A stretch of 64,000 bases of DNA, from positions 62,001 to 126,000 of the forward strand of contig NZ_BPKZ01000004.1 in NCBI RefSeq assembly GCF_019656075.1, read 5' to 3'. Both the position numbers and the translations under genes were made by a program. A model generated the notes under the pieces. That model had not been told where the DNA came from and did not search any database. It saw only the letters and a list, made by a program, of their open reading frames with translations. The stretch is from Leuconostoc palmae (GTDB lineage: Bacteria; Bacillota; Bacilli; Lactobacillales; Lactobacillaceae). Numbering within the stretch: position 1 is the stretch's first letter; every line of letters begins with the position of its first letter. Shown one piece after another: positions 1 through 64,000 of the stretch.

Positions 1-1
1 A

Positions 2-841
2 GAAGTTTCATCAGATGAAACAGGTATCATCGTTGATGGTAAGCACTACACAGTTTACGCAGAACGTAATGCTGCCGATCTAAAGTGGGTTCAAAATGAT
101 GGTGTTGAATATGTATTGGAAGCTACTGGTTTCTATACATCAGCTGAAAAATCACAAGCTCACTTGGATGCAGGTGCTAAGAAAGTCTTGATTTCTGCAC
201 CAGCAGGTAAGGTGCCAACAGTTGTTTATGGTGTTAACCAAAACATTCTGAAAGCAGAAGATAAGATTGTTTCCGCCGGTTCATGCACAACGCAATCATT
301 AGCACCAATGGCTAATGCTTTGTCAAAGGAATTTGGTGTTAAGACTGGTTTGATGTTGACAGTGCACGCATACACTGCTTCACAAAGCTTGCAAGATGGA
401 CCTAAGAGTTCAAAGTTTGAAAAGCGTCAAGCTAACCGTGATGCTGCTTCAAATTCATTGCCACACTCATCAGGTGCTGCCAAGGCTATTGGTCTTGTTG
501 TTCCTGAATTGGATGGTAAGTTGACTGGTTCAGCTATTCGTGTGCCTGTTCCTGCAGGTTCAATCACTGAATTGTCAGTTGTTTTGGAAAAAGAAGTAAC
601 TGTAGAAGAAGTTAACGCAGCTATGAAGAAGTATGAATCAGATTCATACGGTTACAATGGTGACGGTTTGGTATCAACAGACATCATTGGTGACACACAC
701 GGTACAGTATTCGATCCTACACAAACTGAAATCGTTTCAGGTGAAGATGCTCAACTTGTTAAGGTTGCTGCATGGTACGATAACGAATACGGTTTCACTT
801 CAAACATGATCCGTACATTGTTGCACTTTGCTACATTGTAA
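2..841 (+). CDS. gap: Glyceraldehyde-3-phosphate dehydrogenase (5' part missing)
   Basis: This is the glycolytic enzyme that makes 1,3-bisphosphoglycerate with NAD+. The reading frame is already open at base 2, so the N-terminal NAD-binding part lies outside the window. The catalytic cysteine is in SAGSCTTQSLAP and the catalytic histidine in TVHAYT. The phosphate-binding region reads PHSSGAAKAIG, and the C-terminal AWYDNEYGF is intact. The usual SCTTN reads SCTTQ, and the second cysteine of the family motif is Ser. A strong hairpin terminator follows directly, so gap ends its transcript here. Family assignment is certain. Confidence 0.97.
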   Translation, partial: EVSSDETGIIVDGKHYTVYAERNAADLKWVQNDGVEYVLEATGFYTSAEKSQAHLDAGAKKVLISAPAGKVPTVVYGVNQNILKAEDKIVSAGSCTTQSLAPMANALSKEFGVKTGLMLTVHAYTASQSLQDGPKSSKFEKRQANRDAASNSLPHSSGAAKAIGLVVPELDGKLTGSAIRVPVPAGSITELSVVLEKEVTVEEVNAAMKKYESDSYGYNGDGLVSTDIIGDTHGTVFDPTQTEIVSGEDAQLVKVAAWYDNEYGFTSNMIRTLLHFATL

Positions 842-858
842 TATCAGTTGACTTTTTG

Positions 859-893
859 AAAGAGCTTACATTAATTGTAAGCTCTTTTGTTTG
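859..893 (+). terminator. Rho-independent terminator of gap
   Basis: Twelve-base arms AAAGAGCTTACA and TGTAAGCTCTTT pair perfectly around a 5-base loop and run into T-rich sequence, 18 bases after the gap stop codon. Confidence 0.93.
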
Positions 894-952
894 TCACTTT
901 TCAGAATAATATATGCTATACTTTATTCATCTATTTGAAAGAGGGTTTATTT

Positions 953-1762
953 GTGAAAGTTGCATTCTCATCTGATAATCATTTTGATCTGAACAAGCTT
1001 GATGCTCAGCGAATGATGCATATTCAAGCACTCTATTTACTGAATAATGATGTTGATCTTTATATTCTAGCTGGTGATCTTTTCAATGACTTCAATAAAT
1101 CTTTAAAATTTGCCCGAGACATGCAAGATGCTTTGGGAGATAAAGTAATGATTCGTTTTATTGCAGGTAATCATGAAATGGGTGAAGGAATCACCTATGA
1201 TGAACTTGAAAGTGATGTTGATCCGCTTTATTTTCATAATAAATTTATTGACATTACAGATGAAGTTCGTATTATTGGTAATAATGGTTGGTATGATTAC
1301 GATTTTATTGGCAATGATTATTCAGATGATGAAATTTTGCAATTTAAGAATGCTTTTTGGTATGATCGACGTATAAAACAACCTATGTCTGATAAGGAAC
1401 GATTTGATATCAACCTTAACCAGATTAAAACGCAATTAGCTAAGGCCGGACGTAAAGAAACAATTGTTGTGTCTCATTTTGTCCCACGTAATGATTACAT
1501 CAGACGTTTTCCCAATAGAAATACACGACTAGACATGGCCAACGCACTTTTGGGGAGTACAAAAGTGGGTGATTTACTTGATAAGTCATATACAACAAAC
1601 ACAATCACAGGGCACTTACACTTACATCCATCACCATTAAAGGTGGGAAATAATGTGTATAATAATGTTGCTGTCGGTTATAATACTGCAAGGGTGCATG
1701 AATGGGCATCTGATAATTTTATTACCGAATGGCAAAGCCGGTTATTGATGTTACAGTTTTAA
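953..1762 (+). CDS. Metallophosphoesterase family protein
   Basis: A 269-residue calcineurin-like phosphoesterase. The metal-binding motifs appear in the expected order: DNH near residue 9, GDLFND, GNHE, SHFVP and GHLHLH near the C-terminus. The substrate cannot be read from sequence. I chose the GTG at 953 because AAAGAGG sits 8 bases upstream and VKVAFSSDNH is a normal start for the fold. The frame stays open to 887, but that stretch lies inside the gap terminator. It is monocistronic, between two terminators. Confidence 0.85.
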   Translation: MKVAFSSDNHFDLNKLDAQRMMHIQALYLLNNDVDLYILAGDLFNDFNKSLKFARDMQDALGDKVMIRFIAGNHEMGEGITYDELESDVDPLYFHNKFIDITDEVRIIGNNGWYDYDFIGNDYSDDEILQFKNAFWYDRRIKQPMSDKERFDINLNQIKTQLAKAGRKETIVVSHFVPRNDYIRRFPNRNTRLDMANALLGSTKVGDLLDKSYTTNTITGHLHLHPSPLKVGNNVYNNVAVGYNTARVHEWASDNFITEWQSRLLMLQF

Positions 1763-1785
1763 GATGTCATTTAAGACATCTTTTT
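1760..1785 (+). terminator. Terminator of the metallophosphoesterase gene
   Basis: AAGATGTC and GACATCTT form an 8-bp stem followed by a T-rich tract; the stem overlaps the stop codon. Confidence 0.85.
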
Positions 1786-1802
1786 AAATTTTTAATAATT
1801 AG

Positions 1803-1860
1803 TTTGACTATCGAAATAATCCATGAGATAATTTGACTATTATATATTTCGATTATCGAA
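1803..1860 (+). promoter_or_regulatory. fab operon promoter with FabT-like operators
   Basis: TTGACT (1804-1809) and GATAAT (1827-1832) are 17 bases apart and form a good sigma-A promoter. A TTTGACTATCGAA box (1803-1815) covers the -35. A perfect palindrome TTCGATTATCGAA (1848-1860) lies just after the predicted start, with centres 45 bp apart. A weaker TTTGACTAT (1832-1840) lies between them. These resemble the streptococcal FabT site TTTGATTATCAAA, and a fabT gene is the second gene of the operon. Autoregulation by FabT is inference. Confidence 0.75.
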
Positions 1861-1870
1861 GTATTTCACG

Positions 1871-1922
1871 AAAGGAATAAACTTTAACTCACTAGTTAAA
1901 GTTAAAGTAAAAATAAATTATG
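1871..1922 (+). promoter_or_regulatory. Displaced Shine-Dalgarno and stem-loop before fabZ1
   Basis: AAAGGA (1871-1876) lies 43 bases before the ATG at 1920, which has no ribosome binding site of its own and an in-frame TAA at 1914. Between them AACTTTAACT (1880-1889) and AGTTAAAGTT (1894-1903) form a perfect 10-bp hairpin. If folded, it cuts the effective spacing to about 19 bases. Confidence 0.6.
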
Positions 1923-2366
1923 CCAGTTCTTACAACCACAGAAATTATGGATCTTATACCTAATCGCTATCCCATCTTATACATGGATTATGTAGAAGAA
2001 ATGGTTCCAGGTGAGTCAATCGTTGCTGTAAAAAATGTGACAATCAATGAACAATTCTTCCAAGGTCATTTTCCTGGAAATCCAGTCATGCCAGGTGTTT
2101 TAATTATCGAGTCACTTGCACAAGCAGCATCAATATTGATTTTATCATCTCCTCAATTTAAAGGTAAAACAGCTTACATGACAGGAATTGATGATGCTAA
2201 GTTCAAAAAAATGGTTGTTCCAGGTGATGTTTTGAAGTTACATGTTACTTTTGGTAAGTTACGTTCAAACATGGGAAGTGTTATTGTCGAAGCAAAAGTT
2301 GACGGAAAGACAGCAACATCTGCAGAATTGATGTTTGTTGTTTCACCAGATGAAAAAAATGAATGA
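1920..2366 (+). CDS. fabZ1: 3-hydroxyacyl-ACP dehydratase FabZ, first paralogue
   Basis: A 148-residue hot-dog-fold dehydratase that removes water from 3-hydroxyacyl-ACP. The catalytic His and Glu are in GHFPGNPVMPGVLIIESLAQ, and the NRYP motif near residue 16 is standard. A second copy, fabZ2, sits later in the operon. No fabM or fabA lies in the window, so one FabZ may also isomerise the trans-2 to the cis-3 product for unsaturated fatty acids, as the dedicated FabZ-type enzyme FabN does in Enterococcus faecalis. Its place at the head of the operon, before fabT, makes it the candidate, but sequence alone does not decide this. Confidence 0.9.
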   Translation: MPVLTTTEIMDLIPNRYPILYMDYVEEMVPGESIVAVKNVTINEQFFQGHFPGNPVMPGVLIIESLAQAASILILSSPQFKGKTAYMTGIDDAKFKKMVVPGDVLKLHVTFGKLRSNMGSVIVEAKVDGKTATSAELMFVVSPDEKNE

Positions 2367-2817
2367 AATTGCACCATTAGATTTTGAATCACTCAATGAT
2401 GAATTAGTTGATGTATTTAACAATGTTATGTGGATTGAAGAGGCTGCCTTAAAGAAAAGTGATTTTTCTGATATTACGCTAAAAGATATGCACACTATTG
2501 ACGCTATTTCTATGTATTCTGAAAAAAGTGCATCTCAAGTTGCTAGGATAGTACATCTAACACCTAGTGCTATGACGACTGCAATTGACAAATTGGTTGA
2601 TAAAGGATACATTGAGCGTCGACGTTCTAATCAAGACCGTCGTGTTGTTAGATTGGGTTTAACACACAAAGGACGTGTTGTTTACCGTGCACATCAGGGT
2701 TTTCATCGTGACTTAGCGCATAATTTGTTAAATAACATGGAACCTGAAGAAATGGTTGTTGTCAAAAAAGCAATCCATAATTTAGTTTGTTATTTAGCAA
2801 ATGTCATTAAACATTAA
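2350..2817 (+). CDS. fabT: MarR-family fatty acid regulator FabT
   Basis: A winged-helix MarR-type repressor of about 155 residues. The family signature LKDMHTIDAI sits near residue 40, the recognition helix region reads ASQVARIVHLTPSAMTTAIDKL, and the wing is ERRRSNQDRR. In streptococci FabT represses fab genes with acyl-ACP as corepressor. The start overlaps the end of fabZ1 by 17 bases; ATG 2350 and ATG 2359 are both possible and neither has a clear ribosome binding site, so translation is probably coupled. FabT-like palindromes at 1803-1860 and 4130-4152 fit its presence. Confidence 0.9.
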   Translation: MKKMNEIAPLDFESLNDELVDVFNNVMWIEEAALKKSDFSDITLKDMHTIDAISMYSEKSASQVARIVHLTPSAMTTAIDKLVDKGYIERRRSNQDRRVVRLGLTHKGRVVYRAHQGFHRDLAHNLLNNMEPEEMVVVKKAIHNLVCYLANVIKH

Positions 2818-2828
2818 ATAGGGGCACC

Positions 2829-3800
2829 ATGGAACATTTAAAAATTGTGGCATCAGCAAAACAACTTCCAGAAAAAATTGTGACTAATGATGAATTGAGC
2901 ACAATGATGGAAACAAATGATGAATGGATATTTAGTAGAACAGGGATTCATGAACGTCATATTGTGACAACTGAAAATACAAGTGATCTAGCAACAAGTG
3001 TTGCTGAACAATTATTAAATAAAGCTAATATTTTGGCTAGTGATCTTGATTTTATTATTGTAAGTACCATGTCACCAGATACACTATCGCCAAGCACTGC
3101 AGCTATTGTTCAAGGGAACATTGGCGCAGAGCGCGCATTTGCATTTGATTTAAGTGCAGCATGTTCAGGATTGATTTATGGTATGAGTGTTGCTTCTAGT
3201 TTACTATCAGTAAGATATCGTCGGGGGATAGTAATCGGTGCGGAAGTTTTATCAAAGTTAGTGAATTGGGAAGATCGTACAACGGCTGTATTATTTGGAG
3301 ATGGTGCAGCCGGTGTTCTAATTGAAAGGACTGAAGAATCAATAGGATTACTCAGTGAAGAATTACGGACATTTGGCGATAAAGGGCATCATCTCGTTGC
3401 AGGTCGATTAGCTAATCAAAATCCATTTTCAGGTGAAATTTCAACGTTAGATCCGTATTTTGCTCAGAATGGGCGTGAAGTTTACAATTTCGCTACTAGA
3501 GAAGTGCCAGAAGCATTAGAAAACGCGTTGAAAAAAGCCGATTTAACAGCAAATGATATTGATTATTATTTATTACATCAAGCTAATGCCAGAATTGTAT
3601 CTTCGATTGCCAAACGTTTCGGGCAACCCATTGAAAAGTTTCCAATGAATATGTCTAATAATGGTAATACAAGTGCTGCAAGTGTTGGCCTATTGTTAGA
3701 TGACTTAATTGAGAGTGGCAAGGTTCACTCAGGACAAAAGATAGCTTTTGTTGGCTTTGGTGGTGGTTTGACTGTTGGGGCCCAAATTTGGACAATTTAA
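2829..3800 (+). CDS. fabH: 3-oxoacyl-ACP synthase III
   Basis: Starts chain elongation by condensing acetyl-CoA with malonyl-ACP. At 323 residues it has the usual length. The catalytic triad is visible: Cys112 in SAACSGLIYG, His in LLHQANARI and Asn in NNGNTSAAS. The glycine-rich end FVGFGGGLTVGAQIW is typical. It starts 11 bases after fabT with AGGGG as ribosome binding site. It is the first enzyme gene after the regulator, as in streptococcal fab clusters. Confidence 0.96.
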   Translation: MEHLKIVASAKQLPEKIVTNDELSTMMETNDEWIFSRTGIHERHIVTTENTSDLATSVAEQLLNKANILASDLDFIIVSTMSPDTLSPSTAAIVQGNIGAERAFAFDLSAACSGLIYGMSVASSLLSVRYRRGIVIGAEVLSKLVNWEDRTTAVLFGDGAAGVLIERTEESIGLLSEELRTFGDKGHHLVAGRLANQNPFSGEISTLDPYFAQNGREVYNFATREVPEALENALKKADLTANDIDYYLLHQANARIVSSIAKRFGQPIEKFPMNMSNNGNTSAASVGLLLDDLIESGKVHSGQKIAFVGFGGGLTVGAQIWTI

Positions 3801-3811
3801 TTAACCATAAT

Positions 3812-3832
3812 CGGTGTAGAACGGCTGCACCG
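3812..3832 (+). other. Intercistronic hairpin fabH-acpP
   Basis: CGGTGTAG and CTGCACCG pair over 8 bp (one wobble) around AACGG. No T-run follows, so it is more likely a processing or stability element, or a weak attenuator, than a terminator. Confidence 0.5.
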
Positions 3833-3880
3833 CAAAAATCTAACGAAAATACATAAAAATTATACTAGGAGACAGTAATT

Positions 3881-4120
3881 ATGACAGACGCAGAAATTTT
3901 CGACAAGGTTAAGGAAATCTTGGTTGACCAATTTGATTTAGAAGAAGATGAAGTAACTTTGACAACTGATTTGACTAATGATATTGATGCAGATTCTTTG
4001 GACTTGTTTGAAGTTTTGAATCGTGTTGAAGATGATTTTGATATTAAGTTAGCTGTAGCTGAAGATATTAAGACAACTCAAGACTTGGTTAACAAAGTTA
4101 AAGAACAATTGACAGCATAA
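3881..4120 (+). CDS. acpP: Acyl carrier protein
   Basis: A 79-residue acidic helical carrier protein. Ser39 in DADSLDLFE is the 4'-phosphopantetheine attachment site. It holds the growing acyl chain for FabH, FabG, FabZ, FabK and FabF, all encoded around it. An own AGGAGA ribosome binding site lies 10 bases before the ATG, after an 80-base gap that contains a hairpin. This suggests independent tuning of ACP level. The last codons carry the -35 of a predicted promoter for fabK. Confidence 0.97.
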   Translation: MTDAEIFDKVKEILVDQFDLEEDEVTLTTDLTNDIDADSLDLFEVLNRVEDDFDIKLAVAEDIKTTQDLVNKVKEQLTA

Positions 4121-4152
4121 ATGTTACAGGTGATTATCAATTTGATAATCAC
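4109..4152 (+). promoter_or_regulatory. Internal fabK promoter with FabT-like operator
   Basis: TTGACA (4109-4114) and GATTAT (4132-4137) are 17 bases apart. GTGATTATCA (4130-4139) and TGATAATCAC (4143-4152) form a perfect 10-bp inverted repeat over the -10; each arm contains the core of the streptococcal FabT box TTTGATTATCAAA. In Streptococcus pneumoniae FabT also acts at a second site before fabK. That the same holds here is inference. Confidence 0.7.
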
Positions 4153-4179
4153 GTACATAGTTACTTAAAGGACAATAAT

Positions 4180-5145
4180 ATGGCAATAAATGTAGAAAAC
4201 CCAATTTTTAAAAAATTAGGCATGAAGTACCCAATCGTTGAAGGTGGTATGACTTGGGCAGGAACAGGCGCATTGGCAGCGGCTGTTTCAGAAGCAGGCG
4301 GACTAGGTTTCATCGGTACGGGATATTGGCACGGTGAAGATGTTCGTAAAGAAATTAAGCGTGTCAAAGCTTTGACAGATAAGCCATTCGGTGTCAATGT
4401 TATGTTGTTGAGTAGACATATTCGTGAAGTTTTTGATGTCATTATTGAAGAAGGTGTTAAGGTTGTCGCAACTGGAGCAGGAGATCCCTCGCCATTCTTG
4501 GATGAATTGCATGCGGCAGGAATAATTGTTATGCCAGTTGTACCTTCCGTTTCATTAGCAAAAATGATGGAAAAAAAAGGTGTTGATGCTGTTGTTGTTG
4601 AAGGTATGGAATCAGGTGGTCATATTGGAATGCTAACCACTATGACACTTGTACCTCAAGTTGTTGATGCTGTTAGCATTCCAGTTATTGCTGCCGGTGG
4701 TATTGCTGATGGACGTGGTGTTGCTGCTGCATTTATGCTTGGAGCTTCTGGTGCTCAAATGGGTACACGATTCCTAACAGCTACTGAATCAGAAATTCAT
4801 CCTAATTTTAAAGCTAAAATTATTAAAGCAAAAGATATTGACACAATTGTTACAGGTAATTTAATGGGTAACCGTGCACGTGTGCTTAAAAATAAGATGG
4901 CTAAAAATTTTGTAAAAAATGAAGTGATCGAAATTCAAAAAGAAAAGCCAGATGCAGCTGCTATTGAAAAACTTGAATCAGGAACATTACGTTGTGCCGT
5001 TCAAGAGGGTGATAAAGATAAAGGGGCATTCATGGCTGGTCAAATCTCTGGTTTGATTAAAGATGAAAAGCCAGCCGCAGATATTTTATCAGATATTTGG
5101 GCACAAGCAACTGAACTAATGGGTATTGAAAATAAAACACTATAA
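4180..5145 (+). CDS. fabK: Enoyl-ACP reductase II (FMN-dependent)
   Basis: Reduces trans-2-enoyl-ACP in the last step of each elongation cycle. It belongs to the nitronate monooxygenase-like TIM-barrel family, not to FabI. The flavin and phosphate site reads IPVIAAGGIADGRGVAAAFMLGASGAQMGTRFL, and ESGGHIG carries the catalytic His. The 321-residue length is normal. AAAGGA lies about 9 bases before the ATG. No fabI is seen in the window, so FabK is probably the main reductase, which predicts low triclosan sensitivity of this step. Confidence 0.95.
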   Translation: MAINVENPIFKKLGMKYPIVEGGMTWAGTGALAAAVSEAGGLGFIGTGYWHGEDVRKEIKRVKALTDKPFGVNVMLLSRHIREVFDVIIEEGVKVVATGAGDPSPFLDELHAAGIIVMPVVPSVSLAKMMEKKGVDAVVVEGMESGGHIGMLTTMTLVPQVVDAVSIPVIAAGGIADGRGVAAAFMLGASGAQMGTRFLTATESEIHPNFKAKIIKAKDIDTIVTGNLMGNRARVLKNKMAKNFVKNEVIEIQKEKPDAAAIEKLESGTLRCAVQEGDKDKGAFMAGQISGLIKDEKPAADILSDIWAQATELMGIENKTL

Positions 5146-5148
5146 ACT

Positions 5149-5166
5149 AAATGGCTATTGCCATTT
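5149..5166 (+). other. Intercistronic hairpin fabK-fabD
   Basis: AAATGGC and GCCATTT pair perfectly around TATT, 4 bases after the fabK stop. There is no T-run, so termination is unlikely. Confidence 0.45.
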
Positions 5167-5196
5167 GTTATAGATAGATAGTATATGGGGTTTAAC

Positions 5197-6141
5197 ATGA
5201 AATTAGGCATCTTATTTAGCGGACAAGGGGCGCAAAAAGCTGGTATGGGTTCTGACTTATACGAGCAATTACCTGAATATCGAGCAACATTTGATCGTGC
5301 TTCTGCAATACTTGGTTACGATCTACAAGAAATAACAAACGACGAAGTTAAAATAGCACAGACTATGTATGCTCAGCCAGCTATTTTAGCAATGAGTTCT
5401 GCAATTATTAATGCTTTGGGTGATTTACTGCCACAACCTGTTGCTGGATTGGGATTGAGCTTGGGAGAATACTCAGCCATAACTGCCAGTGGTGCTATGT
5501 CATTTGAACAAGCAGTTGCCATCATCAAAGACCGAGGCATGTATATGCAAACGGTAGGGAATGCCACACCTGGTAAAATGGCAGCTGTCATGGGTGAAAA
5601 CCAAAAACTAGTTGAAGATGTTCTGGCCAAGTTACGAGCTGATGGTAAACAAGTATATCCTGCTAACTATAATACGTTTGCTCAATTGGTTATTGGTGGT
5701 GTGCCCGAAGATGTTGATATTGCTATCTCTGCATTAACAGAAGCTGGTATACAACGTATTGTTGAGTTGCCAGTTTCTGGCGCTTTTCATACACCATTGT
5801 TAACTAAAGCAGCAGACATGCTTAGTGAACGATTAGAGGGTGAAACGTTCAGTAACTTTAACTACCCAGTATATTCAAATACAACAAGTAATCCGTTTAT
5901 CAAAGAAGAACTATTCGGCACCCTGACTAAACAAATTATTTCACCAACTTATTTTGCACAAGCAATGCAAAAAATGTTAGATGAGGGTGTAGACACATTT
6001 CTAGAAGTTGGCCCCTCAGAAACACTTGTTAAATTTGCTAAGAAGATAGCGCCAAAAGATGTGAAACGATATGCTATCACTGATTTAGAAAGTTTTAATA
6101 AAGTTAAAGAACTACTATTGTCAGAAAAGGAGAAAGCTTAA
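5197..6141 (+). CDS. fabD: Malonyl-CoA:ACP transacylase
   Basis: Transfers malonyl groups from CoA to ACP. The start MKLGILFSGQGAQ is the family's standard N-terminus, so the ATG at 5197 is preferred over the in-frame ATG at 5185. The nucleophile Ser is in GLSLGEYSA and the catalytic His in SGAFHTPLL. The protein has 314 residues, as expected. The ribosome binding site is weak (GGGG about 6 bases upstream). fabG starts one base after the stop. Confidence 0.95.
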   Translation: MKLGILFSGQGAQKAGMGSDLYEQLPEYRATFDRASAILGYDLQEITNDEVKIAQTMYAQPAILAMSSAIINALGDLLPQPVAGLGLSLGEYSAITASGAMSFEQAVAIIKDRGMYMQTVGNATPGKMAAVMGENQKLVEDVLAKLRADGKQVYPANYNTFAQLVIGGVPEDVDIAISALTEAGIQRIVELPVSGAFHTPLLTKAADMLSERLEGETFSNFNYPVYSNTTSNPFIKEELFGTLTKQIISPTYFAQAMQKMLDEGVDTFLEVGPSETLVKFAKKIAPKDVKRYAITDLESFNKVKELLLSEKEKA

Positions 6142-6142
6142 T

Positions 6143-6874
6143 ATGACAGATTTTACTAATCAAACTGTCTTGGTGACAGGATCATCGCGTGGTATTGGTT
6201 TATCAATTGCTAAGGCATTTGATGCTGCTGGCGCGAACTTAATTTTACATGCGCGTTCTGAAATTAATCCGGAAATTTTAGCCGAATTTACAAAAACACC
6301 CCAGACACTTCAATTTGATATTTCTGATGCTGAAGCTGTTGAAGAAAATATTAAGAAACTCTATAAACAAGAAGGTTTTGAAGGAATTGACGTTTTAGTT
6401 AATAATGCTGGTATTACAAAGGATCAATTGGCAATGGCAATGTCTCCAGTAGATTTTGCAAATGTTGTTAATGTTAATCTGAATGGTACATTTAATGTGA
6501 CACAACCTATTTTTAAAAAAATGATACGTCAAAAGCATGGATCCATCGTTAACTTAAGTTCAGTTGTTGGTCTTATGGGAAACATGGGGCAAGTTAACTA
6601 CGCTGCATCTAAAGCCGGGATAATTGGGTTTACAAAGTCATTGGCTAAAGAAGGTGCTCGTAGAGGTATTCGTGTTAATGCAGTTGCACCAGGTATGATT
6701 GTGTCAGATATGACAGCTGTTTTGCCTCAAGAAACACAGGCTGAAATACTTAAAAATATTCCATTGTCACGTTTCGGAGAAGCAAAAGAAGTTGCGGATG
6801 CAGTATTATTTTTAGCTAAAAATAATTACATTACAGGACAAACATTAACTATTGATGGCGGTTTGTATATTTAA
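6143..6874 (+). CDS. fabG: 3-oxoacyl-ACP reductase
   Basis: NADPH-dependent short-chain dehydrogenase that reduces 3-oxoacyl-ACP. The cofactor motif TGSSRGIG starts at residue 12, NNAG follows in the middle, and the catalytic YxxxK is YAASK, with the family's usual VAPGMI after it. The protein has 243 residues. It follows fabD almost without gap and has AAGGAGA upstream, inside the fabD 3' end. A standard, complete copy. Confidence 0.96.
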   Translation: MTDFTNQTVLVTGSSRGIGLSIAKAFDAAGANLILHARSEINPEILAEFTKTPQTLQFDISDAEAVEENIKKLYKQEGFEGIDVLVNNAGITKDQLAMAMSPVDFANVVNVNLNGTFNVTQPIFKKMIRQKHGSIVNLSSVVGLMGNMGQVNYAASKAGIIGFTKSLAKEGARRGIRVNAVAPGMIVSDMTAVLPQETQAEILKNIPLSRFGEAKEVADAVLFLAKNNYITGQTLTIDGGLYI

Positions 6875-6889
6875 TTAAAGGAGAATCAC

Positions 6890-8152
6890 ATGTCACGAGT
6901 AGTAATTACTGGTCTTGGTGCAGTGACACCACTAGGTAACGATACAGAATCATTTTTAAATGGTATCTTTAATGAAGAAATTGGCATTAAGCCAATTACA
7001 AAATTTGATGCTTCAGAGACAGGTATTTCTGTAGCAGGGCAAGTTGATGGATTCGATGCTGCTAAGCGCGTTGGTAAGCGTGATGCTCGAAAATTAGATT
7101 TGTTTTCACAATATGCTATTGATGCTGCTGATCAAGCATTAGAAAATGCTGGATTAAAGTCTGAAGAAGGTTCTGAAAATCCAACAACGGTTGCAGATCC
7201 AACCCGTTTTGGTGTTATTCTTGGTAATGGTATTGGTGGTTTGACAACTATTCAAGAACAAGTAATCAAAATGCATGAAAAAGGACCACAACGTGTTAGC
7301 CCATTGTTCGTTCCTGAATCAATTCCTAATATGGTTTCTGGAAATGTTTCGCTTCGATTTGGCGCTAAAGGTGTGAATTACACAGTAGTAACGGCATGCG
7401 CTTCGGCAACTAACGCTATTGGTGAAGCCTTCTGGCGTATCCAATCAGGGAAGGCAGATGTTATGCTTACTGGTGGTTCAGAAGCTACTGTCAATGAAAT
7501 CGGAATCGCTGGTTTTGCTGCCTTAACTGCATTATCAACAGAAGAAGATCCTAAAGACGCTTCGAAGCCATTTGATAAGAATCGTCATGGTTTCGTTCTT
7601 GGCGAAGGATCAGGTATTCTTGTTATTGAAAGTTTAGAGCATGCACAAGCTCGTGGTGCCAAAATCCTAGCTGAATTAGTAGGTTATGGTGCATCATCTG
7701 ATGCCTATCACATGACTTCACCATCTCCAGATGGTGAAGGAGCTGCACGCGCAATGAATGATGCTTTGCGTGATGCCAACTTGTCACCTGAAAAGATTTC
7801 TTATATCAATGCTCATGGTACAGCAACTGGCGCAAATGATTCTGGTGAGGCGCATGCCATTGCATTAGTATTCGGAGAAAACTCATTGCCTGTTTCATCA
7901 ACTAAGGGAATGACTGGTCATTTGTTGGGTGCTGCGGGAGCCATAGAAGCGGTGATATCAGTTGGATCAATTATACGTGGTGAATTACCAGTTAACGTTG
8001 GTGTGGACGAACAAGACGAAGATACCAAGTTGGTTAATTTAGTATCAACAGCAACAAAACAACAAGCACCAGAATATGTTTTGAGTGCAAACTATGGTTT
8101 TGGCGGACATAATGCCGCTATCATTTTCAAGAATTGGCACGAAGAGGCTTAA
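6890..8152 (+). CDS. fabF: 3-oxoacyl-ACP synthase II
   Basis: The elongating condensing enzyme. Cys170 in VTACASATNAIGEAF is the acyl-binding nucleophile; the two His are in NAHGTATGANDSGEA and GMTGHLLGAAGA. The C-terminus has the typical SANYGFGGHNAAIIFK. At 420 residues it is slightly longer than most FabF (about 410) because of an acidic insert near residues 90-104. AAAGGAG lies 6 bases upstream. accB follows after 3 bases. Confidence 0.96.
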   Translation: MSRVVITGLGAVTPLGNDTESFLNGIFNEEIGIKPITKFDASETGISVAGQVDGFDAAKRVGKRDARKLDLFSQYAIDAADQALENAGLKSEEGSENPTTVADPTRFGVILGNGIGGLTTIQEQVIKMHEKGPQRVSPLFVPESIPNMVSGNVSLRFGAKGVNYTVVTACASATNAIGEAFWRIQSGKADVMLTGGSEATVNEIGIAGFAALTALSTEEDPKDASKPFDKNRHGFVLGEGSGILVIESLEHAQARGAKILAELVGYGASSDAYHMTSPSPDGEGAARAMNDALRDANLSPEKISYINAHGTATGANDSGEAHAIALVFGENSLPVSSTKGMTGHLLGAAGAIEAVISVGSIIRGELPVNVGVDEQDEDTKLVNLVSTATKQQAPEYVLSANYGFGGHNAAIIFKNWHEEA

Positions 8153-8155
8153 TAC

Positions 8156-8623
8156 ATGAGTTTAACAATTGAAGAAATACGTAATTTAATGAATGATTTA
8201 GAAAATAGTTCATTAAGAGAATTCCAAATATTAGATGGAGACTTTAGTTTACATCTTTCAAAGAATGAAAATGTCGCTACAGTTAGTCCGATTTCATCAC
8301 CAGCTGTTACTCCTACAATGGCGCCTAATGTGACTTCTGAAGTGGCCTCCACTGAACATCCATTAGCTAAACCTGTGAAACCAGGAAAAGAAATTGTAGC
8401 ACCGATGGTTGGAACTGTTTACTTGCAACCTAAGCCTGATGCACCTATGTTTAAATCAGTTGGTGATAAAGTTTCTGTTGGTGAAACAGTTGCTGTCATT
8501 GAGGCAATGAAATTGATGACAGAAATACACAGTGAAGTGTCTGGTACAATTTCCGAAATTCTTGTGGAAAATGAAGAAGTTGTAGATTACAATAAACCGT
8601 TATACTTAGTAACAGAAGATTAA
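8156..8623 (+). CDS. accB: Biotin carboxyl carrier protein of acetyl-CoA carboxylase
   Basis: Carries CO2 on biotin between the AccC and AccDA active sites. Lys119 in EAMKLM is the biotinylation site. A flexible linker rich in Ser, Pro, Val and Thr (about residues 43-66) joins the N-terminal helix to the biotinyl domain (about 78-155). Start and fabF stop are only 3 bases apart. There is no strong ribosome binding site, so translation is likely coupled to fabF. Confidence 0.95.
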   Translation: MSLTIEEIRNLMNDLENSSLREFQILDGDFSLHLSKNENVATVSPISSPAVTPTMAPNVTSEVASTEHPLAKPVKPGKEIVAPMVGTVYLQPKPDAPMFKSVGDKVSVGETVAVIEAMKLMTEIHSEVSGTISEILVENEEVVDYNKPLYLVTED

Positions 8624-8626
8624 AAT

Positions 8627-8640
8627 GCGGGTTTACCCGC
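8627..8640 (+). other. Intercistronic hairpin accB-fabZ2
   Basis: GCGGGT and ACCCGC form a GC-rich inverted repeat separated by TT, 3 bases after the accB stop, without a following T-run. Confidence 0.45.
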
Positions 8641-8654
8641 GTACATACCTGAAT

Positions 8655-8701
8655 AGGAGGAAATGCACGTAGCAGGACGCTATGTGTTTATAATAAAATG
8701 A
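8655..8701 (+). promoter_or_regulatory. Displaced Shine-Dalgarno, leader ORF and stem-loop before fabZ2
   Basis: AGGAGG (8655-8660) lies 37 bases before the ATG at 8698; no start codon is in frame in between. GCACGTAGC (8665-8673) and GCTATGTGT (8679-8687) form a 9-bp stem with two wobbles. A tiny ORF, MHVAGRYVFIIK, starts at 8663 and its TGA overlaps the fabZ2 ATG as ATGA. Either folding or coupling could deliver ribosomes. Confidence 0.6.
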
Positions 8702-9129
8702 CTGTATTGAACACACAACAAATTATGGAAATTATCCCTCACCGCTACCCAATGTTGATGTTAGACACTGTGGAAGAGCTGATTCCTGGTGAAAAAGCAG
8801 TAGCTTTTAAAAACATTTCAATTAATGAGGAAATATTTCAAGGACATTTTCCAGGCAATCCTACCTTTCCGGGTGCATTAACAGTTGAAGCACTAGCACA
8901 AACCGGTGCAGTGGCACTATTATCATTACCTGAGTATAAAGGCAAGACAGCATACTTTGGTGGTATTAAAAAGGCACGTTATCGTCAAATGGTTCGTCCA
9001 GGCGATCGTTTGCGTCTTGAGGTTACTATTGATCGCTTGCGCGGACCAATCGGAACAGGTAAAGGCATTGTTTGGATTGGTGACAAAAAAGCAACGACAG
9101 CTGAATTAACATTCATCATTGGAGATTAA
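8698..9129 (+). CDS. fabZ2: 3-hydroxyacyl-ACP dehydratase FabZ, second paralogue
   Basis: A 143-residue FabZ with PHRYP near the N-terminus and the catalytic GHFPGNPTFPGALTVEALAQ. It stands between accB and accC, the place of the main fabZ in streptococcal and lactobacillar operons, so it is probably the housekeeping dehydratase. It differs clearly from fabZ1 in the active-site tunnel (TFPGALTVEALAQTGA against VMPGVLIIESLAQAAS). accC starts 2 bases after its stop. Confidence 0.92.
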   Translation: MTVLNTQQIMEIIPHRYPMLMLDTVEELIPGEKAVAFKNISINEEIFQGHFPGNPTFPGALTVEALAQTGAVALLSLPEYKGKTAYFGGIKKARYRQMVRPGDRLRLEVTIDRLRGPIGTGKGIVWIGDKKATTAELTFIIGD

Positions 9130-9131
9130 TC

Positions 9132-10508
9132 GTGTTTAAAAAAGTATTGGTTGCAAACCGTGGCGAAATTGCGGTTCGTATTATCAGAACATTAAAAGAG
9201 ATGGGTATTGGATCAGTTGCGATATATTCAACAGCTGATAAAGATAGTTTACATGTTCAAATTGCTGATGAAGCAATTTGTGTTGGTGGACCAAAACCAA
9301 AAGATTCATATTTGAATATGAAAAATATATTGAGTGCGGCATTGCTATCAGGATCTGAAGCTATTCATCCAGGTTATGGTTTTTTAGCTGAAAATTCATT
9401 ATTTGCTGAAATGATTGGTGAGGTTGGAATTAAGTGGATTGGTCCTAGACCTGAAACGATTGACTTAATGGGAAATAAAGCTAACGCTCGTGAAGAAATG
9501 AGACGTGCTGGTGTACCTGTGATTCCTGGATCTGAAGGATTTATACGAAATTTTTCAGAAGCTAAAGAAGTTGCTGATCGTATTGGTTATCCATTATTAT
9601 TAAAGGCTGCTGCCGGTGGTGGTGGTAAAGGGATGCGTTTCGTTTACGGTGAAGATGAACTATCAGACAAGTTTGATGATGCTCAAAATGAAGCCCGCGC
9701 ATCATTTGGTGATGATCACATGTACATCGAAAAAGTGATGGAGCACGTCCGTCATATTGAGATGCAGTTATTACGAGATGAAAATGGCCATGTGATTTAT
9801 TTACCTGAGCGAAATTGTTCTCTACAACGCAATAATCAAAAAGTAATTGAAGAATCACCGGCAACAGGTATGACACCAGAAATGCGTGCTCATTTGGGTG
9901 ATATCTCTACACGTGCTGCTCAAGCGCTTAAGTATGTTAATACTGGTACAATTGAGTTTTTGCAAGATCGTGAAGGTAAGTTTTACTTCATGGAAATGAA
10001 CACGCGTATTCAGGTGGAACATCCTGTTTCTGAAATGGTGACAGGGTTAGATTTGGTGGAATTACAGGTCTTAGTTGCCGATGGACAAGATATTCCTGTT
10101 ACTCAAAATGAAATCGAAGTTCAAGGACATTCAATTGAAGTTCGTCTCACTTCTGAACAACCTGAAAAGAATTTTGCGCCAAGTGCAGGTAAAGTTGACT
10201 TTGTGTTCCTACCAACAGGTGGACCGGGTGTGAGAATTGATTCAGCATTATTTAATGGGGATAAAGTACAACCATTCTATGATTCGATGATTGGAAAACT
10301 TATTGTACATGCTGATGACAGAAAGCAAGCCATGGCAAAGATTCGCCGTATTGTGGACGAAACGGTTATTCGGGGTGTTGAAACTAGCCGTAGTTTCCAA
10401 AAAGCATTGCTACAAGATCCACAAGTTGAACGTGGTGAATTTGATACGCGTTACCTAGAAAGTGAATTTTTACCTAGATGGGTTGAAAGTTTGCCAGATA
10501 GTGAATAA
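9132..10508 (+). CDS. accC: Biotin carboxylase subunit of acetyl-CoA carboxylase
   Basis: ATP-grasp enzyme that carboxylates biotin on AccB. The N-terminal VLVANRGEIAVRIIRT, the glycine-rich ATP loop AAAGGGGKGMRFV, the QRNNQKVIEESP block and the catalytic MNTRIQVEHPVSEMVTG are all intact. It has 458 residues, a normal length. The start is GTG with TTGGAG upstream inside fabZ2. A 135-base gap with a hairpin separates it from accD. Confidence 0.96.
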   Translation: MFKKVLVANRGEIAVRIIRTLKEMGIGSVAIYSTADKDSLHVQIADEAICVGGPKPKDSYLNMKNILSAALLSGSEAIHPGYGFLAENSLFAEMIGEVGIKWIGPRPETIDLMGNKANAREEMRRAGVPVIPGSEGFIRNFSEAKEVADRIGYPLLLKAAAGGGGKGMRFVYGEDELSDKFDDAQNEARASFGDDHMYIEKVMEHVRHIEMQLLRDENGHVIYLPERNCSLQRNNQKVIEESPATGMTPEMRAHLGDISTRAAQALKYVNTGTIEFLQDREGKFYFMEMNTRIQVEHPVSEMVTGLDLVELQVLVADGQDIPVTQNEIEVQGHSIEVRLTSEQPEKNFAPSAGKVDFVFLPTGGPGVRIDSALFNGDKVQPFYDSMIGKLIVHADDRKQAMAKIRRIVDETVIRGVETSRSFQKALLQDPQVERGEFDTRYLESEFLPRWVESLPDSE

Positions 10509-10515
10509 AAAAATT

Positions 10516-10540
10516 ACCGCGTATGGTTCACATATGCGGT
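10516..10540 (+). other. Intercistronic hairpin accC-accD
   Basis: ACCGCGTATG and CATATGCGGT form a 10-bp stem with one wobble around GTTCA, 7 bases after the accC stop. No T-run follows. Confidence 0.5.
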
Positions 10541-10584
10541 ATTGTTGTCTTAATACTAACTATTATTAAGTTCTACGAGAATGA

Positions 10585-10660
10585 AAAGGAGATGTGTGTG
10601 CTTGGTTATTCAATTATTTTGGTAACCAGTTCGCCTGACTACAATGGATTTATACGATAA
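10585..10660 (+). promoter_or_regulatory. Displaced Shine-Dalgarno, upstream ORF and stem-loop before accD
   Basis: AAAAGGAG ends at 10591, 52 bases before the accD ATG at 10644. TTGGTTA (10602-10608) and TAACCAG (10623-10629) can pair. A short ORF in another frame can start at ATG 10592 or, better spaced, at GTG 10598. It ends at TAA 10658-10660, overlapping the accD start by 17 bases. In-frame TAA at 10623 rules out a longer AccD except for a CTG at 10635. Confidence 0.55.
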
Positions 10661-11483
10661 TCAAAAATCAACCTCTAAAATTAAACGGGATGCTTCTGTC
10701 AATGATCGCATACCAGATGGTCTATTTCTAGCTTGTCCCTACTGCGGGGTACAAATGTATAATAAACAATTAGGTGAACATCGTGTTTGTGCACACTGTG
10801 GTTATGGTTTTAGACTTCAAGCTCGAGAACGTGTTGCACTGTTGACACAATCATTTGAAGAAATGGATTCAGACATTGAAATAGTTGCACCTGATTTTCC
10901 AGGTTATGCTGATAAACTTGCTCGCGCAAAGTCACAAACCGAGTTGGGTGAGTCTGTTCTAACAGGTATCGCAACAATTGAAGATGCTAAAGTGGCACTT
11001 GGTATCATGGATTCCTATTTCATGATGGGGTCATTAGGATCAATGACTGGTGAAAAAATTACCCGTTTGTTTGAATATGCAACAGAAAAAAAATTGCCTG
11101 TTGTTTTGTTTACTGCTTCTGGTGGTGCTAGAATGCAAGAAGGCATCAATTCATTAATGCAGATGGCTAAAGTCTCTGCAGCTGTTGCTCAACATCAAGA
11201 AGCTGGGCTATTGTATCTTGTAGTACTGACCGATCCAACTACAGGTGGTGTGACAGCTAGTTTTGCTATGCAAGGAGATATCACTTTAGCAGAACCTCAT
11301 GCGTTAGTAGGATTTGCAGGTGCTAGAGTCATTGAATCTACGATTCATGAAAAATTACCAAAAGATTTTCAACGTGTTGAGACTTTACTTGAAAATGGTT
11401 TCGTTGACAAAATTGTGCCAAGACCAGAACTGGGGCATGTTATTAGTCAATTGGTAAAGTTACACTATAGAGCGGAGGCATAA
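10644..11483 (+). CDS. accD: Acetyl-CoA carboxylase carboxyltransferase subunit beta
   Basis: Transfers CO2 from biotin to acetyl-CoA together with AccA. A four-cysteine zinc ribbon (CPYC and CAHC, about residues 30-53) precedes the crotonase-like carboxyltransferase domain with [11 protein letters not shown] and [16 protein letters not shown]. The protein has 279 residues. accA starts after one base, so the two subunits should be made in equal amounts. Confidence 0.95.
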
Positions 11484-11484
11484 C

Positions 11485-12285
11485 ATGGCAGTTAATATTG
11501 GCTTAAAACTTTTTAAACACGAACCCACACCTGCTGAAGTAGTTAAAAAATCACGTGAAGATCGTTTTTTTGCTCGAGAAATCATTGATGGTGTCTTTAA
11601 TGATTTTATTGAGTTTCATGGTGATCGTCAAAGCGGGGATGATATGTCTGTTATTGGTGGTATCGCGACATTGAATGACAAACCAGTCACTGTTATTGTA
11701 ATTGATAAAGGGACTGATATTCATGATAAGTTAAGCAAACGCAATGGTTCGCCAGAACCTTGGGGATATCGAAAAGCTCAAAGGTTGATGCAACAAGCTA
11801 ACAAATTTCATCGTCCTATTGTGACATTTATTAATACGCCTGGTGCTTTCCCTGGCAAAACTGCTGAAGTACAAGGGCAAGGTGAAGCGATTGCTAAGTC
11901 TATCTTAGAATCTATGAAACTGGCGGTTCCAATGATTTCTATCATATACGGTGAAGGTGGATCTGGCGGAGCATTAGCTTTGGCCACAACTGATCAAGTT
12001 TGGATGTTTCAAAACGCAACTTATTCAATTTTGTCTCCGGAAGGATTTGCTTCTATCCTATGGAAAGACAGTAAGCGTTCTGAAGAGGCAGCAGCAGTTA
12101 TGGGGCTTACCCCAAAAGATTTGTTAGAAAAAAATGTTATTGAGTATGTTATACCAGAATCACGCAATCATCCACGTGTGTTTAATTTAATTCGCAAGAA
12201 ACTGGATGATGAATTTTCACTCTTAAATGAATTGTCTCCAGAAGAGTTGATTCAAAAGCGTCGTGCACGTTTTAGAGCTTTTTAA
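11485..12285 (+). CDS. accA: Acetyl-CoA carboxylase carboxyltransferase subunit alpha
   Basis: Partner of AccD. The family blocks FHGDRQSGDD, TPGAFPGKTAEVQGQGEAIA and GEGGSGGALALA are present, and the Gram-positive form of 266 residues lacks the long N-terminal extension of proteobacterial AccA. GCGGAGG lies 6 bases before the ATG. This is the last gene of the fab operon. No terminator follows, and the predicted ssrA promoter starts within a few bases of its stop. Confidence 0.96.
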   Translation: MAVNIGLKLFKHEPTPAEVVKKSREDRFFAREIIDGVFNDFIEFHGDRQSGDDMSVIGGIATLNDKPVTVIVIDKGTDIHDKLSKRNGSPEPWGYRKAQRLMQQANKFHRPIVTFINTPGAFPGKTAEVQGQGEAIAKSILESMKLAVPMISIIYGEGGSGGALALATTDQVWMFQNATYSILSPEGFASILWKDSKRSEEAAAVMGLTPKDLLEKNVIEYVIPESRNHPRVFNLIRKKLDDEFSLLNELSPEELIQKRRARFRAF

Positions 12286-12287
12286 TG

Positions 12288-12296
12288 TGTTATAAT
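12288..12296 (+). promoter_or_regulatory. Extended -10 promoter for ssrA
   Basis: TGTTATAAT is a perfect extended -10 directly after accA. No good -35 is visible. The predicted transcript starts about 45 bases before the mature tmRNA 5' end, which RNase P would then create. Confidence 0.6.
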
Positions 12297-12347
12297 AGTC
12301 ATTGACTTAGGTTAATGATTTTTTTATTGCTTAAAGTCATAATACTT

Positions 12348-12702
12348 GGGGTCGTTTTTGGAATTCGACAGGTTATTTAGGGCATTGACTGCGTTTCGCC
12401 ATCCGGGCGTTAAAACGGGCAGAAATTTTAACTGCAAAAAACGAAAACTCTTTCGCAATCGCTGCTTAAAAACCAGTGACGCGTAACTTAACTTTGGTAG
12501 CTGACGTCTAAGGTTAGGTCATAAAAGGTCAGATCGCTTGTATTATTAAATCTGGATAATGCAAGTTAAAATTTCAGATTTGTATTTTGTGTGAGCCGTG
12601 TGTTGTGGCGTTTCAAAATATGAATTTTAAATGACAATACTATAAGCGTAGATGTTGATGTACCGGGTGGCCTGGACAGGGGTTCAACTCCCCTCGACTC
12701 CA
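12348..12702 (+). ncRNA. ssrA: Transfer-messenger RNA (tmRNA)
   Basis: Rescues stalled ribosomes and tags the nascent peptide. The 5' end GGGGTCG pairs with CGACTCC at the 3' end (one G-U), the 5' half continues with the conserved TTTTTGGAATTCGACAGG, and the 3' end has a TTCAACT T-loop. The tag frame runs from GCA at 12434 to TAA at 12467-12469 and encodes AKNENSFAIAA. The 3' CCA is not encoded; the genome continues CTA. Confidence 0.96.
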
Positions 12703-12715
12703 CTAATCATTTCAT

Positions 12716-12760
12716 GGCGTTGCATAAGGTTTTAAAAAGCCTAATGTAGCGCCTTTTCTT
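12716..12760 (+). terminator. Terminator of ssrA
   Basis: A long imperfect hairpin with GGCG/CGCC base, GCAT/ATGT middle and AGG/CCT top, followed by TTTTCTT. Confidence 0.8.
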
Positions 12761-13151
12761 ATGAAAAAGATTTCATTAGATTGCATGGGATTTCAGGAAA
12801 AATAACACAAAATTTAAACGGATGATTGATTGAGATGGCGGCGTTTAAGCGGTTTTTTATTTGTCTAAATGATACAAAATAGCACACAAACCAAAATATG
12901 GTAAATATGTAAAATATATGCGAAAATAACTGTATATATACAGTATAATATTCATAGATAATCATGTTGTTTAACGAGTGAACTATGACGACCCAATGAA
13001 CTAATAGACAGATACTAAGAAAATACTTTACAGGACGCAATGACATTACAGATTGTTTATATGAATTATCTAGTGAGTTAACTAACAAAATTTGATTTGA
13101 ATAGCAAAAATATGATATATTTATCTTAATTAAACGTAGACGGTTGGGCGT
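12761..13151 (+). other. Gene-free stretch after ssrA
   Basis: About 390 bases without a convincing gene. Only an AT-rich open frame on the minus strand (to 12759) is seen, with no ribosome binding site and an implausible composition rich in Ile, Phe, Tyr and Ser. The site after tmRNA is a classic integration spot, but I see no integrase remnant and no repeat of the ssrA 3' end. Confidence 0.5.
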
Positions 13152-13200
13152 AAGCTTCAAGAATAGTTAGTCGGGGAACTAACTGTTTTTGGAGCTTTTT
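13152..13200 (+). terminator. Long hairpin with T-run just before the antiporter gene
   Basis: AAGCTTCAAGAATAGTTAG (13152-13170) pairs along 19 positions with 13179-13197, using a few G-U pairs, around an 8-base TCGGGGAA loop. TTT follows and the antiporter ribosome binding site starts 9 bases later. It is a terminator or attenuator in the leader of that gene. Confidence 0.65.
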
Positions 13201-13217
13201 AATTGTTAGGAGAAATA

Positions 13218-14180
13218 ATGGACTATCTATTAATTTTGTTGTTGGTTGTCGTTACGGTTATTTTTGGAAAGGTAGGTAGATGGTTTGGATTGTCAGAAGT
13301 AGTTGGGCAATTATTAGCAGGTATTGTTTTAGGAACTAGTCTATTGAATATTGTACAACCAAGTAATTTAATACATTTGAGTGCTGAGATAGGCATCTTT
13401 TTATTAATGTTTCACTCAGGGCTAGAGTCTGATTTAAAAGAAATGAAAAAACATATCAAAGCGTCGACACTTATTGCGATGATGGGAGTGTTATTACCTG
13501 CAATTGCTTTTCCTATCTCATTTTTGATGATCGGATACAGTTTACAAGTTTCTGTATTTGCAGGTATTGTTTTCTCGGCAACTTCTATTTCAATAACTTT
13601 AGCTGTGCTATCTGAACAAGACAAATTAGCTACCCCAACGGGAGCAATCATACTTTCAGCAGCTGTTTTGGATGACATTATAGCTCTTATTGCAGTAACA
13701 TTATTCTCTATATTTGTTGGTGTAGAAACGTTTCGCTTGACTAGCTTACTACCTTTGTTTGCATTTTTATTTGGAATGTTTGTCAGAAAGTTTGATGTGT
13801 CTCACCAGGTTGCTACTATAAGTACAAAATTAGGTAAGTGGTTTTTCTACCCCATTTTTTTTGGATCTATTGCACTAGAATTAGTGGTTCAAGGATTAAA
13901 TAATAAAGTAGGTTTAATACTAATAGTGAGTATTTTGGCTATCTTTACAAAGTTTTTTGGTTCATATATTGGTGCAAGATTAGCGGGAATAGGTGTTCAT
14001 ATTGCAAGTGCAATCGGAGCTGGTATGATTTCTAGAGGTGAGATGGCTCTAGTTGTTATTCAAATAGGGATATCATCACATATTATTAATGATAATATTT
14101 CAGCAGAGTTTATTGTTACCGTGATTATTTCAACGATGGTAGCACCGATAATTATGAAACCGTTGTTTAACAAGATCTGA
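13218..14180 (+). CDS. CPA2-type monovalent cation:proton antiporter
   Basis: A very hydrophobic 320-residue membrane protein of the Kef/NapA-like sodium/proton exchanger family. N-terminal helix WFGLSEVVGQLLAGIVLG, the FHSGLE motif near residue 78, AAVLDDIIALI with the paired Asp of the transport site near residue 155, and the late SRGEMALVVIQIG block are typical. It is shorter than the usual 380-400 residues. AGGAGA lies 6 bases before the ATG. The ion carried cannot be read from sequence. Confidence 0.85.
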   Translation: MDYLLILLLVVVTVIFGKVGRWFGLSEVVGQLLAGIVLGTSLLNIVQPSNLIHLSAEIGIFLLMFHSGLESDLKEMKKHIKASTLIAMMGVLLPAIAFPISFLMIGYSLQVSVFAGIVFSATSISITLAVLSEQDKLATPTGAIILSAAVLDDIIALIAVTLFSIFVGVETFRLTSLLPLFAFLFGMFVRKFDVSHQVATISTKLGKWFFYPIFFGSIALELVVQGLNNKVGLILIVSILAIFTKFFGSYIGARLAGIGVHIASAIGAGMISRGEMALVVIQIGISSHIINDNISAEFIVTVIISTMVAPIIMKPLFNKI

Positions 14181-14260
14181 TCTATTGATTTATATGAGGT
14201 ATGGACTGATTCAATTAAGATATCCAGTATCATAATAACCGTATTGTTTTTTGTTTACAC

Positions 14261-14301
14261 TAAAAAAAATCCCGTTCTCCATGTCTTGGAGAGCGAGATT
14301 T
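14261..14301 (-). terminator. Terminator of the minus-strand VOC gene
   Basis: Read on the minus strand, a 14-position stem with one mismatch around a 7-base loop is followed by a run of eight T. It starts at the intact downstream stop codon of the interrupted VOC frame. Confidence 0.8.
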
Positions 14302-14704
14302 AGGGATACAAAATGCTGTTTTTAAAAACGCCGTCTCCCCAAATTTCCCTTTCTGATAAATGCGTTTCAATCAATTCAATAAGTTGTTGGTTCACTAGAA
14401 TCATGGCACATTGCTAGCCAGCAAAGGGTTCATATAAGGGCATAACAATTTGTTTACCTTGTAAGGCTTTTTGGATGTTAGAAACTTTAAAAGCACCATG
14501 AGACTCTGTTTGGATTTTGACATTTAAACTTGATGATGGTCCAAATGCATGTAACTGTATTGGCAAAGATAAGTCATTAAGAATGTCAAAAGTATACATA
14601 TCAAAAAGTGGACTATATCTTGTTTGCTCATTATCTTTAATTTCCATTAATGGTACGGGCTTTCCGATATGATGAAATGATAGAGTTAGGTTTGCATTGT
14701 TCAT
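14300..14704 (-). pseudogene. VOC (glyoxalase-like) protein interrupted by an in-frame amber codon
   Basis: The first 96 codons begin like a VOC-fold protein with FHHIGKPV and end at TAG (14414-14416) after YEPFAG. The same frame continues without another stop for 37 codons as QCAMILVNQQLIELIETHLSE and on to TAA at 14300, right at the terminator. NQQLIELIE matches the C-terminal Glu-bearing strand of VOC domains. One base change, for example TAT or CAG to TAG, explains it. The first part alone would lack the last strand. No strong ribosome binding site is visible. A sequencing error or amber suppression is possible. Confidence 0.7.
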
Positions 14705-14846
14705 AGGGTTTATCTTTTTTGTGTATAGTTTAACTAGTTATTGGATGCGTAAAGTGACATTGATTAATCTTATTTTATATATTATTTATTATATAGTATG
14801 AATTCTTTATTTAAATCATATTATTGATTATACTGTTGGCAAACCA

Positions 14847-15368
14847 TTAACTTAATTTTCTATTGGTCATTATATGTAATTTCGTCTTAAAATTTTTAAT
14901 TGCTGATTGTTTCAATAGGAAATAGGTTACAATAATTTGTACAATTAAACTAGCAATCATTTTAAATAATCTAGTGCTTAATAAGGCTGTATAATTTAAG
15001 TGATAAACATATGCAATTAGATGTGTGTTTATAAAGAAACTGATGCCTACCACGACAACGACATTGACAACAATGATTTTCCATAATGTTAGCTTTTGTA
15101 AAATGCCGTATGTTGCGCCAGCTAAAAGAGCTGGAATAATAAATAAAATAGAGAACGTTCCATGTCCCATGATTGTGAAAGCTAATAGATTAGCGATTAC
15201 AGCAGTTAATATTGTTAGTCTAATGCCGTACAAATAACCGCAAATAATAAGTGCAATAAAGCCTAAATTCACACTAGCAAATGATGGACCAATACTGATC
15301 TTGCCTAAAATGATATTTAGCGCAACTAATACTGCAGTACTTGAAATATGATAAACAGTAAATTTCAT
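14847..15368 (-). CDS. ECF transporter S component (folate/vitamin type)
   Basis: A 173-residue membrane protein with about six helices. The start SSTAVLVALNIILGKISIG and the central GYLYGIRLTILTAVIANLLAF and LLAGATYGIL resemble substrate-binding S components of energy-coupling factor vitamin transporters such as FolT. The ATPase and T subunits are not in the window, which is normal for group II ECF systems. I chose ATG 15368 with AAAGG upstream; the frame stays open to 15404, but that covers an operator. A divergent tetR gene probably controls it. The substrate is unknown. Confidence 0.65.
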   Translation of the reverse strand: MKFTVYHISSTAVLVALNIILGKISIGPSFASVNLGFIALIICGYLYGIRLTILTAVIANLLAFTIMGHGTFSILFIIPALLAGATYGILQKLTLWKIIVVNVVVVVGISFFINTHLIAYVYHLNYTALLSTRLFKMIASLIVQIIVTYFLLKQSAIKNFKTKLHIMTNRKLS

Positions 15369-15387
15369 AAATAATACCTTTCTTAAA

Positions 15388-15448
15388 AATGACACGTATG
15401 TCATTAATTAAATATAATTGTACTATAAAATGACACATGTGTCATTTT
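15388..15448. promoter_or_regulatory. Two TetR-type operators between divergent genes
   Basis: AATGACA/TGTCATT arms around CGTA at 15388-15405, and a perfect 22-bp palindrome with half AAAATGACACA at 15427-15448. Centres are 41 bp apart, four helical turns. TATAAA (15424-15429) overlaps the second site. They lie between the ECF S-component gene and the TetR-family gene. Confidence 0.8.
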
Positions 15449-15467
15449 TGTTTTAAGGAGAACCTAT

Positions 15468-16073
15468 ATGATTAAAACAAATGTAAGTAACAAAAGTGAA
15501 TCTAAAAGACTAGCGATTTTAAATGGTGCGCGAAAAGTTTTTTCAAAAAAAGGATTTTTATCCGTATCAATGCAGGATATTATTGATGAGTGTCACATTA
15601 GTCGTGGTGGTATTTATCTGTACTTTAATTCAGTAGACGAACTTTTTTTTGAAACGATTACACAGAGATCTGTACGTCAGTTTGATGAGATTAGACTAGC
15701 AATACAAGATAATCCGCCTTTTAATGAACTGTTAGAGGACTACTTAATGGAACATAAAAAAAGGTTAATCAATCATATCAATAATGACTGCTCGTTATTA
15801 CGAGCAATGTATGAATATTCTTTCACACACAATTCTGATACTGACAAAAAATTAAAGCAAAAACAAATAAATGCTACAAGAGCAACTGTTAGGTCGGTAT
15901 TAGATGTCGGTGTGCAACAAAACCAAGTAAGTAGTGAGAAAGTAAAATTAATTTCTGACAATTTTATGTTACTTATTGAAGGTATGAGTATTTTGACTTT
16001 AACTGGTAATTTGAAAGAAAAGCAAATTGATGAACAGTTTGACATGTTTTATAAAGAAATTATTCATTTATAA
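15468..16073 (+). CDS. TetR/AcrR-family transcriptional regulator
   Basis: A 201-residue repressor. The N-terminal helix-turn-helix covers about residues 16-62 (LNGARKVFSKKGFLSVSMQDIIDECHISRGGIYLYF); the rest is a helical ligand domain. It is transcribed away from the ECF S-component gene, and two AATGACA palindromes lie in the shared 100-base gap, one of them on its own -10. It therefore most likely represses both itself and the transporter gene. AAGGAG precedes the ATG. The ligand is unknown. Confidence 0.88.
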   Translation: MIKTNVSNKSESKRLAILNGARKVFSKKGFLSVSMQDIIDECHISRGGIYLYFNSVDELFFETITQRSVRQFDEIRLAIQDNPPFNELLEDYLMEHKKRLINHINNDCSLLRAMYEYSFTHNSDTDKKLKQKQINATRATVRSVLDVGVQQNQVSSEKVKLISDNFMLLIEGMSILTLTGNLKEKQIDEQFDMFYKEIIHL

Positions 16074-16205
16074 ACTGAACATAACTAAGAATGGGGATAG
16101 ATAGCATGCTAGTTTTGTTTGAAAAAAATAAAATCAGTATATAGAATTGGGTTAGCATAAAGAATAATTTTGAATAAGCAGTTGGATTGTTTATGAAGAT
16201 GAGAG

Positions 16206-16787
16206 ATGATGGCAATGAATATTTTTGATGAGATTGTTAATGATGAAATGAATAAAACATATACTCAAAATGGCTTAAAACCAATATATGCCGTTTCAAA
16301 AAATGCCAGAATTGTTATTATTGGGCAAGCACCTGGATTAAAAGTTCAAAATACAGGTATCATGTGGAACGATGCATCTGGGGAAAGGCTAAGGGAGTGG
16401 ATGGGCATAGATAATGATATTTTTTATAATTCTGGTCTGATTAGTGTCATTCCGATGGATTTTTACTATCCTGGAAAGGGTAAATCCGGCGACTTGCCAC
16501 CACGTAAAGGCATTGCAGAAAAATGGCATTCAAGACTTTTACAAGAAATGCCGAATGTTAAGTTAGTCATTTTAGTGGGGTTATATGCACAAAAGTACTA
16601 CTTACATTTAAGTTATCAAGATACACTGACGCAAACGGTTAAGTCATTTAAGAAGTACTTACCCAAATACTTTCCAATTGTACATCCTTCACCAAGAAAT
16701 AATATTTGGATTACTAAAAATCAATGGTTTGAGGAATCTGTAATTCCTTATCTGCAAAAAAAAGTAAAACAAACACTAGATTATTAA
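16206..16787 (+). CDS. Uracil-DNA glycosylase family protein
   Basis: About 190 residues with the alpha/beta fold of the UDG superfamily. The water-activating loop region reads VIIGQAPG near residue 36, the C-terminal loop HPSPRN near residue 162. This is the small-family type found in many lactic acid bacteria, not classical Ung. Three in-frame ATG (16206, 16209, 16215) compete; GAGAG at 16201-16205 best suits 16215. Glycosylase activity is inferred from the family. Confidence 0.8.
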   Translation: MMAMNIFDEIVNDEMNKTYTQNGLKPIYAVSKNARIVIIGQAPGLKVQNTGIMWNDASGERLREWMGIDNDIFYNSGLISVIPMDFYYPGKGKSGDLPPRKGIAEKWHSRLLQEMPNVKLVILVGLYAQKYYLHLSYQDTLTQTVKSFKKYLPKYFPIVHPSPRNNIWITKNQWFEESVIPYLQKKVKQTLDY

Positions 16788-16891
16788 GAACACTTTTAGT
16801 TAAACATTACTACATATTATGATAAAAAGATGAATTAAACATTAAAATAATGTAACATATACATGGAAGATTTAAATCAGGAAGAATGGTT

Positions 16892-17809
16892 ATGCAGAAA
16901 AAAAGGCAATGTATTTGTTACGGTATTGGTAGTGCAATTCTCTTTGGAGTTAGTGGCATATTAGCGAGTTTTGTGTTTAGAAATAAGAGCATTTCACCTG
17001 AATGGTTGGTTGGCATTCGCATGTTTTTTGGTGGCATTATTTTACTGACACTATTGGCGATCAGAGGCTATAATATTTTTACTCTATTTAAGCATCGAAA
17101 TGACGTGATTTTACTCATTAGTTTTGGCATTTTAGGCGTTTTTTTGGCGCAATCAAGTTTTTTTATGTCAGTATACTATGGGGATGCTGCAACTGCGACT
17201 GTTTTACAGTCTTTAGGGCCAACAATTATTGTGTTATTAATCAGTTTTAAGCATCGTGTTTTACCGAGTCGAATAGAATATATTACAATTAGTTTAGCAT
17301 TAATAGGTGTTTTTTTATTGGTTACTAATGGTAGCTTGACACATTTAAATGTTGATGGGCAAGCAATTATTTGGGGAATTATTTCAGCTTTTGGTGTGGC
17401 AGGATATACTTTAATTCCTCGACCATTATTAAAAAATAACAATGCTTTAATTGTTGTTGCTTGGGGATTATTCATCGGTGGGGTTGTTGAAAATAGCATT
17501 CATCCGATTTGGATCATACCTATTAACATGAATGAAGATAGTATTTTACTTATTATTTTTATTACCCTAGGCGGTACATTACTAGCTTATGCATTATATA
17601 TTGCTAGTTTATCTGCATTACCACCAACAGTTGCTAGTTTATTGGGGACAGTAGAGCCACTTACTGCTACTACTCTTTCAGTTACATTATTACAATTACG
17701 TTTGGAAGCCTTTCAATTTGTCGGTATCTTATTGATATTGTCAACGGTTTTACTGATTAGTCTACCGGTAAAACAACTAAATAAAATAAAAAAGCATCCC
17801 CTTAACTAG
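16892..17809 (+). CDS. DMT-family (EamA) transporter
   Basis: A 305-residue membrane protein with ten predicted helices in two EamA repeats, the first near residues 10-140 and the second near 150-295. GLFIGGVVENS and the end LLGTVEPLTATTLSVTLLQLRLEAFQFVGILLI are typical of drug/metabolite exporters of the RhaT/YicL kind. AGGAAG lies 7 bases before ATG 16892, so this start is preferred over 16886. The stop codon lies inside a bidirectional terminator shared with the convergent gene. The substrate is unknown. Confidence 0.88.
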   Translation: MQKKRQCICYGIGSAILFGVSGILASFVFRNKSISPEWLVGIRMFFGGIILLTLLAIRGYNIFTLFKHRNDVILLISFGILGVFLAQSSFFMSVYYGDAATATVLQSLGPTIIVLLISFKHRVLPSRIEYITISLALIGVFLLVTNGSLTHLNVDGQAIIWGIISAFGVAGYTLIPRPLLKNNNALIVVAWGLFIGGVVENSIHPIWIIPINMNEDSILLIIFITLGGTLLAYALYIASLSALPPTVASLLGTVEPLTATTLSVTLLQLRLEAFQFVGILLILSTVLLISLPVKQLNKIKKHPLN

Positions 17810-17820
17810 GGATGCCTTTT
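17791..17820. terminator. Bidirectional terminator between convergent genes
   Basis: GCATCCC and GGGATGC pair around an 8-base loop, with A-run before and T-run after, so it works on both strands. It contains the last codons of the DMT gene and touches the stop of the minus-strand gene. Confidence 0.88.
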
Positions 17821-18316
17821 AACTTAAGTCGTCAACTAATGGAAAAATCGTTTTGAGCTGGTCAAAAATTAATATAATAAGCGGACGAACAATAAAAAAG
17901 AACAGTGGAACAGCTACCAGAAATGTTTTGAACCAGTTATCGATATAACCTTGTAAGAAAAGTGGGTATAGGCTACGATGTGTTTCGGTTAGAATAACCA
18001 TCATTACAGATACATTCCCTGCAATCACCAAAAAAGGTATTGTGACATGACGTGGCGCCATTTTTGAAAAAATATTGGGATAGAAATCATGAAGCCGTAA
18101 AACAAGTGGCAATGTGACAAACCGCCTTAAGTAATATATAAATATAACCGCTGCAGGATATACTTTGACAATAGTTAGGATCACAGAAAGAGATATGCCA
18201 TACCGTATAATGGTGTTATAACTTAACATTATCATGACCATGGTACTTAATATTGTGACCACTAGAGTATTAGGGTGATGTAACACTTGACTGAACTTAC
18301 GACGCAACAAATTCAT
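17819..18316 (-). CDS. DUF2798-like two-repeat membrane protein
   Basis: A 165-residue protein with four predicted membrane helices. The two halves (about residues 15-75 and 92-152) look like repeats of one two-helix unit, each ending in a run such as LPLVLRL or RPLIILIF. This architecture resembles DUF2798 proteins, whose function is not known to me. AAGGAAG lies 9 bases before the ATG. It shares a terminator with the DMT exporter but is convergent, so there is no operon link. Confidence 0.5.
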   Translation of the reverse strand: MNLLRRKFSQVLHHPNTLVVTILSTMVMIMLSYNTIIRYGISLSVILTIVKVYPAAVIFIYYLRRFVTLPLVLRLHDFYPNIFSKMAPRHVTIPFLVIAGNVSVMMVILTETHRSLYPLFLQGYIDNWFKTFLVAVPLFFFIVRPLIILIFDQLKTIFPLVDDLS

Positions 18317-18442
18317 ATAATTGACTTCCTTGTGATAAAAATGTAAGGGGAATAAAATTAAGACTCAAATATAAACGTTCTATCAGATAAGAAAATAAAT
18401 ATAAAGCATATTTACTGGTAATATTTAATAGATATTGTTAAC

Positions 18443-18478
18443 AAAAACACGTATTAATAGGATCAATACGTGTTTTTT
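18443..18478. terminator. Bidirectional terminator after the 98-residue membrane protein gene
   Basis: AAAACACGTATT and AATACGTGTTTT form a 12-bp stem around 9 bases, flanked by A- and T-runs. It lies just beyond the stop of the minus-strand gene ending at 18485. Confidence 0.85.
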
Positions 18479-18484
18479 AGAAAA

Positions 18485-18781
18485 TTATTTTTTGTTGTCA
18501 TCAATTTCTTCAAACTCACCATCGAAAGTGTGACTTGTGGTGTCTTGATAGGATTGTCTTTTGGGAAGAATAAACTTGAATCGAATATAAAAAGCCAGTC
18601 CAATAAGGAATAAAATACCAACGATTGCAAAAAAGTTTTTAATCACAAATGCGACAATGAGCACCAGAATAATTGCCAAAATTAATCTAGGAATAACACC
18701 GAAAGTATTTGAGAACAAAAAAGCGAAAAAATAAACAACCGATAAAATAATAATTAAAGGGAAAAATAATAATGTAAACAT
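18485..18781 (-). CDS. Small membrane protein of unknown function
   Basis: 98 residues. Three hydrophobic segments fill residues 2-75. The tail is charged and acidic (GEFEEIDDNKK) and should face the cytoplasm. I do not recognise a family. GGAG lies 9 bases before the ATG. It follows rnhC by 20 bases on the same strand, so it is probably its operon partner, ended by the hairpin at 18443-18478. Confidence 0.6.
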   Translation of the reverse strand: MFTLLFFPLIIILSVVYFFAFLFSNTFGVIPRLILAIILVLIVAFVIKNFFAIVGILFLIGLAFYIRFKFILPKRQSYQDTTSHTFDGEFEEIDDNKK

Positions 18782-18801
18782 AAGTTTATCTCCAATATAG
18801 T

Positions 18802-19740
18802 TTAGTGAATAAGGTGTTGGGCTTTTTGAGTGTTGGCAAAATGGAGCTTAGCAAAATACTTGAGATCTTGACCACTTTTAATGAGTTTTGCTGCAACTAA
18901 ATCAACTGGCTTGCCAGCACCAATTGGTAAAACAATACCGGCTTTAGCACTTAGTTCTTCTAATGCATTAAGTTCAACAACTCTTGCTAAAATGGATGCA
19001 GCAGCAACACTTAGATGGTATTGCTCACCCTTAGTTGAAAAGTAAACATTATCTTTCACAATAGGAGACTGTTGAGCACGATAAAGATAGTTATAGTAGG
19101 TTGTTTTCTGTGCGAATTGATCGATTAAAATGCCTTGAGGTTGATCGGGTGAAATTTTTTGAAGCACTTTATTTAGAGCATAATTATGTGAAATAGCTTT
19201 CATCTGATTAACATTATGCTTAGGTTGCAGCTGATTATACTTCTCAGGCATTAAATTAACCACATGGTGAGGTAGATTTTCAATAATCTGCGGTGCAATT
19301 TGTCTCATTTTGTCGTCCGTTAGCGTTTTTGAATCTGCAATACCTAATTGTTTAACCCAAGACAGATTTTCTTTAGATACATATACTGCAGCAGTAGTTA
19401 ATGGACCAAAATAAGCGCCAGCGCCTACCTCGTCTGAACCCAAAACCGACCATTCAGAAAAATTAGCGGGAATATTTTCACCAGGAATAGTTTTTGAAAA
19501 GGTTTTTTTGGGTTTTAGTGCATTATTAGGGGTGATAGCATGTGATTGCCAACGAGACAATTCTTTTTCAAAGCCATTACCTTGAAAAAGAATTTTTCCT
19601 GATTTATAACCTGTTACAACACCATGATTGGTCTTTGCAGAGAAAATAGCGCCAACTGGTATCTTTGCAATCGAAAATTGTTGATAATAGTCAGCCATTA
19701 TTTTTAATTGTTGCATTGACACTTGAATTACACTTTGCAT
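18802..19740 (-). CDS. rnhC: Ribonuclease HIII
   Basis: Cleaves RNA in RNA-DNA hybrids. The N-terminal TBP-like domain (about residues 1-85, with KSGKILFQG) is followed by the RNase HII/HIII core with [14 protein letters not shown] near residue 98 and the later acidic residues in GILIDQF. Length 312 is normal. The start at 19740 matches the family N-terminus (SVIQVS) but has no ribosome binding site. A TGATATACT -10 ends exactly 6 bases before it, so the mRNA may be leaderless. zapA is divergent. Confidence 0.94.
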
Positions 19741-19755
19741 AGTATAAGTATATCA
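19741..19755 (-). promoter_or_regulatory. Extended -10 placed for a leaderless rnhC transcript
   Basis: On the minus strand TGATATACT is followed by exactly six bases and then the ATG. A normal start point falls on the A of ATG. No purine-rich ribosome binding site exists upstream. Confidence 0.5.
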
Positions 19756-19814
19756 GTTTTTGTTGATAAACATATATGGTGTATAATTAATAGAACATAA
19801 TGAAGGAAAATGAT

Positions 19815-20219
19815 ATGGTAACACAAAATAAGAAACGCCAATATAAAGCTAACTTGGCTGGAAAAAACTATACCATCTCGGGGCAGGCCACTTTATCACA
19901 TTTTAAGGCAACTGAAAAAATTTATAATCAACAATGGGTACAAATAGAAACAGTTGCCCCCAATCTGTCACAAATAGATCAAGCCATTTTGTTAACATTT
20001 AATACAATTTCAGACCAGCTTTATAAACAAATTGAGATTGACCATTTAAAAAAACGTGTGGCAGAGTTAGAAGAGAAAATAGCAAATCAAGCACAAATGG
20101 CAAAACACTCGATAAAACGAGAACCTAAAAATGCAATAGGCTCTATTATTGACAACGCTCGTCAAGACAGTCAAACACATACAACAGACAAACTTTTTAA
20201 GCAAGGAAAAACACTATGA
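19815..20219 (+). CDS. zapA: Cell division protein ZapA
   Basis: A 134-residue FtsZ-associated protein. The N-terminal NYTISGQATLSHFKATEKIYNQQW is the ZapA beta-alpha unit, followed by a helical coiled coil (LKKRVAELEEKIANQ, about residues 80-97) and a polar tail. ATG 19815 has AAGGA 7 bases upstream; the in-frame ATG at 19800 has none. The order rnhC/zapA-cvpA-mutS2 is conserved in Firmicutes and supports the call. It overlaps cvpA by 4 bases (ATGA). Confidence 0.85.
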   Translation: MVTQNKKRQYKANLAGKNYTISGQATLSHFKATEKIYNQQWVQIETVAPNLSQIDQAILLTFNTISDQLYKQIEIDHLKKRVAELEEKIANQAQMAKHSIKREPKNAIGSIIDNARQDSQTHTTDKLFKQGKTL

Positions 20220-20737
20220 TTATTTTAGGCATTTCTGCCGTTTTTATTTTATGTTGGATAATATCCGGTTATAAGCATGGCTTTGTTAATGGTGTATTGC
20301 GATTGGCGCTCTGGATTATTGTTTGGTACATCGCAATTAAGTTTTCAAAGCCAGTCGGTAGCTATATTGCTAACTTTGTTAATGGACAATTTATAAGGAC
20401 AACTATCCCACAAGACGTTGCAGGCCATGGGTCACAGTTTTTAGGTTCTGGTATTGCTTTTACTGTTCTCTTGATACTTGGTGGCGTAATTAGTCACTAT
20501 GTGCTTCGTTCCATGAGTATTATTCGTCGCATTCCCTTTCTAGGGTGGGTTGATGGGTTATTAGGTGCCATTTTATATGGAACCATAGGAGCTGTTATTT
20601 CATTTTTTGTTTTGCAATTGTTATCAGTCATCCCAGAACCTTGGGTGCAAGATCAGTTTTTAAATACACCACAACTTAATCAAATATTAGATCAAGCACC
20701 ATTTTTTGCAGGACAAATTTATCAATGGTGGCTTTAA
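20216..20737 (+). CDS. cvpA: CvpA family membrane protein
   Basis: A 173-residue protein with four hydrophobic helices. GYKHGFVNGVLRLALWIIVWYIAIKFSKP and the end IPFLGWVDGLLGAILYGTIGAVISFFVL are typical for CvpA, a family first linked to colicin V production and with unclear role in Firmicutes. It overlaps zapA (ATGA) and precedes mutS2 by 37 bases, so the three genes form one transcript. Confidence 0.85.
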   Translation: MIILGISAVFILCWIISGYKHGFVNGVLRLALWIIVWYIAIKFSKPVGSYIANFVNGQFIRTTIPQDVAGHGSQFLGSGIAFTVLLILGGVISHYVLRSMSIIRRIPFLGWVDGLLGAILYGTIGAVISFFVLQLLSVIPEPWVQDQFLNTPQLNQILDQAPFFAGQIYQWWL

Positions 20738-20751
20738 TTGATTATTATCAA

Positions 20752-20778
20752 AAAGGAAGAATGACTAAACAGATATGA
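20752..20778 (+). promoter_or_regulatory. Mini-ORF leading into mutS2
   Basis: AAAAAGGAAGA is followed directly by ATG 20761 and a 5-codon ORF, MTKQI, whose TGA overlaps the mutS2 ATG as ATGA. The mutS2 start has no other ribosome binding site; its distance to GGAAG is about 16 bases. Confidence 0.5.
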
Positions 20779-23180
20779 ATCAAAAGGTATTACAAACTTT
20801 AGAGTACGATAAAATCAAGGCACAATTACAAGATTTTTTGACAACACCTACTGGCAGACAAGAGGCATATAATTTAGAGCCTAGTACGAACTCTGACGTT
20901 ATTAATCAATGGTTACTTGAAACAGCAGATGCTGTTTTAATTGATCGTTTAAAAGGTGGTATTCCGCTGAGTAAGTTATCGGATATTACACCTCATTTAA
21001 AGCGGTTAAATATTAATGCAAGTTTAAGTGCTACAGAATTGTCTGAAATTAGTGTGGTGCTTCGTAATACGAATACCATTGCTAATTTTTTTAAACAAAT
21101 GACGGATGAAACAATTGGGGACTCTTTAGTAGCGTTGCCACACCAAGCAACAGAATTAGAAACTTTACCAGAAATTAGTCGCACCATACAAGAGGCTATT
21201 GATATAACTGGTCATATTACTGATGAAGCGTCTTATGAGCTTAAGCAAATTCGAGCTAAAATTACTGGTAATGAGCAATCTGTAAAAAATAAAATGCAGG
21301 CGTATACACGCGGTAAAACGGCTCAATACTTAAGTGATCCAATTGTGACAATAAGATCTGACAGGTATGTCTTACCCGTTAAAGCAGAGTATCGTAGTCA
21401 GTTTGGTGGTGTGGTACATGATCAAAGTCAAACTGGGCAAACACTTTACGTTGAACCACAGGCTGTTGTCGAAATTAATAACAAATTAAGCGAATTACGT
21501 GTCAAAGAAAAAGCTGAAGAGCAGCGTATATTACAGCAAATATCTGCTGAATTAGCACCTTATGCAGAACAAATTAACCAAAATGTTGTTATTCTCGGAC
21601 ACTTTGATTTTGTTAATGCTAAGGCTCGGTTAGCCAGTCGCTTCAATGCTATGCAGCCAACAGTTAATTCAGAAAATCACGTTAATTTACAACAAGCATG
21701 GCATCCTTTGCTTGATAGAAATAGTGCAGTTGCGAATGATATTGTTCTGGGAGATGCCTATAAAGCAATTATCATTACCGGACCCAATACTGGTGGTAAA
21801 ACAATTACGATAAAGACACTTGGATTATTGCAACTGATGGCGCAATCGGGTCTGTTCATTACGACTAAAAGGCCATCTACTGTTGGTATATTTAACGAAA
21901 TTTTTGCCGATATCGGGGATGAACAGTCTATTGAACAAAGCTTATCGACATTTAGTTCACATATGGCAAATATTGTATCGATGATTGATCATGTCGATGA
22001 TAAAACGTTGATTATTTTCGACGAATTAGGAGCAGGGACAGATCCAGCAGAAGGTGCAGCTCTTGCTATTGCTATTTTAGATAAAATGGCAAGCTTAGGT
22101 GCATACGTTATCGCTACAACACATTACCCTGAACTCAAATTGTATGGTTATGATAGGCCTGAAACCATTAACGGATCAATGGTTTTTGACGTTGAAACTT
22201 TGAAACCAACTTATCAATTCTTAATCGGCGTACCAGGTCAGTCTAATGCGTTAGCTATTGCCAAGAGACTTGGATTTGGATCAGATGTTATTGGTGCTGC
22301 AACAGCATTGACAAATGAAGCGGATCAAGACTTAAATCATATGATTGAAGATCTGGTGATTCAACGTGATGCAGTGAAACAACATGATGACGAATTAATA
22401 GAAAAACTCAAAGCAACTCAAAAAAAAGCGGATGATCTGATTGAAAAAGAAGAAAAACTTGAAAAATCGCGTGCACGCCTGATTTTAGATGCTAAAAATG
22501 AAGCTAACCATATTGTTGCTGCTACAAAAAAGCAAGCTGAAGCGCTAATTTCGGAAATCAGAAAAGATAGGTTAAATTCTGGTCAACAAAGTGGTAACTT
22601 AACTGAACAAGAATTACAAGCTAAAAAAAGTCAGCTTGATAAATTAAAACAGAATAATCATCTTGAAAAAAATAAAATTTTGCAAAAAGCTAAGCAAGCC
22701 AAGCAACTAAGTCAAGGTGATGAAATTGTTGTAAAATCTTATGGGCAACAAGGTACGTTGATTAAACAACATAGTAATGGACAGTGGGAAGTTGAGATGG
22801 GCATTTTAAAAATGCTTGTTGATGAAGAGGACATTATTAAAACACAGGCAACTGCTAAAGCACAGGAGAAAAAGCGCAAGCAAAAACAACAGAAAATGAT
22901 TAAAACAAAGACATATGGAGGATCTGCACGTGCTACTGCTAAATCAAGTCTGGATTTACGTGGTGTTCGTTACGAAGCTGCTTTGTCTGAATTAGATAGG
23001 TATTTGGATACAGCGGTACTGGCAAACTTAGGCACAGTAGAAATTATTCACGGTAAAGGAACTGGTGCTCTGAGAAAGGGTGTCACAGAGTTTTTGCGTT
23101 CAGATCGACGTGTCAAAACTTTTCACTTTGCTAATGCTAATGCTGGTGGAGATGGTGCCACTATTGCGGAATTAGCTTAA
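20775..23180 (+). CDS. mutS2: Endonuclease MutS2 / ribosome-rescue factor RqcU
   Basis: 801 residues. The helical clamp and core fill residues 1-320, and the ATPase has Walker A GPNTGGKT near residue 336 and Walker B FDELGAGTDPAE. A long coiled coil (about 515-630) follows, then a KOW-like part with QGDEIVVKSYGQQG, and a C-terminal Smr domain (SSLDLRGVRY with HGKGTGALRKGV, about 728-801). MutS2 was described as an anti-recombination nuclease and, in Bacillus, as a collided-ribosome splitting factor. Both roles fit the intact Smr domain. Confidence 0.95.
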   Translation: MNQKVLQTLEYDKIKAQLQDFLTTPTGRQEAYNLEPSTNSDVINQWLLETADAVLIDRLKGGIPLSKLSDITPHLKRLNINASLSATELSEISVVLRNTNTIANFFKQMTDETIGDSLVALPHQATELETLPEISRTIQEAIDITGHITDEASYELKQIRAKITGNEQSVKNKMQAYTRGKTAQYLSDPIVTIRSDRYVLPVKAEYRSQFGGVVHDQSQTGQTLYVEPQAVVEINNKLSELRVKEKAEEQRILQQISAELAPYAEQINQNVVILGHFDFVNAKARLASRFNAMQPTVNSENHVNLQQAWHPLLDRNSAVANDIVLGDAYKAIIITGPNTGGKTITIKTLGLLQLMAQSGLFITTKRPSTVGIFNEIFADIGDEQSIEQSLSTFSSHMANIVSMIDHVDDKTLIIFDELGAGTDPAEGAALAIAILDKMASLGAYVIATTHYPELKLYGYDRPETINGSMVFDVETLKPTYQFLIGVPGQSNALAIAKRLGFGSDVIGAATALTNEADQDLNHMIEDLVIQRDAVKQHDDELIEKLKATQKKADDLIEKEEKLEKSRARLILDAKNEANHIVAATKKQAEALISEIRKDRLNSGQQSGNLTEQELQAKKSQLDKLKQNNHLEKNKILQKAKQAKQLSQGDEIVVKSYGQQGTLIKQHSNGQWEVEMGILKMLVDEEDIIKTQATAKAQEKKRKQKQQKMIKTKTYGGSARATAKSSLDLRGVRYEAALSELDRYLDTAVLANLGTVEIIHGKGTGALRKGVTEFLRSDRRVKTFHFANANAGGDGATIAELA

Positions 23181-23183
23181 ATT

Positions 23184-23223
23184 AAAAAGAAGTCAGTCTA
23201 CATTAGGCAAACTTCTTTTTTTT
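23184..23223 (+). terminator. Terminator after mutS2
   Basis: AAAAGAAGT and ACTTCTTTT pair around a 17-base loop and end in an unbroken T-run. Confidence 0.85.
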
Positions 23224-23350
23224 AATCATAATAACCATATTGAACTATGAAAATGTGGTTGTTATTCTATGGTAAAATGAGTGTTGATATCAATTTTATG
23301 TCAAAAAATATCAGATAAAACACTATAAGTTTGAGAGGATCCCTATTACT

Positions 23351-24190
23351 ATGCCAGAGTTACCAGAAGTTGAAACTGTTCGACGTGGTTTAGAAAATCT
23401 AATCATTGGTGGGCAAATTAAAAATGTGAAAATTCCTTATCCTAAGGTCATTAATGGCGATTCGCAAGCATTTATAGCAGGCGTGTTAAACACTGAGTTT
23501 ACACGAATTGATCGTCGCGGCAAATATCTTTTTATTAGGCTGTCAAACGGGCATACCATAGTTTCTCATTTAAGAATGGAAGGTCAGTATTCAGTCGAAT
23601 CCATTACATCCAAGCCACATAAGCACACCGAAATAATTTTTGAGTTAACAGATAATAGAGCCGTCTTTTATAATGATACACGTCGATTTGGTCGTATGAC
23701 TTTAACGACAACCAATCATGAGATGATAGATGTTCCGACTTTAGGTAAATTAGGACCTGAACCAACAGAATCTGAATTAACACTTGATTACATGGTTAAT
23801 GCATTTTCCCGTTCTAAAAAAGCTGTTAAAAGTTTTCTACTTGATCAAAATCAAATTGCTGGTATTGGAAACATTTACGCTGATGAGGTATTGTGGCAAA
23901 GTAAGATACACCCTGAGGTTTCGGCTAATAAACTTTCAGTTGAACAACTTGCTGAATTGAGAAAAAATATTATTGATGAGATGTCAAGAGCAATAGCGCA
24001 TCATGGTACTACTGTACATAGTTTTAGTAATGTTTTTGGGGAAGTTGGAAATTTTCAAAATCAATTACAGGCATATGGTCGTGTAGGCCTGCCATGCTTA
24101 AGATGTGGAACACCAATGGTTAAAATTAAAGTTGGACAACGTGGGACCACATTTTGTCCGCAGTGTCAGATAAATATAAATACCCCTTAG
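23351..24190 (+). CDS. mutM: Formamidopyrimidine-DNA glycosylase
   Basis: Removes 8-oxoguanine and cuts the abasic site. The catalytic N-terminus PELPEVETVRRGL (Pro2 nucleophile, Glu3) is intact, Lys57-type residue is in RRGKYLF, and the H2TH region contains QIAGIGNIYADEVLW. The C-terminal zinc finger has CLRCG and CPQC with all four Cys. The protein has 279 residues. GAGAGGAT lies about 12 bases before the ATG, a little far. The next gene starts 8 bases after the stop. Confidence 0.96.
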   Translation: MPELPEVETVRRGLENLIIGGQIKNVKIPYPKVINGDSQAFIAGVLNTEFTRIDRRGKYLFIRLSNGHTIVSHLRMEGQYSVESITSKPHKHTEIIFELTDNRAVFYNDTRRFGRMTLTTTNHEMIDVPTLGKLGPEPTESELTLDYMVNAFSRSKKAVKSFLLDQNQIAGIGNIYADEVLWQSKIHPEVSANKLSVEQLAELRKNIIDEMSRAIAHHGTTVHSFSNVFGEVGNFQNQLQAYGRVGLPCLRCGTPMVKIKVGQRGTTFCPQCQININTP

Positions 24191-24198
24191 GAGAAGTA

Positions 24199-24930
24199 AT
24201 GAAGTCAACAGAAACAATTAGTATTAAAGCTGTCAAACATGAAGCGAAATTGTTATATCGTGGTAGAATGGGCTTAGCTATCAAAGTTAATATCATACCA
24301 ATTATTTTAACAATTATAACAACAATTAGTTTTATATTGACAATCTACACGATCTTTGCACAGATGCGCAATGGTGTCGTAGCAGATACTGATACAAATG
24401 ATAATTTTTCCCAAATGTTCTCTATCATTCAAAATATTTTGAGCGATGCTATTGAGATGATGTTAATATGGGGTACTTACTGGACATTAATTGACTGGTA
24501 CGAAAACCCAAGAGCTAAACCAGTTGCAAAGTCAGTATTTCAAATTATAAGAAAAGGCAATCTTGGGCATACGCTCATTCTAGTAATTGTGCAAAGTATT
24601 TTGCAATTCTTATGGACACTGCTTTTTGTTATCCCAGGTGTTATTAAATCATTTTCTTATTCGCAAACTTATTTTATTTATAAAATTGATATTGAAAATG
24701 GGAAGCAACAGCGCCAACTTACCGATTATATTACTATTAGCCGTCGTATTATGGATGGGCGTAAGTGGGAATTGTTTTTGTTAGAATTAAGCTTTATAGG
24801 TTGGCATGTTCTGGGGATTATTACGCTTGGTTTAGCGTACATCTATGTTGTACCTTATCTTAATGCGACACGCGTTGCTTATTCTAGACATTTGTTAACA
24901 TTGACGCTAGCAGAAAGGCAGGTAGACTAA
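24199..24930 (+). CDS. DUF975 family membrane protein
   Basis: A 243-residue membrane protein with five or six helices. The conserved LIWGTYWTLIDWYENP and IPGVIKSFSYSQTYFIYKI fit DUF975, a Firmicutes family of unknown function. ATG 24199 has AGGAG 6 bases upstream; the frame runs further into mutM but has no start signal there. The stop overlaps coaE. Its place between mutM and coaE is probably only operon packing. Confidence 0.75.
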   Translation: MKSTETISIKAVKHEAKLLYRGRMGLAIKVNIIPIILTIITTISFILTIYTIFAQMRNGVVADTDTNDNFSQMFSIIQNILSDAIEMMLIWGTYWTLIDWYENPRAKPVAKSVFQIIRKGNLGHTLILVIVQSILQFLWTLLFVIPGVIKSFSYSQTYFIYKIDIENGKQQRQLTDYITISRRIMDGRKWELFLLELSFIGWHVLGIITLGLAYIYVVPYLNATRVAYSRHLLTLTLAERQVD

Positions 24931-25562
24931 TGATGATTGTTGGTTTAACTGGTGGTATTGCTACCGGGAAATCTAGCGTTAGTCGACTTTTGCAAGCAGC
25001 AGGATTACCAATTGTAGATGCTGATTTGGTTGCTAGAGAAGTTGTTGAACCAGGAACACATACCTTAGAATCTATCAAATTAGAGTTTGGTGCTGATATG
25101 ATCGATAATGGTGTTTTAAATCGTAAAAAACTGGGCGATATTGTTTTTGGTAATCCTCATGCGCTTTCTCGTCTGAATAAATTGATGGAACCAGCAATTT
25201 GTTCTGCCATGGCTGACAAAATTGCTTTCTGGCGAGCACAAAAAACACCTATATTAATATTAGATATACCATTGTTATTTGAACATAACTATCACAAAAA
25301 ATATCCTGTAGATAAAATTATTGTTGTTAAATCTTCTTCAGAAATACAATTTAAACGCTTGAAATTAAGAGACCAACTTGATAATTTTCAGGCACAAAAT
25401 CGAATTAAAGCACAGCTACCCATGTCATTAAAAGTGTCACAAGCAGATTATGTTATTGATAATAATGGGGATGAAGACCAGCTGGTAAGTAATGTAAATC
25501 ACTTGATTTCCGAACTAAAAAGGATTGCAATCGCTTATGACAAAGAGCCACGAGACAATTGA
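24930..25562 (+). CDS. coaE: Dephospho-CoA kinase
   Basis: Last step of coenzyme A synthesis. The P-loop GGIATGKSS starts near residue 8, then DADLVAREVVEPG, LDIPLLFEH and the lid LKLRDQL follow in family order. The protein has 210 residues. The ATG overlaps the stop of the DUF975 gene (TAATG), and the 3' end overlaps dnaB by 26 bases. ATG 24933 is an equally possible start. The mutM-coaE-dnaB-dnaI order is common in lactic acid bacteria. Confidence 0.94.
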   Translation: MMIVGLTGGIATGKSSVSRLLQAAGLPIVDADLVAREVVEPGTHTLESIKLEFGADMIDNGVLNRKKLGDIVFGNPHALSRLNKLMEPAICSAMADKIAFWRAQKTPILILDIPLLFEHNYHKKYPVDKIIVVKSSSEIQFKRLKLRDQLDNFQAQNRIKAQLPMSLKVSQADYVIDNNGDEDQLVSNVNHLISELKRIAIAYDKEPRDN

Positions 25563-26874
25563 ATTTCATGCCACATCGGGTGTGTTTATACAAAGTGATC
25601 ACTTAATTAACCCAGATGATTTAGAACGTGTGTTTAATCTTTATTTACCATTTATTGGTGCCACTAGTTATGCACTGTATCATCTATTGGTAAACGAGTT
25701 ACCATTTGCTAACAGTCATTTACATAGACAAGATCATAACTTCTTAATTGACAGTTTAAATGTTAGTTTACCGAATTTTGTTAAATTTAGGAGACGTTTA
25801 GAAGCTGCTGGTCTAATTAAGACTTATCATGAAAATGATGCTGTTGGTGAAGTTTACGGATATCGTTTGCTGACACCTTTAAGTGCCGAAAAATTTTTTA
25901 AAGAGCCATTACTGGCAAGTTTGCTATATAAATTTGTTGGTGAGGAACGATATTTGGAACTTCAAAAACGTTATGATAAACAAGGACAAGATGTCTTGGT
26001 TGGAAATGACATTTCTGCAAGATTTTTACATGTGTTTCAAAATCAAAATGATATGAATATCCCCAAAACACCCATTGTTTATCAAGAAGCCCAAGTACAA
26101 ATTGATCCGGTTAATTTTAAATTTGATGATTTTGCTGATATGATCCATGGTGCGAGTCGCGATGAAGTTGAGAAACACCATAATTTCTTGGTTGCGATGC
26201 ATCTAAACTATGGTGTGGATGAAGTCACGCTTGCTAACGTAGTCAGTCAAAGTGTGACCTTGGATAAACATGAAATTAATGAACGAGATATTCAAAGACA
26301 ATTGCGGAGTATCTCGAATAATATGCGATTGAGCAAGACAGCTACTGAAAAAATACTGCGGCCAAATGATGAGCAAGTACCAGAAATTAAAAATTCAGAA
26401 GCACGTGCTTTAATTGAACTAGCACGTCATACTAATGCACAGGACTTTTTGATGTATGTGAAGACAACACTAAAAAACGGATTAGTTCTAAAAAATGAAC
26501 GCGACTTAGTCGATTATTTATTAGCTCAAAGTGCTTTATCAATGGCGGTCATTAATATATTAGTTCATTATGTTTTGATTGGATTGCAAAATGATAGCTT
26601 AAAGGCAGCTTTAGTAACAACCATTGCTGACTCTTGGACACAAAATCATGTTGATTCACCAGAAAAAGCACTCATTCAGATTCAACAACATCAACAAGCA
26701 AGTCAAACAAGACAGGAGAAAAGATTTAGTCGTTCTAAAAAAATGGAAAAAACGACTCCTAAGTTTTTAAAGCAAGCAGAAGCCACTCTAGAAAGTGGCT
26801 CATTGGACAGTGTGCCATCTGACGAAGCTGCAGCAGCATTGGCAAAATTAAAAAATATAAAGACGAAAAACTAA
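25537..26874 (+). CDS. dnaB: Replication initiation and membrane attachment protein DnaB
   Basis: Primosome protein of the Gram-positive DnaB/DnaD family, which loads the helicase with DnaI. It is not the helicase. The 445 residues contain an N-terminal winged helix (DDLERVFNLYLPFIGATSYALYHLL) and a C-terminal DnaD-like domain, with a basic, charged tail. ATG 25537 is preferred, with AAAAGGA about 12 bases upstream; the frame is open to a TTG at 25525. dnaI follows after one base, which strongly supports the call. Confidence 0.92.
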   Translation: MTKSHETIEFHATSGVFIQSDHLINPDDLERVFNLYLPFIGATSYALYHLLVNELPFANSHLHRQDHNFLIDSLNVSLPNFVKFRRRLEAAGLIKTYHENDAVGEVYGYRLLTPLSAEKFFKEPLLASLLYKFVGEERYLELQKRYDKQGQDVLVGNDISARFLHVFQNQNDMNIPKTPIVYQEAQVQIDPVNFKFDDFADMIHGASRDEVEKHHNFLVAMHLNYGVDEVTLANVVSQSVTLDKHEINERDIQRQLRSISNNMRLSKTATEKILRPNDEQVPEIKNSEARALIELARHTNAQDFLMYVKTTLKNGLVLKNERDLVDYLLAQSALSMAVINILVHYVLIGLQNDSLKAALVTTIADSWTQNHVDSPEKALIQIQQHQQASQTRQEKRFSRSKKMEKTTPKFLKQAEATLESGSLDSVPSDEAAAALAKLKNIKTKN

Positions 26875-26875
26875 T

Positions 26876-27802
26876 ATGCAAAATTTATCAGAAGTGCTCA
26901 AACAATTTCAAAAACAGTATCCTAAAATTGAACAAACAAATATTACAGAGATGATTCAAAAAATTTCTGAAGATGATGATGTACGCAATTTTTGGCAAAC
27001 ACATCAAGATGAATTGCGTTCAGATGCTTTTCAAAGAAAGTTAATAGATCTGCATGAGTTTGTACAACAAAAAGAACGCATAAAAGCTGGTGAAAAGTCA
27101 CTTTATCCGGGATATTATCCACAACTTGAAATTGAAAAAGGTTATCCACACGTTCGTTACGTTGCTGATGAGCAAACGAAAAAAAAGCGTATGCAGTCTG
27201 AAAAATTAACAACTTACAAGATGCCAAAAGCGGTTGCAGATGCTGATTTACAGACCATTGCTCTTGAACCTGGTAGAGCACAGGCGGTTACGGAAATAGT
27301 TAATGTATTAACTAACATACTAGATGATAGTTTGAACTATGTTCAAGGATTGTACTTGTATGGATCATTTGGTGTTGGGAAAACTTATTTGCTGGGTGCG
27401 TTAGCCAATGCATTGGCTGCTAATAATGTTGATGTAATGATGTTGCATTTTCCATCATTTGCTGTCGATTTAAAAGATGCCATTGGAAAATCAAATAACT
27501 TAAAGACGACGTTAATGAACCAAGCCAAAACAGTGTCCGTACTTATTTTAGACGACCTTGGCGCTGAAAATTTAAGTATGTGGATCCGCGATGATATTTT
27601 AGGTGTGATATTAGAATATCGAATGCAAAACGAGCTTTCAACCTTTATTACCTCAAATCTAGATATGGACGAGATGACTGCCTACTTGGCAGAGACACGT
27701 GATGATCGCGATGCTGGGAAGGCAGCGCGTTTAATGCAACGCATTCAGTTTTTGACTAAACAAGTCACAGTAACAGGAAAAAATAGACGGTTAAATCAGT
27801 GA
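26876..27802 (+). CDS. dnaI: Primosomal protein DnaI (helicase loader)
   Basis: AAA+ ATPase that loads the replicative helicase with DnaB and DnaD. The 308 residues show the N-terminal domain with LYPGYYPQLEIEKGYPHVRY, then Walker A GSFGVGKTYLL near residue 163 and Walker B VLILDDLGAE. The C-terminal sensor part with ARLMQRIQFL is complete. The dnaB stop is one base upstream, and the next gene starts at GTG 27799 inside the dnaI stop (GTGA). Confidence 0.94.
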   Translation: MQNLSEVLKQFQKQYPKIEQTNITEMIQKISEDDDVRNFWQTHQDELRSDAFQRKLIDLHEFVQQKERIKAGEKSLYPGYYPQLEIEKGYPHVRYVADEQTKKKRMQSEKLTTYKMPKAVADADLQTIALEPGRAQAVTEIVNVLTNILDDSLNYVQGLYLYGSFGVGKTYLLGALANALAANNVDVMMLHFPSFAVDLKDAIGKSNNLKTTLMNQAKTVSVLILDDLGAENLSMWIRDDILGVILEYRMQNELSTFITSNLDMDEMTAYLAETRDDRDAGKAARLMQRIQFLTKQVTVTGKNRRLNQ

Positions 27803-28887
27803 TTAAATTGCAGAACATAATAAAATATGGCGTATTATTTTTAGTTATGTTATCTGTGTGGATTTTTTTACGACATGACGCTTTTTTGTATACTAATCCT
27901 GTTGGGGAAGTCGTCAGCGTTAAAGAGACTATTAATCAAAAAACAACAGATGAGCATAATAATAATGATGTCATAAAAAATCAGCGGTTGAGTGTGAGGC
28001 TTTTAAATAAAAATCATGGATACTTAAAAATTGAGAATAGTTATGCAGAATCTCAAGTCATTACTAATCGTTACCGTATCGGAGATCAATTATTACTAGA
28101 AAATGTTGATGGGACAATGCATATTTTGTCTCTAAAAAGAGATGTATGGGTTGGGACGCTGGCTGTTTTGCTAATTATTCTGCTGATAGTTTATGGTAAA
28201 TGGCGTTCATCTAGATGGTTGTTACTCAGTGTTTTAGTGAACTTGGTTCTTTTTGGTTTAGCTTTATTAATAGACATACATGACAAAAATGCCAATGTTT
28301 TGCTAATTTTTAGTGTTTTAAGTATTTTATTTGCAACGATTAGTTTACTATTAGTTTTGGGTAAAACACTTCAAATGTTATTGACTTTACTAGCGACATT
28401 GTTAACGACTATTTTTACTATAATCATATTAATGATTGTTCTGAAAATAACACATAATGTTGGGGTACATTTTGAGACTATGTCTTATGTTACCCAAGTA
28501 CCATCAAGTTTGTTTATGGCACAGACAGTCATTGGTGTCTTAGGAGCTGTAATGGATGAATCTTCAGATATTGTTGCCATGCAGTTTGGTATGCGACGAG
28601 AAAATAATCAACGTCAGTTTTCTGAGTATTGGGATGCTGGAATGTCTGTGGGACGAGATATCATGGGTACTTTGATTAATGTGTTGTTCATGATATTTAT
28701 GGCTGAAACATTACCAATGGTTTTTTTAATGCTAAGAAACGGCAATAATTGGTCTTATATTATGGATCAGATTATGAATTTAGGAATCTTACAATCTGTG
28801 GTGTCTGCAATAGGTATTGTGTTGGCAATTCCAGTAACGAGTATCATTGTTGGATTAGTTGTGACACGAAAGCGAGTAACCAAATGA
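27799..28887 (+). CDS. YibE/F family membrane protein, first copy
   Basis: 362 residues. One N-terminal helix is followed by an extracytoplasmic part (about residues 30-115, with TNRYRIGDQLLL) and then seven or so helices. QTVIGVLGAVMDESSDIVAMQFGMRRE and GRDIMGTLINVLFMIFMAETLPM are the family blocks. The family is widespread in Firmicutes as a tandem pair, and its function is not established. GTG start overlaps dnaI, stop overlaps the second copy (ATGA). Confidence 0.85.
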   Translation: MIKLQNIIKYGVLFLVMLSVWIFLRHDAFLYTNPVGEVVSVKETINQKTTDEHNNNDVIKNQRLSVRLLNKNHGYLKIENSYAESQVITNRYRIGDQLLLENVDGTMHILSLKRDVWVGTLAVLLIILLIVYGKWRSSRWLLLSVLVNLVLFGLALLIDIHDKNANVLLIFSVLSILFATISLLLVLGKTLQMLLTLLATLLTTIFTIIILMIVLKITHNVGVHFETMSYVTQVPSSLFMAQTVIGVLGAVMDESSDIVAMQFGMRRENNQRQFSEYWDAGMSVGRDIMGTLINVLFMIFMAETLPMVFLMLRNGNNWSYIMDQIMNLGILQSVVSAIGIVLAIPVTSIIVGLVVTRKRVTK

Positions 28888-29666
28888 ATTCTATTAGTGT
28901 TTTAATTATTATTCTATTAATGCTTATGCTGTTTGTGGGGCGATGGCAAGGTCTAAAAGTATTTTTGGGTTTAATATTTAACTTTGTTGCTATATTTACT
29001 ATGATTATTTTAATTAACTGGCAGTTTAATGTCTATGTTGTGATAGCAGTAATAAGTGTCATTATTTTAGCAATTGCAATTTATCTTGGCGCTGATAGTA
29101 GTTTGGTGACAAATAGAGCATTCAAAACGAGTCTTATTGTTGTTGGCTTGTTAATGTTACTAACTATTATGATGCAATATTTTGGTCAATTTCAAGGGTT
29201 TACAACTGAAAATTCTGAGGAATTGGAAGGTCTGTCTATGACAGTTGGTCTTAATTTCAATAATATTGCCATGGCAGTAATGGTAATTTCTGTTTTAGGT
29301 GCTGTTGCTGAAGCTGCCATGGCAATCGTAGCTGATTTAAATGAAGTGCTTGAACGAACTCCAGACATGACTAGTAGTAGTCTGTACGCACATTCTAGAA
29401 TTATTGGTGAACAAATTTTAGGAACAGCTATCAATACATTATTTTTTGGTGTATTGGGCAGTAATTTACCATTGCTTATTTGGTTTACGCGACTAAAATA
29501 CTCCCTAGCGATGTTCATAAATGCGAAGCTTTTAGCAGCTGAAATTGTAACCATGTTACTTGGAATGTTGGGGATTTTACTCAGTATTTGGGTAGCGAGC
29601 TGGTTAACGGTTCACGAACACATGCGACAAAAGAGGTTAAAGATAACTGATGAAAGAAATATTTAA
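28884..29666 (+). CDS. YibE/F family membrane protein, second copy
   Basis: 260 residues with about seven helices and no large extracytoplasmic domain. VISVLGAVAEAAMAIVADLNEVLERTPDM and RIIGEQILGTAINTLFFGVLGSNLPLLIWF align in order with the blocks of the first copy, so the two genes are likely ancient paralogues forming one complex. ATG 28884 overlaps the upstream stop (ATGA). The frame is open from 28749, but that part lies in the first gene. The 3' end overlaps the next gene by 17 bases. Confidence 0.85.
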   Translation: MNSISVLIIILLMLMLFVGRWQGLKVFLGLIFNFVAIFTMIILINWQFNVYVVIAVISVIILAIAIYLGADSSLVTNRAFKTSLIVVGLLMLLTIMMQYFGQFQGFTTENSEELEGLSMTVGLNFNNIAMAVMVISVLGAVAEAAMAIVADLNEVLERTPDMTSSSLYAHSRIIGEQILGTAINTLFFGVLGSNLPLLIWFTRLKYSLAMFINAKLLAAEIVTMLLGMLGILLSIWVASWLTVHEHMRQKRLKITDERNI

Positions 29667-29952
29667 TTTAATTGAAGAAATAACCCGTTTAGATGATACA
29701 ATTTATCATGAGCTAGGTAATATTACACATAATGGGCGGGCAGAATTTGCTGCTGAACATGGTTATATTAAAAGTGTTAGAATTTTAAAAATCAATATAG
29801 CCAGATCTGGCTATGTCGAAAAATTAGAAAGCTATATTAATAGTCATTATCAGTTATTACCTCTTGAGTATGAGGGTTGGGAAGAGTGGGTACGCACACC
29901 TGAAATGGAAGAGGCCATGACCCATATTTTATTAGAAAATAAATTAGGGTAA
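29650..29952 (+). CDS. Small protein of unknown function
   Basis: 100 residues, soluble and mildly acidic, with a helical N-terminus (NLIEEITRLDDTIYHELGN) and an aromatic block LEYEGWEEWVRTPEMEEAM. I do not recognise a family. It overlaps the second YibE/F gene by 17 bases, so it is read from the same transcript and is probably a real gene. The start is ATG 29650, with AAAGAGG about 12 bases upstream inside the YibE/F gene. Confidence 0.6.
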   Translation: MKEIFNLIEEITRLDDTIYHELGNITHNGRAEFAAEHGYIKSVRILKINIARSGYVEKLESYINSHYQLLPLEYEGWEEWVRTPEMEEAMTHILLENKLG

Positions 29953-29988
29953 CCAACAAAGAATAATATATTTTGAAAGGAATTTATT

Positions 29989-30384
29989 TTGCAATCAGTA
30001 TTCAGTCAGCCGGAGGCAGTTGTACTTGCTTCAAAACATTTACTCGATGGAACAGGTAATTTGAGATGGATTTATCGGGAATTAGCGCCAACAACATCGC
30101 AAGATACAGGATGGCTATTATTTGCCGATAACGATACAGCTAAATGGAATCAAGAACCAGACAACTTTTTACCAATAGTCATTGAAACAGCTATTGCCTT
30201 AGAATCTAGCCTAACACATGTATTAGATTTACCATATGGAACAGACTTAATGCTTGATAAAAGGATGGGAACGCTTGGATGGTGGGATCCAAAAACCCAC
30301 ACACCCGTGTGGTTGTCTGATGGCTCTGTCAAAACGAATATTAGTTATAATAATGGTGAGGTGGTTGAAAAAAGTTCAAAATGA
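29989..30384 (+). CDS. DUF2185 (Imm33-like) protein
   Basis: 131 residues. VVLASKHLLDGTGNLRWIYRELAPTTSQDTGWLLFADND has the pattern of DUF2185, a family also listed as Imm33-like immunity proteins of polymorphic toxin systems. No toxin gene is near, so a housekeeping role is as likely. The start is TTG at 29989 with AAAGGA 8 bases upstream; there is no ATG alternative that keeps the conserved N-terminus. It closes the dnaB-dnaI-yibE/F gene string. Confidence 0.65.
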   Translation: MQSVFSQPEAVVLASKHLLDGTGNLRWIYRELAPTTSQDTGWLLFADNDTAKWNQEPDNFLPIVIETAIALESSLTHVLDLPYGTDLMLDKRMGTLGWWDPKTHTPVWLSDGSVKTNISYNNGEVVEKSSK

Positions 30385-30392
30385 TAAAAAGA

Positions 30393-30421
30393 TTGTAATT
30401 TTTAATGTTTTACCCTATAAT
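30393..30421 (+). promoter_or_regulatory. Promoter of tRNA-Cys
   Basis: TTGTAA (30393-30398) and TATAAT (30416-30421) are 17 bases apart; the transcript would start about 38 bases before the tRNA. Confidence 0.7.
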
Positions 30422-30465
30422 TATAAGCGTTGTTGTGATAATAAAATTGCACAATTAATTATGAT

Positions 30466-30536
30466 GGTAATATGGCCAAGTGGTAAGGCAACGGTCTGCA
30501 AAACCGTGATCGCCGGTTCGACTCCGGTTATTACCT
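30466..30536 (+). tRNA. tRNA-Cys (GCA)
   Basis: A complete 71-base cloverleaf. Acceptor arm GGTAATA/TATTACC, anticodon stem ACGGT/ACCGT with loop CTGCAAA (anticodon GCA), T arm GCCGG/CCGGT with TTCGACT. The 3' CCA is not encoded. It has its own promoter and terminator, so it is a single-gene unit. Confidence 0.95.
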
Positions 30537-30570
30537 TAAAAAAAGCATTGCCGTAGGCAATGCTTTTTTT
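30537..30570. terminator. Bidirectional terminator of tRNA-Cys and the glycosyltransferase
   Basis: GCATTGCC and GGCAATGC pair around GTA with A-run before and nine T after. It serves the plus-strand tRNA and the convergent minus-strand gene. Confidence 0.92.
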
Positions 30571-31548
30571 TTACAATTGAGCTAACGTATTTTGAGTATT
30601 AATACCTTCTGAAATGTTGCTTCTAAGAGGGAGGATATTTTTTTGCCATAAAGCAAACTGGTTACTAGAGGTATGCGCAATTATATCAGGAATGTCATCT
30701 AAATTCGATATGACAAAGCCAATATTAAATTTAACAATTAATTTTCCAATCTCGCTTTCTTTCCATGCAATTAGTGGTAATCCGGCTTTTAAATATAAGC
30801 TGGCTTTGTGTGGCGTATTATATTTAGTATATGTTTGATAGGTTTTATCTTCAAAATCACTATCCCAAATCAATCCAAATCCGCCTTGTAACTGTTCAAC
30901 GATGTCTTCTGGATCAAAATTACCACAATAATTAATATTTTGAGGTAACTCAATATTTTGCCATTTTTTAGGTATTGACCCAAATAAATTAATACTGAAC
31001 GCTAAAGGATTTTGCAACCATGGAGATTTTTGAAATGTACCAGCAAAATTAATGCTTTTATTGTACGTTGCTAATGTTGGTGTTTTACCTAAATAATCAA
31101 AAAAAGGCTGAATAATATAGTTAGTGGAAACACCTGCCTCTTGGAGCCGTGCTTTCATAGCTTCTGAATGCACGATAACTGTGTCGTATTTTTTCAGTAA
31201 TTCAAATTCCCAAACAAACGTTTTCTCTAACCTAAGAGGTTCAATATCGTGGATAAGAACTGCACTTTTAATATCAAGATGATGTAGCATATTTACAAAA
31301 GACAGTTCAAAATTTTTACTCATATAAGAGGGGAATTGGTGAATGACGACATCTTTTGATTGGACTTTTGAAAGCCAATGTTTAATTTTATCGTGAAGTA
31401 TTTGATTATCAAAGCGCGTATCATTATAGCGTTCTATAGGTAGTACTTGCCAACCTGAGTAAGAAGCAATTGTAGCATAATCAGCCTTAGCTTTAAGTGC
31501 GCCTAGGGGCATCCAAGGTTCAATTGTTTGTGTCACATATTTTGTCAT
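30571..31548 (-). CDS. Gtf3-like sugar transferase
   Basis: A 325-residue GT-B-fold glycosyltransferase. IHQFPSYMSKNFELSFV, the donor-side VLIHDIEPLR and the C-terminal YNTPHKASLYLKAGLPLIAWKESEIGKLI resemble the Gtf3/WefE group, which adds sugars to glycosylated surface proteins or polysaccharides in streptococci. The gene stands alone between tRNA-Cys and bmp, so the acceptor is unknown. No ribosome binding site is seen; a TGTTAGAAT -10 ends 6 bases before the ATG, so the mRNA may be leaderless. Confidence 0.75.
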   Translation of the reverse strand: MTKYVTQTIEPWMPLGALKAKADYATIASYSGWQVLPIERYNDTRFDNQILHDKIKHWLSKVQSKDVVIHQFPSYMSKNFELSFVNMLHHLDIKSAVLIHDIEPLRLEKTFVWEFELLKKYDTVIVHSEAMKARLQEAGVSTNYIIQPFFDYLGKTPTLATYNKSINFAGTFQKSPWLQNPLAFSINLFGSIPKKWQNIELPQNINYCGNFDPEDIVEQLQGGFGLIWDSDFEDKTYQTYTKYNTPHKASLYLKAGLPLIAWKESEIGKLIVKFNIGFVISNLDDIPDIIAHTSSNQFALWQKNILPLRSNISEGINTQNTLAQL

Positions 31549-31563
31549 AGCTTAATTCTAACA
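31549..31563 (-). promoter_or_regulatory. Extended -10 placed for a leaderless glycosyltransferase transcript
   Basis: On the minus strand TGTTAGAAT is followed by six bases and the ATG, the same geometry as at rnhC. Confidence 0.45.
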
Positions 31564-31637
31564 AAAACCGAACGTTTTTTCTGGTAAATAATAAAAATAC
31601 GAACTATATTTTGATTGTAATAATAATGTTCGCTTTA
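31564..31637. promoter_or_regulatory. Three PurBox-like sites in the gtf-bmp intergenic region
   Basis: AAAACCGAACGTT (31564-31576) and AAATACGAACTAT (31595-31607) each match 12 of 13 positions of the lactococcal PurBox AWWWCCGAACWWT. AATGTTCGCTTTA (31625-31637) matches 11 of 13 on the other strand. They lie before bmp, whose product is a probable nucleoside-binding protein. Control by PurR is inference. Confidence 0.55.
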
Positions 31638-31705
31638 AATTTAATTTTTTAATCTTTTTATCATGGTTTTCATCATCAAAAGTCGCATAATAGAATTATA
31701 AATTT

Positions 31706-31753
31706 GAGAGGAGATGTATCACTTTTAGTAGGGGATACGTTATAGATAATATG
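31706..31753 (+). promoter_or_regulatory. Displaced Shine-Dalgarno and stem-loop before bmp
   Basis: GAGAGGAGA ends at 31714, 36 bases before the ATG at 31751; no other in-frame start exists. ATGTATC (31714-31720) and GATACGT (31734-31740) form a 7-bp stem with one wobble. Folding would leave about 10 bases between the Shine-Dalgarno and the start. Confidence 0.55.
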
Positions 31754-32812
31754 CAACGCTCAGCAAAAATTGGTATTGGTATTGCAGCAGTTTTGGTTAT
31801 TGGTGGTGGTATTTATGCTGCTACACAAACAAATTCTAAGTCAGCAGGTAAAGACAATTATACAGTAGCTTTGGTGACTGATGGCGGTGGTGTTGACGAT
31901 CGTTCATTTAACCAATCAGCTTGGTCAGGTTTGAAAGCTTATGGTAAGGAAAATAAGTTATCTCAAGGTACAAAAGGTTACAACTATTTCCAAAGTACTG
32001 ATGCCTCAGATATTAAAACAAACTTACAAACAGCCGTTAAAGGTGGTTATAAGTTAGTTTATGGCGTTGGCTTTGCTGCTGCACCAGCAATAAATACTGT
32101 TGCAAAAGCAAATCCAAAGACTAACTTCGCTATTATTGATTCAGTGGTTCCAGACAAAAATGTGGCATCATTAACATTCAAATCTGAACAGTCATCTTAT
32201 CTAGCCGGTGTGGCTGCGGCTAAACAAACTAAGTCAAAGACAGTTGGTTTCATTGGTGGAATCCATGGTGATGTAATTGATACATTTGAAGCCGGCTTTA
32301 AGGCTGGTGTCAAAGCAACTAATCCTGATGTTCAAGTTGTAACGCAATATGCTGACTCATTTACAGATGCAGCCAAAGGTAAAACAATTGCTGCCTCAAT
32401 GATTGCAGGTAATGCCGATGTTATTTTCCAAGCAGCTGGTGGAACGGGGTCAGGTGTATTTGCTGAAGCAAAGGCAACAAACCAAAAGCTAACTGCAGAT
32501 TCAGATAAAAAAGTCTGGGTTATTGGTGTAGATATGGATCAAAAGCGTGATGGTCAATATACAGACAAGGATAACAAGCAGTCTAACTTTACACTCGTTT
32601 CAGCTGTTAAGCGTGTTGATAATGCGGTTAAATCGCTTTCTAATAAAGCACGTAATGGTAAGTTCCCAGGTGGTCAAACAATCACTTATGGTATGAAAGA
32701 AAACGGTGTTGGCTTAACAAATGATTCAGCTTCTTCAGAAGTATGGTCAGCTGTAGAAAAAGCACAGAAAAAGATTATCGATGGTGACATTAATGTTCCG
32801 GTGCATCCATAA
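31751..32812 (+). CDS. BMP-family (PnrA-like) nucleoside-binding protein without lipobox
   Basis: 353 residues. VALVTDGGGVDDRSFNQSAWSGL and the later AASMIAGNADVIFQAAGG and WVIGVDMDQ are the substrate-binding blocks of the basic membrane protein family, which binds nucleosides for ABC import (PnrA, BmpA). Family members are normally lipoproteins; here the N-terminus KIGIGIAAVLVIGGGIYAATQ has a hydrophobic segment but no cysteine, so the protein is probably held by a transmembrane anchor or secreted. No partner ATPase or permease is adjacent. PurBox-like sites lie upstream. Confidence 0.88.
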   Translation: MQRSAKIGIGIAAVLVIGGGIYAATQTNSKSAGKDNYTVALVTDGGGVDDRSFNQSAWSGLKAYGKENKLSQGTKGYNYFQSTDASDIKTNLQTAVKGGYKLVYGVGFAAAPAINTVAKANPKTNFAIIDSVVPDKNVASLTFKSEQSSYLAGVAAAKQTKSKTVGFIGGIHGDVIDTFEAGFKAGVKATNPDVQVVTQYADSFTDAAKGKTIAASMIAGNADVIFQAAGGTGSGVFAEAKATNQKLTADSDKKVWVIGVDMDQKRDGQYTDKDNKQSNFTLVSAVKRVDNAVKSLSNKARNGKFPGGQTITYGMKENGVGLTNDSASSEVWSAVEKAQKKIIDGDINVPVHP

Positions 32813-32827
32813 TTTTTAAAAATTAAG

Positions 32828-32860
32828 AATGCTCTCAATTATTATTGAGAGCATTTTTAT
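32828..32860 (+). terminator. Terminator of bmp
   Basis: AATGCTCTCAAT and ATTGAGAGCATT form a perfect 12-bp stem around TATT and end in TTT. Confidence 0.93.
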
Positions 32861-32938
32861 CTAGTATTGACATATGATCAAAGTAAAACAGCTGTTTTAG
32901 TGTAATTATATTTTGCCATTCAATGAACTTTGTAGCTA

Positions 32939-32979
32939 TGATATACTGAAATGTGATTACTTTTACTCAAATTGAGTAA
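32939..32979 (+). promoter_or_regulatory. glnQ promoter with a palindromic operator candidate
   Basis: TGATATACT (32939-32947) is an extended -10. About 10 bases after the predicted start, TTACTCAA and TTGAGTAA form a 17-bp palindrome with a central A (32963-32979). It may bind an unknown repressor or form a small mRNA hairpin. Confidence 0.55.
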
Positions 32980-33003
32980 TTAGTTAGAAAAGAGGTCAGG
33001 TGC

Positions 33004-33756
33004 ATGAGTGAAACGCACAATAAAGTTAAAGTACATGTTGAAAAAGTAAATAAGTCTTACGGTGATAACCACGTGCTACGTGATATATCATTAGATATTC
33101 AAGAAAATGAAGTTGTCGTAATGATTGGCCCATCAGGTTCAGGAAAATCAACGTTTTTGCGTATGCTTAATCAACTTGAAATGCCTGATAATGGCAAAAT
33201 CATTGTTGATGGTTTTGATATTTCTGATAAGAAAACAGATATTAATAAGGTACGCCAAAATATTGGAATGGTTTTCCAAAATTTTAATTTGTTCAATAAC
33301 TATACTGTTCTTGAAAATATTATGTTGGCACCAGTTGAACTTGGTAAAATGGATAAAGCCTCTGCAGAGAAAAAAGCGCGTGAATTGCTTGATACGGTAG
33401 GATTATTAGATAAAGCAGGTGTTTCAGTTAATTCTTTGTCCGGTGGACAAAAACAGCGTATTGCGATTGCTAGAGCCTTAGCAATGGAGCCAGATATTAT
33501 GCTATTTGATGAACCTACTTCTGCACTTGATCCTGAAATGGTCGGAGATGTGCTAGAAGTTATGAAAAATCTTGCTGAATCTGGTATGACAATGATTATC
33601 GTTACGCACGAAATGGGATTTGCTAAGCAAGTCGCGGATCGTGTGGTTTTCTTCGAGTCAGGTAAAATTCAGGAGTCAGGTTCTCCAGAGCAAGTATTCA
33701 ATGCGCCGAAGAATGCACGTTTGCAGGAGTTTTTAAGTAAAGTCATGCATGCGTAA
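33004..33756 (+). CDS. glnQ: Amino acid ABC transporter ATP-binding protein (GlnQ type)
   Basis: A 250-residue polar amino acid ABC ATPase. Walker A is GPSGSGKST near residue 42, the Q-loop is in [10 protein letters not shown], the signature [15 protein letters not shown] near 146, and Walker [12 protein letters not shown]. The H-loop is [17 protein letters not shown] lies before the ATG. The next gene encodes a fused binding protein and permease, so the two genes form a complete importer. The amino acid is probably Gln, Glu or a related one, but this is not decided by sequence. Confidence 0.92.
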
Positions 33757-33800
33757 GTTAACATTAATATCATTAAGCTTATAAGTATGTAAAAATATTA

Positions 33801-33827
33801 AAAAGCGACCAATAGGTCGATTTTTTT
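33801..33827 (+). terminator. Attenuating hairpin between glnQ and glnPH
   Basis: CGACC and GGTCG pair around AATA, flanked by A- and seven T. It lies inside an operon, so it probably cuts down but does not end transcription. Confidence 0.65.
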
Positions 33828-33845
33828 GTGAGAAAGGAAAAGGTG

Positions 33846-35285
33846 ATGAGTATTTTAAAAAAGTTTTTACTTGGTTTGGCAACGTTTGCTGCTTTTTTTG
33901 CTTTCGTTTCATCAATTCAAGCATCTCAACCCCACTATGTTATTACGACAGATGCAACATATGCACCATTTACATTTCAAGATAAAAATAATAATTATGT
34001 CGGTATTGAACAAGACATGATGCAAGCAATTGCTAAAAGAGAAGGTTTTACTTATACAATGAAGCCAATGAGTTTTAACTCAGCCGCTCAATTGGTTTCA
34101 AATGGTCAAGCAGATGGTATTATTGCAGGTATGTCTATTACACCAGAACGTAAAGAGGTTTATGATTTTGGTACACCATACTATAAAACTGGTGTTGCTT
34201 GGATAGTTAAAAAAAATAGTACGATTAAAAGTTTAGACGATTTAAAAGGTAAAACTGTTGCATTGAAAACAGGTACGGCAGCATCAGAATATGGTAAGTC
34301 ATTACAGGAAAAGTATGGTTTTAAAGTGAAGTATTTTAATGATACTGATACAATGTACAATGATGTCGCTGTAGGCAATTCAGCTGCAACTTTTGAAGAC
34401 ATGCCAGTGATTCAATATGCCATTAAAAATGGTATGAAACTTAAAATTATGAATGCGGACCATCCAGGAAACGCAGGTTATTATGGTTTTGCGGTTCAAA
34501 AAGGTAAAAATAAAGCGTTACTAGCCGATTTCAATAAGGGATTTGCTGCAATTAAAGCTGATGGCACTTATGACAAAATAACAGCTAAATATCTTGGAGC
34601 GACTCAACAAACATTTTCAGGCTCCCAACAAGATAATAGCTCTGTTTGGGGTATTCTAAAATCTAATAAGTCAGCTTTCTTAAAAGGATTATGGCAAACT
34701 GTTGAACTTACCATTATTGCAATCGTACTAGCCTCGATATGGGGTACGTTATTAGGCATTATGGGAGTTAGCGAATCTCAGTGGGTACGTGGTATCTCAA
34801 CGACAATTATTTATCTTTTCCGTGGGTTGCCACTAATGGTATTGGCATTCTTCATTTACATTGGTTTACCTGGTGTAACAGGGGTTAAAATACCTGCATT
34901 TACCGCGGGAATTATTACGTTGATTTTAAATGAAGGAGCCTACACAGGTGCCTTTGTGCGTGGCGGTTTTGAAGCAGTTGAACGAGGTCAAATGGAAGCA
35001 GCACGTTCACTTGGAATGAATTATAGTAGTGCTATGCGTAGAGTAATTATGCCTCAAGGATTACGAATCATGGTACCAAGTTTCATTAATCAGTTTATTA
35101 TTACGCTAAAAGATACCTCAATTCTATCAGCAATTGGCTTACTAGAATTGACGCAGACAGGAACCTTGATTGTTGCTCGAAACTCTCAAGGATTCCGTGT
35201 GTGGGCAATTGTAGCTGTTATTTATCTGATTGTAATTACATTACTTACTTGGTTAAGCAACTGGGTGGAAAAAAAGTTAAAATAG
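33846..35285 (+). CDS. Fused amino acid ABC substrate-binding protein/permease (GlnPH type)
   Basis: 479 residues. A signal peptide or anchor (about 1-30, LGLATFAAFFAFVSSIQASQ) precedes a family 3 binding domain (about 34-255; TDATYAPFTFQDKNNNYVGIEQDM, DGIIAGMSITPERK). A His/Glu-type permease domain follows (about 270-479; GTLLGIMG, FRGLPLMVLAFF, EGAYTGAFVRGGFEAVERGQMEAARSLGMNYSSAMRRVIMPQGLR). The fusion is typical of lactic acid bacteria. ATG 33846 has AAAGG upstream; the open frame from 33828 is less likely used. Confidence 0.93.
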   Translation: MSILKKFLLGLATFAAFFAFVSSIQASQPHYVITTDATYAPFTFQDKNNNYVGIEQDMMQAIAKREGFTYTMKPMSFNSAAQLVSNGQADGIIAGMSITPERKEVYDFGTPYYKTGVAWIVKKNSTIKSLDDLKGKTVALKTGTAASEYGKSLQEKYGFKVKYFNDTDTMYNDVAVGNSAATFEDMPVIQYAIKNGMKLKIMNADHPGNAGYYGFAVQKGKNKALLADFNKGFAAIKADGTYDKITAKYLGATQQTFSGSQQDNSSVWGILKSNKSAFLKGLWQTVELTIIAIVLASIWGTLLGIMGVSESQWVRGISTTIIYLFRGLPLMVLAFFIYIGLPGVTGVKIPAFTAGIITLILNEGAYTGAFVRGGFEAVERGQMEAARSLGMNYSSAMRRVIMPQGLRIMVPSFINQFIITLKDTSILSAIGLLELTQTGTLIVARNSQGFRVWAIVAVIYLIVITLLTWLSNWVEKKLK

Positions 35286-35300
35286 TATTTTCTAATACTG

Positions 35301-35333
35301 ACCTCCAATTCGTATAATGAATTGGAGGTTTTT
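35301..35333 (+). promoter_or_regulatory. Hairpin with T-run, inner TATAAT and sequestered coiA ribosome binding site
   Basis: ACCTCCAATTC (35301-35311) and GAATTGGAGGT (35319-35329) form a perfect 11-bp stem followed by TTTT. The loop contains TATAAT (35313-35318). The 3' arm holds GGAGG, the ribosome binding site of coiA. It can act as glnPH terminator, as a lock on coiA translation and as a promoter -10. The bases TTCGTATA also match 6 of 8 of the competence box TACGAATA. Confidence 0.7.
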
Positions 35334-36365
35334 ATGTTAATTGCAGTCAATACAACTAATCAGTACATTCAAGCACATGAGGCTGACAAAGAAAATACAT
35401 ATCGTTGTCCTAGTTGTTTGGAAACCGTTATGTTAAAAACTGGAGAAATCAAGCAACGTCATTTTGCTCATCTTGTCAGTTCAAATTGTAATACTTTAAG
35501 CGAAAATGAAACCAAAGAGCATTTGATGGGGAAATTACAAATTGCCAACCGACTTATGAGGCATGGGGAAGTTAAAATTGAGGCAGTTTTAAAAGGCATT
35601 AAGCAACGTCCTGATATATTGTTAGTAAAAAATAATAGAGTAATAGCAATTGAATATCAATGTAGTCCTATTTCAGAAAAACGGTTGAAAGAGCGTAATC
35701 AAGGATATGATACATTAAATATTGAGGTGATTTGGATATTAGGAGATAGCTATTACTTTAAAAATCTCACTCAAGCAACCATTATGAAATTTATCGATAG
35801 ACGTGAACAGCTGATTTTTTATCTAAGTAGCCGTCAAAAATTTTATTATAGAGGACAGTTTCAAAAAATAGATTTTCAACGACTTAATTTCATTGAGACA
35901 AACTATCCTTTACGAACTCAACCAGCTGATTATGTTATAAGGACAGTTGAAATTGAAAAACAACTTTATAAATTACAAACTCTTTTACTGCAAAAGAGAA
36001 TCGATAAAGCATTAGTAAATTATCTCTATCAAAATAAATTATCTTTGCTAAACGCACCAATATGGATTCATTGTGGTTCAACTTTTGGTTTAAAAATTGC
36101 GAATTGGCATTGGCGATTAATTGCTATTTCTTTATTGAGAGAAGTGGGAATAGGAAATAAAATAAGTTTAATTAAAGTTGTACAACAGCTTAAGTTATAT
36201 GTTCTCGGGACGTCAAATTATCAGACAAACCAGGTCTGTAGATTATTATCAGATCTTGAAAGATTGAACATTGTTAGAATAAAGGAATCAGATTTAATGA
36301 TAGTTAATCAATTTTCTTGGTATGACTCTTTTAGTGAAAAATTATCTAAAGTGAGAGAAAAGTGA
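35334..36365 (+). CDS. coiA: Competence protein CoiA
   Basis: A 343-residue nuclease-like protein needed for transformation in streptococci. It has an N-terminal CPSC zinc pair near residue 24 with CNTLSENETKEHL after it, and a PD-(D/E)xK-like core RPDILLVKNNRVIAIEYQCSPISEKRLKERNQGY (about 85-118). The C-terminal half is variable. ATG 35334 follows TTGGAGG by 5 bases; the frame is open from 35322 without a start signal. In streptococci it is under control of the competence sigma factor. radC is also in this window. Confidence 0.88.
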   Translation: MLIAVNTTNQYIQAHEADKENTYRCPSCLETVMLKTGEIKQRHFAHLVSSNCNTLSENETKEHLMGKLQIANRLMRHGEVKIEAVLKGIKQRPDILLVKNNRVIAIEYQCSPISEKRLKERNQGYDTLNIEVIWILGDSYYFKNLTQATIMKFIDRREQLIFYLSSRQKFYYRGQFQKIDFQRLNFIETNYPLRTQPADYVIRTVEIEKQLYKLQTLLLQKRIDKALVNYLYQNKLSLLNAPIWIHCGSTFGLKIANWHWRLIAISLLREVGIGNKISLIKVVQQLKLYVLGTSNYQTNQVCRLLSDLERLNIVRIKESDLMIVNQFSWYDSFSEKLSKVREK

Positions 36366-36385
36366 TAAAATAAGATATTATATTT

Positions 36386-36453
36386 AAGAAAGGCATATCA
36401 ATTTAGTTGGCTATAACATAGTAGAAACTATAATTGACGTTTAGCAAATTATG
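36386..36453 (+). promoter_or_regulatory. Displaced Shine-Dalgarno and stem-loop before pepF
   Basis: AAGAAAGG (36386-36393) lies 57 bases before the ATG at 36451, and a TAG at 36442-36444 excludes a longer protein. CAATTTAGTT (36399-36408) and AACTATAATTG (36426-36436) pair over 10 bp with one bulged base. The folded spacing is about 19 bases. Confidence 0.6.
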
Positions 36454-38250
36454 GGACAATTAAGTCGTGAAGAAGTACCTCAAGCATTAACTTGGGATTT
36501 GACGAGTATTTTTAATTCTGATGATGAGTGGGAGAAAGCCTTTGCTGAAGTAAAAGAAAAAGTAAATCATTTAACTAAATTTATGGGACATGTGGGTGAT
36601 TCGGCAGAAACATTGCTAAAAGCTTTGGAATCAAACTTATCTGTTGAACGTAGATTAGAAAAAGTTTATGTTTATGCTCATCAAATATACGATCAAGACA
36701 CGACAAATCAAAAATATGCTGGTTTTAATGCACGAGTGCAAGCGCTATGGGCTCAAGTAAGTGAAGCAACAGCTTATTTCCAACCAGAAATTCTAGATAT
36801 TCCAGATGATACGTTGAGCGACTATTTATCAACACCTAGTCTCAAAAAGTATAGGCATCTTTTTGAGGTAATATTAGCACAGAAATCACATACATTACCA
36901 GCTGATCAAGAAGCGTTATTGGCGGGAGCAAGTGATATTTTTAGTGCATCTGAGAATACATTCGGGGCACTAGATAATTCTGATTTGACTTTTGGCAATG
37001 TACATACTGAATCTGGTGAGGTAGTGCCGTTAACTAACGGTTTATACAGTCTGCTATTAGAGTCACAAAATAGATCACTTAGGAAAGAAGCTTTTGAAAC
37101 CTTATATGACAGTTACATTGGATTACAAAATACATTTGCATCAACTTTGTCATCGCATATTAAAGGGCATAATTTTCTAGCTAAGGTGCATCATTATCAG
37201 TCTGCTAAAGAGGCTGCTATTTTGCCACATAATGTGCCGACAAGTGTTTTTGAGACACTACGTAGTTCAGTAAATAGCCATCTACCTTTATTGCATAGAT
37301 TTGTGGCATTACGTCGTCGACTTTTGAATGTAGAGGATGTCCATAGCTATGATTTGTACGTGCCACTGGTAGCAGATATTGATTTTGATGTCTCCTATGA
37401 TAAGGCAAAAAATATTGTTCTTGATGCGCTATCACCATTGGGAGATGACTATATAAGCATTGTGAAAAGGGCGTTCAATGAAAGATGGATTGACGTTGTA
37501 GAAAATAAAGGGAAAAGAACTGGTGCCTATTCAAGTGGTGCGTATGATACCAATCCTTATATTTTGTTAAATTGGCAAAATAATTTGAATAATGTTTACA
37601 CTTTGGTACATGAATTGGGACACTCTGTTCATTCTTATTTCACTCGGAAAACACAAGATTATCATTATGGTGATTATCCAATATTTCTGGCAGAAATTGC
37701 ATCTACAACAAATGAGAGCTTATTAACAGATTATCTTTTGAAAACTAATAATGATCCTAAGTTTCAAGCATATGTATTAAACCAGTACTTGGATGGTTTC
37801 AAGGGAACAGTGTTCAGACAGACGCAGTTTGCTGAGTTTGAACACTGGATCCATGAACAATCTGCTGCTGGAGAAGCATTGACTGCTGATAAAATGAGTA
37901 ATTATTATGCAGAGCTTAATCAAAGATATTATGGTCCAGACTTGTTTCCAGATGAAGAAATTGCCTATGAATGGTCGCGCATTCCTCATTTTTATTATAA
38001 TTATTACGTCTACCAATATGCTACTGGAGAGGCAGCTGCTACAACATTGGCAGATCGTATTATTAACAAAAATGGAGCTGATTCATATAAAGATTATTTG
38101 AAAGCTGGCTCTTCAGATTATCCACTAAATGTTATTGCAAAAGCAGGTGTGGACATGGAGAGTGATACTTATTTAGAGCAAGCATTTGATGTATTCGAGT
38201 CTCGATTAACGCAGTTAGAATTGCTTTTAACAAAAACTAATGAACAATAA
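36451..38250 (+). CDS. pepF: Oligoendopeptidase F
   Basis: Cytoplasmic zinc metallopeptidase of family M3 that cuts short peptides. The zinc motif HELGH starts at residue 387, with the third ligand Glu in the FLAEIASTTNE segment that follows. The N-terminal REEVPQALTWDLTSIF is the family start. The 599-residue length is normal. No ribosome binding site is near the ATG (see the leader element). cdd follows 33 bases later and may be cotranscribed. Confidence 0.95.
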   Translation: MGQLSREEVPQALTWDLTSIFNSDDEWEKAFAEVKEKVNHLTKFMGHVGDSAETLLKALESNLSVERRLEKVYVYAHQIYDQDTTNQKYAGFNARVQALWAQVSEATAYFQPEILDIPDDTLSDYLSTPSLKKYRHLFEVILAQKSHTLPADQEALLAGASDIFSASENTFGALDNSDLTFGNVHTESGEVVPLTNGLYSLLLESQNRSLRKEAFETLYDSYIGLQNTFASTLSSHIKGHNFLAKVHHYQSAKEAAILPHNVPTSVFETLRSSVNSHLPLLHRFVALRRRLLNVEDVHSYDLYVPLVADIDFDVSYDKAKNIVLDALSPLGDDYISIVKRAFNERWIDVVENKGKRTGAYSSGAYDTNPYILLNWQNNLNNVYTLVHELGHSVHSYFTRKTQDYHYGDYPIFLAEIASTTNESLLTDYLLKTNNDPKFQAYVLNQYLDGFKGTVFRQTQFAEFEHWIHEQSAAGEALTADKMSNYYAELNQRYYGPDLFPDEEIAYEWSRIPHFYYNYYVYQYATGEAAATTLADRIINKNGADSYKDYLKAGSSDYPLNVIAKAGVDMESDTYLEQAFDVFESRLTQLELLLTKTNEQ

Positions 38251-38283
38251 TATTTAATAAATTTGTGATGTGATGAGGAAAAA

Positions 38284-38685
38284 ATGTTGGATAACAAAGC
38301 ACCAAAACAACTCAAAAATATTGCGCTATCAGCATTAGAAGAAACCTATACTCCTTACTCACATTTTCCTGTTGGGGCAGCTTTATTGACTAACAGTAAT
38401 GAAGTTTTTAAGGGTATTAATATTGAAAATGTTTCGTTTGGACTAACAAATTGTGCAGAAAGAACAGCTATATTTAGTGCAATAGCTCAGGGACATCGCA
38501 AATTTAAGGGACTTGTTATATCTGGTCGAACGCAGAAACCTATTACACCATGTGGGGCATGCCGCCAAGTAATGGTGGAATTTTTCGAACCTGATATGCT
38601 TATATGGTTGATTAATAATAAAGGTGATGAAATTTTAACTAATGTTGAGTCTCTAATGCCAGGTTCATTTAAATCGCTCAATTGA
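38284..38685 (+). CDS. cdd: Cytidine deaminase
   Basis: Converts cytidine or deoxycytidine to uridine in pyrimidine salvage. FPVGAALLT and NIENVSFGLTNCAERTAIFSA carry the substrate-binding Asn-Glu, the first zinc Cys and the catalytic Glu; PCGACRQVMVEF has the other two zinc Cys. The 133-residue length is that of the tetrameric Gram-positive enzyme. GATGAGGA lies 6 bases before the ATG. Confidence 0.95.
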   Translation: MLDNKAPKQLKNIALSALEETYTPYSHFPVGAALLTNSNEVFKGINIENVSFGLTNCAERTAIFSAIAQGHRKFKGLVISGRTQKPITPCGACRQVMVEFFEPDMLIWLINNKGDEILTNVESLMPGSFKSLN

Positions 38686-38719
38686 GCATAATAGCCGTTT
38701 GAAAATCGGAGGATTATTT

Positions 38720-39637
38720 ATGAAAAAAGTTTTAGTTTTTGATGGTATTGCACAAAAGGCGATTGATTACTTAAAAGAAAATAATTTAACAGTTGTGTCT
38801 AATAAACAAAGTCGTGACAGTGATTTTTTAGATAATCAGGATGCTGATGCGATCATTTTAATGATGCATCAAATAGCTGAACCAATATTAAATCAGTTGA
38901 ATAATCTTAAAATCATTGCGCGTTATGGTGTGGGGTATGATAATGTCAATTTAGAAGACGCTAAGTCACATGGTGTTGTTGTTACAAATACACCTGGTGC
39001 GAATGCGACAGCTGTTGCTGAGACTGCTGTTATGCATATGCTAATGGCGGGGAGATACTTTTATCAGGAACGGCAAAGTATTACAGGTGAATCTTTAAAA
39101 CCACAAAAAGGGCAAGAAATAACTGGTAAAACAGTGGGTATTATTGGCTTTGGTGCTATTGGACAAAAAATTGATGAATTACTTTCGGGTTTTAATGTCA
39201 ATATTTTAGCTTATGCACGCCATGCTAAAACAGTGAGAAATGGCAGAATGGCATCATTAGAAGAAATTTATAAACAGTCTGATTTTATTATTCTTGCCCT
39301 ACCCGCAACTCCTGAGACAACACATATGATTGATGAAACAGTTTTCAAGAAAATGAAAAATACTGCTGTACTTGTGAACATTGCACGTGGCGCAGTGATT
39401 GATGAACCAGCTTTAATTAATGCATTGCAAGATGGTGAAATAGCAAGTGCAGGTTTAGACGTGGTTACCGAAGAACCAGCGACTAAAGATAATCCTTTAC
39501 TTAAAATGCCTAATGTTTTTGTTACTCCTCATATTGCTGCTAAATCAATAGAAGCCTTTGATTCTGTTGGATTAGCAGCAGCTAAAGAGGTTGTAAGGGT
39601 ATTAAATAATGAGAAACCATTAAATCAAGTTAATTAA
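38720..39637 (+). CDS. D-isomer-specific 2-hydroxyacid dehydrogenase
   Basis: A 305-residue NAD-dependent dehydrogenase of the phosphoglycerate dehydrogenase type. The substrate-side IIARYGVGYDNVNLEDAKSHGVVVTNTPG is followed by the NAD motif VGIIGFGAIGQKI near residue 142. The catalytic Arg is in NIARGAV, and Glu and His are in VTEEPATKDNPLL and VTPHIAAKS. It is not the D-lactate dehydrogenase type. GGAGG lies before ATG 38720. The substrate is unknown. Convergent with the lacI-family gene. Confidence 0.85.
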   Translation: MKKVLVFDGIAQKAIDYLKENNLTVVSNKQSRDSDFLDNQDADAIILMMHQIAEPILNQLNNLKIIARYGVGYDNVNLEDAKSHGVVVTNTPGANATAVAETAVMHMLMAGRYFYQERQSITGESLKPQKGQEITGKTVGIIGFGAIGQKIDELLSGFNVNILAYARHAKTVRNGRMASLEEIYKQSDFIILALPATPETTHMIDETVFKKMKNTAVLVNIARGAVIDEPALINALQDGEIASAGLDVVTEEPATKDNPLLKMPNVFVTPHIAAKSIEAFDSVGLAAAKEVVRVLNNEKPLNQVN

Positions 39638-39669
39638 AAACAACTCGCTTATAGCGAGTTGTTTTTTTT
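39637..39669. terminator. Bidirectional terminator between convergent genes
   Basis: AAAACAACTCGC and GCGAGTTGTTTT pair perfectly around TTATA, with extra T on one side and A on the other. Confidence 0.92.
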
Positions 39670-40632
39670 CGGTTCATAAAGTTTGACTGGTAGTGGTTCA
39701 GTACTAATTTCTGGCGTTTGATAAATTTCAGCAAATAATACATCAATCAGTTTTGTAGCTGCTTCATGAATTGGCTGTACAATTGTTGGTAAATTTGGAT
39801 GTAGTGATTGTACGATCGGGGAACCATCATAGCCAACAATTATGACATCCTTTGGTACATTAAATCCAAGAGATTCCAACGTATTTTTAAGTTGAATAGC
39901 CATCACATCGTTATAAGCAAAGACACCATCTACTTTTTGGTTTTTAATATGATTAACAACACGCTCTATAACTTCTGAATCAGGTGTGCTATTTGAGTTG
40001 AATTCTAAGGTAACTACTTTTTGTTGATTACCAACAGCATCCATGAATCCGTCATATCTTTTTGTTGTCGGAGAAAGTGAGTTATCATTATCATTTAGCA
40101 CAAGTAGGTTTTTAGCCCCTTGTTTGAGTAAATAGTCGCCGGCTAAATAGCCACCTTGATAGTTATCTTCGCTAACTATTGGGACATTATCTGCTAAATG
40201 GCGATCGTAGGCAACAATTGGTAAGAATGCGTTTTTATAGTCTTCAATACCCAGATTATGTGATGATGTAATAATGCCTTCAACTTGGTTAGCAGCAAGC
40301 ATTTGTAAATATTGCTCTTCTTTTTCGATATTATTAGCACTTGTGGCAATAATCACTTTATAACCTTTTTCGAATAATTGTTGTTCAATTTCACTGGCTA
40401 AAGCAGTAAAAAATGGATTTTGGATGTTAGGAAATATTAGACCGATGAATTGTGAAGATTTTCCTTGTAGAGACCTTGCCATTGCGTTTGGTTGGTAATG
40501 AAGTTCACGCATAGCATCATGAACTTTATCAATTGTTTTTTGGCTCAATGAACCGTAGTTATTGATAACACGGGAAACTGTTGTTACAGAGACACCTGCT
40601 AGTTCAGCAACGTCACTTAATTTTGCAACCAT
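39649..40632 (-). CDS. LacI-family transcriptional regulator
   Basis: 327 residues. The N-terminal helix-turn-helix is KLSDVAELAGVSVTTVSRVINNYG, the hinge follows near residue 55 (MARSLQGKSSQFIGLIFPN), and the rest is a periplasmic-binding-like sugar domain. ATG 40632 has GGAGG 6 bases upstream; the frame opens earlier without a start signal. It is divergent from the mannitol dehydrogenase gene, so that gene is the likeliest target. The ligand is probably a sugar or polyol. It is not CcpA by its divergent ligand domain. Confidence 0.85.
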   Translation of the reverse strand: MVAKLSDVAELAGVSVTTVSRVINNYGSLSQKTIDKVHDAMRELHYQPNAMARSLQGKSSQFIGLIFPNIQNPFFTALASEIEQQLFEKGYKVIIATSANNIEKEEQYLQMLAANQVEGIITSSHNLGIEDYKNAFLPIVAYDRHLADNVPIVSEDNYQGGYLAGDYLLKQGAKNLLVLNDNDNSLSPTTKRYDGFMDAVGNQQKVVTLEFNSNSTPDSEVIERVVNHIKNQKVDGVFAYNDVMAIQLKNTLESLGFNVPKDVIIVGYDGSPIVQSLHPNLPTIVQPIHEAATKLIDVLFAEIYQTPEISTEPLPVKLYEPKKNNSL

Positions 40633-40720
40633 GGAAACCTCCAAATAATTTGTTTTCTTTAATCCATTATACACTTTTTTGTGAAAATTTAATGTTGCAT
40701 AATTTTCTCATAATTCTGCC

Positions 40721-40767
40721 TTGACAATAAAATTACAAAGGTTTAACATTGTCCATGTAAGTTAAAT
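40721..40767 (+). promoter_or_regulatory. Mannitol dehydrogenase promoter with operator candidate
   Basis: TTGACA (40721-40726) and TAACAT (40744-40749) are 17 bases apart. TTTAAC and GTTAAA form an inverted repeat across the -10 (about 40743-40767), a possible site for the divergent LacI-family regulator. Confidence 0.5.
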
Positions 40768-40795
40768 AGATCACAATAGAAGAGGAGAATTAATC

Positions 40796-41812
40796 ATGGA
40801 TGCATTAGTATTGACAGGCATCAAGTCATTAGAGTTGCAAGACATTGCACAACCAGAAGTAAAACCAAACGAGGTTAAGATTCACACAGCATTTGCTGGT
40901 ATTTGTGGTACAGACCATGCATTGTACGCTGGTTTGCCAGGTTCAGCACCTGCTGTACCTCCAATCGTTTTGGGACACGAAAATTCAGGTGTTGTTGCCG
41001 AAGTTGGTTCGGCTGTAACAAATGTTAAAGTAGGTGACCGTGTAACTGTTGATCCTAACATTTATTGTGGACAATGCAAGTTCTGCCGTACAGGACGTCC
41101 AGAATTGTGTGAACATTTGTCAGCTGTTGGTGTTACTCGTGATGGTGGTTTTGAAGAATATTTCACAGCACCAGCATCAGTTGTTTACCCAATTCCTGAT
41201 AATGTTTCATTGAAGTCAGCAGCTGTTGTTGAACCCATTTCATGTGCTGTTCATGGTATTAAATTATTGAAGGTTACACCATATCAAAAAGCTTTGGTTA
41301 TTGGTGATGGCTTCATGGGTGAACTTTTTGTACAAATTTTGCAAGCCTACGGTATTCACCAAGTTGACTTGGCAGGTATTGTTGACGAAAAGTTGGCAAT
41401 GAACAAAGAAAAGTTTGGCGCAAAGAATACATTTAACACAATGAAGGGTGACAAGATCCCAGATGGTGAATATGACGTTGTGATTGAAGCAGTAGGTATG
41501 CCACAAACACAAGAAGCTGCAATTGAAGCAGCAGCTCGTGGTGGACAAGTTTTGATGTTTGGTGTTGGTGGTCCTGATGCCAAGTTCGAAATGAACACAT
41601 ATGAAGTCTTCCAAAAGCAATTGACAATTCAAGGTTCATTTATTAACCCTAATGCATTTGAAGATTCATTGGCCTTGTTGTCATCAGGTAAGTTGAACGT
41701 TGAAGCATTGATGTCACACGAATTGGACTATAACACAGTTGACGACTTTGTTAATGGTAAGCTTGGCGTAGTTTCAAAGGCCGTTGTTAAAGTTGGTGGA
41801 GAAGAGGCATAA
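40796..41812 (+). CDS. mdh: Mannitol 2-dehydrogenase (zinc MDR type)
   Basis: Reduces fructose to mannitol with NADH, the classic electron sink of heterofermentative Leuconostoc. The 338 residues closely follow the Leuconostoc enzyme as I remember it. Catalytic zinc ligands lie in GICGTDH and GHENSG, and the structural zinc lobe CGQCKFCRTGRPELC has all four Cys. The NADH fold is in ALVIGDGFMGELFVQI. AGAGGAG lies 7 bases before the ATG. Codon use is strongly biased, as in gap, which suggests high expression. The membrane protein gene after it starts 4 bases later. Confidence 0.9.
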   Translation: MDALVLTGIKSLELQDIAQPEVKPNEVKIHTAFAGICGTDHALYAGLPGSAPAVPPIVLGHENSGVVAEVGSAVTNVKVGDRVTVDPNIYCGQCKFCRTGRPELCEHLSAVGVTRDGGFEEYFTAPASVVYPIPDNVSLKSAAVVEPISCAVHGIKLLKVTPYQKALVIGDGFMGELFVQILQAYGIHQVDLAGIVDEKLAMNKEKFGAKNTFNTMKGDKIPDGEYDVVIEAVGMPQTQEAAIEAAARGGQVLMFGVGGPDAKFEMNTYEVFQKQLTIQGSFINPNAFEDSLALLSSGKLNVEALMSHELDYNTVDDFVNGKLGVVSKAVVKVGGEEA

Positions 41813-41816
41813 TTCG

Positions 41817-42548
41817 ATGAACGCTAAAAACGTAGCACAGACGACATCTAAAACTGGTCGCACGCTGACGATTGGCGCTTCATTATCATATTTTGTGATT
41901 TCTTTGGTAATCAACGCGGCTGGTAATGTCTTAACAGTCGTTACAAGTCAAAAAATCCACCCAGCTTTTCTGGGTTCTGCTTATTGGACAGCCGCAGAGT
42001 CTGGTTTTAATAAAGCAGTATTTCAAGGATCAAACTTGATGCTTGGTTGGGTGTTTTTCATTGTAGGGGTTTTAATTGCCGTTTTAAATGTATTTTTACA
42101 AGGTTATTTCGATTGGAAAAAGTTTGTTGGTAATATAGCATTTATGGTGCCATTTTCAGTTCTAATTAGCTTTTTTGCGGGCCTGTTTTCACAAGTATTA
42201 CCTGAATCACATAGTCTCGTAACAACCGTAATTTACACGGTACTGAATTTTGTTGGCGTTGCGATGATTGCAATCGCTATTTCAATTTATCAGCGCACTA
42301 ATCTTGTATTACACCCAGCAGATGATTTAATGCAGATTTTGAGATTTAAGTATTTCAAAGGCTCTGCCGCTAAAGCGATGTGGGCGTCATATATTCCGCC
42401 AACAATTATTGGTATTATTGCTATTATTATCTTACCTGATTTTACCAATTATGGTGTCGGTACAGTGTTCGCATTTCTATTTCAAGGTGGCATTACGGGT
42501 TGGGGAGACAAAGCAATTTTTCCAAATCTTAAGCACCAAGGGATTTAA
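41817..42548 (+). CDS. YczE/YitT-like membrane protein cotranscribed with mdh
   Basis: A 243-residue protein with five or six membrane helices. SYFVISLVINAAGNVLTVVTSQ, GWVFFIVGVLIAVLNVFLQGYFDWKKFVGNIAFMVPFSVLISFFAGL and GITGWGDKAIFPNLKHQGI suggest a YczE/YitT-like fold, not a known sugar carrier. ATG 41817 has GAGAAGAGG upstream and lies 4 bases after mdh. Its place suggests a part in fructose or mannitol handling, which is inference. Confidence 0.6.
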   Translation: MNAKNVAQTTSKTGRTLTIGASLSYFVISLVINAAGNVLTVVTSQKIHPAFLGSAYWTAAESGFNKAVFQGSNLMLGWVFFIVGVLIAVLNVFLQGYFDWKKFVGNIAFMVPFSVLISFFAGLFSQVLPESHSLVTTVIYTVLNFVGVAMIAIAISIYQRTNLVLHPADDLMQILRFKYFKGSAAKAMWASYIPPTIIGIIAIIILPDFTNYGVGTVFAFLFQGGITGWGDKAIFPNLKHQGI

Positions 42549-42613
42549 TTATCATGAAGACGTGGAACAAAAGATAGTTCCGGCCTTTGCATTCTAAATT
42601 ATAGGAGCATATC

Positions 42614-42997
42614 ATGTCATTTTCAGATTATTATTCAGGCGTACAACACATTGGTATTCCAACAAAAGATTTAGCAGCTGCTGAAGCTTTTTGGACAAAG
42701 CTAGGTTTCACTAAAACAGGTGATTTTCCAGTTGGAAATGTTATTTTCATGAAGCGCGACAATCTTGTGATTGAAACTTGGCAACAAGATGAAGTTGCTG
42801 GAAAACCTGGCGCAATTAATCATATTTCTATGGATACTACAGATGCTGATGCAGCATTTGTTGCTGCTAAGGCTGAAGGTTTTAAACTAATTGATTCAGA
42901 AGTGCAACATTTAGCTTTCTGGGAAAAAGGTATTAAGTTCTTTAACATTGAGGGACCTGATGCAGTTATTGTTGAATTTTGCGAAATTGTTAAGTAA
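42614..42997 (+). CDS. VOC (glyoxalase-like) family protein
   Basis: 127 residues, one VOC domain with two beta-alpha-beta repeats. The first metal-site His is in VQHIGIPTKDL, the second in INHISMDT, and the last Glu in VIVEFCEIVK. Such proteins include lyases, dioxygenases and resistance proteins; nothing here picks one. TAGGAG lies 7 bases before the ATG. It follows the mdh pair and ends at a strong terminator, so it may belong to that transcript. Confidence 0.8.
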   Translation: MSFSDYYSGVQHIGIPTKDLAAAEAFWTKLGFTKTGDFPVGNVIFMKRDNLVIETWQQDEVAGKPGAINHISMDTTDADAAFVAAKAEGFKLIDSEVQHLAFWEKGIKFFNIEGPDAVIVEFCEIVK

Positions 42998-43032
42998 AAA
43001 AAGGGACACAGTTTACTGTGTCCCTTTTTTTT
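42996..43032 (+). terminator. Terminator after the VOC gene
   Basis: AAAGGGACACAG and CTGTGTCCCTTT pair perfectly around TTTA and end in a run of eight T. Confidence 0.95.
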
Positions 43033-43124
43033 AGAAGTATTGATTTAAAAATGTTTTCAACATTATTTCAGAAAATGTTACATAATTTTCATTTGGTTAA
43101 GTTATTTATTTATGTGACAATCGC

Positions 43125-43174
43125 TTGACACGGGAATATAAAATCTATTAAACTATTCATGTAAGCGCTTAACA
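43125..43174 (+). promoter_or_regulatory. Fructokinase promoter and perfect cre site
   Basis: TTGACA (43125-43130) and TAAACT (43149-43154) are 18 bases apart. ATGTAAGCGCTTAACA (43159-43174) matches every position of the catabolite-responsive element WTGNAARCGNWWWNCA and lies on the predicted start point, so CcpA or another LacI-family protein should repress. Confidence 0.8.
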
Positions 43175-43279
43175 TCATTTATTATTTAACTGATAAAGTG
43201 CCTAGTATGATACTTGTGTAGTGCATTGTTACACTGTGGTGTACAAATACTTAGATTATAAAAAGAAAAGAGAATAGTC

Positions 43280-44146
43280 ATGGGATTATTAGGTGCAATT
43301 GAAGCTGGTGGAACAAAATTTGTTGTTGCTGTGGCAGATGAAAATTTTAACATTATTGAAAGAACAGCCTTTCCAACATTGGACGGTGAAAAAACACTCG
43401 ATCAAGTTATTGCTTTCTTTGATAAATTTGAAAACATTGATGCTATTGGAATTGCTGCATTTGGACCAATTGATATTGTTGAGGGATCTAAGACCTACGG
43501 ATATGTGCTAGCCACACCAAAAGTAGGTTGGTCAGGATATAACTTCCTTGGACGTATGAAGGCATGGCGTGATATTCCATATTTCTGGACGACTGACGTT
43601 AATGGTGCTGGATGGGCAGAATTTGAAACTGGAGCTGCTAAAGATGTCAACAATATGGTTTATCTAACAGTTGGTACTGGTGTTGGTGCTGGTATTGTCT
43701 CTGGTGGGCATTTAGTGAGTGGTTATGGACATCCAGAAGCAGGACATATTTTCTTGCAAAAACATCCAGAAGACAAATATGAAGGTCATTGCCCATTCCA
43801 TGGTGATAATTGTTTGGAAGGTTTGGCAGCTGGTCCTGCTATTGAAGATCGTTGGCAAATGAGCGCTAAGGAAATTCCAGATGGGCACAAGGCTTGGGAA
43901 ATTGAGGCATACTACTTGGCACAAGCAGCAGTGGATTATACGATGATTTTGCGTCCAGAAAAGATTGTACTTGGTGGTGGTGTACCTCACCGAGAAACAT
44001 TATTTCCATTAATTAGAAAAAGCTTTGCAGAACAAATGAGTGATTATCTTGATGTACCGGACTTGGATGATTATATTGTTCCTGTTGCTAATGGTGATAA
44101 TGCTGGCATATTGGGTTGTTTCTATCTAGCTAAAACACTTTTGTAA
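43280..44146 (+). CDS. scrK: Fructokinase (ROK family)
   Basis: Phosphorylates fructose to fructose 6-phosphate. The 288 residues start with the ATP loop GAIEAGGTKFVVAV. GTGVGAGIVSGGHLVSGYGHPEAGHIF follows, then the zinc motif with His and Cys ligands in GHCPFHGDNCLEGLAAGPAIEDR. It competes with mannitol dehydrogenase for fructose. A perfect cre site and a 250-base leader precede it. AGAAAAGAG is the ribosome binding site. Confidence 0.93.
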   Translation: MGLLGAIEAGGTKFVVAVADENFNIIERTAFPTLDGEKTLDQVIAFFDKFENIDAIGIAAFGPIDIVEGSKTYGYVLATPKVGWSGYNFLGRMKAWRDIPYFWTTDVNGAGWAEFETGAAKDVNNMVYLTVGTGVGAGIVSGGHLVSGYGHPEAGHIFLQKHPEDKYEGHCPFHGDNCLEGLAAGPAIEDRWQMSAKEIPDGHKAWEIEAYYLAQAAVDYTMILRPEKIVLGGGVPHRETLFPLIRKSFAEQMSDYLDVPDLDDYIVPVANGDNAGILGCFYLAKTLL

Positions 44147-44216
44147 TTCTCTTACTTTTTGTCGACGTAATGTTTTTATGTTATTATGAACATATTAATA
44201 TTTCGAGGACAAAAGT

Positions 44217-44585
44217 GTGGCGAAAACAATCAAGGACAATGATATTGCGATATGCGAAAATTTTACCAATACGTTTAAAATTTTAGGACGTAAGTGGAAT
44301 GGCTTAATTATTGAGATATTTTTAATTAGTGGAAAAAAGCGTTTTCTTGAACTTTCAAGAGCTATTCCAGCCTGCTCTGACCGTGTTTTAGTTGAACGTT
44401 TGAAAGAACTAGAAGCAGCTAATTTAGTAAAACGAGTGACTTATGAGGATTCAAGTTTAATTGAATATAAACTGACAGAGGCTGGTGAAGCTATGAGACC
44501 TATGATGGCGGCTATTCATGAGTGGTCAGATAAATACAATAGTCTAACTATTGCCAAACATAAGGACAGCAACGCTTTGTCATGA
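44217..44585 (+). CDS. HxlR-family transcriptional regulator
   Basis: A 122-residue winged-helix protein. CENFTNTFKILGRKWNGLIIEIFLISGKKRFLELSRAIPACSDRVLVERLKELEAANLVKR is the HxlR domain. Many members sense aldehydes, quinones or disulfide stress through an N-terminal cysteine; Cys14 and Cys50-type residues are present here. The GTG start at 44217 has GAGGAC about 8 bases upstream. No target gene is obvious next to it. Confidence 0.85.
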   Translation: MAKTIKDNDIAICENFTNTFKILGRKWNGLIIEIFLISGKKRFLELSRAIPACSDRVLVERLKELEAANLVKRVTYEDSSLIEYKLTEAGEAMRPMMAAIHEWSDKYNSLTIAKHKDSNALS

Positions 44586-44591
44586 TATACT
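44583..44591 (+). promoter_or_regulatory. Extended -10 promoter of the pheST leader
   Basis: TGATATACT lies at the 3' end of the hxlR gene, about 7 bases before the predicted T-box leader start. The same nonamer precedes glnQ and rnhC. Confidence 0.6.
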
Positions 44592-44597
44592 GTTAGT

Positions 44598-44880
44598 AGG
44601 GATTGAGCGAAAGTAAAATAAAACGTTCAGTTTAAATATTTTCTAACACTGTGAATGACCTAGTATTTGTCATAATCTGTTTAGCGAGTGGTTAATTTTT
44701 GATGAAAAGACCATCTTATTATGAACATTGAATTTCAGTCAGGAGTGTTTTGACGTAATGGTCGACGCATAGCAGCGATATCGCTACATAAGCCAGTGTT
44801 AATGCTGGAAATTTGGGTGGTACCACGGTTTAAAACGTCCCATGTTATCTAATATTAGATAACATGGGACGTTTTTTATT
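44598..44880 (+). ncRNA. T-box riboswitch (tRNA-Phe sensing) of pheST
   Basis: Senses uncharged tRNA. The T-box TGGGTGGTACCACG lies at 44814-44827. Stem I opens with GATTGA near 44603 and AGTA, and closes with TCAGTC at 44735-44740. The specifier is probably TTC (44734-44736), a Phe codon. The terminator has 16-bp arms starting ACGTCCCATG (44835-44850, 44857-44872) followed by a T-run. Antitermination turns on pheS and pheT. Confidence 0.9.
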
Positions 44881-44936
44881 GAAAAAGTCCACAAAAAGTT
44901 ATTTGAAGATTCTAGTATAGTTTGAAAGGAATAATT

Positions 44937-45986
44937 ATGAGTTTAATTGAGGATTTAAAGTCCCTTAAAGAAACAGCTGTCAAGCGTATTAATGCAACTG
45001 AAGCGGATATAGAAGCACTGAGAGTTGGATTATTGGGAAAAAAAGGCGAATTAACGTTATTACTAAAAGGTATGAAGGATGTCGCTCCTGAAGATAGGAA
45101 AACAGTTGGTGAAATTGGAAATGATGTTAGACAAAAAATTACGACATTATTATCTGAAAAAAAAGCTGCAATCGAAGAGCAACGTCTAAACGAACAATTA
45201 GCTTCTGAAACTGTTGATGTTACTATGCCTGGTAGCAATCATCACGTTGGACAACCACACGTTTTACAACAAATTATTGATGAGATAGAACAACACTTCT
45301 TAGGACTTGGATTTGAAGTGATTGATGATATTGTTGATTCACCTGAAGTGGAAACTGATGAATATAATTTTGAAAGAGAAAATCTACCTAAAGATCATCC
45401 TGCTCGAGATATGCAAGATACTTTTTATATTACGCCCGAAATCTTACTCAGAACGCAAACTTCTCCTGTTCAATCGCGTTCGTTAGAAAAGCATGATTTT
45501 TCAAAGGGACCATTGAAAATGATTGCACCAGGAAAAGTTTATCGACGGGATACTGATGATGCAACGCATTCACATCAATTTCATCAAGTAGAGGGAATGG
45601 TTGTCGGAGAAAATATTACCATGGCTGATTTGAAAGGTACATTACTTTCAATCATGCAAGAATTATTTGGTGAAAAACATCAAATACGTATGCGACCATC
45701 ATATTTTCCATTTACTGAACCATCAGTAGAAGTAGATGTTTCTTGGAATGAAGTCACACCTGACATGAAACCAGAAGATATTCAGTGGATTGAAGTGCTT
45801 GGTGCTGGTATGACTCATCCAAATGTACTACGGATGGACGGTATAGATCCAGAAAAGTATTCAGCTTTTGCCTTTGGATTGGGACCGGACCGATTTGCAA
45901 TGCTGAAATATGGTGTTGATGACATACGTCAATTTTACTTAAATGATGTTAGATTTCTATCACAATTTAATCGAAAGGGTAATTAA
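44937..45986 (+). CDS. pheS: Phenylalanyl-tRNA synthetase alpha subunit
   Basis: Catalytic subunit of the alpha2beta2 enzyme. It has an N-terminal coiled coil for tRNA binding (about residues 1-85) and the class II core with [46 protein letters not shown] and [23 protein letters not shown]. The 349-residue length is standard. ATG 44937 has GAAAGGA 7 bases upstream. pheT follows after 2 bases, and a T-box controls both. Confidence 0.97.
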
Positions 45987-45988
45987 AA

Positions 45989-48445
45989 ATGAAGATTAGT
46001 TTGAAATGGTTAAATCAATTTTTGTCAGAAAATATCTCGCTTGATGAAAAAACTGTGAATGACTTGGCCGAAAAAGTTGAACGAACAAGTGTTGAGGTGG
46101 ATTCTGTTTCAACACTTGCAAAAAAACAAGATGGGTTGGTTGTTGCAAAAGTTTGTTCCATAGTAGCGCACCCTGATTCTGATCATATGGTCATCACACA
46201 ATTAGATATTGGTCAAAAAGAGTTAGTCCAAGTTGTTACAGGTGCACCTAATGTCGCTGAAGGGCAATTAGTTATTTTAGCAAAAGTTGGAGCGCATATT
46301 TTGGATGCTGCAACAGGTAAACTTGTTGAACTTAAAGTAGCTAATTTACGTGGTCAAGAATCATTTGGTATGTTAGTTGCATTACAAGAAATTGGTTTTG
46401 ATAATAAAATTGCGCCAAAAGATTTTGAAGCAGGCATTTTTGTTTTTGATGAACAAGATGGTATGCAAGTAGGAGAAGATGCGCTTGAAGTTTTGGGGAT
46501 GAACGAACCGGTTATAGATACTGATTTAACACCAAATCGTGCAGATATGCTATCAATGATTGGCACAGCGTACGAATTTGGAGCTATGCTCAATTTATCA
46601 GTATTACTTCCTGAATTTGATTTAGCAGAATATGAAAAAGAGACGAAGGATCAAATTACCTTAGATATTCAAGATAAAGACCTAACGTCTAAATATGCAG
46701 TTCGAGTGATTAATAACGTTTCTGTGACGGATTCCCCGCTTTGGTTACAAAAAATATTATGGAACGCTGGTATGCGACCAATCAATAACATTGTTGATAT
46801 CACAAATTATATGATGCTTATGTATGGACAACCCCTTCATGCATTTGATCTTGATAAGTTACACAGCCATAAAATTATTGTACGTCGCGCAAAAAATAGC
46901 GAGACTCTCACAACACTTGACGGACAAAAACGTGATTTAAGAGCTAATGAAGATATTGTGGTAGCTACAGATGATGAAGCACTAATGTTAGCTGGTGTAA
47001 TGGGTGGTGTTAGTTCAGAAGTTGATAGCAATACAAAAAATATTGTAATTGAAAGTGCCATTTTTAATGCTAGTTTGATTAGAGCTACTGCTCGTCGCCA
47101 TAATATACATTCAGAGGCATCTGCGCGATTTGAAAGAGGCATCAATAGAGATAATACGTTTGTTGCCTTAGACCATGCAGCCCAGTTAGCTGATGAAGTA
47201 GCCCATGGCCAGATTAGTCATGGTATGGTTGTTGCAGTAGACGAACCATATGAAACAAAAAAACAAAAGTTAAGTATCCGGAGAGTTAATAAAATCCTAG
47301 GGACAGCTTTATCTGAAAAAGAAATATCTGATATTTTTGCTAAACTAAATTTTCAATATACAGTCTCCAAAGATGTTTTTGAGGTGGTATTACCTGCTCG
47401 CCGTCCTGATCTGTCTATTGAGGCGGATTTGATTGAAGAAATAGCTCGCCTTTATGGATATGATAACTTACCAATGACATTACCTTATGGACCAACAACA
47501 CCGGGTAAATTGACAACAACGCAGAGACAAATTAGAGCGAGTCGACGCATTATGGAAAGTTTAGGGATGAATCAGGCTATTTCATATGTGTTAACGACAC
47601 CTGAAAAAGCTAAACAATTTGCTGAAAATGCTATCGATGAAGTTGTATCATTAGATTATCCAATGAGTTCTGATCGTACAACTGTTCGTCAAAATTTACT
47701 GGCCGGTTTATTAGAAGATGTTTCTTATAATGTTAGTCATTCTGTTCATAATATTGCACTCTATGAACAAGGGCGAATTTTTATATCAAATAACAAAGAA
47801 TCATTGCCAACAGAAATTGAGCATATTGCAGGAGTACTAACGGGTACTTTACAAACCTCAACTTGGCAGACGTCAAAAATGGCTCAACCTGTAGATTTTT
47901 ATGATATCAAAGGAATTGTTGACTCATATCTCGAACAAATAGGTGTTGCAAACGTAACATATCGTGCCACAACACGGCATGATAATATGCACCCAGGACA
48001 AACCGCTGATGTATACAGTGATAATACTTATTTAGGATTTGTAGGACAAATTCATCCTAAATTAACTAAATCACAAAAGCTACCTGCAATTTTTGGGTTT
48101 GAATTGAATTTATTTACTGTGCTTTCTGCTACAAATCATTCTACGGAATATAAAGTTGTGTCGCGATTCCCGCAAATCAGCCGTGATGTTGCGTTACTCG
48201 TTAATAATCAAATCACACATGAAGATATTATTGAAGTGATCCAAAATTATGCAGGAGATAAACTGTTTGAAGTTAAATTATTTGATGTATATGTTGGCGA
48301 TAAACTACCCGCAGGTAAAAAATCATTGGCATATAACTTAGTTTTCCAAGACGAGAATACGACATTAGTCGAATCAGAAATAAATGTTGCTTTTAATAGG
48401 GTTTTGCAAGCATTAGTATCAGAAATAAAAGCAGAAATTCGTTAG
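45989..48445 (+). CDS. pheT: Phenylalanyl-tRNA synthetase beta subunit
   Basis: Editing and structural subunit. The N-terminal tRNA-binding OB domain (about residues 40-150) is followed by the B3/B4 editing domain with ARRHNIHSEASARFERG, the B5 domain, and a C-terminal anticodon-binding fold with VSRFPQISRDVALLV. The length of 818 residues is in the normal range. AAAGGG lies before the ATG in the pheS end. A complete partner of pheS. Confidence 0.97.
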   Translation: MKISLKWLNQFLSENISLDEKTVNDLAEKVERTSVEVDSVSTLAKKQDGLVVAKVCSIVAHPDSDHMVITQLDIGQKELVQVVTGAPNVAEGQLVILAKVGAHILDAATGKLVELKVANLRGQESFGMLVALQEIGFDNKIAPKDFEAGIFVFDEQDGMQVGEDALEVLGMNEPVIDTDLTPNRADMLSMIGTAYEFGAMLNLSVLLPEFDLAEYEKETKDQITLDIQDKDLTSKYAVRVINNVSVTDSPLWLQKILWNAGMRPINNIVDITNYMMLMYGQPLHAFDLDKLHSHKIIVRRAKNSETLTTLDGQKRDLRANEDIVVATDDEALMLAGVMGGVSSEVDSNTKNIVIESAIFNASLIRATARRHNIHSEASARFERGINRDNTFVALDHAAQLADEVAHGQISHGMVVAVDEPYETKKQKLSIRRVNKILGTALSEKEISDIFAKLNFQYTVSKDVFEVVLPARRPDLSIEADLIEEIARLYGYDNLPMTLPYGPTTPGKLTTTQRQIRASRRIMESLGMNQAISYVLTTPEKAKQFAENAIDEVVSLDYPMSSDRTTVRQNLLAGLLEDVSYNVSHSVHNIALYEQGRIFISNNKESLPTEIEHIAGVLTGTLQTSTWQTSKMAQPVDFYDIKGIVDSYLEQIGVANVTYRATTRHDNMHPGQTADVYSDNTYLGFVGQIHPKLTKSQKLPAIFGFELNLFTVLSATNHSTEYKVVSRFPQISRDVALLVNNQITHEDIIEVIQNYAGDKLFEVKLFDVYVGDKLPAGKKSLAYNLVFQDENTTLVESEINVAFNRVLQALVSEIKAEIR

Positions 48446-48460
48446 TCAATTTAAATTAAT

Positions 48461-48489
48461 TTGAGTTAAGTACAGTTTCCCTGTATAAT
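48461..48489 (+). promoter_or_regulatory. murA promoter
   Basis: TTGAGT (48461-48466) and TATAAT (48484-48489) are 17 bases apart, 34 bases before the murA ATG. Confidence 0.75.
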
Positions 48490-48522
48490 TGACTGTGGAC
48501 TATAACGTTTTAAGGAAAATTC

Positions 48523-49809
48523 ATGGCTAAAATAATTGTAAATGGTGGAAAGCGCATTCAAGGAGAGGTCACAATAGGTGGCGCCAAGAATTCGACAGTA
48601 GCGTTAATACCCGCTGCTATTTTGGCTGATACGCCAGTAAAATTTGATACTGTACCTCAGATTCTCGATGTTAAAAACTTGCAATTGATTTTAGATGCAA
48701 TGAATGTACATTCGAAATTTGAAAATGGTGATTTAGATATTGATCCAACACAAATTGCGGAAAGTGAGTTACCTAGTGGTGCGATTAAATCATTGAGAGC
48801 TTCCTATTATTTTATGGGTGCACTGTTGGGTAGATTTAATCGTGCTACTGTCACTTTTCCAGGCGGTGATAATTTAGGACGTCGACCTATTGATCAGCAT
48901 ATAAAAGGTTTCGAAGCACTTGGAGCTAGTGTAACAGAATCAAATGATATTATTCATATAGATGCTACTGAGAATGGTTTAACTGGGGCTCGCATTGCCT
49001 TAGATACTGTTTCTGTAGGTGCGACTATCAATATTATTTTGGCTGCTGTTCGTGCAAAGGGACAGACAGTCATTGAAAATGCTGCACGAGAACCCGAAAT
49101 TATTGATATTGCAACTTTTTTAAACAACATGGGAGCAAACATTCGCGGGGCAGGAACAGATACAATACGTATTGCGGGTGTACCAAGTTTGAAAGCAAGG
49201 AATACACACACTGTTATTCCTGATAGGATTGAAGCAGGAACATATATGAGTATGGCTGCTGCGTTTGGTAATGGCGTAACGATTAAAAATGTTATTCCTG
49301 AACACTTGGAATCTTACACTTCAAAATTAATTGAAATGGGGGTTAATCTTGAAATAGGTGAAGATACTATCCATGTTTATCCATCAAACACATTGCAACC
49401 AGTTACCATTAAAACAATGCCTTATCCTGGCTTCGCCACCGATTTACAGCAACCAATCACACCATTATTGCTTATGGCAGAAGGTGAAAGTCTTATTCGT
49501 GATACCATTTATCCAAAGCGAGTTAAACATATTGCTGAATTAAGACGAATGGGAGGAGATATTGATTCTGAAATTCCAGGGAAAATCAGGGTAAATCATT
49601 CGCCACGATTAATCGGAACAACTGTTGAAGCCGCAGAAATAAGAGCAGGAGCTGCCCTTGTTATAGCTGCTATTATGGCAGAAGGCCAAACAGTCATTAA
49701 TGATGCAGATCACATTTTGCGTGGTTATGATCGTATACAAGATAAGTTGACAGCGTTAGGTGCTGATATAACAATTGAAGGTATTGATTTAATTAATTTA
49801 ATGCCTTAA
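48523..49809 (+). CDS. murA: UDP-GlcNAc 1-carboxyvinyltransferase with Asp in the catalytic loop
   Basis: First committed step of peptidoglycan synthesis. The 428-residue protein has the inside-out barrel blocks [30 protein letters not shown] and [18 protein letters not shown]. The loop that normally reads PGGC (Cys115 in E. coli) reads PGGDNLG, with Asp116 from GAT at 48868-48870. Enzymes with Asp here are active but are not alkylated by fosfomycin, as known for Mycobacterium and Chlamydia. A second murA paralogue may exist elsewhere. AAGGA lies before the ATG. Confidence 0.95.
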
Positions 49810-49912
49810 ATAATAATTTAAGTTCTTGCAACAAATTGTGTACCATGATAAAATATACTGGTTATATACTGACTCTGTTACAGAAGTATCAGGGCGCTAA
49901 GGAGAAATAGTT

Positions 49913-50179
49913 ATGCAAGCAGAAATTCATCCAGATTACCGTCCAGTAGTTTTTCTTGATGCTACTACAGGTAAAAAGTTTTTGTCAGCTTCAACAGTAA
50001 CATCAAATGATACAACTGATTTTGAAGGACAAGAATATCCTGTAATTCGTATGGATATTACATCAGACTCACATCCATTTTACACTGGTAAGCAAAAGTT
50101 TACGCAAGCTGATGGTGCAGTCGACAAGTTCAACAAGAAGTTTGCTGGATTTGGTTTCAAGAACAACGAAGATAAGTAA
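49913..50179 (+). CDS. rpmE2: Ribosomal protein bL31, type B (zinc-free)
   Basis: 88 residues. [24 protein letters not shown] and the [11 protein letters not shown] block are typical of the cysteine-free bL31 form, which replaces the zinc-binding form under zinc shortage in bacteria that have both. AAGGAG lies 7 bases before the ATG, and a strong terminator follows, so it is a single-gene unit. Biased codon use fits high expression. Confidence 0.95.
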
Positions 50180-50189
50180 TTGTTCTGTT

Positions 50190-50225
50190 AAAAGCGTTCA
50201 CTTAAGTGAACGCTTTTATTTTTTA
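50190..50225 (+). terminator. Terminator of rpmE2
   Basis: AAAAGCGTTCACTT and AAGTGAACGCTTTT form an uninterrupted inverted repeat followed by T-rich sequence. Confidence 0.93.
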
Positions 50226-50236
50226 TTAAAACAGAT

Positions 50237-50301
50237 GGAGGGATACTGTAGGTTAATATGCTTTTTGATAGCTATTAACTCTGCACTATAGAATAAACAT
50301 G
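50237..50301 (+). promoter_or_regulatory. Displaced Shine-Dalgarno and stem-loop before rlmD
   Basis: GGAGGG (50237-50242) lies 56 bases before the ATG at 50299, which has no ribosome binding site nearby. GTTAATA (50252-50258) and TATTAAC (50273-50279) pair perfectly, and GC pairs with GC inside after one bulge. No upstream ORF links the two. Confidence 0.5.
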
Positions 50302-51675
50302 ACAAGAACAGTACTTCCAGTTAAGTTGAATCAAAAGATTACAGCCGATGTTGATGATATTCGTATTGACGGTATGGGTATTGTCTATATCACACCTGAT
50401 TATCCAATCTTTGTAGCAGATGCTATTCCCGATGAAAAAATTTTGTTTGAAGTGACACAAGTTGACAAATTCTCGGGTTACGGAAAAATTATCAAAAGAT
50501 TAATAGCATCAGATAAGCGTCAAAATAGTGATCGACAATATTTGATTGATGCCGGAACAGCACCATTAGTTAACTTGAAATATAATGCACAACTTGATTT
50601 GAAAAAACAGCAAGTTAGACGCTTATTTGAACAGAAAAATATAGATGTTATTGTTAGTGATACTATCGGTATGGAAAATCCTACCTATTATCGAAACAAA
50701 ACTATTGTACCTGTTAAGTGGCAAAATGGACGTTTAACTAGTGGTTTTTATCGTCGTGGGACTCATGATTTGGTTCCAATGAATGATTACTTTGTAAATG
50801 ATGAAAAAATTGATCAGGCGATTATTATCGTTAGAAACATCTTAGAAAAATACGTTATTAGTGCTTTTGATCCTGATACGCAAACTGGCGCAATAAGATA
50901 TATCATGATAAGGCGTGGATATTATTCACATGAATTAATGGTTGTGTTAGTTTCAAATGAAAAGCAGATAAAATCAGAAGCTGAAATTATAGATGATATC
51001 AAGTCTGAATTACCGGAGTTAAAAAGCTTGATTTTTAACTATAGTCCCAAAAAAGATTTTGTATTGTTAAGCCCAAATAATCGAACGCTTTGGGGGCAGA
51101 CTACTATAAATGATACTTTGTTGGGATATCAATTTATCATTGGGCCAAATTCTTTTTACCAAGTCAATCCACAGACTACTGAAATACTATATGATTTAGC
51201 AGCTAAAAAAGCAAAATTAAAATCAACTGATACGGTAATTGATGCATATTCAGGGATCGGAACAATAGGTATAACAATTTCAAAACATGTCAAAAAAGTT
51301 TTAGGTGTGGAAGTCGTTCCTGGTGCCGTGGTAGATGCACAATCAAATTTGCGTAATAATAATATTAGAAATGCTGAATATATTTTGTCAGATGCGCCTG
51401 AACAATTTAAGAAATGGCAAGCAGAAAAATTAAATCCAGATGTTGTTTTTGTTGATCCACCACGCCGTGGCTTAACGACACAACTTATTCAAGCTACTGT
51501 TGATATGGCACCAAATAAAATCGTATATATCAGTTGCAATCCAGTGAGTCTAGTTAGAGATGCAGAAGAAATTATAGCTAGTGGTTATCAAATTGATGGA
51601 CCGATTATTCCGGTTGATCAGTTTCCTCAAACTTCTCATGTTGAAAGTATTACTGTATTTAAGAAAAGATTTTAA
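50299..51675 (+). CDS. rlmD: 23S rRNA (uracil-5-)-methyltransferase RumA/RlmD family
   Basis: 458 residues. An N-terminal TRAM/OB RNA-binding domain (about 1-65, DIRIDGMGIVYITPDYPIFVADAIPDEKI) precedes the SAM-dependent domain with DAYSGIGTIGI, DPPRRGL and the catalytic Cys in VYISCNPVSLVRD. The N-terminal iron-sulfur cysteines of E. coli RlmD are absent, as in other Firmicutes members such as RlmCD, so which uracil is methylated is open. Confidence 0.88.
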   Translation: MTRTVLPVKLNQKITADVDDIRIDGMGIVYITPDYPIFVADAIPDEKILFEVTQVDKFSGYGKIIKRLIASDKRQNSDRQYLIDAGTAPLVNLKYNAQLDLKKQQVRRLFEQKNIDVIVSDTIGMENPTYYRNKTIVPVKWQNGRLTSGFYRRGTHDLVPMNDYFVNDEKIDQAIIIVRNILEKYVISAFDPDTQTGAIRYIMIRRGYYSHELMVVLVSNEKQIKSEAEIIDDIKSELPELKSLIFNYSPKKDFVLLSPNNRTLWGQTTINDTLLGYQFIIGPNSFYQVNPQTTEILYDLAAKKAKLKSTDTVIDAYSGIGTIGITISKHVKKVLGVEVVPGAVVDAQSNLRNNNIRNAEYILSDAPEQFKKWQAEKLNPDVVFVDPPRRGLTTQLIQATVDMAPNKIVYISCNPVSLVRDAEEIIASGYQIDGPIIPVDQFPQTSHVESITVFKKRF

Positions 51676-51722
51676 TGCTATCAATTTTATTTAAATAAAA
51701 ATGTATGATCTTGGGGTGGAAA

Positions 51723-53051
51723 ATGAATGAATCATTAAAAAATATTGCTAGTCTACTGAAAGCAGACGTTCGTGGTGATGCAGTTATTACAGGAGTTGCT
51801 TTTGACTCTAGACAAGTTAAAGTTGGTGATATATTTGTTGCTTTAGTCGCTGCAAATGATGGGCATCGCTACATAACACAAGCAATCGAACGTGGTGCTT
51901 CGGCAGTGATGATTGATCACAAACACAAAATATTAAAAAATGTACCAACAATCATTGTCGAGGATACGTTAATAGCACTACAGCAATGGGGACGTATTCG
52001 ACGTGAACAAATTAATCCGAAAGTGATAGCTATTACTGGGTCAAATGGTAAAACAACTACTAAAGATATGATGTTTGCTATTGGATCAACAAAGTTTAAA
52101 ACCTTTAAAACCCCAGAAAATTATAATAATGAAATTGGCGTGCCGCTAACGTTATTAGCAATGCCTGAAGATACTGAATTGTTAGTAATTGAGCTGGGAA
52201 TGGATAGATCTGGTCAGCTGACGATACTTTCAAAATTAGTCCAACCTGATATTGCTATTATTACAATGATTGGGGAAGCTCATATAGCATTTTTCAAAAC
52301 TAGAGATAATATTGCTAAAGCAAAGCTTGAAATTACAAAGGGGTTAAAAAAGAACGGGATATTATTAGTACCCTTTGATGAACCACTACTAGTAAAAGCT
52401 AATTTGGACAAGTCAATGCAATTTTTTGGACAAGAAGTCGAGCAAATTGAAGCAAAATCAGACGAGACAACTTTTGTTTTTAAAAACGAAAGATTTGCAA
52501 TTCCTGTCATAGGTAGGTATAATGTTATGAATGCGCTCGCAGCGATTTCTGCGAGTATGTTATTAGGTATTAATTTAAAACAAGCCACTCTGGCATTAAA
52601 AACATTTGATTTAACAAAAAACCGCACCGAAAAAATGGTAACCAGCAAAGGTGTTGTTTTAATTAGTGATGTTTACAATGCTAATCCCACAGCTGTTGCT
52701 GCTGTATTAAAAACAATTAAGACGATTCCAGCTCGTCGAAAGTATGTTGTTTTGGGGGATATGCTAGAATTGGGTGAACAAGCTGACAAGTTGCATGCTA
52801 GCTTGGCAACTCAAATATTAGACAGTAATGTCGATGGTGTATTTCTAGTTGGTGATTTATTTATTTTGAATACTGCACCACTACTTATAAAGGCAATGGG
52901 TAGAGATAACGTACATGAGTATAGAGCTAAGCAACTTGATCAACTAGCGAATGAATTATCGACTATAGCTAATCAGGATGATCTAATTGTTTTAAAAGGA
53001 AGCCATGGCATTCATTTGGAAGAAGTTGTTAAGTTGTTGATGACTTTATAA
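51723..53051 (+). CDS. murF: UDP-MurNAc-tripeptide--D-alanyl-D-alanine ligase
   Basis: Adds the last dipeptide to the peptidoglycan precursor. The ATP loop GSNGKTTTKDM lies near residue 109, then PENYNNEIGVPLTLL, ELGMDRSGQ and the C-terminal SDVYNANPTAV and VLGDMLELG follow. The 442-residue length is normal. ATG 51723 with GGGTGG a few bases upstream is preferred over the open frame from 51705. In Leuconostoc the precursor ends in D-lactate, so the ligated unit is probably D-Ala-D-Lac, which the sequence alone cannot prove. Confidence 0.92.
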   Translation: MNESLKNIASLLKADVRGDAVITGVAFDSRQVKVGDIFVALVAANDGHRYITQAIERGASAVMIDHKHKILKNVPTIIVEDTLIALQQWGRIRREQINPKVIAITGSNGKTTTKDMMFAIGSTKFKTFKTPENYNNEIGVPLTLLAMPEDTELLVIELGMDRSGQLTILSKLVQPDIAIITMIGEAHIAFFKTRDNIAKAKLEITKGLKKNGILLVPFDEPLLVKANLDKSMQFFGQEVEQIEAKSDETTFVFKNERFAIPVIGRYNVMNALAAISASMLLGINLKQATLALKTFDLTKNRTEKMVTSKGVVLISDVYNANPTAVAAVLKTIKTIPARRKYVVLGDMLELGEQADKLHASLATQILDSNVDGVFLVGDLFILNTAPLLIKAMGRDNVHEYRAKQLDQLANELSTIANQDDLIVLKGSHGIHLEEVVKLLMTL

Positions 53052-53078
53052 TTATAAAGAGAGTTCAGGTCTGCGAAT

Positions 53079-54206
53079 GTGCAACGTAAACAACATCAAC
53101 AATTAAAAGGTAATTTATCGCATACAACATTGAGCCCGGTGATCGTAATTGCTCTAGTACTGATTGCTACGGTCATTGTAGTTACAACTGTAGTATCAGT
53201 TAATAATCAATCTATAACCTCAAAGATCACTGACCCATTTCGGCAAGAGGTATATTTACCAGGTAATCATGAGTCTGTTGCGATTGATAAACAGTTGAAA
53301 AGAAGTCGGTTTACTGGTACTGCTCTGATTGTTAAAAATAATCAGGTCGTTCTAAACAGGGGCTATGGATATGCTAATTTAGATACACATCAATTAAATA
53401 CCCCGCGCTCGCTTTATCAAATTGCGTCTTTACAAAAAAGTTTGACAGCTACTTTGATTATGCAGCAAGTTGAGCAAGGTAAACTTCAGATGAATACTAC
53501 ACTGAGTCAATTTTATCCACGGATTCCCGATGCTAAACACATTACGATTAGGCAATTGTTGACTATGACTAGTGGATTAAAAGAATCCGATATTAACGAG
53601 AATGTATCTTCTGAACAGGAAAATATTGAGTTTGATGCTATCCATACTCAATTATTACCAAGCAAAACGTGGACATACCAATCAATCAATTTTAGGTTGT
53701 TGGCTGGTATTTTAATGAAGATTACGAATAAGTCATACACGTCATTAGTTGATAATTTTTTTAACAAACAACTAAAGTTGAACGTAGTCGATTATAAACA
53801 CTTTAAAGATAATGTTTATAGCACAACAAGCTATACAGGTAAAAAAGTATCTAATATTAGTCAGCAAAACTATGCGCAAGAAACTGGTACTGGAAATGTG
53901 GCAATGTCTGCTGGAATGCTATATCAGTACTATAAATTGTTAATAGATAACAAGATTTTGAAAAAACAGTTTTTGGCTGATATGTGGACACATCCTTATA
54001 ATTCTGCCTATGCTAGTGGGTTATACCATTATGAAGATTATCACTATGGACATGGATTTCTTGGAGGCTTTGAGCCAACGGTTTTTCTTACTAAAGATGG
54101 TAAAAATTGTGTTATTTTATTAAGTAATCGTCACTTAGAGGGTAGCAGTTGGCAACCATTAACCAAACAGATTTTTATGCAAGTAACAAATATTAACGTT
54201 AAATAA
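53079..54206 (+). CDS. Membrane-anchored serine hydrolase (beta-lactamase class C fold)
   Basis: 375 residues. An N-terminal transmembrane anchor (about 20-40) is followed by an extracellular penicillin-binding/esterase domain. The SxxK is SLQK at 117-120. The second motif, usually YxN, reads YQS in TWTYQSINFRLL. HGFLGG near residue 325 may be the third motif. Such proteins act as carboxypeptidases, esterases or D-Ala-modifying enzymes; no choice is possible. The start is GTG 53079, with a weak ribosome binding site. It lies between murF and the helicase gene. Confidence 0.78.
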   Translation: MQRKQHQQLKGNLSHTTLSPVIVIALVLIATVIVVTTVVSVNNQSITSKITDPFRQEVYLPGNHESVAIDKQLKRSRFTGTALIVKNNQVVLNRGYGYANLDTHQLNTPRSLYQIASLQKSLTATLIMQQVEQGKLQMNTTLSQFYPRIPDAKHITIRQLLTMTSGLKESDINENVSSEQENIEFDAIHTQLLPSKTWTYQSINFRLLAGILMKITNKSYTSLVDNFFNKQLKLNVVDYKHFKDNVYSTTSYTGKKVSNISQQNYAQETGTGNVAMSAGMLYQYYKLLIDNKILKKQFLADMWTHPYNSAYASGLYHYEDYHYGHGFLGGFEPTVFLTKDGKNCVILLSNRHLEGSSWQPLTKQIFMQVTNINVK

Positions 54207-54239
54207 TTATAAGCGCTAAATGCGCAGAGGAGAAAAATT

Positions 54240-55802
54240 TTGAAGTTTAGTGAATTAGGTTTATCACAAAATATCTTGGATTCAATTACAACACACGGGT
54301 ATGTTGAAGCAACACCCATCCAAGAAAAAACAATTCCGCTAACATTATCTGGTAAGGATGTTATTGGACAGGCACAAACAGGAACTGGAAAAACAGCAGC
54401 GTTCGGGTTACCTATTCTAGAAAATATTGACTTAGACAACAAGAACATCCAAGCTGTTATTGTTTCACCAACACGTGAATTGGCTATTCAAACAGCTGAT
54501 GAATTAAAGAAGTTGGGGCAAGACAAGCGTGTTGATGTTCAAGTTGTATTTGGTGGCGCCGATATTAGACGTCAAATTCAAAATTTGAAGTCTCATCCGC
54601 AAATTTTGGTGGGGACACCTGGTCGTTTATTAGACCATATTAACCGTAAGACAGTAAAAATTGATCATGTTAAAACATTAGTGTTAGATGAAGCTGATGA
54701 GATGTTAAATATGGGATTCTTGGATGATATTGAATCTATTATTAAAAACACACCTGCAGAGCGTCAAACATTACTTTTCTCAGCAACAATGCCACCTGCT
54801 ATTAAACGCATTGGTGTCAAGTTTATGACTAATCCCGAACATATTCAAATTGAGGCCAAGGAGTTGACAACTGATTTAGTTGATCAATATTTTGTTCGCA
54901 TGAGAGAGAATGAAAAGTTTGATACAATGACGCGCATTCTTGATGTTCAAGCACCTAAATTAGCAATTGTTTTTGGACGTACAAAGCGTCGTGTTGAAGA
55001 ATTATCTAGAGGGCTTGAAGCACGTGGTTATCGTGCTGCAGGATTGCACGGTGATTTAACACAACAGATGCGTTCTCGTGTTCTCGCTCAGTTTAAGTCT
55101 CATGAAATCAATATTTTAGTAGCGACTGATGTTGCAGCGCGTGGATTAGATGTGAAAGATGTGAGTCACGTTTATAATTTTGATATTCCTCAAGACCCTG
55201 AATCATATGTACACCGTATTGGACGTACAGGACGTGCCGGAGCAGCAGGTGTTTCTGTAACATTTGTGGCACCTAATGAAATGGATTACTTACGTGCTGT
55301 CGAAGATTTGACAAAGAAACGCATGACCGCGCTTCAACCAGCTTCTCTTCAAGATGCACGTATTGGTAAAATTAAGAATGCAACTAGTGAAGTTCACAAA
55401 ATTGTTAAAACAACGGATATTAGTGAAATTCAATCTGAAGTTGATAAATTGATTAATCAATACTCATCTGAACAATTAGCCGGGGCTTTATTAGCCTCAG
55501 TTGCAGATTTGGAAAAGCAAAATACACCAGTTGAAATTACCCGCGAACGACCATTACCACGCCGCAGAAATGGTAATGGGTCACGTAATGGTGGTGGCCG
55601 TGGTGGCGATCGCCGTAGCAATGGCGGTGGTTACCGTGGTGGTAATCGCGGAAATCATAGTGGTCGTGAGCGACGTGGCAACAGTGAGCGACGTTTTGGT
55701 GATTATAAGCGACGTGATGGACGTTCGACAGATCGTCGTTCATCTTCTAATACTGGTGCTTCTCGCCAAAAGCGTGAATTTACTGTTCGTGAAAAAGACT
55801 AA
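54240..55802 (+). CDS. cshA: DEAD-box RNA helicase (CshA type)
   Basis: 520 residues. The Q motif is PIQEKTIP, motif I AQTGTGKTA near residue 45, then PTRELAIQ, DEAD, SATMPP and HRIGRTGRAG. A dimerisation-like region follows, and from about residue 440 a tail rich in Arg and Gly (RRRNGNGSRNGGGRGGD and more) that binds RNA. CshA takes part in ribosome assembly and RNA decay. The start is TTG with GAGGAG 8 bases upstream. Confidence 0.94.
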   Translation: MKFSELGLSQNILDSITTHGYVEATPIQEKTIPLTLSGKDVIGQAQTGTGKTAAFGLPILENIDLDNKNIQAVIVSPTRELAIQTADELKKLGQDKRVDVQVVFGGADIRRQIQNLKSHPQILVGTPGRLLDHINRKTVKIDHVKTLVLDEADEMLNMGFLDDIESIIKNTPAERQTLLFSATMPPAIKRIGVKFMTNPEHIQIEAKELTTDLVDQYFVRMRENEKFDTMTRILDVQAPKLAIVFGRTKRRVEELSRGLEARGYRAAGLHGDLTQQMRSRVLAQFKSHEINILVATDVAARGLDVKDVSHVYNFDIPQDPESYVHRIGRTGRAGAAGVSVTFVAPNEMDYLRAVEDLTKKRMTALQPASLQDARIGKIKNATSEVHKIVKTTDISEIQSEVDKLINQYSSEQLAGALLASVADLEKQNTPVEITRERPLPRRRNGNGSRNGGGRGGDRRSNGGGYRGGNRGNHSGRERRGNSERRFGDYKRRDGRSTDRRSSSNTGASRQKREFTVREKD

Positions 55803-55848
55803 GCCTAATTATCAAATTAATCTTAATTTTAATCAAATAGTTACGATG

Positions 55849-55881
55849 AAACCGTTCAAACAACACTTTGAACGGTTTTTC
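55849..55881 (+). terminator. Terminator of the helicase gene
   Basis: AAACCGTTCAAA and TTTGAACGGTTT pair perfectly around a 6-base loop and end in TTT. Confidence 0.92.
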
Positions 55882-55914
55882 ATATTCGAGATAGAGGAGA
55901 AATAGTTTAAAATT

Positions 55915-57099
55915 ATGATTTCGGTAGAAGAAGCTATTAATATGATTCATGCTCGTCCAAAAGGTGGGAAAAAAGAATCTTTATATCGCATGTTTACTCT
56001 TTTGGATGCGCTAGATCACCCACAAGAAAAATTGCCTCCCACTATTCATATAACAGGTACCAATGGTAAAGGGTCTGTTGCTACCATGACTAGTAATATT
56101 TTAAGAAATGCTGGCTATAAAACTGGATTATTCATATCACCATATATTGTAAATTTTAGAGAGCGGATTCAAATTAATAATGATATGATCAGCCAAAATG
56201 ACTTAATCCACGCAACAGTTGAAGTATTTGATAAGCTGTCAGTAGTTGATGATGCATTGAAACCTGATATTCCAACCGAATTCGAAGTTTTGACTGCCAT
56301 CATGATGACATATTTTGCTACGAAATCTTTAGATGCCTTAGTTATTGAAGTTGGAATTGGTGGACAGCTGGATTCAACTAATGTTATGAAAAACTCAAAA
56401 GTTGCAGTGATTACAAGTGTAGGACTAGATCATCAAGAAATTCTAGGTCGTTCAATAGAGGAGATTGCAGAACAAAAAGCTGGAATTATTCATGAAGGTA
56501 TGTCTGTGGTTGTGGGTAATATACCTGCTGAAGCGAAGAAGGTTATTGAAAAACGATCAATTCACCCCTTAATAGAGGGGAAAAGTGGTATATATGATCC
56601 TGGATTGCCTGGTTCCTATCAGATTGAAAATACTGCTACTGCTGTTGCAGCAGTTACGGCATTTAATGCAAGTATTTCTCCTGAAATCATAAAAAAGGGC
56701 TTATTGGAAAGTAATTTCAATGCACGTTTTGAATTAATTAAGCCAAACGTGATGATTGATGGCGCACACAATGAACAAGGTCTGTTAAAGTTGGTTGAAT
56801 CATTATCAGAGTATCGTCCTTTCGAAGGTAAAACAAAGACACTGATAATTGGTAGTTTGATGGACAAAAATGTTGTTAAGGCATTTGAAGAAATTATGTC
56901 AAAAAAAGACTTTCAAATGATATTAGTTCCTTTTATGGGACCTAATGGAAGACCTAGTTTAGATATAGAAAAAGTAGCCCAGAAATATAAAATTAGATCA
57001 TATAAAAGTTGGCAGGAAGCTTATCAAAAAGTAAAAGACAATCCTGTTGTATTTACTGGGTCATTGTACTTTGTAAGTGAGGTGAGAGACAAACTATGA
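55915..57099 (+). CDS. folC: Folylpolyglutamate synthase / dihydrofolate synthase
   Basis: Adds glutamate to folates to keep them in the cell. The ATP loop TGTNGKGSVATM lies near residue 45, followed by SPYIVNFRERIQIN, EFEVLTAIMMTYF and GGQLDSTN. IDGAHNEQGL marks the C-terminal domain. At 394 residues it is a little short (usual about 420). GAGGAGA lies 14 bases before the ATG, somewhat far. The stop overlaps the MFS gene (ATGA). Confidence 0.92.
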   Translation: MISVEEAINMIHARPKGGKKESLYRMFTLLDALDHPQEKLPPTIHITGTNGKGSVATMTSNILRNAGYKTGLFISPYIVNFRERIQINNDMISQNDLIHATVEVFDKLSVVDDALKPDIPTEFEVLTAIMMTYFATKSLDALVIEVGIGGQLDSTNVMKNSKVAVITSVGLDHQEILGRSIEEIAEQKAGIIHEGMSVVVGNIPAEAKKVIEKRSIHPLIEGKSGIYDPGLPGSYQIENTATAVAAVTAFNASISPEIIKKGLLESNFNARFELIKPNVMIDGAHNEQGLLKLVESLSEYRPFEGKTKTLIIGSLMDKNVVKAFEEIMSKKDFQMILVPFMGPNGRPSLDIEKVAQKYKIRSYKSWQEAYQKVKDNPVVFTGSLYFVSEVRDKL

Positions 57100-58490
57100 A
57101 TAATATAACACTAGAAAAACAACTGACACCAAGATTAGTAATGAGTATTTTAGCCATAGGTTTGTTAGGATTTTCAGATATCATGCTAGAAACAGCATTG
57201 AATGTTAGCTTTCCAGTCTTAATGAAGCGTTTTAATATTTCGTCAAATTCAGTTCAATGGTTAACCTCGGGTGTTATTTTATTGACTAGTATCGTTGTGG
57301 TATTATCACCGTGGCTTAAAAAGAGATTTACAAATCGGAGTCAGTTTATTGTAGCCACGATTATTTCTTTGATTGGTGTATTAATTGATGCTACAAGTAA
57401 TAATTTTAATTTAATTTTATTTGGTAGGCTACTACAGGGTATTGGTGGTGGTGTAGGAATGCCACTGATGTATAATGTGATTTTTGAACAGGTTCCTGAA
57501 AATAGGCGTGGTACAATGGTAGGATTAGGATCACTTATTATATCTTTTGCACCGGCACTCGGGCCAGCTTTTGGTGGTTATTTAACTCAAAACTATGGAT
57601 GGCATATGGTTTTTTGGGTTGTATTACCTATTCAACTAGGATCATTGATTTTAGGTTGGTTTACGATTAAACAAGTTGCTGAAGTAACACATGAAAAATT
57701 AGATTGGGTTGGTTGGCTACTGTTGAGCTCATTTTTTGTCTCAGGTATATTTATGATTGAAAGATTTAGCACACACGGCTTGCTTAATTTATTGAGTTTA
57801 TTGTTGATTGTTATCATGTGTATCAGTTTAGTAAGTTACGTTATATGGGGCAATAAAATTAGTCATCCCCTGATTAGCCCTGCAATATTTCGATTTAAAA
57901 CATTTTCACTTAGTGTCATGGCTTCATTTATAACACAAGTTACTAACTTAACATTCAACTATACTATTCCAATGGTATTACAAATAGTATTAGTTAAAAA
58001 CTCTCAAGTTGCGGGACTAACTTTGCTACCGGGTGCTTTAGGATATGCAATTATGGCAATTATTTCTGGTCGATTGTACGATCGTTTTAGCCCAAAAGTA
58101 CCGATATATACAGGTATTGTACTTATGGTTTTTGGAACAATTATGATGGCTATATTACCAATAGGTGTGTTTAATATGATGGTTAGTTTTATGTTTGTGC
58201 AATTAGGTGCCGGTTTTTGGTTTGGTAATAACATGACACATGCTATTAGCCATGTACCAACTCAGTATCATAGTGCTGGTAATTCTATTTTTTCAGCGAC
58301 CAATAATTATTCAGCAGCTGTTGGAATCGCACTAGCAGCAGGTATTATGACAATTTGTCAAAATAAAGGTTCATATATAACTGGCACACAGTTTGCTACA
58401 TCATTGGTATTTCGATTAGACATTGCATTGATTTTTATTGCATCGCTACTATCATTGAGTGCCCTAAGGGTTGTTACGCAACGTCATTAA
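57096..58490 (+). CDS. MFS drug:proton antiporter, DHA2 (14-helix) type
   Basis: 464 residues with 14 predicted helices. Motif C-like GSLIISFAPALGPAFGGYL and LLQGIGGGVGMPLMYNVIFEQVPENRRGTMVG are typical of EmrB/QacA exporters, and ETALNVSFPVLMKRFNISSNSVQWLTSG is the usual first-helix block. ATG overlaps the folC stop, so the genes are coupled, though a functional link with folate is not evident. The substrate is unknown. Confidence 0.9.
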   Translation: MNNITLEKQLTPRLVMSILAIGLLGFSDIMLETALNVSFPVLMKRFNISSNSVQWLTSGVILLTSIVVVLSPWLKKRFTNRSQFIVATIISLIGVLIDATSNNFNLILFGRLLQGIGGGVGMPLMYNVIFEQVPENRRGTMVGLGSLIISFAPALGPAFGGYLTQNYGWHMVFWVVLPIQLGSLILGWFTIKQVAEVTHEKLDWVGWLLLSSFFVSGIFMIERFSTHGLLNLLSLLLIVIMCISLVSYVIWGNKISHPLISPAIFRFKTFSLSVMASFITQVTNLTFNYTIPMVLQIVLVKNSQVAGLTLLPGALGYAIMAIISGRLYDRFSPKVPIYTGIVLMVFGTIMMAILPIGVFNMMVSFMFVQLGAGFWFGNNMTHAISHVPTQYHSAGNSIFSATNNYSAAVGIALAAGIMTICQNKGSYITGTQFATSLVFRLDIALIFIASLLSLSALRVVTQRH

Positions 58491-58518
58491 TTACGTACTA
58501 TCTCATTAGAGGTAGAGA

Positions 58519-59133
58519 ATGACAATCAATAATCAAATTAAAAAATTTTATCAATTATTAGGGCACGAAGGCGATAAAAGTGTCAATGTGTTAAGACAAC
58601 ACTTCCCCAATGATTATGATTTAGCTGAAATAACGACTAATAGTGCTGAGGACTTTATCTTACAAAATCAATCGGTTAACAAGGCACTACTAGTTGCCAT
58701 TGAAATAGGCCAAATGGTAGCATCAGTAACACGGCCAAAAATTTTGAATGCGAAATTTTCAGAAGAAATCGGCCGTTACGCACAACGACAATTAGGCCAT
58801 TTACGTCAGGAACAGTTATGCATTGCATTACTTGATGCTCAGTTGAATGTGATTGGTTGGGAAACAGTATTTATAGGTAGTTTAATTCAAGTGCAGGCTT
58901 CACCACGTGAAATATTTCAACGGGTATTAAAAGCTAATGCTTTAGGTTTTATGATTATCCATAATCATCCCAGTGGTAATGTTATGCCATCTGAAGCCGA
59001 TATTAATTTCAGTAGAAGATTAAATATTTTAGGAGAAGAGATGGCAGCGCCTATGTTTGACTCATTTGTTGTGACGCATGATAGTTATTGGAGCTTATCA
59101 GAAAATGGCCAACTGAAAGTAATTACTGCATAA
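58519..59133 (+). CDS. radC: RadC family JAB-domain protein
   Basis: 204 residues. The C-terminal JAMM metal motif HNHPSGNVMPSEAD is complete near residue 154. The N-terminal helical region lacks the full helix-hairpin-helix of longer RadC. RadC-type proteins are induced in competence in streptococci, but they are not needed for DNA repair there, and their role is open. AGAGGTAGAG precedes the ATG. The tgt gene follows after 126 bases. Confidence 0.85.
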   Translation: MTINNQIKKFYQLLGHEGDKSVNVLRQHFPNDYDLAEITTNSAEDFILQNQSVNKALLVAIEIGQMVASVTRPKILNAKFSEEIGRYAQRQLGHLRQEQLCIALLDAQLNVIGWETVFIGSLIQVQASPREIFQRVLKANALGFMIIHNHPSGNVMPSEADINFSRRLNILGEEMAAPMFDSFVVTHDSYWSLSENGQLKVITA

Positions 59134-59208
59134 TGCTGTATAGTAGTTATCTTAATGTGCTTTCTTGATAAAACTGGTAAAATAAAAGAGATTAATTTAA
59201 CTATAGAA

Positions 59209-59263
59209 AAGGAATATGATTAGTGCGATTTCTAGGCAACTAATCAATGCAATATATTTATGA
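59209..59263 (+). promoter_or_regulatory. Displaced Shine-Dalgarno, leader ORF and stem-loop before tgt
   Basis: AAAAGGA (to 59213) lies 46 bases before the ATG at 59260; an in-frame TAG at 59233 excludes an earlier start. GATTAGT (59218-59224) and ACTAATC (59239-59245) pair perfectly. A 15-codon [18 protein letters not shown], starts at 59216 and its TGA overlaps the tgt ATG as ATGA. Confidence 0.6.
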
Positions 59264-60477
59264 CAACAAATAAACCAGCAGTTTGGTATGAACATTTACA
59301 CACCGAGAAATATACTGGGGCACGTCGTGGGAGGATTCATACTCCTCACGGTACTTTTGAAACCCCCATGTTTATGCCAGTCGGGACACAAGGGACAGTT
59401 AAAGGCGTTGGAACAAGAGAATTAAAAGAGATTGGATCGCAGTTCATTTTAAGTAATACTTATCATTTATGGGTGCGCCCTGGAGATGAGCTAATTGCTC
59501 AAGCTGGTGGGTTGCATAAATATATGGGTTGGGATCAAGCTATATTAACCGATTCAGGTGGTTTTCAGGTGTTTTCTTTATCAGATGCACGAAAACTAAA
59601 AGAAGAAGGTGTAACTTTTCAAAATCATGTTAACGGTGATAAGATGTTTTTATCACCTGAAGTGGCTATGCGCATTCAAAATAACTTAGGATCAGATGTG
59701 ATGATGCAATTGGATGAAGCTATACCATACTTTGAAAGTTACCAGTATATTAAAGAATCAATGCAACGTTCTTTGCGGTGGGCTGATCGTGCTCAAATTG
59801 CTCATCGTAGCCCAGATAAGCAAGCCCTTTTTGGTATTGTTCAAGGTGCTGGTTTTAAAGCATTGAGAACAGAATCAGCAAAAGGGCTTGTAGGAATGGA
59901 TTTACCAGGGTATGCAGTTGGTGGTTTATCAGTGGGTGAGTCAAAAATCGAAATGAACCGTGTGCTAGATTTTACAATGCCTTTGTTGCCAGAAAACAAG
60001 CCACGCTATTTAATGGGAGTTGCTGCTCCAGATTCGCTTATTGACGGTGTTATACGGGGTGTTGACATGTTTGATTCTGTGTTGCCGACGCGAATTGCAC
60101 GTAAAGGTACTTTAATGACGAGATTTGGTCGTGTTGTTATAAAAAATTCGAAATATAAACATGATTTCACGCCACTTGATCCTGATTTGAGTTATTATTC
60201 CTCAAATAAAATACGGCATGAACAATTTGGTAATTTGGCACAGTTTGACAATCCTGAATATAATCCTTTTAACACGCTTACGCGATCATATTTACATCAT
60301 TTGTTTAATGCAAACGAAATTTTAGGCGCTCAATTGGCTTCACAACATAATTTGAGATATTTACTTCAATTTATGGAAGATATGAGAATGGCTATTGAAA
60401 ATGATGAATTGTTGGCATTTAGAGAGACTGTGATGGAGGAATATGGATATAATAAACCAAATGCCAGACTATTTTAA
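59260..60477 (+). CDS. tgt: Queuine tRNA-ribosyltransferase lacking the zinc cysteines
   Basis: Exchanges guanine 34 for preQ1 in tRNAs with GUN anticodons. The TIM-barrel core is clear: [24 protein letters not shown], Asp98 in [24 protein letters not shown] and Asp272 in [17 protein letters not shown]. The C-terminal zinc site CxCxxC...H is gone: residues 309-344 ([10 protein letters not shown] onward) replace the cysteines with a longer insert, only the HHL remains, and the protein has no Cys at all. At 405 residues it exceeds the usual 380. yajC follows, as in other bacteria. Confidence 0.93.
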
Positions 60478-60495
60478 AACAAGCTAGTATTTTTT

Positions 60496-60504
60496 TGTTA
60501 TAAT
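60496..60504 (+). promoter_or_regulatory. Extended -10 promoter of yajC
   Basis: TGTTATAAT, the same nonamer as before ssrA, lies 57 bases before the yajC ATG. Confidence 0.55.
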
Positions 60505-60560
60505 TATATGGTATGAATTATTTTTATTCCCACGTATATTAAGAAAGCAGGAAAAATTTT

Positions 60561-60932
60561 ATGAATTTGAATTTAATTCTCCCATTAATTTTAATTGTTG
60601 GTATGTTTTGGTTTATGGGACGCCAACAAAAGAAGCAGCGTGCTGCCCAAGAAGAACGTCAAAATAATTTGGCTAAGGGCGCCTCTGTAGTAACTATTGG
60701 TGGATTACATGCTGTCGTTGATGCTATAAATAAGGAAGATAAAACAGTTGATTTGGATGCTGAAGGTGTGATTTTAACTTTTGATATGGCGGCGATTCGT
60801 ACTGTGTTACCTCAAGTTGAAAAGGCAAATGATGCAGTAGCAGTTGAAGATTTGAAACCTTTAGGCGATGAAGAAACTGTTGACAATAAAGAAACAATTA
60901 CCTCTGATGCTGACAAGCCATCAGAAAAATAA
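60561..60932 (+). CDS. yajC: Preprotein translocase subunit YajC
   Basis: 123 residues. One N-terminal membrane helix (LNLILPLILIVGMFWFMG) and the family block RQQKKQRAAQEERQNNLAKGASVVTIGGLHAVVD are followed by an acidic, poorly conserved tail. YajC joins SecDF at the Sec translocon. The tgt-yajC order is widely conserved. AGGA lies 8 bases before the ATG. A terminator follows 11 bases after the stop. Confidence 0.93.
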   Translation: MNLNLILPLILIVGMFWFMGRQQKKQRAAQEERQNNLAKGASVVTIGGLHAVVDAINKEDKTVDLDAEGVILTFDMAAIRTVLPQVEKANDAVAVEDLKPLGDEETVDNKETITSDADKPSEK

Positions 60933-60943
60933 GCGGTATAATT

Positions 60944-60968
60944 AAGAGAGCAATGGCTCTCTTTTTTT
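60944..60968 (+). terminator. Terminator of yajC
   Basis: AAGAGAGC and GCTCTCTT pair around AATG and run into seven T. A TATAAT at 60937-60942 lies just before it, so a transcript from there would meet the terminator at once. Confidence 0.88.
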
Positions 60969-60982
60969 GAATGGAAAAATTT

Positions 60983-61711
60983 ATGATAACACAGTCAATT
61001 AATGTTAAAGATGGTACAAAAATTGTATACGATGAGTACGCCAGTGAACATACAGAGACGCTCTTTTTACTCCACGGTAACGGTAGCTCAGCAAAATATT
61101 TTAAGCGACAAATTGCTGAATATATTAGTCATTTTCATGTTATAGCTATCGATACAAGAGGACATGGGCGTTCTAATAACGTTAAGAAAAGCATTGAAAT
61201 CTTAGACATTGTCTCTGATATTGAGTGTTTGCGTGTCAAGCTAAATTTAAAACACATATCCATACTCGGTTATAGTGACGGTGCTAATATTGCAGTGAAG
61301 TATGCAACATTATACCCAAATCGGGTTATTCAAATGGTTTTGAATGCGCCCAACCTATCCAAAAAAGGAATATATCAGATTCTTTGGTGGTTGGATAGTA
61401 TCGCACAATTTATAACGAAAGTACTAGCACCTATTAGCCACTATGCCGAACGTCGACATAAACAATTGCATGTTATGAGTGAGCCATTGAATATTTCTCG
61501 AAAAGACTTATTATTAATCAATTCTAGAACATTATTGGTAATTGGTAGTTTTGATTTAGTGAAACGCCGACATATTGAAAGAATTGCCGAATTAATACCG
61601 AACTCAGAAGTTATGATTATTCCTAGACATAGTCATTTTATAACTTATACTAACCCTAAAAAATTTAGTCAACTTGTTATGCCATATTTACTCAAAGGAA
61701 TTTATCGATGA
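60983..61711 (+). CDS. Alpha/beta hydrolase
   Basis: 242 residues. The oxyanion loop is LFLLHGNGSSAKYF, the nucleophile elbow GYSDG (Ser near residue 93), the acid in GSFDLVKRRH and the His in PRHSHF. DTRGHGRSNN is the usual core motif. The substrate cannot be told. ATG 60983 has TGGAAAAA upstream; ATG 60971 is possible but lies at the terminator T-run. It overlaps mprF by 4 bases (ATGA), so it may act on lipids or cell-surface compounds, which is inference. Confidence 0.8.
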   Translation: MITQSINVKDGTKIVYDEYASEHTETLFLLHGNGSSAKYFKRQIAEYISHFHVIAIDTRGHGRSNNVKKSIEILDIVSDIECLRVKLNLKHISILGYSDGANIAVKYATLYPNRVIQMVLNAPNLSKKGIYQILWWLDSIAQFITKVLAPISHYAERRHKQLHVMSEPLNISRKDLLLINSRTLLVIGSFDLVKRRHIERIAELIPNSEVMIIPRHSHFITYTNPKKFSQLVMPYLLKGIYR

Positions 61712-64000
61712 ATAAAATCAAAAAAATTTTGTCACATTTAATTGTGCCAGCTGTAACCATTATCTTAATTAGTCAGTTAGTATTTATGACTAGAGAAATT
61801 ACATGGGATATGATTCTAGAAACAATTGGGAACATCGCTTGGTGGCAGACCTCTCTGCTAATTGTTTTTGGATTTATGGCTATTGTACCTTCAATATTAA
61901 ATGATTTCATACTGGCTCGGTGGCAAGAATATAAAATCAGTACTATTGAGTTAATACAGCGTTCTTGGCAAATCAATGTTTTTAATATTAATGCTGGATT
62001 TATTGGATTTGTGAGCATATTACTACGTAGAGTGTTCTTTTTCGATCAAGAAAAAAATAATCGAATCAAAACATTTGTACAAATGTATGTTATTGGTTTA
62101 CTTGGATTATTAATCGCTAGCACGCTAGTTGGTATTGTTTGTTTTTTCGATATTGTGAAAGGGTTTGAAGATGACATTATTTGGTTTGTTGCAATTGTGA
62201 TTCTTGCCCTAATTATATTTAGTATTTTACTCATTCCAAGAATCAACTTTTGGCAAGGTATGCGAGGTAGTGTGCTTAAAAAATTAGCTGGTGTATCGCT
62301 ATTATCTTTTGTCATTCAAGCAATATTATTCATTACTATTGGATTGACTGTTGGGATTGATATAGATATCCCTGATATGGGCATTATTTTTACAATTGCT
62401 AGCGTTATTGCATTAATTACAATGACCCCTGGAACATGGGGATCATTTGATGTAGCAGTTTTAATTATTATGTCTGATATTGCAGTCGGACAAGATAAAG
62501 TTGTTGTTTGGTTAATATTGTATCGTCTGGTTTACAATATTATACCGTTATTATCAGCACTGATATTATTTGGATACCGTTTATCAAAGCAAATTAATGA
62601 AACTTATCGAGGGGTACCACACTATGTTGCGGGGGTTATCACTCATAAATTAACTACGGTAGCATTGTATATGACAGGTATTTTACTAGTATTATCAGGC
62701 ACTATGCCAACGGTTGTAACACGTGTTGTTGTATTAAACAGTTTTAGATCTTGGCCAATTACGCATGCACTGGCTAATCAGTTACCTAATATTTTACTAG
62801 GTTTCCTATTATTAATTAGTGCTAGAGGAGTAGCTAACTGCGTTAAACGAGCTTATGATTCCACAATAGCATTATTAATGCTCATTATCATTTATGCGTT
62901 ATTTGAATATCGTCACATTATACCAATGGTTTTTGTCAGTATTTTGCTAATTTTGTTTATTACTACGAAAAGAACATTATATCGTGAACAATTTATTTAT
63001 GCTTGGGAAGAACAAGTTATTGACGGTATTATATGGGGAGCGCTAATTATTAGTTACCTGTTATTGGGAGTTATGAATGCGCCACTTATTAAACGCCATT
63101 TTAACCATTTTTATGAAACCAGTATGCTTCCTTCCATTCATTGGTGGATTATTGGTGTTGTTATTATAAGTGTGGTTTCATTGTTTAGCTTGATCTTATC
63201 AAAGTATCTTCGTGCACGGCAAAAAAAACTTGGGGAGCTTTTTGATGAAAAACGATTACAAAATTTGTTAACAGTTGGTGACACACATTATACAAATCTA
63301 GCTTTTTTGGGAGATAAAAGATTTTATTATTTCCAAGTTAATCAAGAAGACAAAGTAGGATTACAATTTAGAATAGTGAATAACAAGGCTATGGTTATGG
63401 GAGATCCGTTCGGAGATGTAGGCTATTTTTCAGAAGCAATGCAAGAATTTGTAGAAGAAGCAGACAAATTGAATTTCATACCGGTATTTTATGAAGTGAG
63501 TGAAAAAATTGCCATGCTAGCTCATGAATTCGGATATGATTTCTTTAAATTAGGGGAAGAAGCACAAGTCATTTTGGCCGAATTTTCAACTGCAGGCAAA
63601 AAAATGCAAAATGTTCGATCTGTCATTAACCAGTCAACGAGAGCAGGATTTTCTTTCAAAGTTTTGCAACCACCGTTCAATACCAATGTCATGAAACAGC
63701 TTAGTGATATTAGCCGTGAATGGCTTAATGGTCGAGAAGAAAAAGGCTACTCGTTGGGATTTTTTGATGAAAATTACATTCAACGATACCCTATCGCTAT
63801 TTTATCAAAAGATGATCAAATTGAAGCTTATGCAACATTGGTAACATCTCATACGGAAAATCAAATGGCAGTTGATTTAATGCGATTTACTAAAAAAGCA
63901 CCGAGCGGTGTAATGGACGTTTTATTCGTCAATACAATTAATTATGCTAAATCACTCGGTTTAGAAACATTAAATTTAGGCATGTCTCCACTGGCAAATG
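61708..64000 (+). CDS. mprF: Phosphatidylglycerol lysyltransferase/flippase MprF (3' end outside the window)
   Basis: Adds an amino acid (mostly lysine) to phosphatidylglycerol and flips the product, which lowers the negative surface charge and protects from cationic peptides. The visible 764 codons hold about 14 membrane helices (to about residue 510; TMTPGTWGSFDVAVL is the flippase motif). The cytoplasmic GNAT-like synthase follows, with LAFLGDKRFYYF, MGDPFGD and YSLGFFDENYIQRYPIAIL. The frame is open at the window edge after LNLGMSPLAN. AAAGGAA lies 8 bases before the ATG. Confidence 0.94.
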   Translation, partial: MNKIKKILSHLIVPAVTIILISQLVFMTREITWDMILETIGNIAWWQTSLLIVFGFMAIVPSILNDFILARWQEYKISTIELIQRSWQINVFNINAGFIGFVSILLRRVFFFDQEKNNRIKTFVQMYVIGLLGLLIASTLVGIVCFFDIVKGFEDDIIWFVAIVILALIIFSILLIPRINFWQGMRGSVLKKLAGVSLLSFVIQAILFITIGLTVGIDIDIPDMGIIFTIASVIALITMTPGTWGSFDVAVLIIMSDIAVGQDKVVVWLILYRLVYNIIPLLSALILFGYRLSKQINETYRGVPHYVAGVITHKLTTVALYMTGILLVLSGTMPTVVTRVVVLNSFRSWPITHALANQLPNILLGFLLLISARGVANCVKRAYDSTIALLMLIIIYALFEYRHIIPMVFVSILLILFITTKRTLYREQFIYAWEEQVIDGIIWGALIISYLLLGVMNAPLIKRHFNHFYETSMLPSIHWWIIGVVIISVVSLFSLILSKYLRARQKKLGELFDEKRLQNLLTVGDTHYTNLAFLGDKRFYYFQVNQEDKVGLQFRIVNNKAMVMGDPFGDVGYFSEAMQEFVEEADKLNFIPVFYEVSEKIAMLAHEFGYDFFKLGEEAQVILAEFSTAGKKMQNVRSVINQSTRAGFSFKVLQPPFNTNVMKQLSDISREWLNGREEKGYSLGFFDENYIQRYPIAILSKDDQIEAYATLVTSHTENQMAVDLMRFTKKAPSGVMDVLFVNTINYAKSLGLETLNLGMSPLAN

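Follow-up and report, generated by a model that had tools for sequence, protein, structure and literature searches.

Probable split ribosome-binding sites, bridged by RNA hairpins, in housekeeping genes of Leuconostoc

Seven leaders with a distant Shine-Dalgarno sequence

The window, meaning the whole stretch of 64,000 nucleotides analysed here, corresponds to C4:62001-126000 of a Leuconostoc genome of 1.386 Mb in 28 contigs. Seven genes on its forward strand (pepF, fabZ1, fabZ2, accD, bmp, rlmD and tgt) carry a Shine-Dalgarno sequence (SD) far ahead of the start codon, and a stem-loop can form in the gap between the two. The leader of pepF (oligoendopeptidase F, TIGR00181) begins with the weak SD AAGAAAGG (36386..36393), followed by an 11-bp stem-loop (36398..36437; stem p 0.011, MFE p 0.051) and by the start codon (36451..36453), with an in-frame stop at -9 and an SD-to-ATG gap of 57 nt. 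The SD of fabZ1 is GAAAGGA (1870..1876), and its gap of 43 nt holds a 10-bp stem with a loop of 4 (1880..1903; p 0.010) ahead of the start codon (1920..1922). The gap of fabZ2 measures 37 nt and runs from AGGAGG (8655..8660) across the stem-loop (8662..8689; p 0.008) to the start codon (8698..8700), and that of accD, 52 nt, runs from AAAAGGAG (10584..10591) across the weakest stem-loop of the seven (10602..10629) to the start codon (10644..10646). For bmp, which encodes a BMP-type ABC substrate-binding protein (top NCBIfam match, under the cut-off), the SD AGAGGAG (31707..31713) directly adjoins the stem-loop (31714..31740; p 0.012), whose pairs covary, and the start codon (31751..31753) follows after a gap of 37 nt. 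The gap is 56 nt in rlmD (TIGR00479; SD GGAGGG, 50237..50242; stem-loop core, 50251..50280, stem p 0.024, MFE p 0.002; start codon, 50299..50301) and 46 nt in tgt (SD AAAAGGA, 59207..59213; stem-loop, 59217..59246, p 0.008; start codon, 59260..59262). The gene names accD and tgt are those of the original prediction.

That prediction held that these leaders have a strong SD far upstream, none near the ATG and no earlier start in frame, and the layout is confirmed for all seven, with gaps of 37-57 nt. The SD motifs searched for (at least 4 nt) are absent from the 2-14 nt ahead of every start, and an upstream in-frame stop comes before any earlier ATG, GTG or TTG. The word strong does not fit pepF, whose SD is the weakest of the seven and is not called at the energy cut of -4.5 kcal/mol; the case for this gene rests on the analysis of its own gap and on its orthologues. 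The anti-SD of the genome is assumed to be standard, the 3' end of its 16S rRNA not having been found in the stretches examined.

A hairpin was likewise expected in each gap, and a 10-11 bp stem is present in every one when one defect is allowed. Compared with 1000 dinucleotide shuffles per gap, stem p is 0.008-0.024 for six leaders and 0.085 for accD, and MFE p is 0.002-0.058 across the seven. Three stems had been described as perfect: the fabZ1 stem is, the tgt stem contains a bulge, and the rlmD stem consists of a 7-bp perfect core within a longer imperfect stem. The folded spacing, which depends on the stem chosen, was put at 10-28 nt and is 9-26 nt with the present stems.

An unselected scan of the genome

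Since the seven leaders were picked by an earlier reader, the fair test is an unselected scan. Open reading frames of at least 90 codons were taken with up to three candidate starts each and an SD no shorter than 5 nt lying 22-70 nt away. The best stem with its feet 0-8 nt past the SD and 5-17 nt ahead of the start was scored, and the expectation came from dinucleotide-shuffled gaps. Across 1,126,175 bases and 1036 such frames, a score of at least 17 is reached by 40 pairs of far SD and start (34 genes) against 6.0 expected, and by 5 against 2.2 where a near SD is present. At a score of at least 20 the count is 21 against 1.9 in the same sequence, and in 728,901 bases of the genome it is 17 against 1.0 (1 against 0.6 with a near SD present). 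Two further genomes, G012 and G018, belonging respectively to the groups A and B defined below, give 10 against 0.3 and 4 against 0.6 at this score in 400 kb each.

Five of the seven named leaders are within the 34 scan genes, accD and pepF falling below the threshold. Some of the 34 are doubtful, namely a 392-aa gene (C1:166170) with a terminator-like hairpin and an AAGGAG that touches the ATG, and the genes at C1:151799 and C7:71542 (HtrA-like), in which the stem or the SD is poor. An NCBIfam scan covered 29 of the 34 proteins, and 5 are without a family. The families include asnS, hisS, lysS, gltX, leuS, nusG, ribonuclease Z, ychF, purR, glucokinase, ribokinase, pgi, tatD, two rlmD, acetolactate decarboxylase and a Clp ATPase (below the cut-off). 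Many of the affected genes are housekeeping genes, and aminoacyl-tRNA synthetases make up 5 of the 34.

The hairpins also have a preferred place. With no constraint on where in the gap the stem lies, a score of at least 17 is reached at 61 of the 276 starts in this genome, against 31.0 in shuffles; 43 of these 61 stems have a 5' linker of 0-5 nt (13.2 from shuffles) and 30 a 3' linker of 6-11 nt (7.4 from shuffles), and 3' linkers shorter than 6 nt are rarer than in shuffles (7 against 12.0). The 3' linker is A/T-rich (48% A and 35% T in 34 elements). The first six bases of the stem are paired in context with a value of 0.88 (33 elements), and the real gap gives the SD no greater accessibility than shuffled ones do (0.55 versus 0.52 unpaired).

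Orthologous leaders in two Leuconostoc groups

Orthologous leaders were compared in up to 19 Leuconostoc genomes, among them L. inhae (G008), L. miyukkimchii (G015) and L. pseudomesenteroides (G016). A four-protein tree of 18 genomes, midpoint-rooted with no outgroup, separates group B (G003, G010, G013, G014, G016 and G018; support 1.0), and the rest of the tree is called group A (G000-G002, G005-G009, G011, G012, G015 and G017). The position of G001 is uncertain, as it groups with B at a support of 0.674. G004 is absent from the tree because the whole of its rlmD is missing, and it was assigned to group A on the likeness of its leaders to those of G005.

Ten families were tabulated, the seven named genes together with nusG, asnS and the first gene past the window, which we take to encode an HD-domain hydrolase. 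The table comprises 173 leaders, in which some group B starts are placed a few codons off. It leaves out the partial accD of G004, the rlmD, fabZ2 and asnS of that genome (no leader) and 24 HD hydrolase leaders from other genera, and the group A leaders of the hydrolase gene come from G000, G005 and G006 only. Group A has 97 leaders with a far SD and no near SD, 14 with a near SD and 5 without a call, and group B with G025 has 8, 43 and 6, respectively. The five group A leaders without a call are tgt of G002, rlmD of G009 and G017, accD of G001 and pepF of this genome, the last because its SD is under the energy cut.

Removal of 7 duplicates from the 97 leaves 90 distinct group A leaders with a far SD. 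Stem p is at most 0.01 in 39 of them, at most 0.05 in 62 and at most 0.1 in 76, values that are optimistic because the SD was chosen jointly with the stem; it exceeds 0.1 in 14, including nusG of G006, G008, G009 and G017. Within the 76, the raw distance from SD to start is 27-105 nt (mean 53.5, s.d. 19.7) and the folded spacing averages 12.0 nt (s.d. 3.4), its range being partly set by the search bounds of 5-25. Measured in the same register, the ordinary SDs of this genome lie 4-10 nt ahead of the ATG for 375 of 473 genes, a shorter spacing than this mean. The longest gaps, with the SD 75-105 nt from the start, are those of accD in G005, G006, G008 and G017 and of asnS in G001, G005, G006, G008 and G015, where the structure is closed by a stem of 7-17 bp that stops 9-15 nt short of the start (p 0.005-0.104).

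A distant SD or stem that is not conserved would speak against the device, and the idea withstands this comparison in one of the two groups. Group A keeps the SD, mostly followed by hairpins whose sequence and length are particular to each lineage, and most orthologues keep a stem of altered sequence; group B has an ordinary SD for bmp, accD, fabZ1, fabZ2, tgt and nusG. The original prediction of a repeated device in this genus holds more narrowly, for group A; in group B spacing is mostly ordinary and split leaders are few (pepF, HD hydrolase gene). Even in group A the tgt leader has a far SD in only 5 of 13 genomes (G000, G002, G007, G011 and G012), the other 8 being ordinary. The HD hydrolase gene, nusG and asnS, none of which belonged to the original seven, behave like them.

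Individual families illustrate this turnover. An SD of the AAGG, AAGGG or AGGAG type precedes the pepF gap in the 12 other group A orthologues, and the orthologous hairpins are of other sequence, including the short GTGCGG/CCGCAC of G003 and G016; the short group B hairpins have p 0.005 in G003, 0.015 in G016 and 0.075-0.318 in the other four genomes. AGGAGG stands ahead of the fabZ2 gap in 11 of the 12 group A orthologues read, and G001 has an ordinary near SD. Orthologues of accD have stronger stem-loops and gaps of up to 101 nt. Among the far-SD genomes, tgt has a stem p of 0.005 in three and of 0.065 in G007; the stems of G011 and G012 measure 13-14 bp and are of other sequence (p 0.005), and G002 has the far SD with no significant structure in the gap (51 of 200 shuffles as good). 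The HD hydrolase gene has a hairpin in G018 of group B (p 0.005) and also in G025, from another genus of the family (p 0.040), and its 24 orthologues in other genera show, by eye, an SD-like purine run near the start.

The stems also change in a compensatory manner, pair by pair, in bmp and fabZ2. For bmp (MAFFT, 11 distinct leaders), all 8 pairs change on both sides and 98.8% of 85 cells pair. Both-side changes occupy 17 cells against 4.7 in shuffles; 0 of 500 shuffles are as high in pairing, 0 of 500 in both-side changes, and 11 of 500 in further pair types. Sliding one arm reduces pairing to 18-23% at one column, 59-60% at two and 13-33% at three. For fabZ2, 9 of 11 pairs show both-side changes among 10 distinct orthologues and 16 of 110 cells are broken; the ten-leader MAFFT alignment of this gene is misaligned, and its seven-row alignment was left out of the counts. 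RNAalifold on MAFFT alignments yields no consensus structure in pepF, tgt, accD, fabZ1 and rlmD, whose sequences have diverged too far, and support in these families comes stem by stem. Evolution appears to keep the shape of the hairpin, and not its sequence, in dozens of ordinary Leuconostoc genes.

Several other elements adjoin these leaders. Directly upstream of the fabZ2 SD (about 8625-8654), group A conserves in sequence a second hairpin and the motif GCGG...CCGCGTACATA.CTGAATAGGAGG, and fabZ of Fructobacillus and Convivina is likewise preceded by a TACATA core. Upstream of accD (about 10514-10550) lies a long hairpin that is conserved, ACCGC.TATG...CATATGCGGTATTGTTGT, with a similar one in group B. 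Inverted repeats upstream of fabZ1 (about 1800-1862), which have a similar sequence in group B, resemble operators of FabT. The nusG leaders (L404-L422) of many Leuconostoc genomes have a terminator-like hairpin and a T run upstream of the SD. The asnS leaders of six group B genomes (L433-L437, L439) show no recognisable SD, and their start lies a few bases past an in-line TAA, so that coupling to the upstream gene is possible. In group B rlmD (L166, L167, L170, L171, L177, L178), ATC takes the place of the start codon in the alignment, about 8 nt past GAGG, and an in-frame ATG stands 18 nt upstream of it, right behind a terminator-like hairpin; either start is possible.

Proposed split ribosome-binding sites, rival explanations and known systems

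The distant SD without a near one, the stem with its excess over chance and its preferred placement, its compensatory upkeep in bmp and fabZ2 and its place on the mRNA strand are best explained, as originally proposed, by split ribosome-binding sites, in which a hairpin brings the distant SD near the start and which are used by tens of housekeeping genes (probability about 0.78). The 30S subunit would bind the SD far upstream, and the RNA between SD and start would fold into a hairpin or, in some species, into a longer structure closed by one stem. With the 5' foot 0-5 nt past the SD and the 3' foot about 7-13 nt ahead of the AUG, the AUG could get to the P site while the spacer is not threaded through. 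The fixed points would be the SD and the AUG, and the RNA in between could vary in sequence and length so long as it still folds. On the simplest reading, the hairpin would act on translation by shortening the distance between SD and AUG; its folding is expected to raise initiation at the AUG, and it probably remains folded on the ribosome. In this arrangement the A/T-rich 3' linker would occupy the mRNA channel, and the hairpin would sit on the exit side. More speculatively, the short 5' linker suggests that the SD/anti-SD helix may stack end to end on the hairpin. A wider proposal, which is tentative, is that the lineage has come to initiate routinely across looped-out spacers: structured inserts of ~15-90 nt would arise, grow and turn over in sequence in tens of genes per genome with their feet in register and the SD helix stacked, and the ribosome or a partner factor may be adapted to them.

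The hairpins could instead be regulatory or stabilising 5' structures (protein-binding operators, thermometers or RNase barriers), for which lying between SD and AUG is secondary. The many housekeeping genes, synthetases included, could share such control, and RNA stems would respond to temperature. However, a self-comparison of the 34 elements finds only 11-12-nt matches between different genes, and Rfam at the gathering score finds one tmRNA and one tRNA in the window and nothing at the seven leaders. Position is fixed relative to SD and AUG alike, and in the unfolded leader no SD is within reach, all of which makes this explanation unlikely. A mobile repeat as the source of the elements is disfavoured, the elements of different genes being unrelated in sequence.

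Very unlikely is an origin as promoter or operator palindromes in DNA, with transcripts that begin downstream of the SD and have short leaders. The pepF gap of this genome does contain TTGGCT-16-TATAAT, but by eye this promoter-like sequence is missing from the orthologues, and the distant SD is conserved. Palindromes acting in DNA would show G-U and A-C alike, whereas under symmetric scoring the stems of the seven families have 56 G-U against 23 A-C, an excess of G-U that fits RNA of the mRNA strand.

Even less credible is translational coupling, with each distant SD belonging to a short upstream ORF that terminates at the main start. The idea is suggested by fabZ2 and tgt of this genome, where a frame from an ATG just past the SD ends in ATGA, but the frame is missing from orthologues such as those in G005 or G012, and the ORF is not conserved. 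Start codons lie 3-12 nt past the SD core in 38 of 76 split leaders against 43.0 in shuffled ones, and in 0 of 10 fabZ2 leaders (the ATG of fabZ2 in this genome, 2 nt past its SD, is outside this count), and gap lengths are spread over all three frames (23, 30 and 23). Chance hairpins in AT-rich leaders picked by eye, originally named as the main alternative and in keeping with the modest stem p of single leaders (0.008-0.085), are rejected by the excess in the unselected scan, the covariation of bmp and the recurrence in unselected genes, and have next to no probability left.

Split sites as proposed here have a precedent in phage T4. A T4 review names two phage genes as known cases: a hairpin shortens the SD-AUG distance from 22 to 5 nt in gene 38 and from 27 to 11 nt in gene 25, and mutations that weaken the structure lower initiation (PMC3014915). 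The Leuconostoc leaders share with these genes a distant SD, none near the AUG, and a hairpin in between that leaves both outside it. The folded spacing is 5-11 nt in T4, compared with a search-bounded mean of 12 nt (s.d. 3.4) in the 76 leaders and 9-26 nt in the seven. Unlike the T4 genes, the Leuconostoc cases are cellular housekeeping genes, number tens per genome, and have raw gaps of 27-105 nt and hairpins that vary in sequence and size between species. They go further than the T4 cases in that they involve tens of genes, their gaps extend to about 100 nt, and their sequence turns over while the structure is kept.

Two other systems are comparable. The thrS mRNA of E. coli has its SD on the AUG side of a hairpin. 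In a modelling study, the thrS hairpin (domain 2, about -14 to -48) separates the start region from an upstream single-stranded domain and is accommodated by the ribosome without unfolding (PMC3936740). The proposed Leuconostoc sites would likewise have a hairpin that the ribosome accommodates in its folded state, but the seven leaders have no near SD on the AUG side. The byps of yeast mitochondria are folded inserts in the coding sequence of some genes that are hopped during elongation; they are skipped by the ribosome, as is proposed here, whereas the Leuconostoc insert precedes the start codon. A search of the open-licence literature in PMC gave no report of a split layout in Leuconostoc, and PMC5217627 has no bearing on it.

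Shared within one bacterial genus by nusG, fab genes, rRNA-modification genes and aminoacyl-tRNA synthetases, this layout would count among the regular ways in which bacteria initiate translation, and structural work on how a 30S subunit accommodates a folded spacer would gain dozens of natural variants. Such genes would be misjudged by software for gene finding or expression modelling that assumes an ordinary SD spacing. Between the two Leuconostoc groups, an ordinary and a split leader of one and the same gene can be paired for comparison.

Loci of other genera, 20 kb or less each, were scanned at a score of at least 17. No clear excess is found in these loci for other Lactobacillaceae (2 against 4.9 expected), Clostridia and others (4 against 3.8), Convivina with two allies (0 against 0.5) or Oenococcus (0 against 0.0). 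Weissella and Enterococcus give 2 against 0.4 each and Fructobacillus 2 against 1.0, numbers too small to judge. A single leader of like layout was seen in a Clostridiaceae MAG (L043, about 5134), where AAGGAGG is followed after 1 nt by a 12-bp hairpin and, 10 nt further on, by the ATG.
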